From: Planctomycetota bacterium
GTDB lineage: Bacteria; Planctomycetota; Phycisphaerae; Tepidisphaerales; Tepidisphaeraceae
Assembly: GCA_039182125.1 (NCBI GenBank)
Contig: JBCDCH010000029.1
Location: forward strand, 1-45,241
Length of the DNA: 45,241 nt
Direction of reading: 5' to 3'
Shown here: positions 1 through 45,241 of the stretch, one piece after another
Layout of the letters: each line of letters opens with the position of its first letter
Position numbering within the stretch: position 1 is the stretch's first letter
Made by a program: the position numbers and the translations under genes
The notes under the pieces: model-generated
What the model was told of the DNA's origin: nothing
Seen by the model: only the letters and a program-made list of their open reading frames with translations
The model's database searches: none

Positions 1-2
1 TG

Positions 3-140
3 CGTGCGGGTTCATTTGATAGCCCAATATTGATTCACAAGCGAAGGTCCGAAAGAACATCTCTCGGTTACTCAGTCAAAACGGTATCGGAACTGCTTGG
101 TCGTGGCAAGCAGCTCAAGGAGGCACGAATGAAACACTGA
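3..140 (+). CDS. Possible 3' end of an unrecognised gene (partial)
   Basis: One frame is open from the left edge of the window to a TGA at 138-140, giving 45 residues that end in SELLGRGKQLKEARMKH. The predicted tail is basic and could be helical. No family is recognisable from so short a piece. The stretch is less GC-rich than the rest of the window. An open frame of this length at an edge can arise by chance, so this is a tentative partial gene only. The strong + strand hairpin at 517-557 would fit as the end of a transcript coming from here or from an RNA encoded in between. Confidence 0.25.
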   Translation, partial: RAGSFDSPILIHKRRSERTSLGYSVKTVSELLGRGKQLKEARMKH

Positions 141-516
141 CGCCGGCTCGTTTTCGAGGAGACAGAACCGGGGTCGGGAGTCGATTGACGTACTTGGGCA
201 CTCGTTTCGGACGAAGGCTGAGGCGTCTCGCGTTCTACATGCGTGTCACTGGCACTAGGTTTTTCGGCTTGCAGCGGCAGGCAAAGAAATCCGGATTTCG
301 TGTTTGGAAATCACCGGGGTGAATCGGACTGTTTTGGTGTCAGGCGGGACGCACCCCGTGAGTTGGCTTCGGTGTTCGGGGCCACGGGGACGCCTGACGC
401 GTGTCGGACTCACCGGTGGGTGAGACCACCCGAAACATGTGTCGTCGCGATGCGGGTGTCAACGACACCGTTGTCTGCGATGCACGGAGCCGACGCACCC
501 CTTCCCCCTTCTGGCG
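141..516 (+). other. Structured non-coding stretch, possible ncRNA
   Basis: No convincing gene lies here. The + strand shows several nested or adjacent inverted repeats. A long stem pairs 339-346 with 391-398 (GTCAGGCG/CGCCTGAC), extendable by two pairs outward. Inside it 354-360 pairs with 383-389 (CCCCGTG/CACGGGG). Small hairpins follow at 409-424 (CTCACC/GGTGAG) and 455-469 (GGTGTC/GACACC). The run ends in the terminator at 517-557. I checked for the conserved motifs of tmRNA and RNase P RNA and did not see them. A structured RNA or an extended 3' UTR is possible. Strand is inferred from the terminator's T-rich side. Confidence 0.3.
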
Positions 517-557
517 ACTCCCGTCGAACTCATTGGTTCGACGGGAGTATTTTCATT
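517..557 (+). terminator. Strong hairpin terminator
   Basis: A perfect 13-bp stem (517-529 with 536-548, ACTCCCGTCGAAC/GTTCGACGGGAGT) with a 6-base loop is followed on the + strand by ATTTTCATT. This is the shape of a Rho-independent terminator for a + strand transcript. On the minus strand the same hairpin begins 4 bases after the stop codon of the binding-protein gene but is not followed by a T tract. It may therefore act in both directions. Confidence 0.75.
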
Positions 558-2133
558 CGGCCTTCTCGGCAACCGATCGGTAATGGGCACGGTACGCCTC
601 GGCGATCTTAATGCGTGTCTCGGCCTTCCATTCGCCGACGTCCATCGCGTCGTCGGCCGAGACGGCCTTGCGAACTTCGCGCAATCTCAGAAGGCCCGGA
701 CGATCCAAAGTGATATCAGCGGTTTCGTCGCCGGGGACATCGACCGTGATTTCGGGCGGACCGGCGAGTTGGTCGAGCAACGCGTCACGCCGGGCCTCAT
801 CCTGCATGTCCATGATCCGATGGGCGGCCGACTCAAGCGCAGCTGCCGCGTCGATCCATGCCGCGCTCCACATCATCCGGATCTCGGAAAACTCACGCAT
901 CCAGTCCGACCGCTGGTTGAAGCCGCCGACATCGGCGAACGGGTTGGTCGGGTTGGTCCACGTCTCGGGATCGAGTTCGGCGTAAATGTCCTTTCGGATC
1001 GGCGGCCGCCAGAGAGCCGCGACGCGGGGGCCGTCTTCAGTGCCGACCTTCTTGATCCAAAGCCGCTGGGCTTCGGGCGTGAGTAGGAACTCAACGAACC
1101 GCTTGGCCAACTCACGTTTCTCGCCCTTGACGCCGTAGAGCACAGCGACGGGGTCGGGCGTGATCGCGGTGGCGGCATTGGGCCGCACGAACTGAATTCG
1201 CTCCGGGCCGACTTGGTCGACATAGACGCCACCGTAAAAGTCGATCGCCATGCCCGCCGCCGCATCGGCCTGGGCGACATCGTGTGGGACTTGGCTCGCG
1301 CTGTCGGTGAAGTATCGGCTGTTGGCCGCGATCCGTGTCAGCAACCGCATCCCGTCGGCCCAGCCGGCCGCGAGTACCTCATCGCTTTCGTCACCGCCTA
1401 CCGCATCAACCGCGTCCTGCATCTTCCGCTGGATCACCATCATGTAGGTGACGGCGGCACTGCCGGACTTGCTCGGGTCGGCCAGGGCGACAGTGCCGAA
1501 TAGCTTCGCATCGCCGAGGCCGTCCCACGTGCTGATCGCGGGCTCGCCGGGGTTGTGCTCGACGCCGAGCACCTCAACCAAGTCCGGGCTGTACACGATG
1601 CCGAAGCTGCTGAGGCAAACGCCAAACCACTGCGGCGGCTCCGATGCGTCGAACAACCGGATGCCCGCGATGTCTTCCTGGGGATACGCCGCCGCGAGCA
1701 GTTCGGGGTCGATCTCGATGCCCTGCAAAACGCTCTGTCCGTCGATCAGGTTTTTGAGTTCGACGTTGAACACGAAGTCGCCGCCACCCCACACGACATC
1801 GAGATCGGCGTTGACCTCGTCGGGCGGTGCGAGTTTGCCGTCGTCGCCGACGTAAACGCTGTAAGTTTTGTCGAGCAGCCGGGTGATCTGCGTCGTCCCC
1901 CCGGGCACGCGGTAGTCGATCAGCACGGCTTGGCCGTTGAAGTTCTCGCGGTGCCAGCGGTCGAACGCCTCGGCGAACTCGCGGCGGATATCGGGGTTGT
2001 GCGGCGTGACGATCACGAGCCGCGCCGTCTCGCCCGTCGCCTCGATCTCCGGCGATCCGTCATCGACAAACAGCCGCATGACAAACGGCGAAAGGATCGT
2101 AAGCGCGAGCAGTGTGCCGAGGATGTAACGCAT
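553..2133 (-). CDS. ABC transporter substrate-binding protein, iron(III)/FbpA-like
   Basis: A 526-residue protein with an N-terminal hydrophobic signal or anchor (MRYILGTLLALTILSPFVMR), then a class-II periplasmic binding fold of the FbpA/AfuA type. Supporting blocks are LVIVTPHNPDIRREF near residue 40, VVWGGGDFVF, a hinge-like region GIVYSPDLVEVLG, ALADPSKSGSAA and the C-terminal LAKRFVEFLLTPEAQRLW. Family members bind Fe3+ or polyamine-like ligands in the periplasm. It is about 150 residues longer than a standard FbpA; the extra part is a C-terminal helical extension from about residue 390. It is the last gene of a three-gene run with an ATPase, 20 bp after the DUF4328 gene. The substrate is inferred from family only. 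No Shine-Dalgarno sequence is seen before the ATG. Confidence 0.8.
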   Translation of the reverse strand: MRYILGTLLALTILSPFVMRLFVDDGSPEIEATGETARLVIVTPHNPDIRREFAEAFDRWHRENFNGQAVLIDYRVPGGTTQITRLLDKTYSVYVGDDGKLAPPDEVNADLDVVWGGGDFVFNVELKNLIDGQSVLQGIEIDPELLAAAYPQEDIAGIRLFDASEPPQWFGVCLSSFGIVYSPDLVEVLGVEHNPGEPAISTWDGLGDAKLFGTVALADPSKSGSAAVTYMMVIQRKMQDAVDAVGGDESDEVLAAGWADGMRLLTRIAANSRYFTDSASQVPHDVAQADAAAGMAIDFYGGVYVDQVGPERIQFVRPNAATAITPDPVAVLYGVKGEKRELAKRFVEFLLTPEAQRLWIKKVGTEDGPRVAALWRPPIRKDIYAELDPETWTNPTNPFADVGGFNQRSDWMREFSEIRMMWSAAWIDAAAALESAAHRIMDMQDEARRDALLDQLAGPPEITVDVPGDETADITLDRPGLLRLREVRKAVSADDAMDVGEWKAETRIKIAEAYRAHYRSVAEKAE

Positions 2134-2153
2134 GGCAGTGAATCGTAGCTTCG

Positions 2154-2903
2154 TCAGCGCGTTTCTTGGAGAGATTGAATGAGCTTAATGAAGCGGATGA
2201 AAAGGTAGAGGTAGATGGTGCCGATGACACCCGACGCAACTTCAACGATGACGTTAAGCGTGTTCGATGCGGTCGTCGGATTCTCATCGAAGTCACTCAT
2301 GATCCCGGCGATCAAGCCGCCGACTAAGCCGACGCCGATGTTGAGCAACAAAAGAATCTGCGTGCGATTGGCGAGGTCGCTCTTGGGCTTGGTCGCGTTC
2401 GCGCCGACGCCGGTGCGACTGGCCGTTTCCAACTCACGCATGCAACGGAACGGCATCACGAGGTTCGCGAAAGGGATGAACCACCAGCCGACATTCCAGC
2501 CAGGGGTGTAACGCTGCTCCCGCACGCCCAACGGGCCGAGGTTACCCGCCGCCCGGTACTGCCACATCATGTAGTAAACGATCATCAGCACCCATGCCGC
2601 AAACGCGGCGAATCCGACAACGCCGCCGAACGACACCAAAACCCAGAACGCCGCTCCTTGATCCGGGTTGAGCACTTGGCCGACCTGCTGCGTCCGGTCG
2701 GTTAAAACTATCACCCCGATGAGGACCGAAAAAATCGCGCCAATGACGGTCAATACCAAGTTGATCCACAGTAGGACAATCGCGGTGCGCGCTCGCCCTT
2801 CGTTTGGCTGGAATGTCGCGTAACCCATCCCACCGACGTTGCCGCTGGCGTATTCGAGGGTGTCGGGTTGAACGGGTTGCGGGTCGCTGTCTTGGTACGT
2901 CAC
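2154..2903 (-). CDS. DUF4328 membrane protein
   Basis: A 249-residue protein starting at a GTG. After a polar 35-residue head it has hydrophobic segments at about 40-65, 85-115, 175-195 and 215-240. The blocks MWQYRAAGNLGPLG and PGWNVGWWFIPFANLVMPFRCMREL are typical of DUF4328 proteins, whose function is unknown. It lies between the ABC ATPase and the binding protein, where a permease would usually be, but it has no EAA-loop signature and does not look like a permease. It is probably co-transcribed with both neighbours. Confidence 0.75.
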   Translation of the reverse strand: MTYQDSDPQPVQPDTLEYASGNVGGMGYATFQPNEGRARTAIVLLWINLVLTVIGAIFSVLIGVIVLTDRTQQVGQVLNPDQGAAFWVLVSFGGVVGFAAFAAWVLMIVYYMMWQYRAAGNLGPLGVREQRYTPGWNVGWWFIPFANLVMPFRCMRELETASRTGVGANATKPKSDLANRTQILLLLNIGVGLVGGLIAGIMSDFDENPTTASNTLNVIVEVASGVIGTIYLYLFIRFIKLIQSLQETR

Positions 2904-2949
2904 TACCGCAGCATGCTGAAAGGCACAACCTTGGTCAACAAAATCACCC

Positions 2950-4002
2950 TCACTGCACGATCACCACGTCCTCCGGGTCGAAACTCACCGCGACCTCGGC
3001 CGGGACTTCGAACACCGGCGGTGCGGCGATGACCTTCAAAGGTTCGCCGTCGATATCCAGAACGTGTTCGCTGGCTTCGCCGAGAAAGGTGTGCTCGGTC
3101 TCCTTGCCGACGACTCGGTTGCGGCGTGGGGGACGACCGGTGAGATCGAGCTGCATCTGTTCCGGCCGGATGCTGAGCGTCACCTCGCTGGGCAGGTTGT
3201 TTTCCAGGTGCCGGGCGACGAGTTCGCCGAACGGGGTTTGTAGGCGGACCTCCTCACCCTCGTGACCGAGTACCTTTCCGGGGATGAGATTGGTTTGCCC
3301 GATGAAGTCGGCGACGAACGCGGTGTGCGGCTTGTGGTAGAGCTCGCCGGGCGAACCGATCTGCATGAGGTGGCCGTCCTTGAGCACGGCGATCCGGTCG
3401 GCGACGCTCAGTGCTTCCTTCTGATCGTGCGTGACGTAGATCGTGGTAAAGCCGGCCTCCTTGCAAATTCGGCGAATCTCGCTGCGCATCTCGTGGCGGA
3501 GCTTGGCGTCGAGATTGGACAAAGGTTCGTCGAGCAACAGACATGCCGGCTTGACGGCCAAGGCACGGGCCAACGCGACCCGCTGCTGCTGGCCGCCCGA
3601 GAGTTGGTTGGGCTTGCGGTCGGCGTAGTCGGTCATCTGTACCATGGCCAACACCTCGTCGATCCGGGTGTCTTGTTCAGCCTTGCCGACGTCGCGGACG
3701 TTGAGTCCGAAACGGATGTTCTCCCGCACCGTCATGTGCGGCCAAAGCGCGTAACTCTGGAAGCACATCACCGCGTTGCGTTTCTCGGTCGAGAGCCCGG
3801 TGACGTCGTTGTCGTCGAACCAGAGCTTGCCGGCGGTCGGCTCATGCAGGCCCGCGATGAGCCGCAGAAGCGTGGACTTGCCGCAACCGCTCGGCCCGAG
3901 GAGGAAGAACAGTTCGCCGGACTCGATGTCGATGGAGACATTGTCGAGGGCGACGGTGGAGCCGAAGCGTTTGGTGACGTTTTCGAGACGGACGCGAGTC
4001 AT
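2950..4002 (-). CDS. ABC transporter ATP-binding protein, PotA/FbpC type with TOBE domain
   Basis: A 350-residue ATPase of the importer class that energises uptake of iron(III), polyamines or similar. Walker A is GPSGCGKST, the Q-loop follows at CFQSYALWPHM, the signature is LSGGQQQRVALARAL, Walker B is CLLLDEPLSNLDAKL, and the H-loop is VTHDQKEAL. The C-terminal 110 residues form a TOBE-like region. I start it at MTRVRLENV (4002) because the 13 codons upstream (to 4041) encode an arginine-rich stretch unlike the family. It heads the run with the DUF4328 and binding-protein genes and is divergent from the aquaporin gene, with 77 bp between them. Confidence 0.88.
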   Translation of the reverse strand: MTRVRLENVTKRFGSTVALDNVSIDIESGELFFLLGPSGCGKSTLLRLIAGLHEPTAGKLWFDDNDVTGLSTEKRNAVMCFQSYALWPHMTVRENIRFGLNVRDVGKAEQDTRIDEVLAMVQMTDYADRKPNQLSGGQQQRVALARALAVKPACLLLDEPLSNLDAKLRHEMRSEIRRICKEAGFTTIYVTHDQKEALSVADRIAVLKDGHLMQIGSPGELYHKPHTAFVADFIGQTNLIPGKVLGHEGEEVRLQTPFGELVARHLENNLPSEVTLSIRPEQMQLDLTGRPPRRNRVVGKETEHTFLGEASEHVLDIDGEPLKVIAAPPVFEVPAEVAVSFDPEDVVIVQ

Positions 4003-4079
4003 GCCGGGGCGATAGTAACGGCGAATCTTACGACTGCGCAAATGTTCGATCGGGAAGCCAACGGTTATGGTCGGGGCTG

Positions 4080-4892
4080 ATGGAGCAGGCCCCGGTTATC
4101 GACTACGCCACCGACGCCCCGCTTGGCGACCCGATCCCCCTACGGAGACGACTGGCAGCCGAAGGCGTCGGGACGTTTCTGCTGGTGTTCTTCGGCTGCG
4201 GCAGCATGGCCGTCGACGCTGCGTACGGCGGCGCGGTCGGCCACGTCGGCATCGGGATCGTCTGGGGCGTGGTGGTGATGGCGTTGATCTACGCCGTCGG
4301 CGACGTCAGCGGGGCCCACTTCAACCCGGCCGTCAGCTTCGCGTTCACGCTCGCCGGGCGGTTCAAGCGGAGTGACGCGTTGGCGTACAGCGGCATGCAG
4401 GTCGCGGCGGCGACGGTAGCGGCGTTGTCTCTCGCAGTCGCCTTTCCGTATCTCGCCGACCTAGGTCAGACGATCGCAACCGACTCGCTTGAGACACGTG
4501 CCCGACCCGAAATCAGACCCATCTTCGAGTCACAAGGCGTCCCCTACAGCTTGCTACAGATACTAGGGCACCCCGGATATAGCCTCGCCCGCGCCTTCGG
4601 CTTCGAGATAGTGCTCACGTTCGCCCTCGTCTTCGTCATCCTCTGCGTGGCGGTCGGGAGCAAGGAGCGTGGGCTGATGGCGGGGATCGCGATCGGCGGG
4701 ACAGTGGGCATCTGCGCCATCGCGGCCGGGCCGGTCTGCCGGGCCAGCATGAATCCCGCCCGCAGCATCGGCCCCGCCATCGCCGCGCTCGACTTCACCC
4801 ACCTGTGGATTTACGTGACCGCCCCGTTCATCGGGGCCGCCCTCGCGGTCGGTGCGTGGAACTACATCTACCGACACCCGCGCGGCGCCTGA
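4080..4892 (+). CDS. Aquaporin / MIP-family channel
   Basis: A 270-residue six-helix channel for water or small neutral solutes. Both half-helix signatures are present: HFNPAVS (N82-P83-A84) and SMNPARSIGPA (N225-P226-A227), with the selectivity-filter arginine R228 following the second. The first helix ends FLLVFFGCGSMAV. The segment between the third and fourth helices (about 125-168) is longer than in AqpZ, perhaps an enlarged extracellular loop. An aquaglyceroporin is possible, but the residues needed to decide cannot be assigned without an alignment. Its stop codon lies one base from the 3' end of the convergent tRNA-Thr. Confidence 0.88.
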   Translation: MEQAPVIDYATDAPLGDPIPLRRRLAAEGVGTFLLVFFGCGSMAVDAAYGGAVGHVGIGIVWGVVVMALIYAVGDVSGAHFNPAVSFAFTLAGRFKRSDALAYSGMQVAAATVAALSLAVAFPYLADLGQTIATDSLETRARPEIRPIFESQGVPYSLLQILGHPGYSLARAFGFEIVLTFALVFVILCVAVGSKERGLMAGIAIGGTVGICAIAAGPVCRASMNPARSIGPAIAALDFTHLWIYVTAPFIGAALAVGAWNYIYRHPRGA

Positions 4893-4893
4893 A

Positions 4894-4966
4894 AGCCTTC
4901 GGCCGGAATCGAACCGGCAACCTACGGTTTACAAAACCGTTGCTCTGCCAATTGAGCTACGAAGGC
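4894..4966 (-). tRNA. tRNA-Thr (anticodon TGT)
   Basis: A 73-base cloverleaf on the minus strand. The acceptor stem is GCCTTCG/CGAAGGC with discriminator T, the D arm GCTC...GAGC, the anticodon stem ACGGT/ACCGT with loop TTTGTAA, and the T arm GCCGG-TTCGATT-CCGGC. The anticodon TGT (4931-4933 on the + strand read as ACA) decodes ACA threonine codons. CCA is not encoded. The 5' end lies 13 bp after the greA stop codon on the same strand, so it may be processed from a greA read-through transcript. Confidence 0.95.
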
Positions 4967-4979
4967 GTTGGGAGACTCG

Positions 4980-5447
4980 CTAGAGAATCTCCATGATCTC
5001 GAACTCCATCGTCCCGGCCGGGGCGTCGACTTTGACTTTATCGCCGACCTTCTGCTTGAGCAGGGCTTCGGCCATCGGACTGCTGGAACTGACAACGAGT
5101 ACCTCGTCGTCCTCATCTGGGCCGTCCATCTCGCCGACGATCCGGACGAGCGTTTCAGTCTCGTCGTCGAGGTCCATCAGGCGCACGGTGTGACCGAGGA
5201 ACACCATGTCTTCCGGCACATCATCAGCGTTGACCACCGCGACGTTTTTGATCTTCTCCTCGAGCTCGAGCATCTCCTTCTCGACCTTGCGGTTCTCTTC
5301 CTTGGCGAAGTGGTACTCGGCATTCTCGGAGAGATCGCCCAGCGCGGCCGCGGCTCGGATGCGTTCCTGCACCTCGATCTTGGCGACCCGCATGGCCTCG
5401 AGCTTTTGCTCCAACTTCTGCTTTTCTTCAGTGCTGACGTACTGCAT
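4980..5447 (-). CDS. greA: Transcription elongation factor GreA
   Basis: A 155-residue cleavage factor that rescues backtracked RNA polymerase. The N-terminal coiled coil carries the family hallmark GDLSENAEYHFAKEENRK, whose acidic residues enter the polymerase secondary channel. The C-terminal FKBP-like domain ends SSSSPMAEALLKQKVGDKV. I start it at MQYVSTEEKQ (5447) because GGGAGG lies just upstream and the length then fits the family (about 158). The longer open frame to 5582 runs through the leader. Upstream are a promoter and a terminator-like hairpin that suggest attenuation. tRNA-Thr follows downstream. Confidence 0.95.
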   Translation of the reverse strand: MQYVSTEEKQKLEQKLEAMRVAKIEVQERIRAAAALGDLSENAEYHFAKEENRKVEKEMLELEEKIKNVAVVNADDVPEDMVFLGHTVRLMDLDDETETLVRIVGEMDGPDEDDEVLVVSSSSPMAEALLKQKVGDKVKVDAPAGTMEFEIMEIL

Positions 5448-5584
5448 GACGCTACCTCCCGGTCGGACGCGGCTGCACAGTTGTGACCTAATGAGTCCAC
5501 TGCGCGGCGACTGACATGTGGGGCTGTTGGGGGCGGCATCATGCCGCCGTCTTCGGTGTGTCTTCCCGCGCAACACTTGCACCG

Positions 5585-5618
5585 GAAAACGAAAGCCACC
5601 GCGGAAATACGCGGTGGC
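5585..5618 (-). terminator. Terminator-like hairpin in the greA leader (candidate attenuator)
   Basis: On the minus strand a perfect 9-bp stem GCCACCGCG/CGCGGTGGC (5618-5610 with 5603-5595, loop TATTTC) is followed directly by TTTCGTTTTC. It lies about 150 bases upstream of the greA ATG and only about 10 bases downstream of the expected start site of the promoter at 5630-5657. No other minus-strand gene lies upstream, so its natural role would be premature termination of the greA transcript. Confidence 0.6.
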
Positions 5619-5629
5619 GACAACTTAGC

Positions 5630-5657
5630 AGTATAGGACATTTCGGCCATCGGCCAA
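5630..5657 (-). promoter_or_regulatory. Predicted sigma-70-type promoter for greA
   Basis: On the minus strand TATACT (5635-5630) matches the -10 consensus at 5 of 6 bases. TTGGCC (5657-5652) sits 16 bases upstream as a -35 matching 4 of 6. Transcription would begin near 5623, immediately before the terminator-like hairpin. Confidence 0.5.
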
Positions 5658-5683
5658 CTGACAATCCGGGATCTTGTGACGCT

Positions 5684-5712
5684 TTGACCCACCCTGCCCG
5701 GCTCAATATCAT
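5684..5712 (+). promoter_or_regulatory. Predicted sigma-70-type promoter for atpC, abutting the start codon
   Basis: TTGACC (5684-5689) and TATCAT (5707-5712) each match the consensus at 5 of 6 positions and are separated by the ideal 17 bases. A start site 7-8 bases downstream falls at 5719-5721, on the atpC ATG, predicting a leaderless mRNA. No Shine-Dalgarno sequence precedes the ATG. Confidence 0.5.
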
Positions 5713-5720
5713 CGCCGCCC

Positions 5721-6128
5721 ATGGCCGCCGATTCCAAGCACTGCCGGTTGATTATCGTCACACCTGAGGCCGAGGTCTTCGACGCCGAAGTTCGTGGCGT
5801 GATCCTACCGGCCCATGACGGTCAGTACGGTGTCCTCGGCAACCACGCCCCATTCCTGATCGAAATCGGTGCAGGCTCGCTCGAAATCGAGGGTACCGAC
5901 GGCAGCAAGCAGTCGTACTACGTCGAGGGCGGCGTTGCCCAGATGAAGGACAACAAACTCACCGTGCTCACCGACGATGCGATGACGCCGGACAAGATCG
6001 ATCGCGACAAAACCAACGCCGATTTGGCATCCGCGATCGCCGTCGAAGCCACCAGCGACGAAGAACAGAAGCTCAAGGAAACCCGCATGAAACGGGCCCG
6101 GGCCAAGCTGGCACTGGTTGGCATTTGA
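5721..6128 (+). CDS. atpC: F-type ATP synthase epsilon subunit
   Basis: A 135-residue protein matching the usual length of the F1 epsilon chain, which couples the gamma stalk to the c-ring and can inhibit hydrolysis. The N-terminal beta-sandwich contains VTPEAEVFDAEV, ILPAHDGQYGVLGNHAPFL and VEGGVAQMKDNKLTVL. The C-terminal part is a pair of charged helices ending RMKRARAKLALVGI. The other atp genes are not beside it; greA is divergent upstream and a porin-like gene converges 10 bp downstream, so it is transcribed alone. The predicted promoter lies against the ATG. Confidence 0.93.
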   Translation: MAADSKHCRLIIVTPEAEVFDAEVRGVILPAHDGQYGVLGNHAPFLIEIGAGSLEIEGTDGSKQSYYVEGGVAQMKDNKLTVLTDDAMTPDKIDRDKTNADLASAIAVEATSDEEQKLKETRMKRARAKLALVGI

Positions 6129-6138
6129 GCGAGTCCCT

Positions 6139-6957
6139 TCAATAACTGATCCGCAACCCGACGCCGCCCCACAGCTGCGTCTCGGCACGAAGTCCGCCTT
6201 CGATGCCGTCGGTGTAAAACAACTCCGAGTCGAGAAAGACCCGGCCGCGTTGGCGGGAAACGTTGAGCAACTCGTTGAGTTCGATCTCGCTGACGAGGCC
6301 GACCCGATAGTGCTGCAGACCGCTGCCGTCGCCGCCGAACAGTTCGTCGTAACTGTCGATCACCGCGATGGCCGCCTCGAACCGCAGCACATCCGAATCG
6401 AGGCCGGGCAATCGTGTCGTCAGGCCGACCTCGCCGTAGACGCCATCGAAGCGGTCGTAGTCATAGGTCCCCAAAGCAAACACGGTCGTAAAGGCTGCCC
6501 CATCGCCGGAACGTAACAGGTCGACTTCGGCCGTGGCGAAGATCTCGTTGGTGTCGAGGTCGACGGTGGGATACAGGAATGTCGTGTGTCCGAGTGTCAG
6601 TCGCAAGCCGTCGTCCGGTGACAACGTCACGCCGACACTCGGCTGATACGTGCCGAACCCGTCGAACGGATCGGACTCCCCCGCCACCGCGAACAACTCG
6701 GCGAAGACCGACACGGGCTCGCCCGGCATCAGTTCGACGCGGGCCCTCATCGGGTAGACGCTCGAATCTTCCTGACCGGTGGGTTCGAGAAGTTCAATGC
6801 CACGAAAGACGTAATCGCTCGCCCAACCGGCAAACAGTTCGAACTCGATGTCGAGTGTCGGTGTTGATTGCTCCGGCACAGCGCGGGGCGCTCCGTAAAT
6901 CGTGCGCGCCGGTGCGCCGGAAACAAGCTGGATCGAAAGCAACGCCGCGGTCAGCAT
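6139..6957 (-). CDS. TorF-like putative outer-membrane beta-barrel protein
   Basis: A 272-residue protein with a short hydrophobic N-terminus and then alternating beta-strand-like sequence. It contains ELFAGWASDYVFRGIELLEP near residue 45, resembling the SDYVFRG block of TorF/Gcw_chp-type porins, and ends in VGLRISY with a terminal aromatic residue as barrel proteins do. Probably exported to the outer membrane; solute unknown. It lies 54 bp downstream of the repeat-bearing secreted protein on the same strand and converges on atpC. Confidence 0.6.
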   Translation of the reverse strand: MLTAALLSIQLVSGAPARTIYGAPRAVPEQSTPTLDIEFELFAGWASDYVFRGIELLEPTGQEDSSVYPMRARVELMPGEPVSVFAELFAVAGESDPFDGFGTYQPSVGVTLSPDDGLRLTLGHTTFLYPTVDLDTNEIFATAEVDLLRSGDGAAFTTVFALGTYDYDRFDGVYGEVGLTTRLPGLDSDVLRFEAAIAVIDSYDELFGGDGSGLQHYRVGLVSEIELNELLNVSRQRGRVFLDSELFYTDGIEGGLRAETQLWGGVGLRISY

Positions 6958-7011
6958 GGACCGCAGCTTAGCTCATCGCGTCGGTAGTGGTTCACGCCTC
7001 AGTGATGACTG

Positions 7012-7126
7012 TCAGTCCGGCGTTCGCGTGAACTGCGGTCCACTCGGCGTACGAGTGAACTGTCGTCCGCTGGGCGTACGTGTGAACTGCGGCCCGCTCG
7101 GTGTTCGGGTGAACCGAGGCTCGCGG
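7012..7126 (-). repeat. 27-bp tandem repeat within a coding region
   Basis: Near the 3' end of the secreted-protein gene a 27-bp unit encoding FTRTPSG(P/R)Q recurs about four times, the last copy truncated before the stop. On the + strand the units align on GGCGTACG(A/T)GTGAACTG. Differences are mostly single bases, so the array is recent or under selection. Confidence 0.85.
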
Positions 7127-8109
7127 AACACGGTTGTGCCGACAACACCGCCACCCGCGAAACCCGAATCGAAGCCCGAGCCGAAGGTGAAGGACTGACC
7201 GCCGAGGAATCCGCCGCCATAACTGAACGGCCCGAAGCCGCGATTGCCGAACCCGAAGCCACGGTTGCCAAACCCGCGTCCAAAGCCGAAACCGAACGTC
7301 TCGCTCACGGGCCGGAAACGGTCCACGCGCCGTGAGAACCGGGCAAACGCGAGTGCGCGATCCGCTGCCCGTTCGGTGGCGTTGCGGAACCGGGACATCG
7401 CGAGAAACTCGATCCGCAACTGCTTCACCATGTTGGTCGCGTGAGCGATCTCCGGATCGTTGGCCAACGCGGTCTCGATCTCCCGACGCATGTCACGCAG
7501 GTTCTCACCGGCCTCAAGGAAAACCCGGCGGGCGGCGTCCACGTCTTCATTCGCATCGAGCGCGCCCCGTTGGTAAGCGGTGATCTGGCGTGAGTAAGCA
7601 AGCTTGGACTCGGCCAAATCGGCGACGTATTGCATGTCGGCGTTCGGACCACCGCGAGCGTCTTCAATCTGCAACTCGACCTGACGCTGCACGCGGACCA
7701 AGGCGGCATACTCAGTGTCATCCATCAACCGGTCGAGCACTTCCGCACGCGCTTGCTGATACTTACTCCATGCCTCCCGCTCGGACCGAACGGCGTCGGC
7801 AAAGGCTGGCATCGACTGCATCTGATCGCGTTTGCGATCGATCAACCGAATCTGGTCCGACTGCGCAGTACGAAAGGACCACTTGCTGATGCCGTAGAGG
7901 TATTCGACGCGCGGAACTTGCTCGACGAGCGTCAGGGGCAACCCGTCAGGGCCACGCTGGACGTACTCGATCGACGGCTCACTTTGCCAGAACGGCGAGC
8001 CGACGCCATTTTGTCCGGTCCCACCGCTGGCTCCGGGCTGGGATGTCTGCCCCAGGGCAAGAAGTGGCAGTGCCGCGGCCGTGGCGAGTGCAATAAGTTG
8101 GGTTCGCAT
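7012..8109 (-). CDS. Secreted protein with coiled-coil body, Gly-Phe-rich region and C-terminal 9-residue repeats
   Basis: A 365-residue protein of unrecognised family. The N-terminus MRTQLIALATAAALPLLALG looks like a signal peptide; I start there (8109) because AAAGGA lies upstream and the longer frame to 8214 adds a cysteine-rich stretch. Residues from about 80 to 240 are charged and predicted helical (for example RRVFLEAGENLRDMRREIE). A Gly/Phe-rich region with FGFGFGRGFGNRGFG follows. The end is a tandem array of FTRTPSGPQ-type units. A surface or matrix protein is one possibility, but the sequence does not show function. The AGCS symporter gene is upstream on the same strand. Confidence 0.7.
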   Translation of the reverse strand: MRTQLIALATAAALPLLALGQTSQPGASGGTGQNGVGSPFWQSEPSIEYVQRGPDGLPLTLVEQVPRVEYLYGISKWSFRTAQSDQIRLIDRKRDQMQSMPAFADAVRSEREAWSKYQQARAEVLDRLMDDTEYAALVRVQRQVELQIEDARGGPNADMQYVADLAESKLAYSRQITAYQRGALDANEDVDAARRVFLEAGENLRDMRREIETALANDPEIAHATNMVKQLRIEFLAMSRFRNATERAADRALAFARFSRRVDRFRPVSETFGFGFGRGFGNRGFGFGNRGFGPFSYGGGFLGGQSFTFGSGFDSGFAGGGVVGTTVFREPRFTRTPSGPQFTRTPSGRQFTRTPSGPQFTRTPD

Positions 8110-8210
8110 CAGGATCGTTCCTTTCGCCGACGAACAGCAAGACAAATGCCGGCACCCCCTTGGACACTCGTATCGACCAAAGGTTCCCGGGGTCCGCGAA
8201 CATTCGCCGG

Positions 8211-10070
8211 TCATTCCACGTCATGCCCGCTCACGACGTCCGAGAGCTTGGGATTTTCGTGGGAATCCAGCTCGCCACGCTTCAGGCGGCCGATGTAGTT
8301 GTGGTACGCCTTCATCGCCTGTGGAGCGAACACCCACATCAACGGGATGTTCACCACCAGCATCACGCCCAGACCGAGCGAGGTCCACATGTCCAGCTCG
8401 ATATCGGTCGTGATCAGGTTCGGAATACACGTTACGGCGATGATGATGCAGTAGATCAGCTTGTACGGGTAAACGAAGTACGGCTGCATGCTGCGGCCGG
8501 CCGTGTCGGAGCCTGCGATCGCGTCGACCACCCAGATGACGCCCTGTTCGCCGTAGTAGCTCCAAGAGATCATCGTGCTGATGGCGAACAGCCAAATTGC
8601 GATGGATACCAGCCACTTGCCCAGGCCCGGCTGAACACGGTCGAACGCATGGGCCGTGAGCGAACTGCCCGCATAATCGCCGTAAATTCCGGTGTCGGGC
8701 ACGCCGTCGACGACGACGAGCGTCGGCGGGATATCGCTGGAGATCTCGCCCCACTTCACGACCAGCTCCGGCACATCGTCGGTGCCCACGTTTTCGACCT
8801 TGCCGGTGAGTTTCTTGATCGACGTGCCTGAATCCTCATCGGTGCTGCCGAGGTAGCGGACGAACATCGTTTCCTTGGCGACCCAGTCCACGCCGTCGTC
8901 GATCGCCGCGATCCGACGAGCGTCTTCGGTCTTGGGCGGAAGCGCTACGACGGGCGTGTCGGGGAGCGTGTAGGTGTCTTCCTTGGCACCGCCCTCGTCG
9001 TCGACGGCCGGGACGAGGCTGAGCATGCCGGCATCCGCGACGACCGCCTCGGCCGGCCGGTTGTACGCGCCGCTGGACATGATGACCAACGCCGTCACCG
9101 TGCAGACGATGATCGTGTCGATCAACGGCTCGAGTCCGGCGACCACGCCCTCGCGGACCGGCTCGTCGGTCTTGGCCGCAGAGTGGGCGATCGGCGCGCT
9201 GCCTTGACCGGCCTCGCTACTGAACAACGCTCGTTTGACGCCCCAGAGGAAAGCGTACCCGAAGCTACCGCCGATGAACGCGCCCGACGCGGATTGCTCT
9301 TCCAGCCCAAGGCCCGCCTTCACGATCGTCGCGAGCATGCTCGGCACGTCACCGATGTTCAGGACCAGCACATACAGCCCGGCGATCAGGTACACGACAC
9401 ACATGAACGGCACGATGATCGACGCGACCCGGCCGATGACCTTGATGCCGCCGATGATGACCACCGCAACGACGACCGCGAGGATCACGCCGCTGTAAAG
9501 CTGGTTGACCCCAAAGTAGTCGCGCGTGGTGTTGGCCACGTTCCACGCCTGGAACATGTTGCCGCCGGTGATGGCCGAGATGATGAGCGTGACGACGAAG
9601 ATGCCGCCGATGATGGTGCCGAGCGGCTTGAGGCCCATCTTGGCAAACCCCTGCTGCGCGACGAACATCGGTCCGCCGTGCGGGTTGGATGGGTTCTCGG
9701 TGTTTCGGTAGAGCATGGACTGCGTGACTTCGGTCATCTTCAGCGCCATGCCGAGGATGCCGATCACCCACATCCAGAACACGGCTCCCGGTCCGCCAAG
9801 TGCCACGGCCACCGCGACGCCGGCGATGTTCCCCAAGCCGACCGTCGCGCTCAGCGCCGTCGAAAGCGCCTGGAAGTGGTTGATCGCGCCGGGATCACCC
9901 TTGTCGTCGTACTTGCCACGAATGACGGCAGCCCCGTGCGTGATGGCCCGGTACTGTCCGAACGCGGTCCAGATCGTGAAGAGCAAGCCGGTCCCGAGCA
10001 GTGCGAAGAGCACGTACTCGTGGAAGAGATAGCCGTTGACTTCGTTGACGAAAGCTTCGATTTGTTCCAT
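8211..10070 (-). CDS. Sodium:amino acid symporter, AGCS family, with an extra soluble insert
   Basis: A 619-residue membrane protein of the alanine/glycine:cation symporter family, which imports small amino acids with Na+. Family blocks include ALSATVGLGNIAGVAVA (about 73-89), GGPMFVAQQGF, AITGGNMFQAWN and FSSEAGQGSAPIAHSAA (283-299). After SSGAYNR (332-338) the usual short loop is replaced by about 125 hydrophilic residues. The family sequence resumes at LTAHAFDRVQPGLGKW (471 onward), followed by ISWSYYGEQG. Members are usually 450-500 residues long. The insert holds charged and beta-like stretches and matches nothing I recognise. An M16 peptidase gene lies upstream. Confidence 0.88.
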   Translation of the reverse strand: MEQIEAFVNEVNGYLFHEYVLFALLGTGLLFTIWTAFGQYRAITHGAAVIRGKYDDKGDPGAINHFQALSTALSATVGLGNIAGVAVAVALGGPGAVFWMWVIGILGMALKMTEVTQSMLYRNTENPSNPHGGPMFVAQQGFAKMGLKPLGTIIGGIFVVTLIISAITGGNMFQAWNVANTTRDYFGVNQLYSGVILAVVVAVVIIGGIKVIGRVASIIVPFMCVVYLIAGLYVLVLNIGDVPSMLATIVKAGLGLEEQSASGAFIGGSFGYAFLWGVKRALFSSEAGQGSAPIAHSAAKTDEPVREGVVAGLEPLIDTIIVCTVTALVIMSSGAYNRPAEAVVADAGMLSLVPAVDDEGGAKEDTYTLPDTPVVALPPKTEDARRIAAIDDGVDWVAKETMFVRYLGSTDEDSGTSIKKLTGKVENVGTDDVPELVVKWGEISSDIPPTLVVVDGVPDTGIYGDYAGSSLTAHAFDRVQPGLGKWLVSIAIWLFAISTMISWSYYGEQGVIWVVDAIAGSDTAGRSMQPYFVYPYKLIYCIIIAVTCIPNLITTDIELDMWTSLGLGVMLVVNIPLMWVFAPQAMKAYHNYIGRLKRGELDSHENPKLSDVVSGHDVE

Positions 10071-10126
10071 GAGGTCGGTGCGGGCGGGTGTTGCGGAGCA
10101 GCGTCGCGATGGCCACGAATAGCTAA

Positions 10127-10158
10127 GCGGCCGACACCGAATGATCGGGGTCGGCCGC
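10127..10158 (-). terminator. Hairpin after the M16 peptidase gene
   Basis: A 14-bp inverted repeat with one mismatch (10127-10140 with 10145-10158, core CGGCCGAC/GTCGGCCG) and loop ATGA. On the minus strand it begins 34 bases after the peptidase stop and is followed by TTAGCTATT, a weak T tract. It is a probable terminator before the AGCS gene. Confidence 0.5.
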
Positions 10159-10192
10159 GAATGTGCAAGTCAATCTGGTTTTGGGCGTCGGA

Positions 10193-13042
10193 TTACCGCT
10201 GCAAAGGCATCGGCAAAACCGTGATCTCACCCATGCCGTCGAGTTGTGGCTTGAGAACCTCGGCCGGGCCGACCATCACGATCGTGAACTTCTCCGGATC
10301 GACATGCGTCCGCATCACCCGCTGCACGTCTTCGAGCGTGACGGCGTTAACCTTCCGCGGAAGAGTGTCGTAGTAGTCGATCGGGTAGCCGTTGAGCTCG
10401 ATCGTGACCCGACGGCCGGCCTGCTGGCCAATCGTCTGGGTCTGCATGACCATGAAGCCGGAGACAATCTGCTGGGCTTCTTCGAGCTCATCGGTCGTCA
10501 CCGGCTCGTCGATCATCTTCTGGAGCACCTCGAACGAACTGGTGATCGCCTCCGCCGCGGTCTCGGGCCTGGTTGCAACGCTCACGGCGAAACGGCCGTC
10601 GATCCGGCCCGGATTGAAGAACGCCGACGCGCCATAGGTCAGCCCCTTCTCGGCACGCAGATACTGGTTCATCCGGCTGTCGATTCCGTTGGAAAGGATC
10701 TGGCTCGCGACGCTGCCGGCGAAACGATCGTCGCTCTGGTTGTCGTAGGCGCGAATCCCCATGAGGATCTCGGCCTGCTGGCCGGTGGGGTTGTCGACGA
10801 TGATGATCTCGCGCTGGTCCGCGCGGGCCGGGAGTTCGTAAGTGATCGACGGAATCTCGCCCGCCTTCCAGTCGGCGGTGAGTTGCTCGGCGTATGTCTC
10901 GGCCGTCTCCCGATCGACATCACCGGCAAAGAACAGCATCGCCCCGGTCGGCTGGTAGACGGTTTCGTACCACGCCTTCACGTCATCGAGTGTGATCGCG
11001 GCAAGTGACTGGAGCGTCGAGTTACGGCCGAGCGGCGACGCGCCGTAGAGCGCCGTCGACATCTCCCGGCCGGTGATCGCGGATGGGTTGACCAGCGTCT
11101 GCGTCAAGCCCGATTGCGCCTGGGCTTTGAGTTTGGCGAACTCGTCAGCAGGGAACGTCGGGGTCGCGAGGATGAGCTTGGTCAGTTCGACGGCTTCCCC
11201 GAACTGATCAACGGTCGTGCGGCCGGAAACGCGGGTGTGGTCGCCGTTGTCGGAGACGCCAACGGCAATGCCGCGAGCTTCGAGCTGTTCGGAGAGTTCC
11301 GCGGAAGTCATGCCCTCGACGCCGCGGCTGAGCATCGACGCAGTGATCGAGGCAAGGCCTTCCTTACCGGCCGGCTCGACATGTCCGCCGGTCGGTAGGA
11401 TCAGATCCCACGTCACCGTCGGAATCCGATCGTCGGGAAGAACGATCACTTTCACGCCGTTGACGGTAAACGTCTCGCCCTTGACGAAATCGGCACTGAG
11501 CGCGTCGGTGTTGTACGGCGGTTCGGTGGGCCAGTCGGCGGGGAAGCCGACGGCGACCGATTGGGTGGCGGGCTGGGTCGTCGCGTGATCGTCGACCATC
11601 ACCAAAGTGTCTTCGAAATCGACCGCGGCGGCTTCCTGTGTCGCCGGTGCTTCGTCGGCCTCGCGGCTGTCGAAGTCCTCGCCGACGCCGGGGCGATAGT
11701 GCAGGATCGAAAGCCGCTGCGGCGTGAGGTAGGTGTTGGCGACACGCTTGATGTCCTCGACAGTGACGGCCTCGATCTTCTCACCTGCACGGTTCACCCG
11801 CGCGATGTCACCGCCGAAGACGGCCTCCTCACCGAGCCGGGTCGCGACGGAATTGGCGGTGGCAACGGAGTTGATCAGGCCGAGCTTGGCCTGCGTCTTG
11901 GCCTTAGCAAGCTCTTCTTCGGTCGGGCCTTCTTCCTTGATCCGCTCGATGACTTGGAGCAACGCGGCCTCGGACGCATCGGGGTCGCTGCTTGGAAGCA
12001 GTCCGATGAACGCCAGCAAAAGCCCTTGGTCTTGAAGCTGTTGGTTGCCGGCCTGAGCGGCGGTGGCGATCGGGGTGTCATTACCGACGAGCGCCTCGTA
12101 CAGCCGACTGCTACGGCCGTCGCCGAGAATGCTGCTCAGCATGTTCAACGCGTACTGATCATCGTCGCCGTAATCGGTCGTCTTCCACGCAAACACGATC
12201 TGCGTCAGCGGGATGTTGGTCTTGTAAACGACCTTCTTTTTCGTCTCGGTCTGTTCCGGCTCGACGGGGCTGGGGCGGTCGAAATCGTCGCCGGCGGGGA
12301 TCCATGCGTAATAGGTGTCGACCCACTGCTTGGCCTGCTCGACATCGAACTGGCCGGCGATGATCAGGGCGGCGTTGTTCGGGTTGTAGTACACGTCATG
12401 GAACGCCTGCAACTCGTGCGGCTGGGCGGCGGCGAGGTCGTCCATGTCGCCGATCGGCGTCCACTGGTAGTGATGCTCCTCGTACGCCAACTCGAAGAGG
12501 TCTTCGAACAGTTCGCCATACGGCGGGTTGGCCACACGCAAACGCCACTCTTCGTTGACGACGTTCCGCTCGGTGTCCAACACCGACGGCGTCACCTGGA
12601 AGCTCGCCATCCGGTCGGCCTCGAGGTAAAGCGCCATCTCGAGATGATTGCTCGGCACCGTGTTGATGTATGTCGTCTGGTCGAAGCTGGTGAACGCGTT
12701 GGAGTTGCCCCCGGTCGCGTTGATCAGGTCCATGTGCTGCTCGGAAGCGACGTGAGCCGATCCGCGAAACATCATGTGCTCGAACATGTGAGCGAAGCCC
12801 CGGCGGTCGGGCTGCTCGTCACGACTGCCGACGTGATACAGCACGCGGACGTGCACCACCGGCGCGTTGTCCATTGGCGCGTAGATAACTTGCAAGCCGT
12901 TGGCGAGAGTTTCGGTTTCGTAGTCGATGGTCGGCACGGTCAGTTCCTCGGCCACGGAAAAAGCAAGGGCGGGCGACACGCTGGGTGCCCCGACCAGGCC
13001 GGCGACGGCGGCAATCATCGTGGATGCGGCGAGATGTCTCAT
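10193..13042 (-). CDS. M16 family zinc metallopeptidase, two-repeat form
   Basis: A 949-residue protein with an N-terminal signal peptide (about residues 1-28). The first M16 domain has the inverted zinc motif HMFEH (H85-E88-H89) within GFAHMFEHMMFRG, with the downstream glutamates in NVVNEEWRLR. The second half, from about residue 490, is a pitrilysin-like repeat that lacks the HxxEH motif. The two halves would form the clamshell used by M16 enzymes to degrade peptides. Likely periplasmic or surface-associated. No Shine-Dalgarno is seen. It is divergent from mdh, 83 bp away. Confidence 0.9.
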   Translation of the reverse strand: MRHLAASTMIAAVAGLVGAPSVSPALAFSVAEELTVPTIDYETETLANGLQVIYAPMDNAPVVHVRVLYHVGSRDEQPDRRGFAHMFEHMMFRGSAHVASEQHMDLINATGGNSNAFTSFDQTTYINTVPSNHLEMALYLEADRMASFQVTPSVLDTERNVVNEEWRLRVANPPYGELFEDLFELAYEEHHYQWTPIGDMDDLAAAQPHELQAFHDVYYNPNNAALIIAGQFDVEQAKQWVDTYYAWIPAGDDFDRPSPVEPEQTETKKKVVYKTNIPLTQIVFAWKTTDYGDDDQYALNMLSSILGDGRSSRLYEALVGNDTPIATAAQAGNQQLQDQGLLLAFIGLLPSSDPDASEAALLQVIERIKEEGPTEEELAKAKTQAKLGLINSVATANSVATRLGEEAVFGGDIARVNRAGEKIEAVTVEDIKRVANTYLTPQRLSILHYRPGVGEDFDSREADEAPATQEAAAVDFEDTLVMVDDHATTQPATQSVAVGFPADWPTEPPYNTDALSADFVKGETFTVNGVKVIVLPDDRIPTVTWDLILPTGGHVEPAGKEGLASITASMLSRGVEGMTSAELSEQLEARGIAVGVSDNGDHTRVSGRTTVDQFGEAVELTKLILATPTFPADEFAKLKAQAQSGLTQTLVNPSAITGREMSTALYGASPLGRNSTLQSLAAITLDDVKAWYETVYQPTGAMLFFAGDVDRETAETYAEQLTADWKAGEIPSITYELPARADQREIIIVDNPTGQQAEILMGIRAYDNQSDDRFAGSVASQILSNGIDSRMNQYLRAEKGLTYGASAFFNPGRIDGRFAVSVATRPETAAEAITSSFEVLQKMIDEPVTTDELEEAQQIVSGFMVMQTQTIGQQAGRRVTIELNGYPIDYYDTLPRKVNAVTLEDVQRVMRTHVDPEKFTIVMVGPAEVLKPQLDGMGEITVLPMPLQR

Positions 13043-13125
13043 GAGGCAACTTTAGGCGACCAGATTGCAAGTCCGGCCGGGACCGACATAATCCCCCGCC
13101 CCAACCTCGTACCCGAAAGGACATC

Positions 13126-14073
13126 ATGGGCCGCGCGAAAATCACGATCATCGGAGCTGGAAACGTCGGAGCCACCTGCGCCCACTGGGCCGCGTCCAAG
13201 GAGCTGGGCGACATCGTCCTGCTCGACATCGCCGAGATCAACGGCGAGAAGAACACCATGCCTCAGGGCAAGGCGCTCGACCTCTACGAAGCCTCCCCCG
13301 TTGAAGGCTTCGACTGCAAGATCACCGGCACCAGCGACTACGAGGACACTGTCGGCAGCGACGTGATCATCCTCACCGCCGGCCTGCCGCGTAAGCCCGG
13401 CATGTCCCGCGACGACCTGATCGCCAAGAACACCGAGATCGTCAAGCACTGCGCCGAGAACGCCGGCAAGGCCTCGCCCAACGCGACGATGATCGTCGTG
13501 TCCAATCCGCTCGACGCGATGGTGTACGTCGCTTGGAAAGCGTCGGGCTTCGCGACCAACAAGGTCGTCGGCCAGGCCGGCGTGCTCGACACGGCACGCT
13601 ACCGATCCTTCCTTGCCGAAGAAGTCGGCTGCAGCGTCGAAGATGTGCAAGCCCTCTTGCTCGGCGGCCACGGCGACGACATGGTCCCGCTCAGCCGTTA
13701 CACGTTCGCTGGCGGCATCCCGATCACGCAGCTGGTCGCGCCCGAGCGCCTGGAAGAGATCATCACCCGCGCCCGCAAGGGTGGTGGCGAGATCGTCAGC
13801 CTGCTCAAGACCGGCAGCGCGTTCTACGCCCCGTCCGCCGCGTCGGTCCAGATGGCCGAGGCGATCATCAAGGACAAGAAACGCATCCTTCCCTGTGCCG
13901 CCTACTGCGACAGCGAGTATGGCATCGGTGGCTACTTCGTCGGCGTCCCCTGCCTCCTCGGTGCCGACGGCGTCGAGAAGGTCTACGAGATCGACCTCGA
14001 CGACGCTGAGAAAGCCGCGTTCCAGACGAGTATCGACCACGTCAAGGAACTGGTCGCCGCGGTGAAGATGTGA
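13126..14073 (+). CDS. mdh: Malate dehydrogenase
   Basis: A 315-residue NAD-dependent enzyme of the LDH-like MDH group, interconverting malate and oxaloacetate in the TCA cycle. The Rossmann motif is GAGNVGA (10-16) and the cofactor-selecting aspartate is in VLLDIAE. The substrate loop [10 protein letters not shown] carries the arginine that marks malate rather than lactate specificity. The catalytic block is [10 protein letters not shown], where the catalytic histidine follows GG. AAAGGA lies 5 bases before the ATG. A hairpin terminator follows, inside the end of the opposing gene, whose stop begins 2 bp after this one. Confidence 0.95.
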
Positions 14074-14074
14074 G

Positions 14075-15700
14075 TCAATGCGTCAACGTTTGACCGGCGG
14101 CCCTCGGTGACACCCGAGGGCCGCTCCTCATGAGACGCTGCCCCACGACCGCCGCGATCACCGTCGCCACGGCGCCGTACAAGCATGCCGACACGACCGC
14201 GGCCGGATCGTCCCACCGACCCCACATCCGACCCGACAACGCAAACGCGGCCTGCGGTAGCACGATCAGCACACCGACAATTGCCGCAAGCACATTCCAC
14301 CCGCGCTCCGCGCGTCCGAGCCAGACGAACAACAGGACTGTCGCCGGCAGTTCGTAGGCGATGACGTTTTGCAGCGTGATGGCCGAGCGTGGGTCCGTGG
14401 AGTCCAGCAGCGGCGGACTGTTGCGCAAGACGAACGCAACGCCAAACCCGGCCACCGCCCACCACCGCGCCGCCAACCGCCGCAGACTGTGGCGCTCGTC
14501 CGTGTCCGACGGCTCGGTCAACAACCAAGCTCCCACCACGCTCAGCAACAGCGGCAGCGTTCGACTGGGTAGGCTGCTCCCGCTCCAGTGGTCATACGCC
14601 CAACCGCCCAGCAGTGGACCCGCCCAAAGCTTCGGGCCGGGAAAGTTGATCAGCGGCAGATTCGTCCAGAGCCCTTCGCGAAAGTCGGTGCGGAACACCG
14701 TGTCGAAAGCCGGCACCACGGCGAGAACCAATAGCACGCCGCCCAACCGTCTCCGTGTGGCGACCGACACGCCGATCGGCCAACGCGTGATCCACGCACC
14801 GACGAGCCTTGGCAGCCGCAGAACCACGATCAACCGCAACACCAGCCCGCCGACCACGACCCATCCGACGATGCCCGCCACCGCGGCGACGACGGCCACG
14901 CCTGCAGCCGACATGCCCGCGCCGCTGTTGAGCTGCGTGTCGCGTTGGAACTGCCAATCGACCGCCGCGGGCAGGACGACGTTGAGCCCGACCACGCCTG
15001 CCATGGCGACGATCGTCAGCCACGCCGTCCGCGTCGTCGCCACCCGCAGCGGCTCGTCGACCAACCGCCCTGCGACGCGAATCAGGTAAAGCCAAAACAA
15101 CACCGCCAGCGGAAAATCGAGCCCGCCCAACAACACCGGCACCAACCGACCTAGCCGACCGTCGCTGCCGTAGTAGCTGATGCCGTTGGCGGACGCGAAG
15201 TGCCCAAATGCAATGCCGATCAGCACAACGCTGACCCAGCGAACGAGCTTGCGAAACACACCGCCCTGCTCGCCGATCGGCTTCGCCGTCACCAGCAACA
15301 AGCCGGCGATGGTGAGCGTCGTCGCGATGATGCCACGCATGCCCAGCGGCCCGGGTGCGTCGCCGATCGACCTTTGCAGCATCGACAGCGCGAACGGCCT
15401 TGGCCCGGGCACGCCCACCGCCGTCGAAAAGCCGGTGTACCGCCCACGCCAACCGTAAAACGTCGATCCGAAGTTGCCCAGGCCCACGACGTCGATCGCG
15501 GCGAAGCTGCCGATGGCCACGAGTATCAACCCCAACAGCACGCAACCGCACCATGGCCAATCACGGCGCAGCAGACGGCGACGTTCGGCAAGGTCACCCC
15601 GGCTTGTCCCGCACTCCGGGCACGGCGTCGCATCGTCGCTACCCCGCAGGTCATACCCGCATTGTTCGCACGGCTCCGCCGTCTGCATGCCCATGACCAT
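14075..15700 (-). CDS. Zinc-ribbon polytopic membrane protein
   Basis: About 541 residues. The N-terminus has a two-CxxC zinc ribbon (CEQCGYDLRGS and CPECG within the first 35 residues), then about a dozen hydrophobic segments, the first at WCGCVLLGLILVAIGSFAAI. This arrangement is common in planctomycetes, and function is unknown. The frame stays open to 16462 but that part is antisense to the lipoprotein gene, so I start at one of three nearby in-frame ATGs (15700, 15694, 15688). The last 20 codons contain the mdh terminator hairpin on the opposite strand. Confidence 0.7.
   Translation of the reverse strand: MVMGMQTAEPCEQCGYDLRGSDDATPCPECGTSRGDLAERRRLLRRDWPWCGCVLLGLILVAIGSFAAIDVVGLGNFGSTFYGWRGRYTGFSTAVGVPGPRPFALSMLQRSIGDAPGPLGMRGIIATTLTIAGLLLVTAKPIGEQGGVFRKLVRWVSVVLIGIAFGHFASANGISYYGSDGRLGRLVPVLLGGLDFPLAVLFWLYLIRVAGRLVDEPLRVATTRTAWLTIVAMAGVVGLNVVLPAAVDWQFQRDTQLNSGAGMSAAGVAVVAAVAGIVGWVVVGGLVLRLIVVLRLPRLVGAWITRWPIGVSVATRRRLGGVLLVLAVVPAFDTVFRTDFREGLWTNLPLINFPGPKLWAGPLLGGWAYDHWSGSSLPSRTLPLLLSVVGAWLLTEPSDTDERHSLRRLAARWWAVAGFGVAFVLRNSPPLLDSTDPRSAITLQNVIAYELPATVLLFVWLGRAERGWNVLAAIVGVLIVLPQAAFALSGRMWGRWDDPAAVVSACLYGAVATVIAAVVGQRLMRSGPRVSPRAAGQTLTH
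14097..14124 (+). terminator. Hairpin terminator of mdh, within the opposing coding sequence
   Basis: A perfect 11-bp stem GCGGCCCTCGG/CCGAGGGCCGC (14097-14107 with 14114-14124) with a 6-base loop, beginning 23 bases after the mdh stop. There is no long T tract (TCCTCATG follows). On the other strand it encodes residues near the C-terminus of the zinc-ribbon protein. Confidence 0.6.
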
Positions 15701-15805
15701 CACGATAAGAACTTTGCCCTTCGACGAGACACGCAACCTGGCACGATCTTCGCAACTTGCCACGGCCCGGCCCAGCCCGGTACCTTGGCGTCCGTGAAGC
15801 CCAGG

Positions 15806-17404
15806 ATGAAGCTTTGTGTGATCCCACGCCTGACAAGGATGATCATCGCGTGTGCCGTCGTGACTCCAGCCTTCGTAGCGCTCACCGGTTGCGCGACGGC
15901 GCCGATGCTGACACCCGTCGGCGAGGGGCGGTTCGTCGATCGGCGCGACGTGGAGTACCCGCCAGGGATGCGGCTCGAAGTGGCCGCCGAGAACCTCCGC
16001 GCGCCAACGGCGATCGCGTTCGCGGACAACGGCATTGTCGTCGCTGAGAACGGACTCGCCCAAGGCGGTGACCCGGTGCTTCGGCTCTACCGCTTCGATG
16101 GCACGACCGACACGCTCTACCCACGCCGCAACCCGCTCATCCCCGACTTCCTCGAGAAGATCAACGACCCCCGCCGGATTCGCGGCCCGATCGGCGGGCT
16201 GCTGCTGCTGGGCAACAAGCTGTTCATCACGCACCGCGACGAGCGTGATCTCGGCGTCGTCACGGCGTTGGACATGCGTGACTACACGCTGATGACCGTG
16301 GTCGCGGACATACCGACCGCCGGAGAGCATTCCATCACCGACCTCGCGGTCCATCCGACGAGCGGCCGGCTCTACTTCGGCGTCGGCTCGGCGACCAACA
16401 GCGGCGTCGTCGGGCTCGACGACTGGAAGCTCGGCTGGGTCGCCCAGCATCGCACGTTCCACGACAAGCCGGCCACCGACCTGCGGCTACGCGGCTACCG
16501 CTTCGACACCGACAACCCCGACGCTGGCTGGTTCCGAGGCAACGATGTCGCGGTGACCGGACCGTTCGTGCCCTTCGGCGAGTCGGCCCAATCCGCCGAC
16601 GCCGCCGTCGACGGCAAGCCCACCGCCGCCATCTACTCCATCAGTCCCACCGGCGGCGACCTGCGCGTCGAAGCCCACGGTATCCGAAACCCCGTCGGAC
16701 TCACGTTCAACGACTTCGGCAACCTGTTCGTCTCCAACCGCGGCATGGAGTTGCGTGGCACCCGGCCCGTCGCCGACGACCCCGACGCGGTCTACCGCGT
16801 GCCGCTGGGGACTACGATGAGCGAGAACGGCGGCACTTGGTTCGGCTGGCCGGACTACTCGGCCGATCTGAGGCCGATCACCGATCCGGCCTTCGCACCG
16901 CCCACCTCCATGCTCGCCGCGACCGGCTACCCCGAACTCGCACCGTTGATCGACCACGACGATTCCGACCTGCTCGCACCGGATCGCGATACGCTCCTAC
17001 GTGGTGTCTTTCCCCCCACCGCGACCCCGGCCAAGCTCGACTTCCCGCCGGACACCGAGGTGTTTCGCCCGTATCGCGATGACTTGATCGTGCCGCTGGT
17101 GGGCGAGATCGATTTCAGCACGCTCGCGGGCAAGGTGGTTCGCGTGGAGCCGGACTTCCGCCGAACCAGCGACTTCGTCTACAACACCCGCCGACAGCCG
17201 TCGAGCCTGATCAATGGTGTGAGTGATGCGCTCGAGCATCCCATTGCCGTGCGGAGTCTCGACGGCGCGCTCTACATCCTCGACGTCGGCGAGCTGAGAG
17301 AGAAGCGCGGCCAGTTCCATCCGCTGGGCCGCACCGGTCGCCTCTACCGCCTCACCGAGATCCCGGCCGAGCCGACCGTGCCGGCCACGGAGCCGGCCGA
17401 GTGA
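15806..17404 (+). CDS. Lipoprotein with PQQ/sorbosone-dehydrogenase-like beta-propeller
   Basis: A 532-residue exported lipoprotein. The signal ends in ALTGC with the lipobox cysteine at residue 29; a shorter start at 15839 (MIIACAVV) would keep it. The body reads as a six-bladed glucose/sorbosone dehydrogenase-like propeller: LRAPTAIAFADNGIVVAE, HSITDLAVHPTSGRLYFGVGS, GIRNPVGLTFNDFGNLFVSNRG and NGGTWFGWPDYS. Whether it binds PQQ or is catalytic cannot be told. It is divergent from the zinc-ribbon gene (105 bp). The open frame continues upstream to 15200, but that part is antisense and lacks a signal. Confidence 0.75.
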   Translation: MKLCVIPRLTRMIIACAVVTPAFVALTGCATAPMLTPVGEGRFVDRRDVEYPPGMRLEVAAENLRAPTAIAFADNGIVVAENGLAQGGDPVLRLYRFDGTTDTLYPRRNPLIPDFLEKINDPRRIRGPIGGLLLLGNKLFITHRDERDLGVVTALDMRDYTLMTVVADIPTAGEHSITDLAVHPTSGRLYFGVGSATNSGVVGLDDWKLGWVAQHRTFHDKPATDLRLRGYRFDTDNPDAGWFRGNDVAVTGPFVPFGESAQSADAAVDGKPTAAIYSISPTGGDLRVEAHGIRNPVGLTFNDFGNLFVSNRGMELRGTRPVADDPDAVYRVPLGTTMSENGGTWFGWPDYSADLRPITDPAFAPPTSMLAATGYPELAPLIDHDDSDLLAPDRDTLLRGVFPPTATPAKLDFPPDTEVFRPYRDDLIVPLVGEIDFSTLAGKVVRVEPDFRRTSDFVYNTRRQPSSLINGVSDALEHPIAVRSLDGALYILDVGELREKRGQFHPLGRTGRLYRLTEIPAEPTVPATEPAE

Positions 17405-17408
17405 CCGG

Positions 17409-17804
17409 TCAGAGCGTTTCGTCGCCGATGTAGGTTGCGAACTTGGTGCGGGTCGGAAAACCGATGAGCATCAGGCCGACCAAGACGCCGATGGCGGCGA
17501 GGTTGAGCGTTTGCCCTTCGAGGAGATACGCGACGCCGTTGAACAGTGCCGCTCCTTCGAGGATGGCGGCGCGAAACAGACTGCGGATGAAGTATTTCTG
17601 GCCGTCGGGCGGGCCGGGTGTCACCAGGACCGGAACGATCTGGTGTCCCACCACCGCAAGGACGACGAAGCCGATCGCCAGCCAGGAGATCAGCGGCTCC
17701 TCGGTAGGCTCCGCGCCGATGAACATGAACACGGCGGTGAACACCACCACGCCGCCGATCAACGCGGCGGTAATGACTTGGCTCGTTTTCAGGGAATCCT
17801 GCAT
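17409..17804 (-). CDS. Small integral membrane protein, unknown function
   Basis: 131 residues with about four hydrophobic segments (about 10-30, 38-62, 82-98 and 100-117) and the polar motif VTPGPPDGQKYFIRSLFRAAI between the second and third. I do not recognise the family. It starts 3 bp after the stop of the CrtC-like gene, so it is very likely the third gene of that run and may act with it. Confidence 0.65.
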   Translation of the reverse strand: MQDSLKTSQVITAALIGGVVVFTAVFMFIGAEPTEEPLISWLAIGFVVLAVVGHQIVPVLVTPGPPDGQKYFIRSLFRAAILEGAALFNGVAYLLEGQTLNLAAIGVLVGLMLIGFPTRTKFATYIGDETL

Positions 17805-17807
17805 GAA

Positions 17808-18866
17808 TCATCCTCGCAACGGCCGCTTGTCGATGCTCATCTCGATCATGCGACCGAGGATGGGCCAACGGAGGCGGTGTGGGTATGCAATCTCGCAAAA
17901 CGCCCGCCCGCCGAGCGCGTTCTCGTAAACGGCCCGCATGTAGAACGGCGCGTCATCGACGAGCTTGGGATTACGCAGGTGCAGCAGTTCCTGCAGTTCG
18001 ATCTCGGCCGGGTAGCGCAAGCCGGTGAGGTTCCGTTTCGACCAGTCGATACGACAGCGCGGTTCGAGTTCACGCACGCCGGTGTCATCGGCCCTCACGA
18101 CGTGCAGCTCGTTGGGTAGCGTGCGGTCTTTCGGTACGGCGTAGTGGAACGTCGTCACGCCGGCCTCGTCGAGGCTGCGCCCCCATACCCAATGCTTGAG
18201 TCCCGGGCCGATGGGAGCCGTGCCGTAGTTGTGATCGTGGTAGCCACGGCCCGTGAACACGATCGTCTCACCGCCGCAAGTGATCGCGCCGCTCACGTTG
18301 CACCGCGGATCGGCCAACACCCAATGATGCTCGGCCCCGGTCATTGCCTGCGACAGAAAAATCCGGTTCATCGGCCGATGCGGGTGGGTGCGGTCGAAGC
18401 TGAGATTGGCTTCGAGCGTCTCGTCCGTTTGCAGCTGCGGCCCTCGACCGGTGAGCTTCCAAGGCGTGCCGGTCAAGTGCAAATCAAGCCCGGTGCCGGT
18501 CGGCGTGAGCGTGTTGGCACCGATCGACATCGTCGGGCCGCTCGGCGTCGCGGTGAGCGCTTCGGCGGGGTACTGCGTGAGAAACTGCTTCCAGATCTTC
18601 CCGCCCCGATACACGATCAAGTACGCACACAACGCATCACTCGGCAGCGGCGGATGCACCTTCGTTGGTCGGCGGGTGAACCTGCCATGGTGCCGGAGGT
18701 AACCGGGGTGGAAGATGAACCCTTGCAGGAAGATGGCCACGACTTGCGTGTCACCGTCGTCGGATTCGGCGTCGAAGTACCACCACTCGTATCCGCCCGG
18801 CGAACGCACGTCATGCCAACCGTCGGGCTCAGCGGCGCGGTTCAGCAGCGGTAAACTCATCGGCAT
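17808..18866 (-). CDS. CrtC-like (carotenoid 1,2-hydratase family) lipocalin-type protein
   Basis: About 352 residues. Family-like blocks are PGGYEWWYFDAESDDGD near the N-terminus, LQGFIFHPGYL, and the central GRGYHDHNYGTAPIG followed by LKHWVWGRSL. Characterised members add water to acyclic carotenoids; the wider family (AttH-like) is of mixed function. Lying directly after a phytoene/squalene synthase gene supports an isoprenoid role. I start at the ATG at 18866; a TTG at 18878 and an ATG at 18860 are alternatives. No signal peptide is evident. Confidence 0.7.
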   Translation of the reverse strand: MPMSLPLLNRAAEPDGWHDVRSPGGYEWWYFDAESDDGDTQVVAIFLQGFIFHPGYLRHHGRFTRRPTKVHPPLPSDALCAYLIVYRGGKIWKQFLTQYPAEALTATPSGPTMSIGANTLTPTGTGLDLHLTGTPWKLTGRGPQLQTDETLEANLSFDRTHPHRPMNRIFLSQAMTGAEHHWVLADPRCNVSGAITCGGETIVFTGRGYHDHNYGTAPIGPGLKHWVWGRSLDEAGVTTFHYAVPKDRTLPNELHVVRADDTGVRELEPRCRIDWSKRNLTGLRYPAEIELQELLHLRNPKLVDDAPFYMRAVYENALGGRAFCEIAYPHRLRWPILGRMIEMSIDKRPLRG

Positions 18867-18881
18867 GTTGTCGGCCAACGG

Positions 18882-19856
18882 CTACGGCTCCATCCCACGC
18901 GTCACGAGCTTGAACATCTGCGGCACCGGCTCGAAGGGCCGGCGACTCCACAGCCGCTTGGCCATTGGAACGCGGGCGATTTTTTCGGGGAGCGAAAGGG
19001 CCGCACGCTGGCTGAACACGTCGAACCCGTTCTGCTCGATCTTGTCGAGGATGCCGCCGTACACCACCGCCATCACGGCAGCGGTGCGGCGCGGTCCGTC
19101 GTTGGGCAGTTTTTCGATCCCGCTGGCACCTTCCCGGTAAAACCGCTCGGCACGCGCGATCTGGTATTGCATCAACTCGGTCCAAGGACGCGTCACCCGG
19201 CCGGCGGCGATGTCCTTTTCCATGACGCCGAACCGCTCCAGTTCGTCCTGCGGGATGTACAGCCGGCCGCGTTGCCAGTCCTCGCCGACGTCACGGAGGA
19301 TGTTGGTCAACTGCATCGCGTTACCCATCGCGATCGCGTTGGGCTCGGCGGTCTTGTCGGCCAAGCCAAACACCCGGCACATCATCAGCCCGACGACGCC
19401 GGCGACGTGGTAACAGTACTTCTCCAACGCCTGCCAGTCGGCAAAACGGGTCTGTTCGAGATCCATGCGGACGCCCGTCAGCAAATCGTCGAAGAGCGCG
19501 CGCTCGATGCCGCAGGCCTGGACGGTGTGGCCGAACGCTTCGAGCGCCCAGCGTTGCTCGCCGCGTAGTGCCGAGGGCATACGCCCGGCATAGACCTCGT
19601 CGAGAATGCCGTCGAACTCAGCGAGTTTTTCACGTTTGGCGTCGTCGGCACCGACGCTGTCAACCGCGTCATCCACACTGCGGCAAAACGCGTACACCGC
19701 AAACGCATGACGTCGCTTGGGCTTGCTGAGAAACTTGCTGGCGAAGTGGAACGACTTGGCGTGGCGTCGGCAAATGGCTTCGGCCGCGTCGTAAGACGCT
19801 GCATCAGCGAGTGGTGTTGGGTTGGCGTGCGTCGTGGCCATGGGCACGGGCAACAT
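18882..19856 (-). CDS. Phytoene/squalene synthase family protein
   Basis: A 324-residue trans-isoprenyl diphosphate synthase of the head-to-head type. Both Mg-binding aspartate motifs are present: DDAVD (62-66) in YAFCRSVDDAVD and DVGED (188-192) in TNILRDVGED, followed by WQRGRLYIPQDEL. It would condense two prenyl diphosphates to phytoene or presqualene diphosphate; sequence alone does not separate CrtB from HpnC/HpnD. The CrtC-like partner favours a carotenoid. An ATG 5 codons in (19841) is an alternative start. It lies 57 bp after dnaA on the same strand. Confidence 0.87.
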   Translation of the reverse strand: MLPVPMATTHANPTPLADAASYDAAEAICRRHAKSFHFASKFLSKPKRRHAFAVYAFCRSVDDAVDSVGADDAKREKLAEFDGILDEVYAGRMPSALRGEQRWALEAFGHTVQACGIERALFDDLLTGVRMDLEQTRFADWQALEKYCYHVAGVVGLMMCRVFGLADKTAEPNAIAMGNAMQLTNILRDVGEDWQRGRLYIPQDELERFGVMEKDIAAGRVTRPWTELMQYQIARAERFYREGASGIEKLPNDGPRRTAAVMAVVYGGILDKIEQNGFDVFSQRAALSLPEKIARVPMAKRLWSRRPFEPVPQMFKLVTRGMEP

Positions 19857-19913
19857 AGCCGGTCAGCCGCGTGGGGGAAACTGCCGACTTGCCGGAACGA
19901 CCGACCGTTCGGG

Positions 19914-21374
19914 TTACTTCCCGCTGACGAACCGACCTTCGATCTGGTCGAGCGCCTTGCCGGTATCGTCGCCGGCTTCAAGGGCGGCGGTGACTTTCTT
20001 GATGCCGTGCATGACGGTGGTGTGGTCGCGGCCGCCGTAGAAACCGCCGATCTCGGCGTAGCTGTAGCGGGTGTGTCGGCGAGCCAGGAACATGCAAATC
20101 TGCCGGGGCCAGGCGATCGACTTGGTACGGCGTTTACCCTGAAGCTCCTGCACCTTGACGTTGAAGTAGCGCGACACCGCGTCGTTGATCGCCTCGATCG
20201 TCACCGACGTGCTCTGCTCGACCGGCGGCTCGCCCAATGCGTGCCTGGCAAGTTCGACCGTCGGCTCCTGCTCCACCGAACGGGCGTAGCCGTCAACGGT
20301 CATGATCGCGCCTTCGAGTTCACGCGTGTTGTTCTCGAAGCGGTTGGCGATGTACTCGATCACGTCATGGCCGAGATCAATGTCGCGCATCCGCGCCTTT
20401 TTCTTCACGATGGCGATGCGGGTCTCCAAGTGCGGCCGCTCGATACGGGCGACGATGCCCCAGTTGAACCGGCTGCTGAGACGCTCCTCGATGTCGGGGA
20501 TCTCGGTGGGCGCGACATCGGCGCTGAGGACGATCTGCTTCTTCGCCTGCCAGAGCGAGTTGAACGTGTGGAAGAACTCTTCCTGCGTCTGCTCCTTGCC
20601 CGAGAGAAAGTGAATGTCGTCGATGATGAGCACGTCCGCGTGACGGAAGCGATGCCGGAAGCCGGTCATTTGGCCGGCCTCCACGGCGTTGATGTACTGC
20701 GTGATGAAGTCCTCGCAGGAGATGTACACGATGCGTGCCTCGGGGCGGTTGGCGAGGATGGCTTGGCAGATGGCCTGGAGCAGGTGCGTCTTGCCGAGCC
20801 CGGGCATGCCGTGGACGAACAGCGGGTTGTAGTTGGTCCCCGGCGCGTCGCCGACGGCGGTCGCGGCAGCGTAGGCGAAACGGTTGCTGTGGCCTTCGAC
20901 GAAGTTCTCGAAGGTGTGGTCCGGCGAGAGCGGCATCGGCTCGTCGGCCTGATCGAACACACCGCCGGTCGGCTTGGTGTCGCAGTGGAACACGACCGAC
21001 AGGAGCCGGTGCGTGACGTTTTGTGCCGCGTGGCTGAAGGCTTCGGCACACTTGCCGTTGAGGTAGTTGAGTTGGGCGATGTCCTGGCAATGGACCGCGA
21101 TCACCCCGCCGTCGATGGCGAGCGGACGAAGCTGGGCGAACCACGCCCGGTTCAGCGTCGGATGATGAATCTTGACCTGCGTGAGGATGCGACGCCATGT
21201 GGACTCGTCGAGCGGACGACCTGCCTTGGCGGAACTGCTCGCGTGCGGTGCGGACATGTGTGCGGGGATCTCCTGATGAATGGGATAAACCGCGTCCGTC
21301 GAAGCACCATGGCGGCGTGCCCGCGGATCAGTCGATACCGTGGCGTCGCTCGGTTTCCGCTGCGGCATGGCCAT
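19914..21374 (-). CDS. dnaA: Chromosomal replication initiator DnaA
   Basis: A 486-residue AAA+ initiator. Domain I lies in about residues 55-130. Walker A is GMPGLGKTH (189-197), Walker B VLIIDDIHF (248-256), and sensor and arginine-finger blocks are in LSADVAPTEIPDIEERLSSRF. The domain IV DNA-binding signature is GGRDHTTVMHGIKKV. The start at 21374 has AGGGAG six bases upstream; M40 (21257) begins a more family-like N-terminus and also has AGGAG upstream at longer spacing. dnaN, recF and gyrB do not follow; a phytoene synthase does. Confidence 0.95.
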   Translation of the reverse strand: MAMPQRKPSDATVSTDPRARRHGASTDAVYPIHQEIPAHMSAPHASSSAKAGRPLDESTWRRILTQVKIHHPTLNRAWFAQLRPLAIDGGVIAVHCQDIAQLNYLNGKCAEAFSHAAQNVTHRLLSVVFHCDTKPTGGVFDQADEPMPLSPDHTFENFVEGHSNRFAYAAATAVGDAPGTNYNPLFVHGMPGLGKTHLLQAICQAILANRPEARIVYISCEDFITQYINAVEAGQMTGFRHRFRHADVLIIDDIHFLSGKEQTQEEFFHTFNSLWQAKKQIVLSADVAPTEIPDIEERLSSRFNWGIVARIERPHLETRIAIVKKKARMRDIDLGHDVIEYIANRFENNTRELEGAIMTVDGYARSVEQEPTVELARHALGEPPVEQSTSVTIEAINDAVSRYFNVKVQELQGKRRTKSIAWPRQICMFLARRHTRYSYAEIGGFYGGRDHTTVMHGIKKVTAALEAGDDTGKALDQIEGRFVSGK

Positions 21375-21635
21375 GAATACCTCCCTGAAACTACGTTGAT
21401 CCCTACGACTTCAGCACACACCGAACGAGGTCACGATGCAACCACGCCGGACGCCGACTTGCTCGAATAGCGACTCGCCAAAACAGCTTGGAGCCATCGA
21501 TGCGAGCGGCGAGCATACGACATTCTCGCCGTGCTTCCACACCGAAGATCGGCTCAATTTTTTGTGGCCCGCTTAGCCGCCGTTAGGCGAGGATTTACGC
21601 GCGAGAATCATCCGAAAATTATCCCCGCCGACGTG
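21375..21635. other. dnaA upstream intergenic region
   Basis: 261 bp between the uracil-DNA glycosylase gene and dnaA, both on the minus strand. I find no gene. The only DnaA-box-like sequence is TTATCCCCG near 21618 (7 of 9), which is not enough to call an origin. AGGGAG before the dnaA start is clear. I could not place a convincing promoter. Confidence 0.5.
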
Positions 21636-22520
21636 TCACGAAGACGACGGCAGTTGCAAGCCGAGTGCTTCCATCACCATCTGCAAGTCACCCCAGACGG
21701 TGCGTCGAGTTTTCTCGTTGTAGCTGCGGAGCACATATGCCGGGTGGTAGGTCGGCATGAGTTGGATGCCTCGCCATGTGTGCCATCGGCCGCGGAGCTT
21801 GCCCATCGACAGGCTGCTGTTGAGCATGTACCGCGAGGCGGGCAGGCCGAGCGTGACGATGACCTCCGGCCGCACCAGTTGCACCTGTTCGAGTAGGTAG
21901 GGTGTGCAGGCGGCCGTTTCGTCGGCGGTCGGTTGCCGATTGTTCGGCGGTCGGCACTTCACGACGTTGGCGATGAACACCGACTCCCGGGACAAACCCA
22001 TCGCGTCGATCATCTTGTCGAGCAACTGCCCGGCCCGACCGACGAACGGACGACCGGTTTCATCCTCGTTTTGGCCCGGCCCTTCACCGATGAACATCAG
22101 CCGGGCATCGGGTGCCCCTTCTCCGAAGACGGTCTGCGTACGCGTCTCATGCAGCACGCATTTGGTGCAACCGGTCACATGAGTTTGGTCGAGCACGGTC
22201 AGTTGCTTAACGCGTTCCTCGACAGGCAACGGCTCGCCGGGTAGCGGGTCATCCGGCGGCGTGGCATCGGCCTTCGTTGCGGTGACCGAATTGCCGAAGA
22301 GATCGACCACGGGTTTGGGACGTGGCGGTTCCGCTTTGGGCTTGGCTTGTTTCCGAGGCCCGCGTGGCAGCGGCAGGCTGGACGTCGAGTCATCCGCACC
22401 CGAAGCCGACCCGGCACCACCGGTGGTGTCCGACCAGGTCACCGCCTCAACACCGAACGCCTGCTCGGCTTTGAGCAGCAGACGCTTTCGGGCGTTGAGG
22501 ATGCGGTCGGTTTCGCTCAC
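21636..22520 (-). CDS. Uracil-DNA glycosylase, family 4 (Fe-S)
   Basis: A 294-residue base-excision enzyme removing uracil from DNA. The first 105 residues are a low-complexity Pro/Ala/Lys-rich linker with a helical start (RILNARKRLLLKAEQAF). The catalytic core begins at CTKCVLHETR, with motif 1 GEGPGQNEDETGRPFVGRAG, then NVVKCRPPNNRQPTADE, ACTPYL, and motif 2 MPTYHPAYVLR. The cysteines of CTKC, KCRPP and ACTPYL fit the family's [4Fe-4S] ligands. It is divergent from the DHS-like gene (35 bp apart) and upstream of dnaA. Confidence 0.92.
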   Translation of the reverse strand: MSETDRILNARKRLLLKAEQAFGVEAVTWSDTTGGAGSASGADDSTSSLPLPRGPRKQAKPKAEPPRPKPVVDLFGNSVTATKADATPPDDPLPGEPLPVEERVKQLTVLDQTHVTGCTKCVLHETRTQTVFGEGAPDARLMFIGEGPGQNEDETGRPFVGRAGQLLDKMIDAMGLSRESVFIANVVKCRPPNNRQPTADETAACTPYLLEQVQLVRPEVIVTLGLPASRYMLNSSLSMGKLRGRWHTWRGIQLMPTYHPAYVLRSYNEKTRRTVWGDLQMVMEALGLQLPSSS

Positions 22521-22555
22521 GATGACTACTGTACGCCCTCACACGGACCACACGC

Positions 22556-23644
22556 ATGAGCCAAAACCAACAAGTTTCGGGCTTCACCACCCCCGCCGAC
22601 CTGCCGCCCAAGGCTGACATTCTCGCCGAGCCCATCCGGCACATCGACGTCACCGCCCACGACTGCCGACCCACCGTCGACGCGATGCGGCACATGGCGT
22701 TCACCTCCCGCGACCTCGCCCGGGCTGCCGACATCTACGACACCATGCTCGCCGACCGCGACTGCGCGATCATCCTCTGCATCGCCGGGTCGATGGTCTC
22801 GGCCGGGCTCAAGAAGGTCTTCACCGACCTGATCGACAACCACATGGTCGACGCCATCGTCTCCACGGGCGCGAACATCGTCGACCAGGACTTTTTCGAA
22901 GCCCTCGGCTTCAACCACTACGTCGCCCCCGACGAGTACAAGTCCGGCATCCACGATCAGGCACTCCGCGAGCTGATGATCGACCGGATCTATGACACGT
23001 TCATCGACGAGGAGCAGCTACGCGTCAGCGACGACACGACCAAGGCGATCTTCGATGGACTCGAACCGCGGCCGTATACGAGCCGGGAGCTCATGGCCGT
23101 GCTCGGGAAGCACCTCGACGAGCACGGCGTCAAGGGCGACGGCCGCAGCATCATCCACTCGGCTTTCCAGCGTGACGTGCCGATCTACATCCCCGCGCTC
23201 AACGACTGCTCGGCCGGCTTTGGTTTGGTTGGGCACCAGAAGGAGCGCCGCGACGCCGGCCAGCCGTACATGACCCACGACGGCGGCGGCGACTTCTACG
23301 AACTCTCCAAGATCAAATCGCTCAACCGCACCACCGGCCTGTTCATGCTCGGCGGCGGCGTGCCGAAGAACTTCGCCCAGGACATCACCGTCGCCGCCGA
23401 TTACTTCGGCCAGGAGCCGACGCTGCACAAGTACGCCATCCAGGTCACCGTCGCCGACGTCCGCGACGGCGCCCTCTCAAGCAGCACGCTTAAGGAAGCG
23501 TGTAGCTGGGGCAAGGTCGATACGGTGCACGAGCAGATGGTCTTCAGCGAAGCCACCCTCGCCGTCCCGCTCATCGCCGGCTACGCATACCACCAGAGCA
23601 GCTGGAAACACCGCGAAGGCAAACGCCTCGCGACGCAGGTGTGA
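22556..23644 (+). CDS. Deoxyhypusine-synthase family protein
   Basis: A 362-residue NAD-dependent aminobutyl-transfer enzyme family member. The NAD-fold blocks are CIAGSMVSAGLKK and IVSTGANIVDQDFFEALG. DCSAGFGL and GGGVPKN follow. The block EACSWGKV near residue 320 contains the lysine equivalent to the catalytic Lys of deoxyhypusine synthase. Bacteria lack eIF5A, so the substrate must differ; bacterial relatives include homospermidine-synthase-like enzymes. The region around GGGVPKN departs from the eukaryotic form, which has a histidine pair there. No Shine-Dalgarno is seen. An inverted-repeat element begins 9 bp after the stop. Confidence 0.82.
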   Translation: MSQNQQVSGFTTPADLPPKADILAEPIRHIDVTAHDCRPTVDAMRHMAFTSRDLARAADIYDTMLADRDCAIILCIAGSMVSAGLKKVFTDLIDNHMVDAIVSTGANIVDQDFFEALGFNHYVAPDEYKSGIHDQALRELMIDRIYDTFIDEEQLRVSDDTTKAIFDGLEPRPYTSRELMAVLGKHLDEHGVKGDGRSIIHSAFQRDVPIYIPALNDCSAGFGLVGHQKERRDAGQPYMTHDGGGDFYELSKIKSLNRTTGLFMLGGGVPKNFAQDITVAADYFGQEPTLHKYAIQVTVADVRDGALSSSTLKEACSWGKVDTVHEQMVFSEATLAVPLIAGYAYHQSSWKHREGKRLATQV

Positions 23645-23653
23645 GCGTTCTGC

Positions 23654-23750
23654 CATTCTGAGCGCAGCCGAGGGATCTAGCCTCGAAAGCCGACCGCACG
23701 ATTCAGCCGCTGGGCATCCGAAGCTAGATCCTTCGACTTTGCTCAAGATG
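23654..23750. repeat. Inverted-repeat element, family A copy 1
   Basis: Two 28-bp arms (23654-23681 and 23723-23750) are inverted repeats with six mismatches. The outer core is CTGAGCGCAGCCGAGGGATC on the left and GATCCTTCGACTTTGCTCA on the right. It starts 9 bp after the DHS-like stop and ends 12 bp before the DHH gene's ATG. The same core occurs at 42838-42928 and 45221-45241. Confidence 0.8.
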
Positions 23751-23762
23751 ACATTCGCACCC

Positions 23763-24941
23763 ATGTCCAAGTTCGTCGAATCCTGTGTCGAGATGGTGAA
23801 AGAGCCGGCCAAGCTGGCCGAGCGTGCGCAGAAGGGAAAGCCCCGTGCCCGCAAACTGCTCAAGGCGGTCGAGGGCAAGAAGAACATCATCGTCAGCTGC
23901 CACATGCACCCCGACCCGGACGCGCTCGGCTCGGCGGCGGGGTTGACCTATCTACTCGAAAAACGCATGCCCGATGCCCGCGTCCGCATGTGCGTCCGTG
24001 GCCAGATTCCCGGCGGGCTCAATGATGCCTTTTCCAAGCACGCGCGGCTCGACATCGACAAATGGCCCGAGTCGTTCGACGACATCGACGCCGCCATCCT
24101 CTGCGACGTCCAGCCGGCATTCCCCACCAACCCCCTGCCGGACGACGTTTCGCCCGTCGCCGTCGTTGACCACCACCGTTCGCGGCGCAAGAACCCCGAC
24201 TCCAAGTTCTGCGACATCCGCCCGGACATCGGCGCGACCGCGAGCATCGTGTTCAGTTACTTCGCCGAGCTCGACGAGGTGATCCCGCCGGACCTCTCGG
24301 CCGTCTTGCTGTACGCGATCGAGTCCGACCTCGCCGGCAGCGCGGGGACGCCGAGCGAGTTGGACAACCTTGCCCTTTCCACGCTCGCGCTCACCGCCGA
24401 CACGCGCCGGTTGTACAAGATGCGCAACGTCGCGCTGCCCCAGGAGTACTTCGCCGGCTACGCCGCCGCGATGACCAACGCCGTCCGCTACGGCAACTGC
24501 ATGGTCTCGGCACTCGGCCCGGTGCAAACGCTGGAGAAGCCCGCAGTGATGGCCGACTTCCTGCTCCGACTCGACGGTGTCGAAACCGTCCTAGTCACCG
24601 GATTGCATGACGAAGACGGCAACGGCATCGCCGACCGGCTCGTGCTCTCGCTCCGCACCGGCGGCGGCCGGTCGGCCGGCGAACTGATGCGCAAACTCGT
24701 CCGTGACATCGGCCAGGGCGGCGGTCACAAGCACAAGGCCGGCGGCTTCATCTCGCTCGACGAACTCTCCGACCTTCCCAAAATCCGCGCCCGCATCAAA
24801 CGCCGACTGCTCCGCAACCTCGACATCGGCGACGCCCGCGGCCAGTGGCTGCTCCCCGATGCCCCGCCCAAGATCGACGTCACCGGCGGCACCGCCACCG
24901 CCCGCAGCGCCCCCGCCATGGACCTCGAAGACGCGGTCTAA
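23763..24941 (+). CDS. DHH/DHHA1 phosphoesterase, NrnA-like
   Basis: A 392-residue Mn-dependent phosphoesterase of the DHH superfamily; NrnA-like members hydrolyse nano-RNA and pAp. Motif I is HMHPDPDALGS (47-57), motif II ILCDVQ, motif III is VVDHHRS with D136-H137-H138, and the DHHA1 domain ends GQGGGHKHKAGGF with the GGGH signature. I start at MSKFVES (23763); an upstream in-frame ATG at 23739 lies in the repeat element and would add residues encoded by it. Its TAA directly abuts the stop of the convergent arsenate reductase gene. Confidence 0.85.
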   Translation: MSKFVESCVEMVKEPAKLAERAQKGKPRARKLLKAVEGKKNIIVSCHMHPDPDALGSAAGLTYLLEKRMPDARVRMCVRGQIPGGLNDAFSKHARLDIDKWPESFDDIDAAILCDVQPAFPTNPLPDDVSPVAVVDHHRSRRKNPDSKFCDIRPDIGATASIVFSYFAELDEVIPPDLSAVLLYAIESDLAGSAGTPSELDNLALSTLALTADTRRLYKMRNVALPQEYFAGYAAAMTNAVRYGNCMVSALGPVQTLEKPAVMADFLLRLDGVETVLVTGLHDEDGNGIADRLVLSLRTGGGRSAGELMRKLVRDIGQGGGHKHKAGGFISLDELSDLPKIRARIKRRLLRNLDIGDARGQWLLPDAPPKIDVTGGTATARSAPAMDLEDAV

Positions 24942-25379
24942 TCACCCATTTTGCGGCCGCGGCGCAGCCGCCCGCTCCTCCGCCAGAAACCTGCGCACCC
25001 ACGCCCCGATCTCATCCCGGATCTCCCGAAACAGCACCCGCTGCTCATCCACCGGCATCTCCGCATCCGGATCAGTAAACGCCCGATGCACCGTCCGCTT
25101 CGCCCCGGCAAAAACCGGACACGCTTCCTTCGCCGAATCGCACACCGTAATCACCGCGTCATACTCACCGTCGGCATACCGATCGACGTGGTCCGACGTG
25201 TGCTTGCTGATGTCGACACCGACCTCGGCCATCACCTCAACCGCAACCGGATGCACCCCCTTCGGATGCGTTCCGGCCGAGTCGACGTGGACACCCGCCC
25301 CGCCCAGATGCGCAAGCCAACCATGCGCCATCTGCGAGCGACATCGATTGCCAGTGCAAAGCACGAGGTAGCGTTTCAT
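24942..25379 (-). CDS. arsC: Arsenate reductase, thioredoxin-coupled (LMW-PTP fold)
   Basis: A 145-residue enzyme reducing arsenate to arsenite. The P-loop CTGNRCRS begins at C8 (CX5R), and the redox pair is C80 and C87 in VCDSAKEACPVF. These three cysteines match the nucleophile and relay cysteines of the thioredoxin-linked ArsC class. The general acid aspartate is in FTDPDAE. No arsenite pump or ArsR regulator is adjacent. A 7-bp hairpin (25392-25408) lies between it and the ankyrin gene upstream. The longer frame to 26000 is antisense-type extension and is rejected. Confidence 0.88.
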   Translation of the reverse strand: MKRYLVLCTGNRCRSQMAHGWLAHLGGAGVHVDSAGTHPKGVHPVAVEVMAEVGVDISKHTSDHVDRYADGEYDAVITVCDSAKEACPVFAGAKRTVHRAFTDPDAEMPVDEQRVLFREIRDEIGAWVRRFLAEERAAAPRPQNG

Positions 25380-25391
25380 GTCCGACCGTAG

Positions 25392-25408
25392 GGCAGGCAC
25401 GGCCTGCC
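25392..25408. repeat. Short hairpin GGCAGGC-ACG-GCCTGCC
   Basis: A perfect 7-bp stem with a 3-base loop in the 47-bp gap between the ankyrin gene and arsC (both minus). It could be a weak terminator for the ankyrin gene or a REP-like palindrome. No T tract follows on either strand. Confidence 0.45.
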
Positions 25409-25426
25409 AACTCGGGGAGCGGCCGA

Positions 25427-26764
25427 TCAATCCCACCAGAAGTACAGCCGATCGCCGTGCGTGAGCGCTGTCGCAAGCGCTGCGACACTGCCGACGCCTT
25501 GGTTGACGATGTCCGGACAGAACGTGTACATCCACTTGGCCAGCGCACGACTGTTCCCGCCCCGTCCGGTGAACCGTCCCTCGATCAGGTCGTAGTCGAT
25601 CGTCGATAGGACAAACGGCCGAAGCTCGTGCAACTGTCGCAGCGCGGCGAAAACTTGCCCGGGCCCGACTTCGTAGTTGGCTCCGTTCGACTGCATCAGC
25701 CCGATCGCCTCGGCGAGGTCGGTCGAGGGGATCAGCATGACACGGGCGTCTGGATGAATCTGGAATCCCGCCGGGCCGTTGCCGATGAACACGCGACAGC
25801 CGAGGCTTTCGATCGCGTCGCGCTGCTCGTCGACGACACGCTTGGCCGTGTCTTCCCCGGCGACGAAGTAGTGGATGTTCGAAACCTCGTCGGACGTCCG
25901 CGCCTCGACGCCCAGCGCCTCCTCCAGAAGGTCTACCGCCCCCTGCGGACACGGCTCTGCAAACGTCGGCATCGGCAACTCGTACGCCGCGCCCTTCCAA
26001 CGCTGCTCAATCACCGGTGCGGCCTTCTTCTTCGCCTGCTTCTTCGCTCGCTTCGGCGTCGCCTTCTCAGCTTCGCCGAGGAGATCAATCACCTCCCGAA
26101 GGCCCGCCTTGCTCGGGGCCGGGCGTCGATCGTCGGAGTAGCGCAAACCTTTCCAACGCTCGGCCGCCTGTCGCGGCGTCAGCTTGTTGATGTCGTACGC
26201 CTTCGCGTGCGGATCGGCTCCGGCTTCGAGCAGAACGCGCACCACGTCGGCGTGACCCTCCTTCGCAGCACAGTGCAAGGGCGTCTGCTTTTCCGAATCC
26301 TTCACGCTCGGCTTCACGTTCTTCCCCAACAGCCAACGCACCGCCCCAACCTGCCCGTGCTCGGCAGCGACGTGCAGCACTTGCCGACGGTGCTCATTCA
26401 AGCCGGCCGTTCTCTGATGGGGATCGGCACCAGCGTCGAGGAGTCGCTGCATGACTTCCACATCGCCAAGCTTGCAAGCCGCGATCATCGGCGTGAGCTC
26501 TTCGACGTACGCGGCACCCGGCGCATTGGGGTCGGCCCCAGCGTGAAGCAACAGCTCAACGATCTCCCGATGGCCGTCGAGCACGGCCCGGATCAACGGA
26601 GTCGTGTAAATCTGGCCACCATGCCAGTGCTGTTCCTGTTCGTCCAAGTCGGCCCCGGCATCGATGCAGCGTCGCACGAGATCCGGATCGCCGAGGGCAA
26701 CGGCCGACAGCAACGCGTTCGCTTGGTTGGGATCGAAACCACCCGTTTTCTCGCTACCCGCCAT
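25427..26764 (-). CDS. Ankyrin-repeat protein with DUF4253-like C-terminal domain
   Basis: 445 residues. The first 215 hold about five ankyrin repeats, shown by VRRCIDAGADLDEQ, VELLLHAGADPNAPG, MQRLLDAGADPHQR, TPLHCAAKEGHADVVRVLLEAG. A lysine-rich linker (TPKRAKKQAKKKAAP) follows. The C-terminal domain, from about 265, ends YTFCPDIVNQGVGS and LYFWWD, which resembles DUF4253, a domain of unknown role often near contact-dependent or immunity genes. No signal peptide, so probably cytoplasmic. Ankyrin repeats imply protein binding; the partner is unknown. It is divergent from valS (45 bp). Confidence 0.8.
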   Translation of the reverse strand: MAGSEKTGGFDPNQANALLSAVALGDPDLVRRCIDAGADLDEQEQHWHGGQIYTTPLIRAVLDGHREIVELLLHAGADPNAPGAAYVEELTPMIAACKLGDVEVMQRLLDAGADPHQRTAGLNEHRRQVLHVAAEHGQVGAVRWLLGKNVKPSVKDSEKQTPLHCAAKEGHADVVRVLLEAGADPHAKAYDINKLTPRQAAERWKGLRYSDDRRPAPSKAGLREVIDLLGEAEKATPKRAKKQAKKKAAPVIEQRWKGAAYELPMPTFAEPCPQGAVDLLEEALGVEARTSDEVSNIHYFVAGEDTAKRVVDEQRDAIESLGCRVFIGNGPAGFQIHPDARVMLIPSTDLAEAIGLMQSNGANYEVGPGQVFAALRQLHELRPFVLSTIDYDLIEGRFTGRGGNSRALAKWMYTFCPDIVNQGVGSVAALATALTHGDRLYFWWD

Positions 26765-26809
26765 AAGCAGAGCGTACCGCTACGCCGACCCCGGCTAAAG
26801 TGCGGCTTC

Positions 26810-29800
26810 ATGGAACTGAGCAAGAGCTACGACGCCGCGGCGACCGAGTCGGCCGTTGCACGGGTCTGGAACGAGGAGAACTGCTTCCACGCGGAGCCGG
26901 ACCCGAGCCGGGAGTCGTTCGTCGTGGTCATCCCGCCGCCGAACGTCACGGCGGCGCTGCACCTCGGGCACGCGCTCAACAACACGATCCAGGACATCCT
27001 CGTCCGCCGGGCGCGCATGCGGGGGCTCAACGCCGTCTGGCTCCCCGGCACCGACCACGCCGGCATCGCCACGCAGTCCGTCGTCGAGAAGCGCGTCCTC
27101 GCCGAGGAAGGCAAGCGTCGCACCGACTTCGAACGTGACGAGTTCGTCGCCAAGATCCAGGCGTGGAAGGACGAGTACGAGCAAACCATCCTCGGCCAGC
27201 TCAAGGCCATGGGCTGCAGCTGCGACTTCGACCGCACCGCGTTCACGATGGACGAGCAGCGGGCAAAGGCGGTCCGCGAAGCGTTCTTCCGGCTGTTCAA
27301 GGACGGCCTGATCTACCGCGGCAAACGGCTCGTCAATTGGGACCCCGTCACCCAAACGGCGCTGGCCGACGACGAGGTCGAGATGGAGGACATCGACGGC
27401 AGCTTCTGGTACCTGAAGTACCCCCTCGTCGATTCAGACGAGACGGTGACCGTCGCCACCACCCGCCCTGAAACCATGCTCGGCGACACTGCCGTTGCCG
27501 TGAACCCGAAGGACGAGAAGCGCGCCCACCTGATCGGCCGCAAAGTCCGCCTGCCGATCGTCGATCGCGAGATCCCGATCGTCGGCGACGAGTATGTCGT
27601 CATCCCCGACCCCGAAAGCAGCGACCCCAAAGCCAAGTACGCCAGCGGCTTCCTGAAAGTCACCCCCGCCCACGACCCCAACGACTGGGACATCGGCCAG
27701 CGGCACGACCTCGACGTCATCAACATCATGGCCCCCGACGCGTCGATCTCCGACGCCCACGGCTGGACGCCCGAAACCGACGCCGCGAAGGCGTTCGTCG
27801 GCAAGAGCCGCGAGGACGCCCGCACTGCCGTCGTCGAGTGGTTCAAGGACAACGGCCTGCTCGCCGAGGTCCGCCCTTACTCCCACGCCGTCGGCCACAG
27901 CTACCGCAGCCACGTCCCCGTCGAGCCGTACCTGAGCGACCAGTGGTACGTCGCCATGCAAAAGCCCATCGGCGGCGAGTCGGAAGGCAACGTGGAAGGC
28001 ACCGACATTCCGAAGAACAGCCTTGCGGGTTACGCATTGACGGCGTTGAGCGGCGACCAAAGGGAGCTTCCCCCCGAAGCTCCCTTCGGTCGCCGCTCAA
28101 CCAACCAACTGAGCTTCATCCCTGACCGCTACGCCAAGACCTACCACGCCTGGCACGCCAACCTCCGCGACTGGTGCATCAGCCGACAGCTCTGGTGGGG
28201 ACATCGGATTCCGGTGTGGACATTTGCTCTTGAACTAAGTGGAATCGATGGCGTTCATACCGCCGCGGGAATCAAGGAGGGAAGATACAGAGCGTTCGAG
28301 CGAGCAAAGGTCCGTCTCGAGGAACTCGCAGCAGCAGAAGGGCAACCTGGTTGCTTTGTTTTCGACTTCAACTTTCTGGGCGCGAAGATTCGCGTTACCC
28401 CGCGAAACTCCGAAGCGATCGGTATCTTGCAACGGTTCATTGCCTACAAGCGGTCATTTGCTGCGCAGGAGGTGGGCAAGCGAACGCAGTACGCCGAACA
28501 CGACGCTGACAATCGGCCGATTTACCATAACACGCATGTCAGGGAGACAGCGGCGGAAGCATTACTTGCTCTGCACAGCTTTGACACGATCGACCCCGAC
28601 GTCCTCGACACCTGGTTCTCCTCCGCCCTCTGGCCGATCTCGACGCTTGGCTGGCCGGACGATACCGCCGAGCTGAAGGCGTGGAACCCCACCACCGTCC
28701 TCTGCACCGCGCGTGAGATCATCACGCTTTGGGTCGGGCGGATGGTCATGTTCAACCGCTACTTCCGTGGCGGTGACCTCCCGTTCAATGACGTGTTCAT
28801 CCACGCGATGATCCAGGACGGGCACGGGCAGAAGATGTCGAAAAGCCTTGGCAATGGCGTCGATCCACTCGACATCATCCATTCGCATGGGGCCGACGCG
28901 ATGCGTTTCACGCTCTGCCAGATGACCACGCACACGCAGGACGTCCGCATGCCGGTGGACATGGTCGACCCGCACACGGGCGAGACGTTCGAGCCAAAGA
29001 CAATCACGAACAAGGCCGGCTTCACCGTCGCCGCGCCGATTCAGGAACACGGTGGCAAAAAGATGGTCAGCAGCTACGGCCTCGCGTCCGGCGAGGCGTC
29101 GCCGACCGACGACATGCCGCTGGCCCGCAATACCTCCAGCAAGTTCGACCTCGGCCGGAACTTCTGCAATAAGCTGTGGAACGCCTCGCGCTTCGTCATC
29201 GGCAACCTCGACGGTGACGCATCGGTCGGTGAGCTCTCCGCCGTCGATCGCTGGATCCTCTCGCGACTTGCCAAGACCATCGACGCGGTCAACGACGCCG
29301 CCGAGAACTACCGCTTCGACCGCTACGCGACGGCGATCTACGACTTCGTCTGGCGCGACTACTGCGACTGGTACATCGAGGCGGCGAAGCCGGCGCTGCG
29401 TGACGAAGCGACCGCGGCGACGACGCGAGCCGTCCTTTCGACATGCCTCGACGCGGCGTTGCGGCTGCTCAGCCCGATCACGCCGTTCGTTACCGAGAAG
29501 CTTTGGTGGGCGCTTAACGATGTCGCCCCGTCACGCGGCATCCCCGGCATGTTCGACCTGCCGCCGAGCGAGCGCTGCATGCTCGCGGCCTGGCCAACCG
29601 GCAACACGGACGCCATCGACGAGGAAGCGGAGGCGACCATCGCGACGCTACAGGAACTCGCCACCGCCATCCGCACGGTCCGTAATGAAAACAACGCCGA
29701 TCCGCGCAAGAAGTATCCCGTGACCATCGCCGGTGCGTCCGACGCGGTGCAAGCCAACGCGTCCGTGATCGAGCTTTGGGCGACTTGCACGGTGAACTTC

Positions 29801-30037
29801 GGTAACGCCCCCGCCGACGCGGCCAAGACCACCGCGGCCGGCTGCGAGGTGTATGTCGAGGGCGTCATCGACAAAGCCGCCGGCGCGAAACGCAAGGCCG
29901 AACTCGAAAGGAAGATCAAGGCGATGCAAGGCAGGTTGGCGAACAAGGGCTACACCGACAAAGCCCCGGCCCACCTCGTCCAACAGACCCGCGACGAACT
30001 CGCCGCCGCCGAAGCGGAGCTTGCGGCGCTCTCGTAA
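26810..30037 (+). CDS. valS: Valyl-tRNA synthetase with two unusual in-frame insertions
   Basis: 1075 residues, against roughly 880-950 usually. Class I motifs are HLGH (51-54, after PPPNVTAAL) and KMSKS (about 675-679). The editing domain includes TTRPETMLGDTAVAVNP and DWCISRQLWWGHRIPVW; LDTWFSSALWPISTLGWP marks the core after it, and a C-terminal coiled-coil arm ends the protein. Residues about 412-431 are encoded by a 57-bp palindrome. Residues about 472-592, where the short metal-binding segment normally lies, are replaced by about 120 unrecognised residues of lower-GC DNA. The frame open upstream to 25628 is antisense to the ankyrin gene; I start at MELSKSYDAA. Confidence 0.93.
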   Translation: MELSKSYDAAATESAVARVWNEENCFHAEPDPSRESFVVVIPPPNVTAALHLGHALNNTIQDILVRRARMRGLNAVWLPGTDHAGIATQSVVEKRVLAEEGKRRTDFERDEFVAKIQAWKDEYEQTILGQLKAMGCSCDFDRTAFTMDEQRAKAVREAFFRLFKDGLIYRGKRLVNWDPVTQTALADDEVEMEDIDGSFWYLKYPLVDSDETVTVATTRPETMLGDTAVAVNPKDEKRAHLIGRKVRLPIVDREIPIVGDEYVVIPDPESSDPKAKYASGFLKVTPAHDPNDWDIGQRHDLDVINIMAPDASISDAHGWTPETDAAKAFVGKSREDARTAVVEWFKDNGLLAEVRPYSHAVGHSYRSHVPVEPYLSDQWYVAMQKPIGGESEGNVEGTDIPKNSLAGYALTALSGDQRELPPEAPFGRRSTNQLSFIPDRYAKTYHAWHANLRDWCISRQLWWGHRIPVWTFALELSGIDGVHTAAGIKEGRYRAFERAKVRLEELAAAEGQPGCFVFDFNFLGAKIRVTPRNSEAIGILQRFIAYKRSFAAQEVGKRTQYAEHDADNRPIYHNTHVRETAAEALLALHSFDTIDPDVLDTWFSSALWPISTLGWPDDTAELKAWNPTTVLCTAREIITLWVGRMVMFNRYFRGGDLPFNDVFIHAMIQDGHGQKMSKSLGNGVDPLDIIHSHGADAMRFTLCQMTTHTQDVRMPVDMVDPHTGETFEPKTITNKAGFTVAAPIQEHGGKKMVSSYGLASGEASPTDDMPLARNTSSKFDLGRNFCNKLWNASRFVIGNLDGDASVGELSAVDRWILSRLAKTIDAVNDAAENYRFDRYATAIYDFVWRDYCDWYIEAAKPALRDEATAATTRAVLSTCLDAALRLLSPITPFVTEKLWWALNDVAPSRGIPGMFDLPPSERCMLAAWPTGNTDAIDEEAEATIATLQELATAIRTVRNENNADPRKKYPVTIAGASDAVQANASVIELWATCTVNFGNAPADAAKTTAAGCEVYVEGVIDKAAGAKRKAELERKIKAMQGRLANKGYTDKAPAHLVQQTRDELAAAEAELAALS
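28045..28101 (+). repeat. 57-bp palindromic element inside valS, in frame
   Basis: Two 26-bp arms (28045-28070 and 28076-28101) pair with one mismatch around a CCCCC loop. The left arm is GTTGAGCGGCGACCAAAGGG followed by AGCTTC. The 57-bp length is exactly 19 codons, and no stop is introduced. It lies in a variable loop between conserved blocks of the synthetase. I see no second copy in this window. Confidence 0.9.
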
Positions 30038-30080
30038 CGAACCACGTTGCGGAGCAACGCGTTTGAACGAGGAAGCTCGC

Positions 30081-30611
30081 TCAATGATCGTGCGCGCCTT
30101 CGAGGTCTTCGATCGGGACCGGGTCGGTCTCGCGGATCGACGCGACGAACTTGCTCGTTTGTTCGTTCGGCTCAAAGAGCGCGACGAGTTCGTCGGTGAC
30201 ATCGACGATTTCCACGCCCTTGCCGGTCCACGTCACGAACGGGACGATCACGTCAACACCCGCCTCGGCCGCGACATTGGGCAGCTGCCCCGCCACCGGT
30301 TCGAGCAGATCATCGACCGGCACCGCGGCGAAGCCCTGATAATGCAGTCGACGTTGCTGCGTCTTGCCCCACGATTCCAACTCGCCGACTTTGGCCTGAT
30401 CACCATCGGCCTTCGCCTGGGCGTGTTCCTGCATCTTGAGATGCAGGCGTTCGTCGTTGAAGTCCGATCCTGCGTAGGCCACGGCGATCGCGCGGGTGTC
30501 GTACACGCCGACACGCAGCATCGGCACGGCAGCGTCGTTGGTGGAGTCACCAACCACCGACATCGGGACGGCGATCGCGACGAGCACGCAAAGAAGAACA
30601 AGAATTTTCAC
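30081..30611 (-). CDS. Secreted protein of unknown function, weakly OmpH/Skp-like
   Basis: 176 residues starting at a GTG with GGAG seven bases upstream. The N-terminus MKILVLLCVLVAIAVPMSVV is a signal peptide. The mature start LRVGVYDTRAIAVAYAGSDF recalls the N-terminal strand of OmpH/Skp-type chaperones. A short charged helix (KMQEHAQAKADGDQAKVGEL) follows, but the long tentacle helices are absent. The C-terminal motif EIVDVTDELVALFEPNE is striking; I cannot name the family. It lies 74 bp downstream of the GspE/PilB gene and may be the last gene of that run. Confidence 0.6.
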   Translation of the reverse strand: MKILVLLCVLVAIAVPMSVVGDSTNDAAVPMLRVGVYDTRAIAVAYAGSDFNDERLHLKMQEHAQAKADGDQAKVGELESWGKTQQRRLHYQGFAAVPVDDLLEPVAGQLPNVAAEAGVDVIVPFVTWTGKGVEIVDVTDELVALFEPNEQTSKFVASIRETDPVPIEDLEGAHDH

Positions 30612-30685
30612 GGTTTGCTCCGGCTGGGGGCACCCGAGTGTATCAAACCACGGCGTTGACTCGTGCGACCCGACGCCACGGCTGG

Positions 30686-32392
30686 TCAGGTTGTCACACG
30701 CAAGATTTCATCGAGCGTCGTGACACCACTGACGACCTTCTCGGCACCGTCCTTACGCAGCGTCGTCATGCCGTTGCCATGGGCGAGTTTGCGGAGGTCG
30801 CCAAGGCTCATGCCTTTGGTGATCGCTTCGAGAATGCGATCGTTGGAACGCAGCAGTTCGTAGATGCCGAGCCGCCCGGCAAAGCCGGTGTCGCGACACG
30901 CATCGCAGCCGCAAGGCTTGAAAATCTCATCGGGCACTTTGCCGGTGAGCCCTTCGAGCTGCTCGGCGATCGGCTTGGTGAGTTTCGCGGACTTCTTGCA
31001 GTTGTCGCAGAGCCGCCGCACCAGCCGCTGGGCGAGCACGCCGCCGAGTGTCGCGCCAACAAGGTACGGCTCGATGCCGAGGTTGAACAAACGCGTCGCC
31101 GCGCTGACCGCGTCGTTGGTGTGCAGCGTCGAGAACACGAGGTGGCCGGTGAGCGCCGCTTGCGTTGCCAGCCGCGCGGTCTCGTCGTCGCGTACCTCGC
31201 CGACCATGACCACGTCCGGGTCCTGACGCAGCAGTGCTCGCAGAGCCGACGGAAACGTGAAGCCCGCCTTCTCGTTGACCTGGAACTGATTGATGCCCGC
31301 GAGGTGGTACTCGACGGGGTCCTCGACGGTCGAGATGTTGAGTTCCTCGGTGTTGATTTCGGAAAGCGCGGCGTAGAGCGTGGTCGACTTACCCGAACCG
31401 GTCGGCCCAGTGACAAGAACGATGCCGTTGGGTTGGGCGATGAGTTCACGCCACTGCTTGAGCATGTCGTAGCCGAAGCCGAGCTTCTCGAGGTTGTGCT
31501 GAGCTTTCTCGTTGTCGATGACGCGGATGACGACCTTTTCGCCGTGCCGGCCGGGCATCGTGCTGACGCGCAGGTCGATCGGACGTTTGTCCATCTGAAC
31601 GTGGATGCCGCCGTCCTGAGGAAGGCGGCGCTCGGCGATGTCGAGGCCGGCCATGATCTTGATGCGGCTCACCACCGCCGCCTGCAAACGCTGCGGCGGA
31701 CGCAGGCGTTCGTGCAAGTGCCCGTCGATACGGAAGCGGATGCGCAGCCCCTGCTCTTGCGGCTCGATGTGGATGTCGCTCGCGCCTTCCTTCACCGCCG
31801 TGTACACGCAGAAGTTCACGAGCTTGATGACCGGCGAATCACCCGCCGCCGCTTCGAGGTCGGCGATGTCGTCCTTCTTGCTCTCGACGAGCGTGAAGTC
31901 CTGTTCGTCGATGTCGTCGATGATCTCGTCGATGACGAACGCCTCGCCATCGGGCATGTACGCCTGAAGCGTCGCCTCGATGTCATGGGCCGTGGCGGCG
32001 ACGACCTGCACGCGATGGCCACTGATGCGTTCGAGTTCTTCGACAAGGAACACGTTGGCCGGTTCGGTGACGGCAACGGTGAGAACATCGTCAACCAGGA
32101 ACAGCGGTAAAACGACGTGTCGCTCGATCGTTTCGCGGGGCAACGCCGGGATGACCTTCGGGTCGGCCAGCCGTGGGTTCACCTGTGCGAACGGGACGCC
32201 GTACCCCTCCGCGATGATCGCGAGTACGTCACCCTCACTGGCCATGCCCTCGTCAACGACCACCTCACCGAGCAGGCGCTGATTCCCGCTGCGCTGTTGA
32301 ATCTCAAGCGCAGTGTCGAGATCTTCCTGGGACACGATCCCACGATCGACCAACTGCTGCCCGAGCGGTTTGCGTTGGATGACATCCGGCAT
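30686..32392 (-). CDS. Type II secretion / type IV pilus assembly ATPase (GspE/PilB family)
   Basis: 568 residues, a hexameric motor that extends pilins. The N-terminal domain (about 1-150) is of the MshE/GspE_N type, related to domains that can bind c-di-GMP. The N2 domain includes ASDIHIEPQEQGLRIRFRID. Walker A is GPTGSGKST (329-337), the Asp box VEDPVEYHLAGINQ, Walker B DPDVVMVGEVRD, and the His box THLVFSTLHTNDA-like (TGHLVFSTLHTNDA). The zinc-binding cysteines are CDNC and CGCDAC near 470-500. An HD-GYP protein two genes upstream makes c-di-GMP control plausible. GspE and PilB are not separable here. Confidence 0.92.
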   Translation of the reverse strand: MPDVIQRKPLGQQLVDRGIVSQEDLDTALEIQQRSGNQRLLGEVVVDEGMASEGDVLAIIAEGYGVPFAQVNPRLADPKVIPALPRETIERHVVLPLFLVDDVLTVAVTEPANVFLVEELERISGHRVQVVAATAHDIEATLQAYMPDGEAFVIDEIIDDIDEQDFTLVESKKDDIADLEAAAGDSPVIKLVNFCVYTAVKEGASDIHIEPQEQGLRIRFRIDGHLHERLRPPQRLQAAVVSRIKIMAGLDIAERRLPQDGGIHVQMDKRPIDLRVSTMPGRHGEKVVIRVIDNEKAQHNLEKLGFGYDMLKQWRELIAQPNGIVLVTGPTGSGKSTTLYAALSEINTEELNISTVEDPVEYHLAGINQFQVNEKAGFTFPSALRALLRQDPDVVMVGEVRDDETARLATQAALTGHLVFSTLHTNDAVSAATRLFNLGIEPYLVGATLGGVLAQRLVRRLCDNCKKSAKLTKPIAEQLEGLTGKVPDEIFKPCGCDACRDTGFAGRLGIYELLRSNDRILEAITKGMSLGDLRKLAHGNGMTTLRKDGAEKVVSGVTTLDEILRVTT

Positions 32393-32433
32393 CTGATTGA
32401 CGTATCGGCCCGATTCCCCTTGGAATCAACGCG

Positions 32434-32772
32434 TTAGCGGAGGCTCTTGATGGCCGTGTTGAGTTCGTGGGAAATGTCAAAACGCGGTGCCAGCCGGGTC
32501 ATTTCGAGGATCTTCGTCACGTTCGGATCGGGCGACACCAGCTTGAGCCGACCGAACAGTTCGTCGCAGCGGCCCTGCAGCCAGGCAAGCGCTTCCAATC
32601 CGGCGCTGTCGATGAACTCGCAGCCGTTCATGTCGAAAACGAAGTCGACCACGTCCTTGCGTTCGATCATGTCTTCGATGCTGTCCCGCAGGCCGGCGAC
32701 CTCGTCGGTCACGAGATCACCTTTGATGCTGAAGACGCCGACGCCGTCGTAGTTGTCGAGCTTGAGGGGCAT
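32434..32772 (-). CDS. STAS-domain protein (anti-sigma factor antagonist type)
   Basis: 112 residues forming one STAS domain. The switch-site block is FIDSAGLEALAWLQ, where the serine of DSAG is the usual phosphorylation site. Such proteins bind serine-kinase anti-sigma factors or act in partner-switching. No cognate kinase of the RsbW type is in the window. The ATG lies 2 bp after the HD-GYP stop (TGATCATG), so translation is probably coupled, and the gspE-like gene follows 41 bp later. Confidence 0.85.
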   Translation of the reverse strand: MPLKLDNYDGVGVFSIKGDLVTDEVAGLRDSIEDMIERKDVVDFVFDMNGCEFIDSAGLEALAWLQGRCDELFGRLKLVSPDPNVTKILEMTRLAPRFDISHELNTAIKSLR

Positions 32773-32774
32773 GA

Positions 32775-34064
32775 TCAGGCGGCCTCGCTGTTGGGACGAA
32801 CGTTGAGGAACGCCGCACCGGGAACACCGTCGCGGTGGTCCTTGAGGAGTTCTTCGATGCGAGCTTCGCCGATGTCGAGGAAGGCGTCGGCAAGAGCGGG
32901 GTCGAACTGGCTTCCCTTACAACGCTCGATTTCGGCGAGGGCTTTGGCCGGGGGCATGCCGTTGCGATAAGTGCGATTGCTCGTCATCGCGTCGAAGCAG
33001 TCGGCGAGGCAGATGATTCGACCCATGAGCGGGATCGCTTCGCCGGCAAGTTTCCACGGATAGCCGCGCCCGTCGAACCGCTCGTGGTGATGGCGGACAC
33101 CGTCGATGAGATCGGCGACCTGGCGGACATCGGCAAGGATCCTCGCACCGATCTCCGGGTGCTTCTTGATCTCGCCAAACTCTTCGTCGGTGAGCTTACC
33201 CGGCTTGCGAATGACCATGTCGGGTACACCGATCTTGCCGACGTCGTGCAGTAGACCGGCCATATACACACGCTCCTGGTACGCGGTGCTGAAGTCGGCC
33301 TGCTTGGCCAGTTCGCGGCTCAGCAAAGCGACACGCTCCGAGTGACCGCAGGTGTAGGCGTCCTTCGCGTCGACCGCCGCGGTCAGCGAATGCAACAAGC
33401 CCATCATCAGGCTCTTGGCGTCATCGAAAAGCGTGTAGTTCTCCGCGTGGATGCCGACTTCGACCGCAACGCCGTTGAGGAGCTTCGCGTCGATGCTGGT
33501 GAAGCGCGTCCCGGTCGGCGGGGCCGGCACCGGTCGTTTGTTCGCGACCCAGATCACGCCGAACAGCTCGTCCCCACGCTCGAGCGGGACCGCAAGCAAT
33601 CGCTCGGCCCGCTGGGCACTCCAAGCAAAATGCCGATCGGCAACGATCTCATTCAGGTGAATCGTCTCACGACGTAAACCGAGTTGCTCCCGCATGCCCG
33701 AGTGCAACCGGTCGAGCTCGTCTTCGTTGAAGAGCGGCTTGCCGTACTGGAAGTTGGTCGTCGGATGAACCCGTTCGTGCCAGAAATGAATGCCGACCGT
33801 CTCGACCTGCATCACTTCAAGCGTCTGCTCCGCAGTGAGGTCGAAGAACTGCTGCGGCGCGCGCGTGAGCTTCATGCCGCCACTGAGCGTGTAGATCAGC
33901 GAGAGTTCCTCGTAGCAATCACCGAGCTGATGGCTGAGGTCGTTACGCTCCTGGGTCAGCTCGGCGATTCGGCGTTGCTGGGCGGCGATCTGTTCGGACT
34001 GGGGCGAGTGCATGGGAACGACTTTTGGGTTGAACCGGGGAACGACTTCACGCGGCCTTGGCAT
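32775..34064 (-). CDS. GAF-HD-GYP protein, probable c-di-GMP phosphodiesterase
   Basis: About 429 residues: an N-terminal coiled coil (about 20-60), a GAF-like sensory domain (about 70-210), and an HD-GYP domain. The HD-GYP core shows GHSERV (240), LLHDVGKIG with H273-D274, HHHERF (325-330) and GRGYP. These are the metal-binding and signature residues of active enzymes that hydrolyse c-di-GMP. The start at 34064 overlaps the response-regulator stop by 17 bases and has GAGG upstream; M18 (34013) is an alternative. It is coupled to the STAS gene downstream. Confidence 0.9.
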   Translation of the reverse strand: MPRPREVVPRFNPKVVPMHSPQSEQIAAQQRRIAELTQERNDLSHQLGDCYEELSLIYTLSGGMKLTRAPQQFFDLTAEQTLEVMQVETVGIHFWHERVHPTTNFQYGKPLFNEDELDRLHSGMREQLGLRRETIHLNEIVADRHFAWSAQRAERLLAVPLERGDELFGVIWVANKRPVPAPPTGTRFTSIDAKLLNGVAVEVGIHAENYTLFDDAKSLMMGLLHSLTAAVDAKDAYTCGHSERVALLSRELAKQADFSTAYQERVYMAGLLHDVGKIGVPDMVIRKPGKLTDEEFGEIKKHPEIGARILADVRQVADLIDGVRHHHERFDGRGYPWKLAGEAIPLMGRIICLADCFDAMTSNRTYRNGMPPAKALAEIERCKGSQFDPALADAFLDIGEARIEELLKDHRDGVPGAAFLNVRPNSEAA

Positions 34065-34434
34065 AAGCCTCGGCCAACACTTCTTCGACCAACGCGACGA
34101 GTTGGCGCGGGCTGAAAGGCTTGCTCATCATGCGAGAAATCGCCGATCGGGCATCGTCGTCGGGAAGCTCGTGGCCCTGTGCGGTGAGCATCACGATCGG
34201 GGGCAGGTCGTCCGGGTACTTCTCGACCAGACCACGCACCAAACCGATGCCGTCGCAACCGGGCATGTGATAATCGGTAATGACCAGCGCCGGCCGCTCA
34301 TCGTCGAACGCGGCCAAGGCTTGGTCGCCATCGGGCACGTCGACTACTTCGTAACCAGCGTTGGATAGCTTGATTTTGACGACGTTGCGGATGTGGCTTT
34401 CGTCGTCCGCAACGATGATGCGTTTGGGATTCAT
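34048..34434 (-). CDS. Single-domain response regulator
   Basis: 128 residues, receiver domain only. Acidic pocket D10-D11, phospho-acceptor D54 in LVITDYHMPGCDG, switch threonine T84 in VMLTAQG, and lysine K105 in SKPFSP. With no output domain it probably passes signal by protein contact, most likely to the overlapping GAF-HD-GYP protein. The histidine kinase gene lies 19 bp upstream. Confidence 0.92.
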   Translation of the reverse strand: MNPKRIIVADDESHIRNVVKIKLSNAGYEVVDVPDGDQALAAFDDERPALVITDYHMPGCDGIGLVRGLVEKYPDDLPPIVMLTAQGHELPDDDARSAISRMMSKPFSPRQLVALVEEVLAEAYAKAA

Positions 34435-34453
34435 GGGATCACTTCCTTGAGAT

Positions 34454-35884
34454 TTACTTCAGAGCCGGCAGTTCCATGGTGAAACAACTGCCCTTGCCGA
34501 CCTTGCTGGCGACGCTGACTTTCCCGTCGTGAACTTTTTCGATCACATGCTTGACCAGCGCGAGCCCGAGCCCCGTCCCCTTGGCGACCTTTTCGTTCTG
34601 CTTCACGCGGTAGAACTTGTTGAACAGCTTGGGCAGCGCATCCTCGGGGATGCCGTAACCGGTGTCGCGGACGCTGAGCTTGATCGTGTTGGTCGCCTCA
34701 TCCACCGAGAGATCACACCGGACTTCGCCGCCGTCGGGCGTGTATTTGACGGCGTTGCTCAGCAGGTTGAGCGTGGCCTGGTACAGCATGTCGCGATCGG
34801 CGAAGACCTGGAAGATGCTCGGCGGCAGCGTTTCGCGAATGGTGATGTTCTTGAGCCCGGCGGTCGGCTTGATCACTTCGAGTGCGTCCTTGCAGACGAG
34901 CACCGGACTGATCGGCTTGCGGTCGATCTTCACCACACCGCTTTCGATGCGGCTGATGTTCAGAATTTCGTCGATAAGCGTGGCGAGGCGATTCCCCTCA
35001 CCATGGATGATGTTGTAGAACTTCTCACGCTCTTCGTCGTCCTCGGCTTCCCCGTCGATGAGCATCTCGATGTAGGCGTTGATACTCGCCAGCGGCGTGC
35101 GCAGTTCGTGGGTGACGCTACTGACGAACTCGCTCTTTTGTCGGGCAAGCTCGGCCTCGCGGGTCATGTCCTGCAGCACGGCAACGACGCCCGCAGGCTC
35201 ACCGGCTTCATCGGTCACCGCGCTGAGCGTGACTTTGTAGTCCCTTGGTTCTCCGCCGACTTCGAGTTGGTGCTCGACGGAGCGCCGACCGTTGCGGGTC
35301 TTGCTCGCACGCATCTGCGTCATCATCGCGACGATCTCGTCATCGCGCACCACATCGGCCAACGGCCGGCGTTCGGACGACTCGTCAAAACCGAAAAGGT
35401 CTTTGGCCGCGCTGTTGGTGAGCAGCACCTCGTCGAACGAATCGGTCACGACGACGGCATCGCTGATCGAGCCGATGACCGCCTCGGCGTGTTGGCGCTG
35501 ACCGGTCGCGACCTTGAGTTCGATCTCGAGTTCCTTGGCACGATCCACCGCATGCTCGACGCTCTGCTCGGCCATCGCCATGCAATCGTTCATCGCCGCG
35601 ATGAGCGGTGCGAACGGGGCGTCCTCGGCGTCGAGTTGCTTGAGTTCCGTGGCCTCGGCGTGTTTGCGGGCCGTCGCCGCGAGTCGGATTGACGAGACGT
35701 GGTAAGTGACCACGCCGATGATGCCCAGCACGGCCGAGATTCCACCGAGCAGCAGCCCGCTCCAGCCCATCGGACCAAGCGAAGACAAAACGTCCTCGCG
35801 CTTGAACAAGGCCGTCCCGAAGCACACCACCGCCCCAAGGAGGAGCGTCGGTGTCAGCGTTCTAAGGATCCAGAGGTGTCGCAC
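34454..35884 (-). CDS. Membrane sensor histidine kinase with PAS domain
   Basis: 476 residues starting at a GTG. Two transmembrane segments (about 8-25 and 38-62), a short helical linker, a PAS domain (about 135-245; VIGSISDAVVVTDSFDEVLL), then the H-box SSVTHELRTPLASINA with H259, the N-box LLSNAVKYTPDGGEV, the D/F region VRDTGYGIPEDALPKLFNKF and G-box GLGLALVKHV. Almost no periplasmic loop lies between the two helices, so it senses within the membrane or cytoplasm. The cognate regulator is the receiver gene directly downstream. Confidence 0.92.
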   Translation of the reverse strand: MRHLWILRTLTPTLLLGAVVCFGTALFKREDVLSSLGPMGWSGLLLGGISAVLGIIGVVTYHVSSIRLAATARKHAEATELKQLDAEDAPFAPLIAAMNDCMAMAEQSVEHAVDRAKELEIELKVATGQRQHAEAVIGSISDAVVVTDSFDEVLLTNSAAKDLFGFDESSERRPLADVVRDDEIVAMMTQMRASKTRNGRRSVEHQLEVGGEPRDYKVTLSAVTDEAGEPAGVVAVLQDMTREAELARQKSEFVSSVTHELRTPLASINAYIEMLIDGEAEDDEEREKFYNIIHGEGNRLATLIDEILNISRIESGVVKIDRKPISPVLVCKDALEVIKPTAGLKNITIRETLPPSIFQVFADRDMLYQATLNLLSNAVKYTPDGGEVRCDLSVDEATNTIKLSVRDTGYGIPEDALPKLFNKFYRVKQNEKVAKGTGLGLALVKHVIEKVHDGKVSVASKVGKGSCFTMELPALK

Positions 35885-35945
35885 GATATTCTCTCACTCT
35901 TGGCATCGGCCGATTCATCCCCCTACTCAATCAACGCGGCGGGCG

Positions 35946-37127
35946 TCACGATCCGAGAGTGCTCGCCAGTTGCCGTGCCAGCGGATCATCCGGATCGATG
36001 TCCAGAGCACGGGCGAAGGACTCGGCGGCGGCCGCGATATCGCCACGGATTTGCAGAAGACGCCCCTCCAGGCAGGCCGGCAGCGGATCGCTGGGGTCGA
36101 GCCGGGCGGCGAAGCGGTAAGCCGCGAGGGCCTGTTCGTGATCGCCGTTGAGCTGCGCGGAAAGCCCCAGCAACAGATGGCTCTCGGGATTATCGGGTTC
36201 CAGAGTTTCGACTTGCCGGGCCGCCCCGACCGCTCGCCGACCGTCACCGAGTTCGAGCGAGGCCTTGGTGAGTCCGGCCCAACCGGGAACGCCGCGCGGT
36301 GCAAGCCGAGTTACCGTAAGAAAGGCATCGCGTCCATCCCTGAACTGTCCCACGGCGAGCAGCGCTTCGCCGTACGCGAGCCAAAGATCGGCACGCTCGG
36401 CAAACGCCGGATCCTTGAGAAGTCGCGACAGTTCAAGCTCCGCCTCGCGCATCTGCCCGGCCTGGAACGTGGCCAACGCGAGCCGTTCGCGGAGTTGCAG
36501 GTCGTCACGGTCGAGCACCGACGCATGCCGGTACATCTCCGCCGCCAACGCGAAATCGCCCCGCCGCATGTGCAGCTCGGCCACCGCGCTGCGGACCGGG
36601 GCGCTGTGCTCAAAATGGACGACACGGTCTTGGAGAATGTGCAGCGCCTCATCGTCGCGACCGACGCTGACCAACGCCTCGGCATGGGCCAACAGGTAAG
36701 CCGGCTCGTCCGCCTCCAGCCTCGACGCCGCTTCGTAGTGACCAAGCGCGGCGTCCGGACGCTGCCAACGCTGGTCGACGATCCCCGCGAGGTAGTGAGA
36801 CTCGGCGTTGTCCGGCGACAATTCGAGAGCAGCCGTCAGGTCCGCGTCGGCGTTCTCAAGTTTGCCCTCTTCGATCGCGATGCGGGCGCGGAGGGTGAGC
36901 AACCGTGCGTCGCCGGGGTTGAGCGTGAGAGCCTCGTCGGCGGTGAGTCTCGACTTGGCGAGGTCGCCGGATTCGAACTGATCCTCCGCGAGGCTCAGCA
37001 ACACGCCACTCCGGGCAGCGTTCCAACGTTGGTTCGCCGCTTCCGACGCCGCCTGCTGCGGCTTGACGCCGTCGGCACAACCGGCGGCTAGCACCAATGC
37101 GAGCGTAATGAAAATAGGTCGTTTCAT
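35946..37127 (-). CDS. TPR-repeat lipoprotein
   Basis: 393 residues. The N-terminus MKRPIFITLALVLAAGCADG has a lipobox with cysteine at 17. About ten tetratricopeptide repeats follow (for example AESHYLAGIVDQRWQRPDAA, ADEPAYLLAHAEALVSVGRD). Pilotin or pilus-biogenesis TPR lipoproteins (PilF/PilW-like) accompany secretins, so a role in secretin assembly fits. It starts 5 bp after the secretin stop. The longer frame to 37193 is rejected because it would lose the signal. Confidence 0.85.
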   Translation of the reverse strand: MKRPIFITLALVLAAGCADGVKPQQAASEAANQRWNAARSGVLLSLAEDQFESGDLAKSRLTADEALTLNPGDARLLTLRARIAIEEGKLENADADLTAALELSPDNAESHYLAGIVDQRWQRPDAALGHYEAASRLEADEPAYLLAHAEALVSVGRDDEALHILQDRVVHFEHSAPVRSAVAELHMRRGDFALAAEMYRHASVLDRDDLQLRERLALATFQAGQMREAELELSRLLKDPAFAERADLWLAYGEALLAVGQFRDGRDAFLTVTRLAPRGVPGWAGLTKASLELGDGRRAVGAARQVETLEPDNPESHLLLGLSAQLNGDHEQALAAYRFAARLDPSDPLPACLEGRLLQIRGDIAAAAESFARALDIDPDDPLARQLASTLGS

Positions 37128-37132
37128 GGCAA

Positions 37133-39352
37133 CTACTCGGTGATGGTCTCGCTGGGATCGACATCGGCGATGCTCTCGAGCAACGCGTCCCATTCGCTTT
37201 CGGTGGCCGACTCGGGCTCGGGCTCCTCCTCCTTGTTCGCGAACATCGGTTCGGCCGGACGCGATGTCGGGAGCTTGGTCTCGCCGACAACGAACTCGCG
37301 CGGACGCGGCCGGTCGTTGAGCAACGCCTCCACGCGCGTCTCACGCATCAGATGATCGCGGAGAAAGGTCCGGATTGAGCTGTTGTCAACCGCCGACACG
37401 GCCCGACCGGTCAGCTCCTCACGCAGCTCGATGGCTTCGAGAAACTTCGGGTTCAGGTGGATCGCGGCGTTCAGGTCGAAGATCGCTTTTCGCTCGTCGG
37501 CGTCTTCCTTGCGAAGCTCGCGCAGGGCCGATTCGTAGAAGCCTTCGGCCAGACGCTCACGACCCCACGGCATCATGCCCTCGCGAACACCGATCCGCAG
37601 ACGCTCCGCGGTGGCAAGTTCTTCGGCGCTGCGGGCGGCGTACTCGTCGTTGTCCTTGATGATGTGCGGCGTGAGGAGAATGACGATCTCCTCACGGATC
37701 GTGGAATCGGACTGGCTGCGAAACAGCGAGCCGACACCGGGGACGTTGCCAAGGCCGGGCACCTGTCGGCGAGCCGTGCTGGAGAACTCACGGAACAGAC
37801 CGCCGATGACGATCGTGTGGCCGTCCTTGACGATCACGTTGGTCGAGACTTCGGTGGTTTCCTCGAAGGGCAGGTTCGCCGCGTTGACGCCGCCGTTGGA
37901 GTCCTCGGGACGGACCTCGAGCCGGACGAAACCGTCGTCGGTGATGTACGGGCGGAAGACCAACCGTGTGCCGGTCTCGAGAAAGTCGACGCTTTGGACC
38001 GTGGACGTTTCGGTCACGGTCGTGGTGAGGAAGCCGTCCCGCCGACCGACGAGCACGCGGCCCTCCTGTTTGTTGAGTGCGAGAACCTTCGGGTTGGCGA
38101 GGATTGCCGTGTCGGTGACGCCTTCGAGGGCGTTGATGAAAACGGAGACATCGCCGGTGACCAGGCCGAAGCGAAGCCCGCCCGCTGCCGGGCTGGAGAA
38201 ACTCTGACCGGTGCCGATCGACGCGGCATCGGGGCTCACCAACGCGTCGCTTGCCCCGGCAAGCACCTGACCACCGCCGAGTGTCACTTCGGTGAAGTCG
38301 ACACCGCCGAGGACGTTGAAGTCCACACCGAGTGCGTTGTCTTCGCTGAGCGTGGCGCGGAGGATCGTCGCCTCGATCAGGATTTGCGCCGGCCGACGGT
38401 CGATGTCGTCGAGGAGTCGGCGCACGTTGTCGAGGTTGTCGACGTTGTCGGTGATGACGAGCAGCTCGTCGTTCGAGTAGTTGAAACCGCCGGTGTCGAT
38501 GGTGCCATCGCCGCTGCTGATGCCGGTTCTCGGCGCGCTGCTGACAGCAACGACCGCGTTCTCGGTGAGCACGGGCTTGATCAACCGCTCGGCCTCGACC
38601 GCCTCGATGTGAAAGACACGAAATACCCGCGTCTCGGTCATCGCGTCGGACTGTTGCAGGGCGGCAAAGTCGTCGGCCGTGTAGACGTGGACGAAGTTGC
38701 CGGCGTTGCGATATTCGAAACCGTTGCTCCGGAGAATCGCGTCCAGCGCTTCCTCAACGGTGACGCCGTAGAGGTTGGCGGTGATGTTCCCGGTCACGCC
38801 CTCGTGGGCGATGATGTTCATCTGGGTCTGCTCGGCGAGCATGCGGAGCACCTGATCGACCGGTGCGTCGGTGACGTGAATGTCGCCGACGCTGTAGCTG
38901 TCGGTGAAGACGACATCCTCGGACGAGAGCGGCGTGGACTCTTGCTCAATCAGTGCCGGCTCGGTGTCCGCGAAGGGATCAACGATCGGTAGCGTGACCG
39001 CGTCGCCATCGCCTTGGCCACCGAGCGTTTTGGCCAGGGTCTTCTCGATGGCTTCCGAGTCGAAGAGTGCCGACAGGTCCGGCAACATGCCACCACTTTC
39101 AGCGGCAACCACAGGCATCGGCTCGGACGTTGGTTCGGATGGCTCGGGTTCGGCCGGCTCGCCGGTCACTTCCGCGTAGATCCCCATGGGCATCGCAACC
39201 TCGGCGACTTCGGCGACCGCCGACTGCGGCGACGGAATAAGCGCGGCACGCTGGCCGAAGTGATGCACCGCGGCACCGGCGGCCAAGGCGATCAGGCCGA
39301 GGCCGACCCTGATCATGGTGCGCTTGCGTGGGTGTACGTTGGTCACGGACAT
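37133..39352 (-). CDS. Secretin (GspD/PilQ family outer-membrane channel)
   Basis: About 739 residues. An N-terminal hydrophobic segment (RVGLGLIALAAGAAVH) precedes a Pro/Glu-rich linker. An STN/N0 domain holds DAPVDQVLRMLAEQTQMNI, and an N1-like repeat VFRVFHIEAVEAERLIKPVL. The C-terminal secretin domain shows VPGLGNVPGVGSLFRSQ and EEIVILLTPHI. A C-terminal tail of about 170 residues, charged and helical, follows. The start is the ATG at 39352; a GTG at 39370 is also in frame. It would form the exit pore of the pilus or type II system. Confidence 0.9.
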   Translation of the reverse strand: MSVTNVHPRKRTMIRVGLGLIALAAGAAVHHFGQRAALIPSPQSAVAEVAEVAMPMGIYAEVTGEPAEPEPSEPTSEPMPVVAAESGGMLPDLSALFDSEAIEKTLAKTLGGQGDGDAVTLPIVDPFADTEPALIEQESTPLSSEDVVFTDSYSVGDIHVTDAPVDQVLRMLAEQTQMNIIAHEGVTGNITANLYGVTVEEALDAILRSNGFEYRNAGNFVHVYTADDFAALQQSDAMTETRVFRVFHIEAVEAERLIKPVLTENAVVAVSSAPRTGISSGDGTIDTGGFNYSNDELLVITDNVDNLDNVRRLLDDIDRRPAQILIEATILRATLSEDNALGVDFNVLGGVDFTEVTLGGGQVLAGASDALVSPDAASIGTGQSFSSPAAGGLRFGLVTGDVSVFINALEGVTDTAILANPKVLALNKQEGRVLVGRRDGFLTTTVTETSTVQSVDFLETGTRLVFRPYITDDGFVRLEVRPEDSNGGVNAANLPFEETTEVSTNVIVKDGHTIVIGGLFREFSSTARRQVPGLGNVPGVGSLFRSQSDSTIREEIVILLTPHIIKDNDEYAARSAEELATAERLRIGVREGMMPWGRERLAEGFYESALRELRKEDADERKAIFDLNAAIHLNPKFLEAIELREELTGRAVSAVDNSSIRTFLRDHLMRETRVEALLNDRPRPREFVVGETKLPTSRPAEPMFANKEEEPEPESATESEWDALLESIADVDPSETITE

Positions 39353-39388
39353 GTTTCTTTTCTCTTTCACTCCCGGATACCCATCCGG

Positions 39389-40003
39389 CTACTTCTTGCG
39401 CATCTTCACGGTGACTTCGATTCCGTCGCGCTCGACGATGGCCCCCTTGTGACTCACGCTGATCAGGCGGAACGACGCGATCGACTGCCCCGGCCGAACG
39501 AGCCGACCGTTGATCACAGCCGAACTCCGCCCCGGATCAGCCGCGATCCAAACCTGTTGCAACTCGAGCGCCTGCGCATCGATCCGGACTCGGTCTTGGG
39601 CCATGTCGACCGTCGGAACGAACGTGTCGAGGTTCGCAAGCTCGTCTTGACCCAACGGCATATCCGCCTCGGGTGCCGGGCGATATCGACTCAGGTCCAG
39701 CACAAACAAGTTGCGCGTGAGCGGCGGCAACGGCGCGTCGATCCACGACCTCACCGCGGGCGATCCGTAAACACCGATCATGGGTTCGGCTTCTCGGTCA
39801 TCGTTGCTGGTGCTCTTGGTCGCCGGCAAAATGGCGGCCGCCGTCTCCGCGGCCACGGTGCCGCCGCCGAAGCTGCGGGCGAGGATCACGATGAACGCGA
39901 GCGTCAGCACCGCGAGCAGCCCCGCCTTCTTCCGGTCCTGATCGATCAGGGCACGAATGTCGTTCAGATTGGCCGGTATTGACGCCATTACTGCCTGTAG
40001 CAT
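39389..40003 (-). CDS. PilP/GspC-like inner-membrane protein
   Basis: About 204 residues with one N-terminal membrane segment (KAGLLAVLTLAFIVILARSF) and a periplasmic part. The C-terminal domain, INGRLVRPGQSIASFRLISVSHKGAIVERDG in outline, is a small beta domain like the HR domain of GspC or PilP, which docks on the secretin. The call rests on this block and on its place between pilO-like and secretin genes. The start is uncertain: ATGs at 40003 and 39988, and a GTG at 40069 just after the pilO stop. Confidence 0.68.
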   Translation of the reverse strand: MLQAVMASIPANLNDIRALIDQDRKKAGLLAVLTLAFIVILARSFGGGTVAAETAAAILPATKSTSNDDREAEPMIGVYGSPAVRSWIDAPLPPLTRNLFVLDLSRYRPAPEADMPLGQDELANLDTFVPTVDMAQDRVRIDAQALELQQVWIAADPGRSSAVINGRLVRPGQSIASFRLISVSHKGAIVERDGIEVTVKMRKK

Positions 40004-40073
40004 CGACCCGGAGGAAGCGCGACTTTGCCCGGAACCGACAAGGATTTGGCGACGGGAGCCGGCCGACACCTAA

Positions 40074-40649
40074 TCAGCCGGTCGGCTCTGTCCGGTAATA
40101 GAGGTTCACCCACAACTCGAACGCGGTATCGCCGGTGATGCCGACCGATTTGACCGACGTCTTGCGGACGTGCAGCAGCCGCGGGTAGCTCTCGATTTGG
40201 CGGAGAAAGGCAAAGCCGCTGGCGAAATCACCTTCGAACGTGATCCGCACCGGCATGACGCCGATCGAAGACTCGCTGTCGATGTTGATCGTCTCGGGCG
40301 CTTGCTGCTGGAACTGCGAGTTGCGCAGCGACAGCGTTTGCGCGAGCCGGCTGGCGTCGCCCCAGAACTGGGAGTAGCCAGGCTCGTCGGGGAGTTCACG
40401 CCGGGTACGCGACAGGTCGTTGCGAAGCCGTTGCACGTCCGCGGCGATCCTCGGAAGCGCTTCGACCTGTTGCTGATTGAGCGCGAGCTCATTGTCAACC
40501 GCGCGGACCTGATTAACGATCCGGTTGAGTTGGCCGTTGGCCGTGCGGAACACACCGAAGTAGAACAACAGTAGAATTGCAACGATCACGCCAAGCAACT
40601 TGCGCTGGCGTTTCCGCAGGACGGTGATCTGTTGTTCGAGTTCGGACAC
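40074..40649 (-). CDS. PilO-like type IV pilus inner-membrane protein
   Basis: 191 residues starting at a GTG. A basic cytoplasmic head, one transmembrane helix (about 17-36, LLGVIVAILLLFYFGVF), a coiled coil (about 45-85), and a ferredoxin-like domain with VMPVRITFEGDFASGFAFLRQIESYPRLL, as in PilO. It would connect the platform to the secretin through PilP. pilM and pilN, normally upstream, are absent; truA ends 6 bp upstream instead. Confidence 0.82.
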   Translation of the reverse strand: MSELEQQITVLRKRQRKLLGVIVAILLLFYFGVFRTANGQLNRIVNQVRAVDNELALNQQQVEALPRIAADVQRLRNDLSRTRRELPDEPGYSQFWGDASRLAQTLSLRNSQFQQQAPETINIDSESSIGVMPVRITFEGDFASGFAFLRQIESYPRLLHVRKTSVKSVGITGDTAFELWVNLYYRTEPTG

Positions 40650-40655
40650 GGCGGG

Positions 40656-41444
40656 TTACCCACCGGTTGCATCGGCGGATTCCGTGGCCGGCTTTGCAGA
40701 GGTCGTGCGATGGCGAATCCACTGGAGAAACAACCCATGAGCCGGCGCGGTCGGGCCGGCGGCGGTTCGGTCCTGGGCGGCGAGCACGTCCGGTATCGAG
40801 TCGGGGTCGATCTTGCCGCGGCCGACCTCGGCGAGTGTGCCGGCGATGATGCGGACCTGATTCCAGAGAAAACCGGTGCCCTCGACGCCGATCACGATCC
40901 GCTGACCACGTCGGCTCACGGTGCAGTCAGTGATGGTGCGGACGGTGTGCTCGCGGCCATGGCCGGGCTTGGCGAAGCTCGCGAAGTCGTGGGTCCCGAC
41001 CAGATTTCCGGCGGCGGCTCGCATCGCGGCAAGGTCTGAAACGCCACGCCGATGGAACGCCAGATCGTGCAGAAAGAGGTTGCGATCGTCGCCTGTCCAT
41101 ATCTGGTACTGATACCGCTTGTCGATCGTGTCGCCGATGGTGTCGAAGTCATCCGCCGCGTGATCGATACGAACGGCGAGCACATCGACGGGCAGTTTCG
41201 CGTTGAGCGCCTTGCGCATCCCCTCAAGGGGAATCTGCGTCATGTGTGTATCGAACCGCGCGACTTGCCCTTTGGCGTGAACGCCGGCGTCGGTCCGGCT
41301 GGAACCGACGACCGTGACCGGATGCCTGACCACTTGCTGCAACGCGTGCCGGACCTCCCGTTGGACGGTGCGAAGCCCTTCGACCTGTTCCTGCCAGCCG
41401 TGGAAGTGCGTGCCGCGGTAGGCGAGTGTGAGTCGGAGACGCAT
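40656..41444 (-). CDS. truA: tRNA pseudouridine(38-40) synthase TruA
   Basis: 262 residues. It converts U38-U40 of tRNA anticodon arms to pseudouridine. The catalytic aspartate is D52 in SSRTDAGVHAKGQVA; RYQYQIWTG, HDFASFAKPG and GFLWNQVRIIAGTL are the other family blocks. The frame stays open far upstream to 42842 but that is antisense to the helicase, so I start at MRLRLTLAYRGTHFHGW. It heads the pilus/secretion run on this strand, with pilO 6 bp after its stop, and is divergent from the helicase (63 bp). Confidence 0.93.
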   Translation of the reverse strand: MRLRLTLAYRGTHFHGWQEQVEGLRTVQREVRHALQQVVRHPVTVVGSSRTDAGVHAKGQVARFDTHMTQIPLEGMRKALNAKLPVDVLAVRIDHAADDFDTIGDTIDKRYQYQIWTGDDRNLFLHDLAFHRRGVSDLAAMRAAAGNLVGTHDFASFAKPGHGREHTVRTITDCTVSRRGQRIVIGVEGTGFLWNQVRIIAGTLAEVGRGKIDPDSIPDVLAAQDRTAAGPTAPAHGLFLQWIRHRTTSAKPATESADATGG

Positions 41445-41507
41445 GACCGGGCAGGGTACGCGCGTCAACCCCAAAACTTTACACCACCGCCCGACTAGTA
41501 TCCGCCA

Positions 41508-42830
41508 GTGACCGATAAAGCGAAACACCCGCCGCTGCCCGAGGCGTTTGAAAAACTTGGCGTTCGACCTTCCGTGCTCAAGGGGCTTGCCGAGGCGAAG
41601 TTCTCCGAGCCCAGCGAGATTCAGGCGCTGGTGATTCCCGAAGCTCTCAAGGGCGTGGACATCCTCGGCCAAGCCCGCACCGGGACCGGCAAGACCGCGG
41701 CCTTCGCGATCCCGCTGCTCCAACTCGCCGAGCCCGGCGTCGCCACACAGGCGATCGTCCTGGTGCCGACCCGCGAGCTCTGCATCCAAGTCGTCGAGGA
41801 AGTCGAACGCCTCGGCAAGCACTCCGACATCCGCGCCACCGCCACCTACGGCGGCGAACGCATCACCGCCCAGGAGAAACGCCTCAAGCACCACCCCGAG
41901 ATCATCGTCGGCACACCCGGTCGCGTGATCGATCTCTACAAGCGGCGCATCCTCGACTTCCACGATGTCCGCTTTGCCGTCCTCGACGAGGTCGATCGCA
42001 TGTTCGACATCGGCTTCCGCGACGACATGAAATACCTGCTCGGCAAGATCCGAGACGACCGCAAGCACATCGGCAACGAGCATCCGCTGCAGACGATCTT
42101 CGTCAGCGCGACGATCGCTGGCGAAGTCGAACGGCTGGCCCGACGAAACATGCGTGACGACAAGGTCGTGAAGCTCATCGCCCCGGGTGCCGACGACAAG
42201 CCGACCGTCGAGAATGTCACGCAGGAGTACTTCTCCGTCGAGGGCTGGGACAAATACCAACTGCTGCGCAAGCTCTTCAAGCGTGAGGAGCCGGAGATGG
42301 CGATCATCTTCACCCGCACCAAGCGGACGGCCGAGAAGATCGCCAAGCGGATGAAGGAAGACGACATCAACGTCCGCGAGATTCACGGCAACCTCAACCA
42401 GTCGCAACGCGAAAAGGTCATGAAGCAGTTCCGCGACGGCAAGGTCCGTGCCTTGGTCGCGACCGACCTGGCCAGCCGTGGCATCGACGTCGCCGACGTC
42501 TCGCACATCATCAACTACGACGTGCCCGAAGACCCCGAGGCGTACGTCCACCGCATCGGCCGAACCGCCCGCATGGGCGCCAGCGGCAAGGCGTTCACGT
42601 TCATCGGCAAGGACCAGGGCGACGAGCTGACCAAGATCGAGAACTTGATCAACATGCTCATCCCCCAGGGCCAGGTCGAGGGTTTCAAGGCCACCCCCGA
42701 ACCCCGCACCAACCGCAGCGGCCGATCGGCCCGGCCCGAGGTCGAGACCAAGCCCGACCCACAACCCGAAGAGCCCAAACCGAAACGCCGCTACGCCGGC
42801 CGGGTCGCGCGGACACGTCGGCGGCGCTAA
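41508..42830 (+). CDS. DEAD-box RNA helicase with DEVD motif II
   Basis: 440 residues starting at a GTG. Q-motif region SEPSEIQALVIP, motif I ARTGTGKT (56-63), Ia VPTRE, motif II is D150-E151-V152-D153 in AVLDEVDRMFDIGF rather than DEAD, motif III VSAT, motif V TDLASRGIDV and motif VI HRIGRTAR. All catalytic residues are kept; only the alanine is changed. The C-terminal tail is rich in Arg/Pro/Lys and probably binds RNA. Family members remodel RNA in ribosome assembly or mRNA decay. An inverted-repeat element starts 7 bp after the stop. Confidence 0.93.
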   Translation: MTDKAKHPPLPEAFEKLGVRPSVLKGLAEAKFSEPSEIQALVIPEALKGVDILGQARTGTGKTAAFAIPLLQLAEPGVATQAIVLVPTRELCIQVVEEVERLGKHSDIRATATYGGERITAQEKRLKHHPEIIVGTPGRVIDLYKRRILDFHDVRFAVLDEVDRMFDIGFRDDMKYLLGKIRDDRKHIGNEHPLQTIFVSATIAGEVERLARRNMRDDKVVKLIAPGADDKPTVENVTQEYFSVEGWDKYQLLRKLFKREEPEMAIIFTRTKRTAEKIAKRMKEDDINVREIHGNLNQSQREKVMKQFRDGKVRALVATDLASRGIDVADVSHIINYDVPEDPEAYVHRIGRTARMGASGKAFTFIGKDQGDELTKIENLINMLIPQGQVEGFKATPEPRTNRSGRSARPEVETKPDPQPEEPKPKRRYAGRVARTRRRR

Positions 42831-42837
42831 CCCCCGC

Positions 42838-42928
42838 GTCATCCTGAGTGCAGTCGAAGGACTTCTTCGTGTCCGTCACCGAGTCTGTCACGAAAACGAG
42901 GAGATCCTTCGACTGCGCTCAGGATGAC
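42838..42928. repeat. Inverted-repeat element, family A copy 2
   Basis: Two 24-bp arms (42838-42861 and 42905-42928) are inverted repeats with one mismatch; the left arm begins GTCATCCTGAGTGCAGTCGA. The 43-bp spacer contains a smaller inverted repeat, TTCGTG (42866-42871) with CACGAA (42889-42894). It lies 7 bp after the helicase stop and ends 24 bp before the cellulase ATG. Confidence 0.9.
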
Positions 42929-42952
42929 TCGTTTGCGGTTATCCTCACAAGC

Positions 42953-44059
42953 ATGAAACTCCCGCTCCTCCTGACCTGTCTGACAGTTCTCGCCTTCGCC
43001 ACCCCGTCCTTCGCCCAACAGCGTGACCTGCTCGACGGCTTCCGCCGCGGCATCAACCTGTCGCACTGGTACGCCCAAACCATGGTCGGCCACTACGACG
43101 AGTCGCACCTCTCGACATACTTCACCGAGGCAGACGCGCAGAAGGTCGCTGATATGGGCTTCGACCACGTCCGGCTCACGCTCAACCAGACTGTCCTCTT
43201 CGACGCGGACAACCCCGGGACGCTCAACGCCGGCCGGTTGGAGCTGATGCGGCCCCGGGTGCGGTGGTTCCTCGATCGCGACGTCAACGTGATCATCGAC
43301 CTGCACCCCGACGACCACTACAAGGAAGCGCTGCTGCAGGCAGAGCACGCCGACGCATTCGTGAAGGACTGGCGGGCATTGGCCGAGGCGTTTGCGGACA
43401 TGCCGGTGGAGCACTTGGCGTTCGAGATCATGAACGAGCCGAAGCCGCAGTGGGAGGTCGGGCCGTGGTCCGAGCTTCAAGGCCGGGCCCTCGCCGCAAT
43501 CCGCGAGGTCGCACCGGACCACACCGTCGTCGTCAACGCCGGCGATTGGACCGGCGTCGACTCGCTTCCGAAGATGACGCCTTACGACGACCCGAACGTG
43601 CTTTACACGTTCCACTTCTACGGGCCGTTCTTCTACACGCACCAGTCCGCGTCATGGGCACCCAAGCCGGTCGAGGGAATGGCCGACGTCCCCTGGCTGA
43701 TGGACCCCGACACGCCCGACGAGGTCATCCGCGGCATGGTCAGCAGCGACGAGGGCTTCGAATGGCTGCGCGGCGCGGTCACGCGTGGCGACTTCACGAT
43801 CGAGAGAATGCGTGGCGACTTCGACGACCTCGCGGCTTGGGCCGAGCAGCATGACGTGCCGGTCTACCTTGGCGAGTTCGGCGTCTACACCAAGGCCGGC
43901 AAGCGTGAGCACCGGCTCGCATGGCTCGAGTTCGTCCGCACCGAGGCCGAGTCACGCGGCTGGGGCTGGGCGATGTGGGACTACGCCGGCGGCTTCCGCG
44001 TCGTCGAGGGCGAGGATCGTACGCCGGACGAGGAGTTGCTCGAAGCGCTGGGGCTATGA
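42953..44059 (+). CDS. GH5-family secreted glycoside hydrolase (endoglucanase-like)
   Basis: 368 residues with a signal peptide (MKLPLLLTCLTVLAFATPSFA, cleavage about residue 21). A (beta/alpha)8 fold of GH5 follows: GFRRGINLSHWY, MGFDHVRLTL, NVIIDLHPDDHY. The acid/base is E162 in FEIMNEP, and the nucleophile is E308 in VYLGEFGVY. The substrate is a beta-glucan such as cellulose by family; no carbohydrate-binding module is attached. It acts outside the cytoplasm. A repeat element lies between it and the helicase, so it may have its own promoter. Confidence 0.9.
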   Translation: MKLPLLLTCLTVLAFATPSFAQQRDLLDGFRRGINLSHWYAQTMVGHYDESHLSTYFTEADAQKVADMGFDHVRLTLNQTVLFDADNPGTLNAGRLELMRPRVRWFLDRDVNVIIDLHPDDHYKEALLQAEHADAFVKDWRALAEAFADMPVEHLAFEIMNEPKPQWEVGPWSELQGRALAAIREVAPDHTVVVNAGDWTGVDSLPKMTPYDDPNVLYTFHFYGPFFYTHQSASWAPKPVEGMADVPWLMDPDTPDEVIRGMVSSDEGFEWLRGAVTRGDFTIERMRGDFDDLAAWAEQHDVPVYLGEFGVYTKAGKREHRLAWLEFVRTEAESRGWGWAMWDYAGGFRVVEGEDRTPDEELLEALGL

Positions 44060-44086
44060 ACCGTCGGCAAACAACCCTCCCCGAAA

Positions 44087-44152
44087 GCCCACGGCTTCAG
44101 CCGTGGGTCTGCCTGTGGTCACGAACGCCGACCCACGGCTGAAGCCGTGGGC
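44087..44152. repeat. Paired REP-like palindromes
   Basis: Two 23-bp arms (44087-44109 and 44130-44152) are perfect inverted repeats of one another, and each contains a hairpin of its own (core CCCACGGCTTCAGCCGTGGG and its complement). A 20-bp spacer separates them. The sequence type resembles REP elements mobilised by IS200/IS605-like REP-associated transposases. It lies in the 150-bp gap between the cellulase and asd genes. Confidence 0.9.
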
Positions 44153-44209
44153 GTTCCCTGCCAAAGCAGCGCACACTCATTCGGCCCGACCGCGCTACAC
44201 TGCCGACCC

Positions 44210-45211
44210 ATGTCGAAACACGTCGCCATCGTCGGTGCGACGGGTGCCGTTGGCGATGAACTCCTGCGAATCCTCGCCGAACGTGACTTCCCCGTCGCCA
44301 GCCTCCGCCCCCTCGCAAGCGCCCGTTCCGCAGGCAAGACCGTCACGTTCAAGGGCGAGTCGGTCACGGTGGAGGAACTGACCAAGGACAGCTTCACCGG
44401 CATCGACATCGCGTTCTTCTCCGCCGGCGGGTCGATCAGCAAGGCGTTGGCCGCCCCGGCCGTCGAAAGCGGCGCGGTCGTAATCGACAACACCAGCCAC
44501 TTCCGCATGAAGGACGGCATCCCGCTGGTGGTGCCCGAGGTGAATCCCGAGGCCACCCACAAGCACATGGGCCTGATCGCCAACCCGAACTGTTCAACAA
44601 TCATCATGGCGGTGCCGGTCTGGCCGCTGTTCAAGGCGTTTCGGCTCAAGCGGATCGCGGTCAGCACCTACCAGGCCGTCAGCGGCGCGGGTGCGGCAGG
44701 CTTGGAAGAGCTCGAACGCCAGACCCGCCAACACGTCGCCGGCGAACCGATCACGAAAGAGAAGTTCGCCTACCCGGTCGTACATAACGTCTTCAGCCAC
44801 GACAGCGCTGTCGACCCCGACACCGGCCGCAATGTCGAGGAGCAGAAGATGATCGACGAGACAGCGAAGATTTTCGCCACCGACAAGCTTGGTGTGTCCG
44901 CCACCTGCATCCGTGTGCCGGTGCCCCGCACCCACTGCGAGTCGATCAACCTGGAGTTTGCCGAGGCGGTCACCCCCGAGCAGGTCCGCGAGGTGCTCGC
45001 CGCCGCTCCGGGGATCAAGATCGTCGACGACCGCGCGGCCAATCACTTCCCGATGCCCACCGAGGCGAGCAACCAGGACGACGTTCTCGTAGGTCGAATC
45101 CGCCAGGACAGCTCCCGCCCCGACGGCCGCGGCATCGACCTCTTCGTCGCCGGCGATCAAATCCGCAAGGGCGCCGCGACCAACGCCGTCCAGATCGCGG
45201 AGTTGCTGTGA
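44210..45211 (+). CDS. asd: Aspartate-semialdehyde dehydrogenase
   Basis: 333 residues. It reduces aspartyl phosphate to the semialdehyde with NADPH, on the way to lysine, threonine, methionine and diaminopimelate. The nucleotide motif is GATGAVG (9-15), the catalytic cysteine C128 in ANPNCST, and the active-site histidine is in VPRTHCESINLEF. Start at MSKHVAIVG. REP-like palindromes precede it and a partial inverted-repeat element follows 9 bp after the stop. It has no aspartokinase gene beside it. Confidence 0.94.
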   Translation: MSKHVAIVGATGAVGDELLRILAERDFPVASLRPLASARSAGKTVTFKGESVTVEELTKDSFTGIDIAFFSAGGSISKALAAPAVESGAVVIDNTSHFRMKDGIPLVVPEVNPEATHKHMGLIANPNCSTIIMAVPVWPLFKAFRLKRIAVSTYQAVSGAGAAGLEELERQTRQHVAGEPITKEKFAYPVVHNVFSHDSAVDPDTGRNVEEQKMIDETAKIFATDKLGVSATCIRVPVPRTHCESINLEFAEAVTPEQVREVLAAAPGIKIVDDRAANHFPMPTEASNQDDVLVGRIRQDSSRPDGRGIDLFVAGDQIRKGAATNAVQIAELL

Positions 45212-45220
45212 TACCCCCAT

Positions 45221-45241
45221 GTCATCCTGAGCGCAGTCGAA
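45221..45241. repeat. Inverted-repeat element, family A copy 3 (cut by window edge)
   Basis: GTCATCCTGAGCGCAGTCGA plus one base, identical in core to the left arm at 42838. It begins 9 bp after the asd stop. The right arm would lie beyond the window. Confidence 0.75.

Follow-up and report, generated by a model that had tools for sequence, protein, structure and literature searches.

An in-frame palindrome in the valyl-tRNA synthetase gene of a Phycisphaerae bacterium, probably one copy of a dispersed repeat

How does a nearly perfect palindrome come to be translated within an essential enzyme? The window analysed here, a stretch of 45,241 nucleotides from a planctomycete genome of the class Phycisphaerae, raises this question because its valS gene is read through such a palindrome. 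Most known cases of palindromes that code in frame come from Rickettsia or are tagged REPs.

The palindrome and its site in the protein

An earlier note, made from the letters alone, had described two 26-bp arms with one mismatch around a 5-base loop, 57 bp in all and in frame in valS, and this description holds at 28045-28101 (Table 1). The arms are 96% complementary and, with up to three mismatches allowed, this pair is the sole occurrence of the arm in the window (0.00 expected in shuffled sequences). The palindrome folds at -31.3 kcal/mol as single-stranded DNA (z=-9.8) and at -50.9 kcal/mol as RNA (z=-10.6), and shuffles never folded as well in either form. The ORF is unbroken across all ValRS domains (Pfam PF00133, PF08264 and PF10458; E=1.3e-169 against PDB 1gax), the inserted peptide standing between LAGYALTAL and NQLSFIPDRY.

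Table 1. Coordinates of valS and of the parts of its palindrome in the window
Feature	Position	Strand	Basis
valS (valyl-tRNA synthetase, 1075 aa), host of the insertion	26810..30037	+	ORF and start, Pfam, PDB 1gax
Left arm of the palindrome, GTTGAGCGGCGACCAAAGGGAGCTTC	28045..28070	+	same arm at ~20 other places in the genome
Loop of the palindrome, 5 nt, CCCCC	28071..28075	.	
Right arm of the palindrome, GAAGCTCCCTTCGGTCGCCGCTCAAC	28076..28101	+	
Codons of the inserted peptide, LSGDQRELPPEAPFGRRST, residues 413-431	28046..28102	+	translation; same frame in four other genes; short linker RERG in G011
AACCAA (N Q), codons joining the palindrome to the conserved LSFIPDRY	28103..28108	+	alignments; linker of just 4-5 codons in relatives

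An AlphaFold model of the protein (10-sequence alignment) had a pLDDT below 50 around the insert and gave no structural evidence there, so the site was mapped through the alignment to 1gax instead, which places it in Thermus ValRS at a short turn around residues 373-376. When valS was aligned with its relatives, as the note had proposed, the segment was missing from them and its flanks were continuous: a relative (G011) reads LTAL-RERG-LDF where this genome reads LTAL-(20 aa)-LSF, i.e. 4 codons against 20, and the linker of another (G033) is equally short. The net gain over G011 is 48 nt (16 codons) and not 57, implying that a few adjacent codons were also lost or changed. Since the closest relatives belong to other genera (54-64% ValRS identity), short-linker sites are seen at the protein level only and the junction bases cannot be fixed.

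Some other features of the window may be recorded. A second ValRS insert of ~125 aa lies 3' of WWGHRIPVW (28217-28594); its GC content is 0.50-0.60 against 0.63-0.70 in the surroundings, it has no Pfam match, and the length of this region varies strongly across relatives (22 aa in G011). Two further imperfect palindromes, of different sequence and both apparently intergenic, lie at 42835-42931 (CATCCTGAG..CGAAGGA) and at 44083-44156 (CCCACGGCTTCAGCCGTGGG), the latter just 5' of an aspartate-semialdehyde dehydrogenase-like gene.

Copies across the genome and the genes they enter

The earlier note had predicted copies elsewhere, in genes and between them, and the same genome indeed has about 12 full palindromes together with about 8 single-arm copies; these counts, obtained by searching, are minimum values. 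The outcome that would have refuted the note, a single-copy palindrome shared by all relatives, was not observed. Besides valS, full palindromes lie on C23, C4 (two), C40, C5, C3, C25, C20, C39 and C67, with weaker ones on C8 and C69; single arms lie on C10, C27, C81, C89, C96, C112 and other contigs, and C27 and C87 each have half a palindrome at one end. A match on C44 (79%, E=0.17) was left out of the count, and a control search of the genome with the pattern written backwards gave 0 matches. The consensus of nine copies is CGTTGAGCGGCGACC-(3-4 nt)-GGGAGCTT, a loop of 5-50 nt and then the inverse, most copies measuring about 53-65 bp and one, with a long loop, ~100 bp. The two arms of one copy match each other better than arms dealt among copies, if modestly, and covariation between arms is just slightly above that of shuffles, which with nine copies lends weak support. 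When 84,980 species genomes, this one left out, were scanned for the exact arm, none matched, so that this precise form seems restricted to the present lineage. In one copy (L125 2967-3017, G000:C57) the arms are everted, right then left and a few bases apart, unlike the others.

These copies bear directly on where the valS palindrome came from. Perfect short inverted repeats are what template switching produces, and single arms exist, which would suit a quasi-palindrome made locally in valS by template switching or inverted duplication and never mobile. But the same arm stands at ~20 unlinked loci and nothing alike is found in the valS of relatives; the dispersed copies already refute a local origin of the sequence, and we consider this explanation extremely improbable. 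An artefact of assembly or binning seems scarcely credible either. The genome is a draft (4.13 Mb, 131 contigs, 2.46% contamination) and four copies lie at or near contig ends, which would speak for such an artefact, but the valS copy sits deep within its contig (C29) and its ORF is intact, four further copies within genes also preserve the frame, and independent genomes show the same thing, one of them (G013) being a single contig. Very likely, this Phycisphaerae genome harbours a dispersed, non-autonomous palindromic element, of which the 57 bp in valS represent one copy. Its distribution suggests that the element is, or has been, mobile, and, single-arm copies being numerous, it could be the arm and not the palindrome that moves. 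Comparison by eye of ten aligned junctions revealed no target-site duplication.

At least four further in-gene copies share the frame used in valS (LSGDxRE...): those of a copper-type P-ATPase, a MatE-like flippase, the tau part of dnaX and, as one arm, purH. The reading frame runs unbroken through the insert in valS, the P-ATPase, the flippase and dnaX-tau. With inserts in square brackets, the P-ATPase reads DKTGTLTAGKPAVTDVS[LSGDRRELSAEAPFGRRST]EDLLQLAAS, the flippase (Pfam MatE just below cut-off) QVEP[LSGDRREPLEESSRRSPID]GET, and the AICARFT domain of PurH CGVGIAP[LSGDQREL]FAAF; the kinds of gene rest on Pfam for valS, the P-ATPase and purH and were read from the sequence for the others. 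The linkers are again shorter in relatives: ~7-10 residues in most of them against 20 here for the P-ATPase (in G003 and G011 the linkers are longer and unrelated), and ~15 codons between the flanking matches in G004 and G006 against about 84 or more here for the flippase. In another frame the arm supplies a TGA, which is the stop of lepA (C10) and of an SDR-like gene (C4), and which also ends a radical-SAM gene (C69, a weak copy) and the purH N-domain (C87). Other copies lie just 5' of ddl (C5) and of a gene on C112.

Two of these genes carry additional features. In dnaX (L114 ~2990-3102, G000:C39:17138-17243) an A10 slippery run is present, the short form ending in KKKVSA and the -1 frame leading into the tau extension; the palindrome begins ~17 nt 3' of this run and could affect frameshifting. 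In the flippase gene (L111, G000:C3, minus strand) the valS-type palindrome is directly followed, in the same loop, by another inverted repeat, from a different family and with 34-nt arms (GPGIRSAHPSASPG...PKAERSEASG).

In purH, which is a single ORF of 530-606 aa in most relatives, one copy probably splits the gene into two ORFs. The interior of a palindrome forms the start of C87 and the end of C27, and we infer that the two contigs join here. On C87 the PurH N-domain terminates at the TGA of the palindrome, a stop that does not depend on the length of the loop; AICARFT is on C27, where an ATG follows the palindrome closely and in a different frame. A second, stand-alone PurH N-domain, 57% identical, is found on C64 (L292 ~1058-1703) and is either a paralogue or part of a contaminating contig.

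Palindromes in other Phycisphaerae

An inverted-repeat scan of the valS ORFs of relatives, in which codon-shuffled controls gave 0, found strong inverted repeats in the very same loop in G019, G010, G015 and G002, which represent four further genera of the family, as in the present genome, all with different sequences. Five of the six strong valS palindromes fall in ~6.5% of the gene length (binomial p ~7e-6, for a set defined after looking). The loop palindromes of G002, G010, G015 and G019 each match many other places in their own genome, and as they are mutually unrelated, several independent insertions are a simpler reading of these sequences than one ancient event. The clustering is as compatible with tolerance, other sites being lethal, as with a preference for this target. 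Strong palindromes also occur elsewhere in valS in other Phycisphaerae genomes (L049 in G013, L213 and L196), and PurH of G015 has an in-frame palindrome too (CGMGFQPMIHGLEARAT).

A functional RNA hairpin (an attenuator, a processing or a frameshift element) kept in valS by selection would account for the great stability of the fold as RNA and for the position of the dnaX copy so close to the slippery run. However, the hairpin lies in the middle of the gene, it is missing from the valS of relatives, unrelated palindromes take its place elsewhere, and Rfam holds no family for it (best score 20.8 bits against a cut-off of 98, a chance miRNA-like match); such a role is very improbable.

Covariance-model matches in relatives were rejected as members of the same family, being either a sister palindrome (CGAGCCGCGACCGTNAGGGAGCGG and its inverse) or other hairpins. 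The sister palindrome has GAGC-GCGACC...GGGAGC in common with the valS family, likewise occurs as inverted pairs and single arms, and has one in-frame copy, in a peptidase U32-like ORF of G109; it differs in the bases at the ends of its arms and in reaching several hundred arms per genome (71, 466 and 360 in three genomes), some in tandem direct arrays. The occurrence of its arms as pairs, singles and direct arrays suggests that the arm may be the basic unit.

Known repeats, mode of spread and consequences

RPEs are elements of 100-150 bp of the Rickettsiales (PMC3767692) that enter ORFs with the frame kept (PMC3767692; PMC10969869). The earlier note had likened the valS palindrome to them, and the likeness stands for behaviour: as with RPEs and the WPEs of Wolbachia, copies are dispersed, genic and intergenic, lie in frame in housekeeping genes including those of tRNA synthetases, and are translated. 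It does not extend to membership, as the valS family is short (55-65 bp), GC-rich and planctomycete, features that set it apart from the RPE descriptions, and the nearest named relatives of this ValRS are Phycisphaerae MAGs, outside the Rickettsiales. MITEs are similarly non-autonomous, dispersed and hairpin-forming and can fuse to ORFs (e.g. QMITE2 of Coxiella, PMC10969869), but for the valS family no target-site duplication was seen and, among the arms found in this fragmented assembly, no matching autonomous element.

Tagged REPs too are short dispersed palindromes, some of them within ORFs, and their ends provide stops. The palindrome could be an ordinary REP of the GTAG/CGTC type, mobilised by a RAYT and happening to sit in a gene. 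The genome does have two Y1_Tnp genes, one of them flanked by palindromes that end in GTTTAGCGG, identical at 8 of 9 positions to the GTTGAGCGG end of the valS palindrome, and the valS palindromes of G002 and G013 have a GTAG start and arm-internal hairpins, like tagged REPs. However, neither tag stands at the foot of the hairpin in the nine aligned copies of the present family (consensus end CGTTGAGC / GCTCAACG), inspection revealed no hairpin within the arm, the hairpin spans the whole 55-65 bp where a REP unit has 20-40 nt, and the stop supplied is TGA and not TAG. No valS-type palindrome lies within ~2.5 kb of either Y1_Tnp locus, and among the arms found in this fragmented assembly no pair flanks a transposase. 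We therefore regard an ordinary REP as possible but unlikely. The RAYT-like Y1_Tnp gene on C28 (L130 1992-2766) is flanked by another palindrome family, with a GCGACGAAGTCGC core, found in about ten dispersed places; a link of the valS family to this RAYT was rejected. By the features tested, the valS family behaves like RPEs and intragenic REPs and is a member of neither. The earlier note knew of no such repeat in planctomycetes, and we likewise found no description of this family in the literature; still, tagged REPs have been reported in Planctomycetes, and REPs within ORFs, tRNA synthetase genes among them, and giving stops to flanking genes with their ends, in other bacteria (PMC3733652, Di Nocera et al. 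2013); repeats of this kind were thus already known.

We propose that the dispersed element would move most likely as a folded single-stranded hairpin, served in trans by an HUH (RAYT-like) or other transposase of the host. One copy would have landed in a solvent-exposed loop of ValRS, flanked on one side by the helix that follows the editing domain and on the other by the strand leading to RDWCISRQ. Two of the three frames of the element are open and the third starts with TGA; selection would have retained only insertions with a frame-preserving length, an open frame and a tolerated site; the element would then be translated as a hydrophilic linker or, in its TGA frame, terminate the gene. 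Copies may eventually decay to single arms.

To the earlier note this study adds a set of in-frame copies, the probable split of purH and the recurrent use of one ValRS loop. A bolder interpretation, which we consider rather unlikely as a whole, would be that palindromic selfish repeats regularly supply protein sequence and gene structure in this planctomycete family, that the ValRS loop is truly a recurrent landing site for several unrelated families and not merely a tolerated one, and that one copy cut the bifunctional purH into two ORFs, the element giving the stop, with a start codon a few bases after. Hotspots have been discussed as a possibility where different RPE families lie close together in one gene (PMC3767692, PMC10969869), and the present data bear on the question, raised for RPEs, of whether same-site insertions reflect one ancient event or a hotspot (PMC3767692). 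Here an untagged family enters coding sequence in a Phycisphaerae genome, and unrelated families share one loop of an essential enzyme across several genera: at this ValRS loop, selfish DNA would repeatedly become protein sequence.
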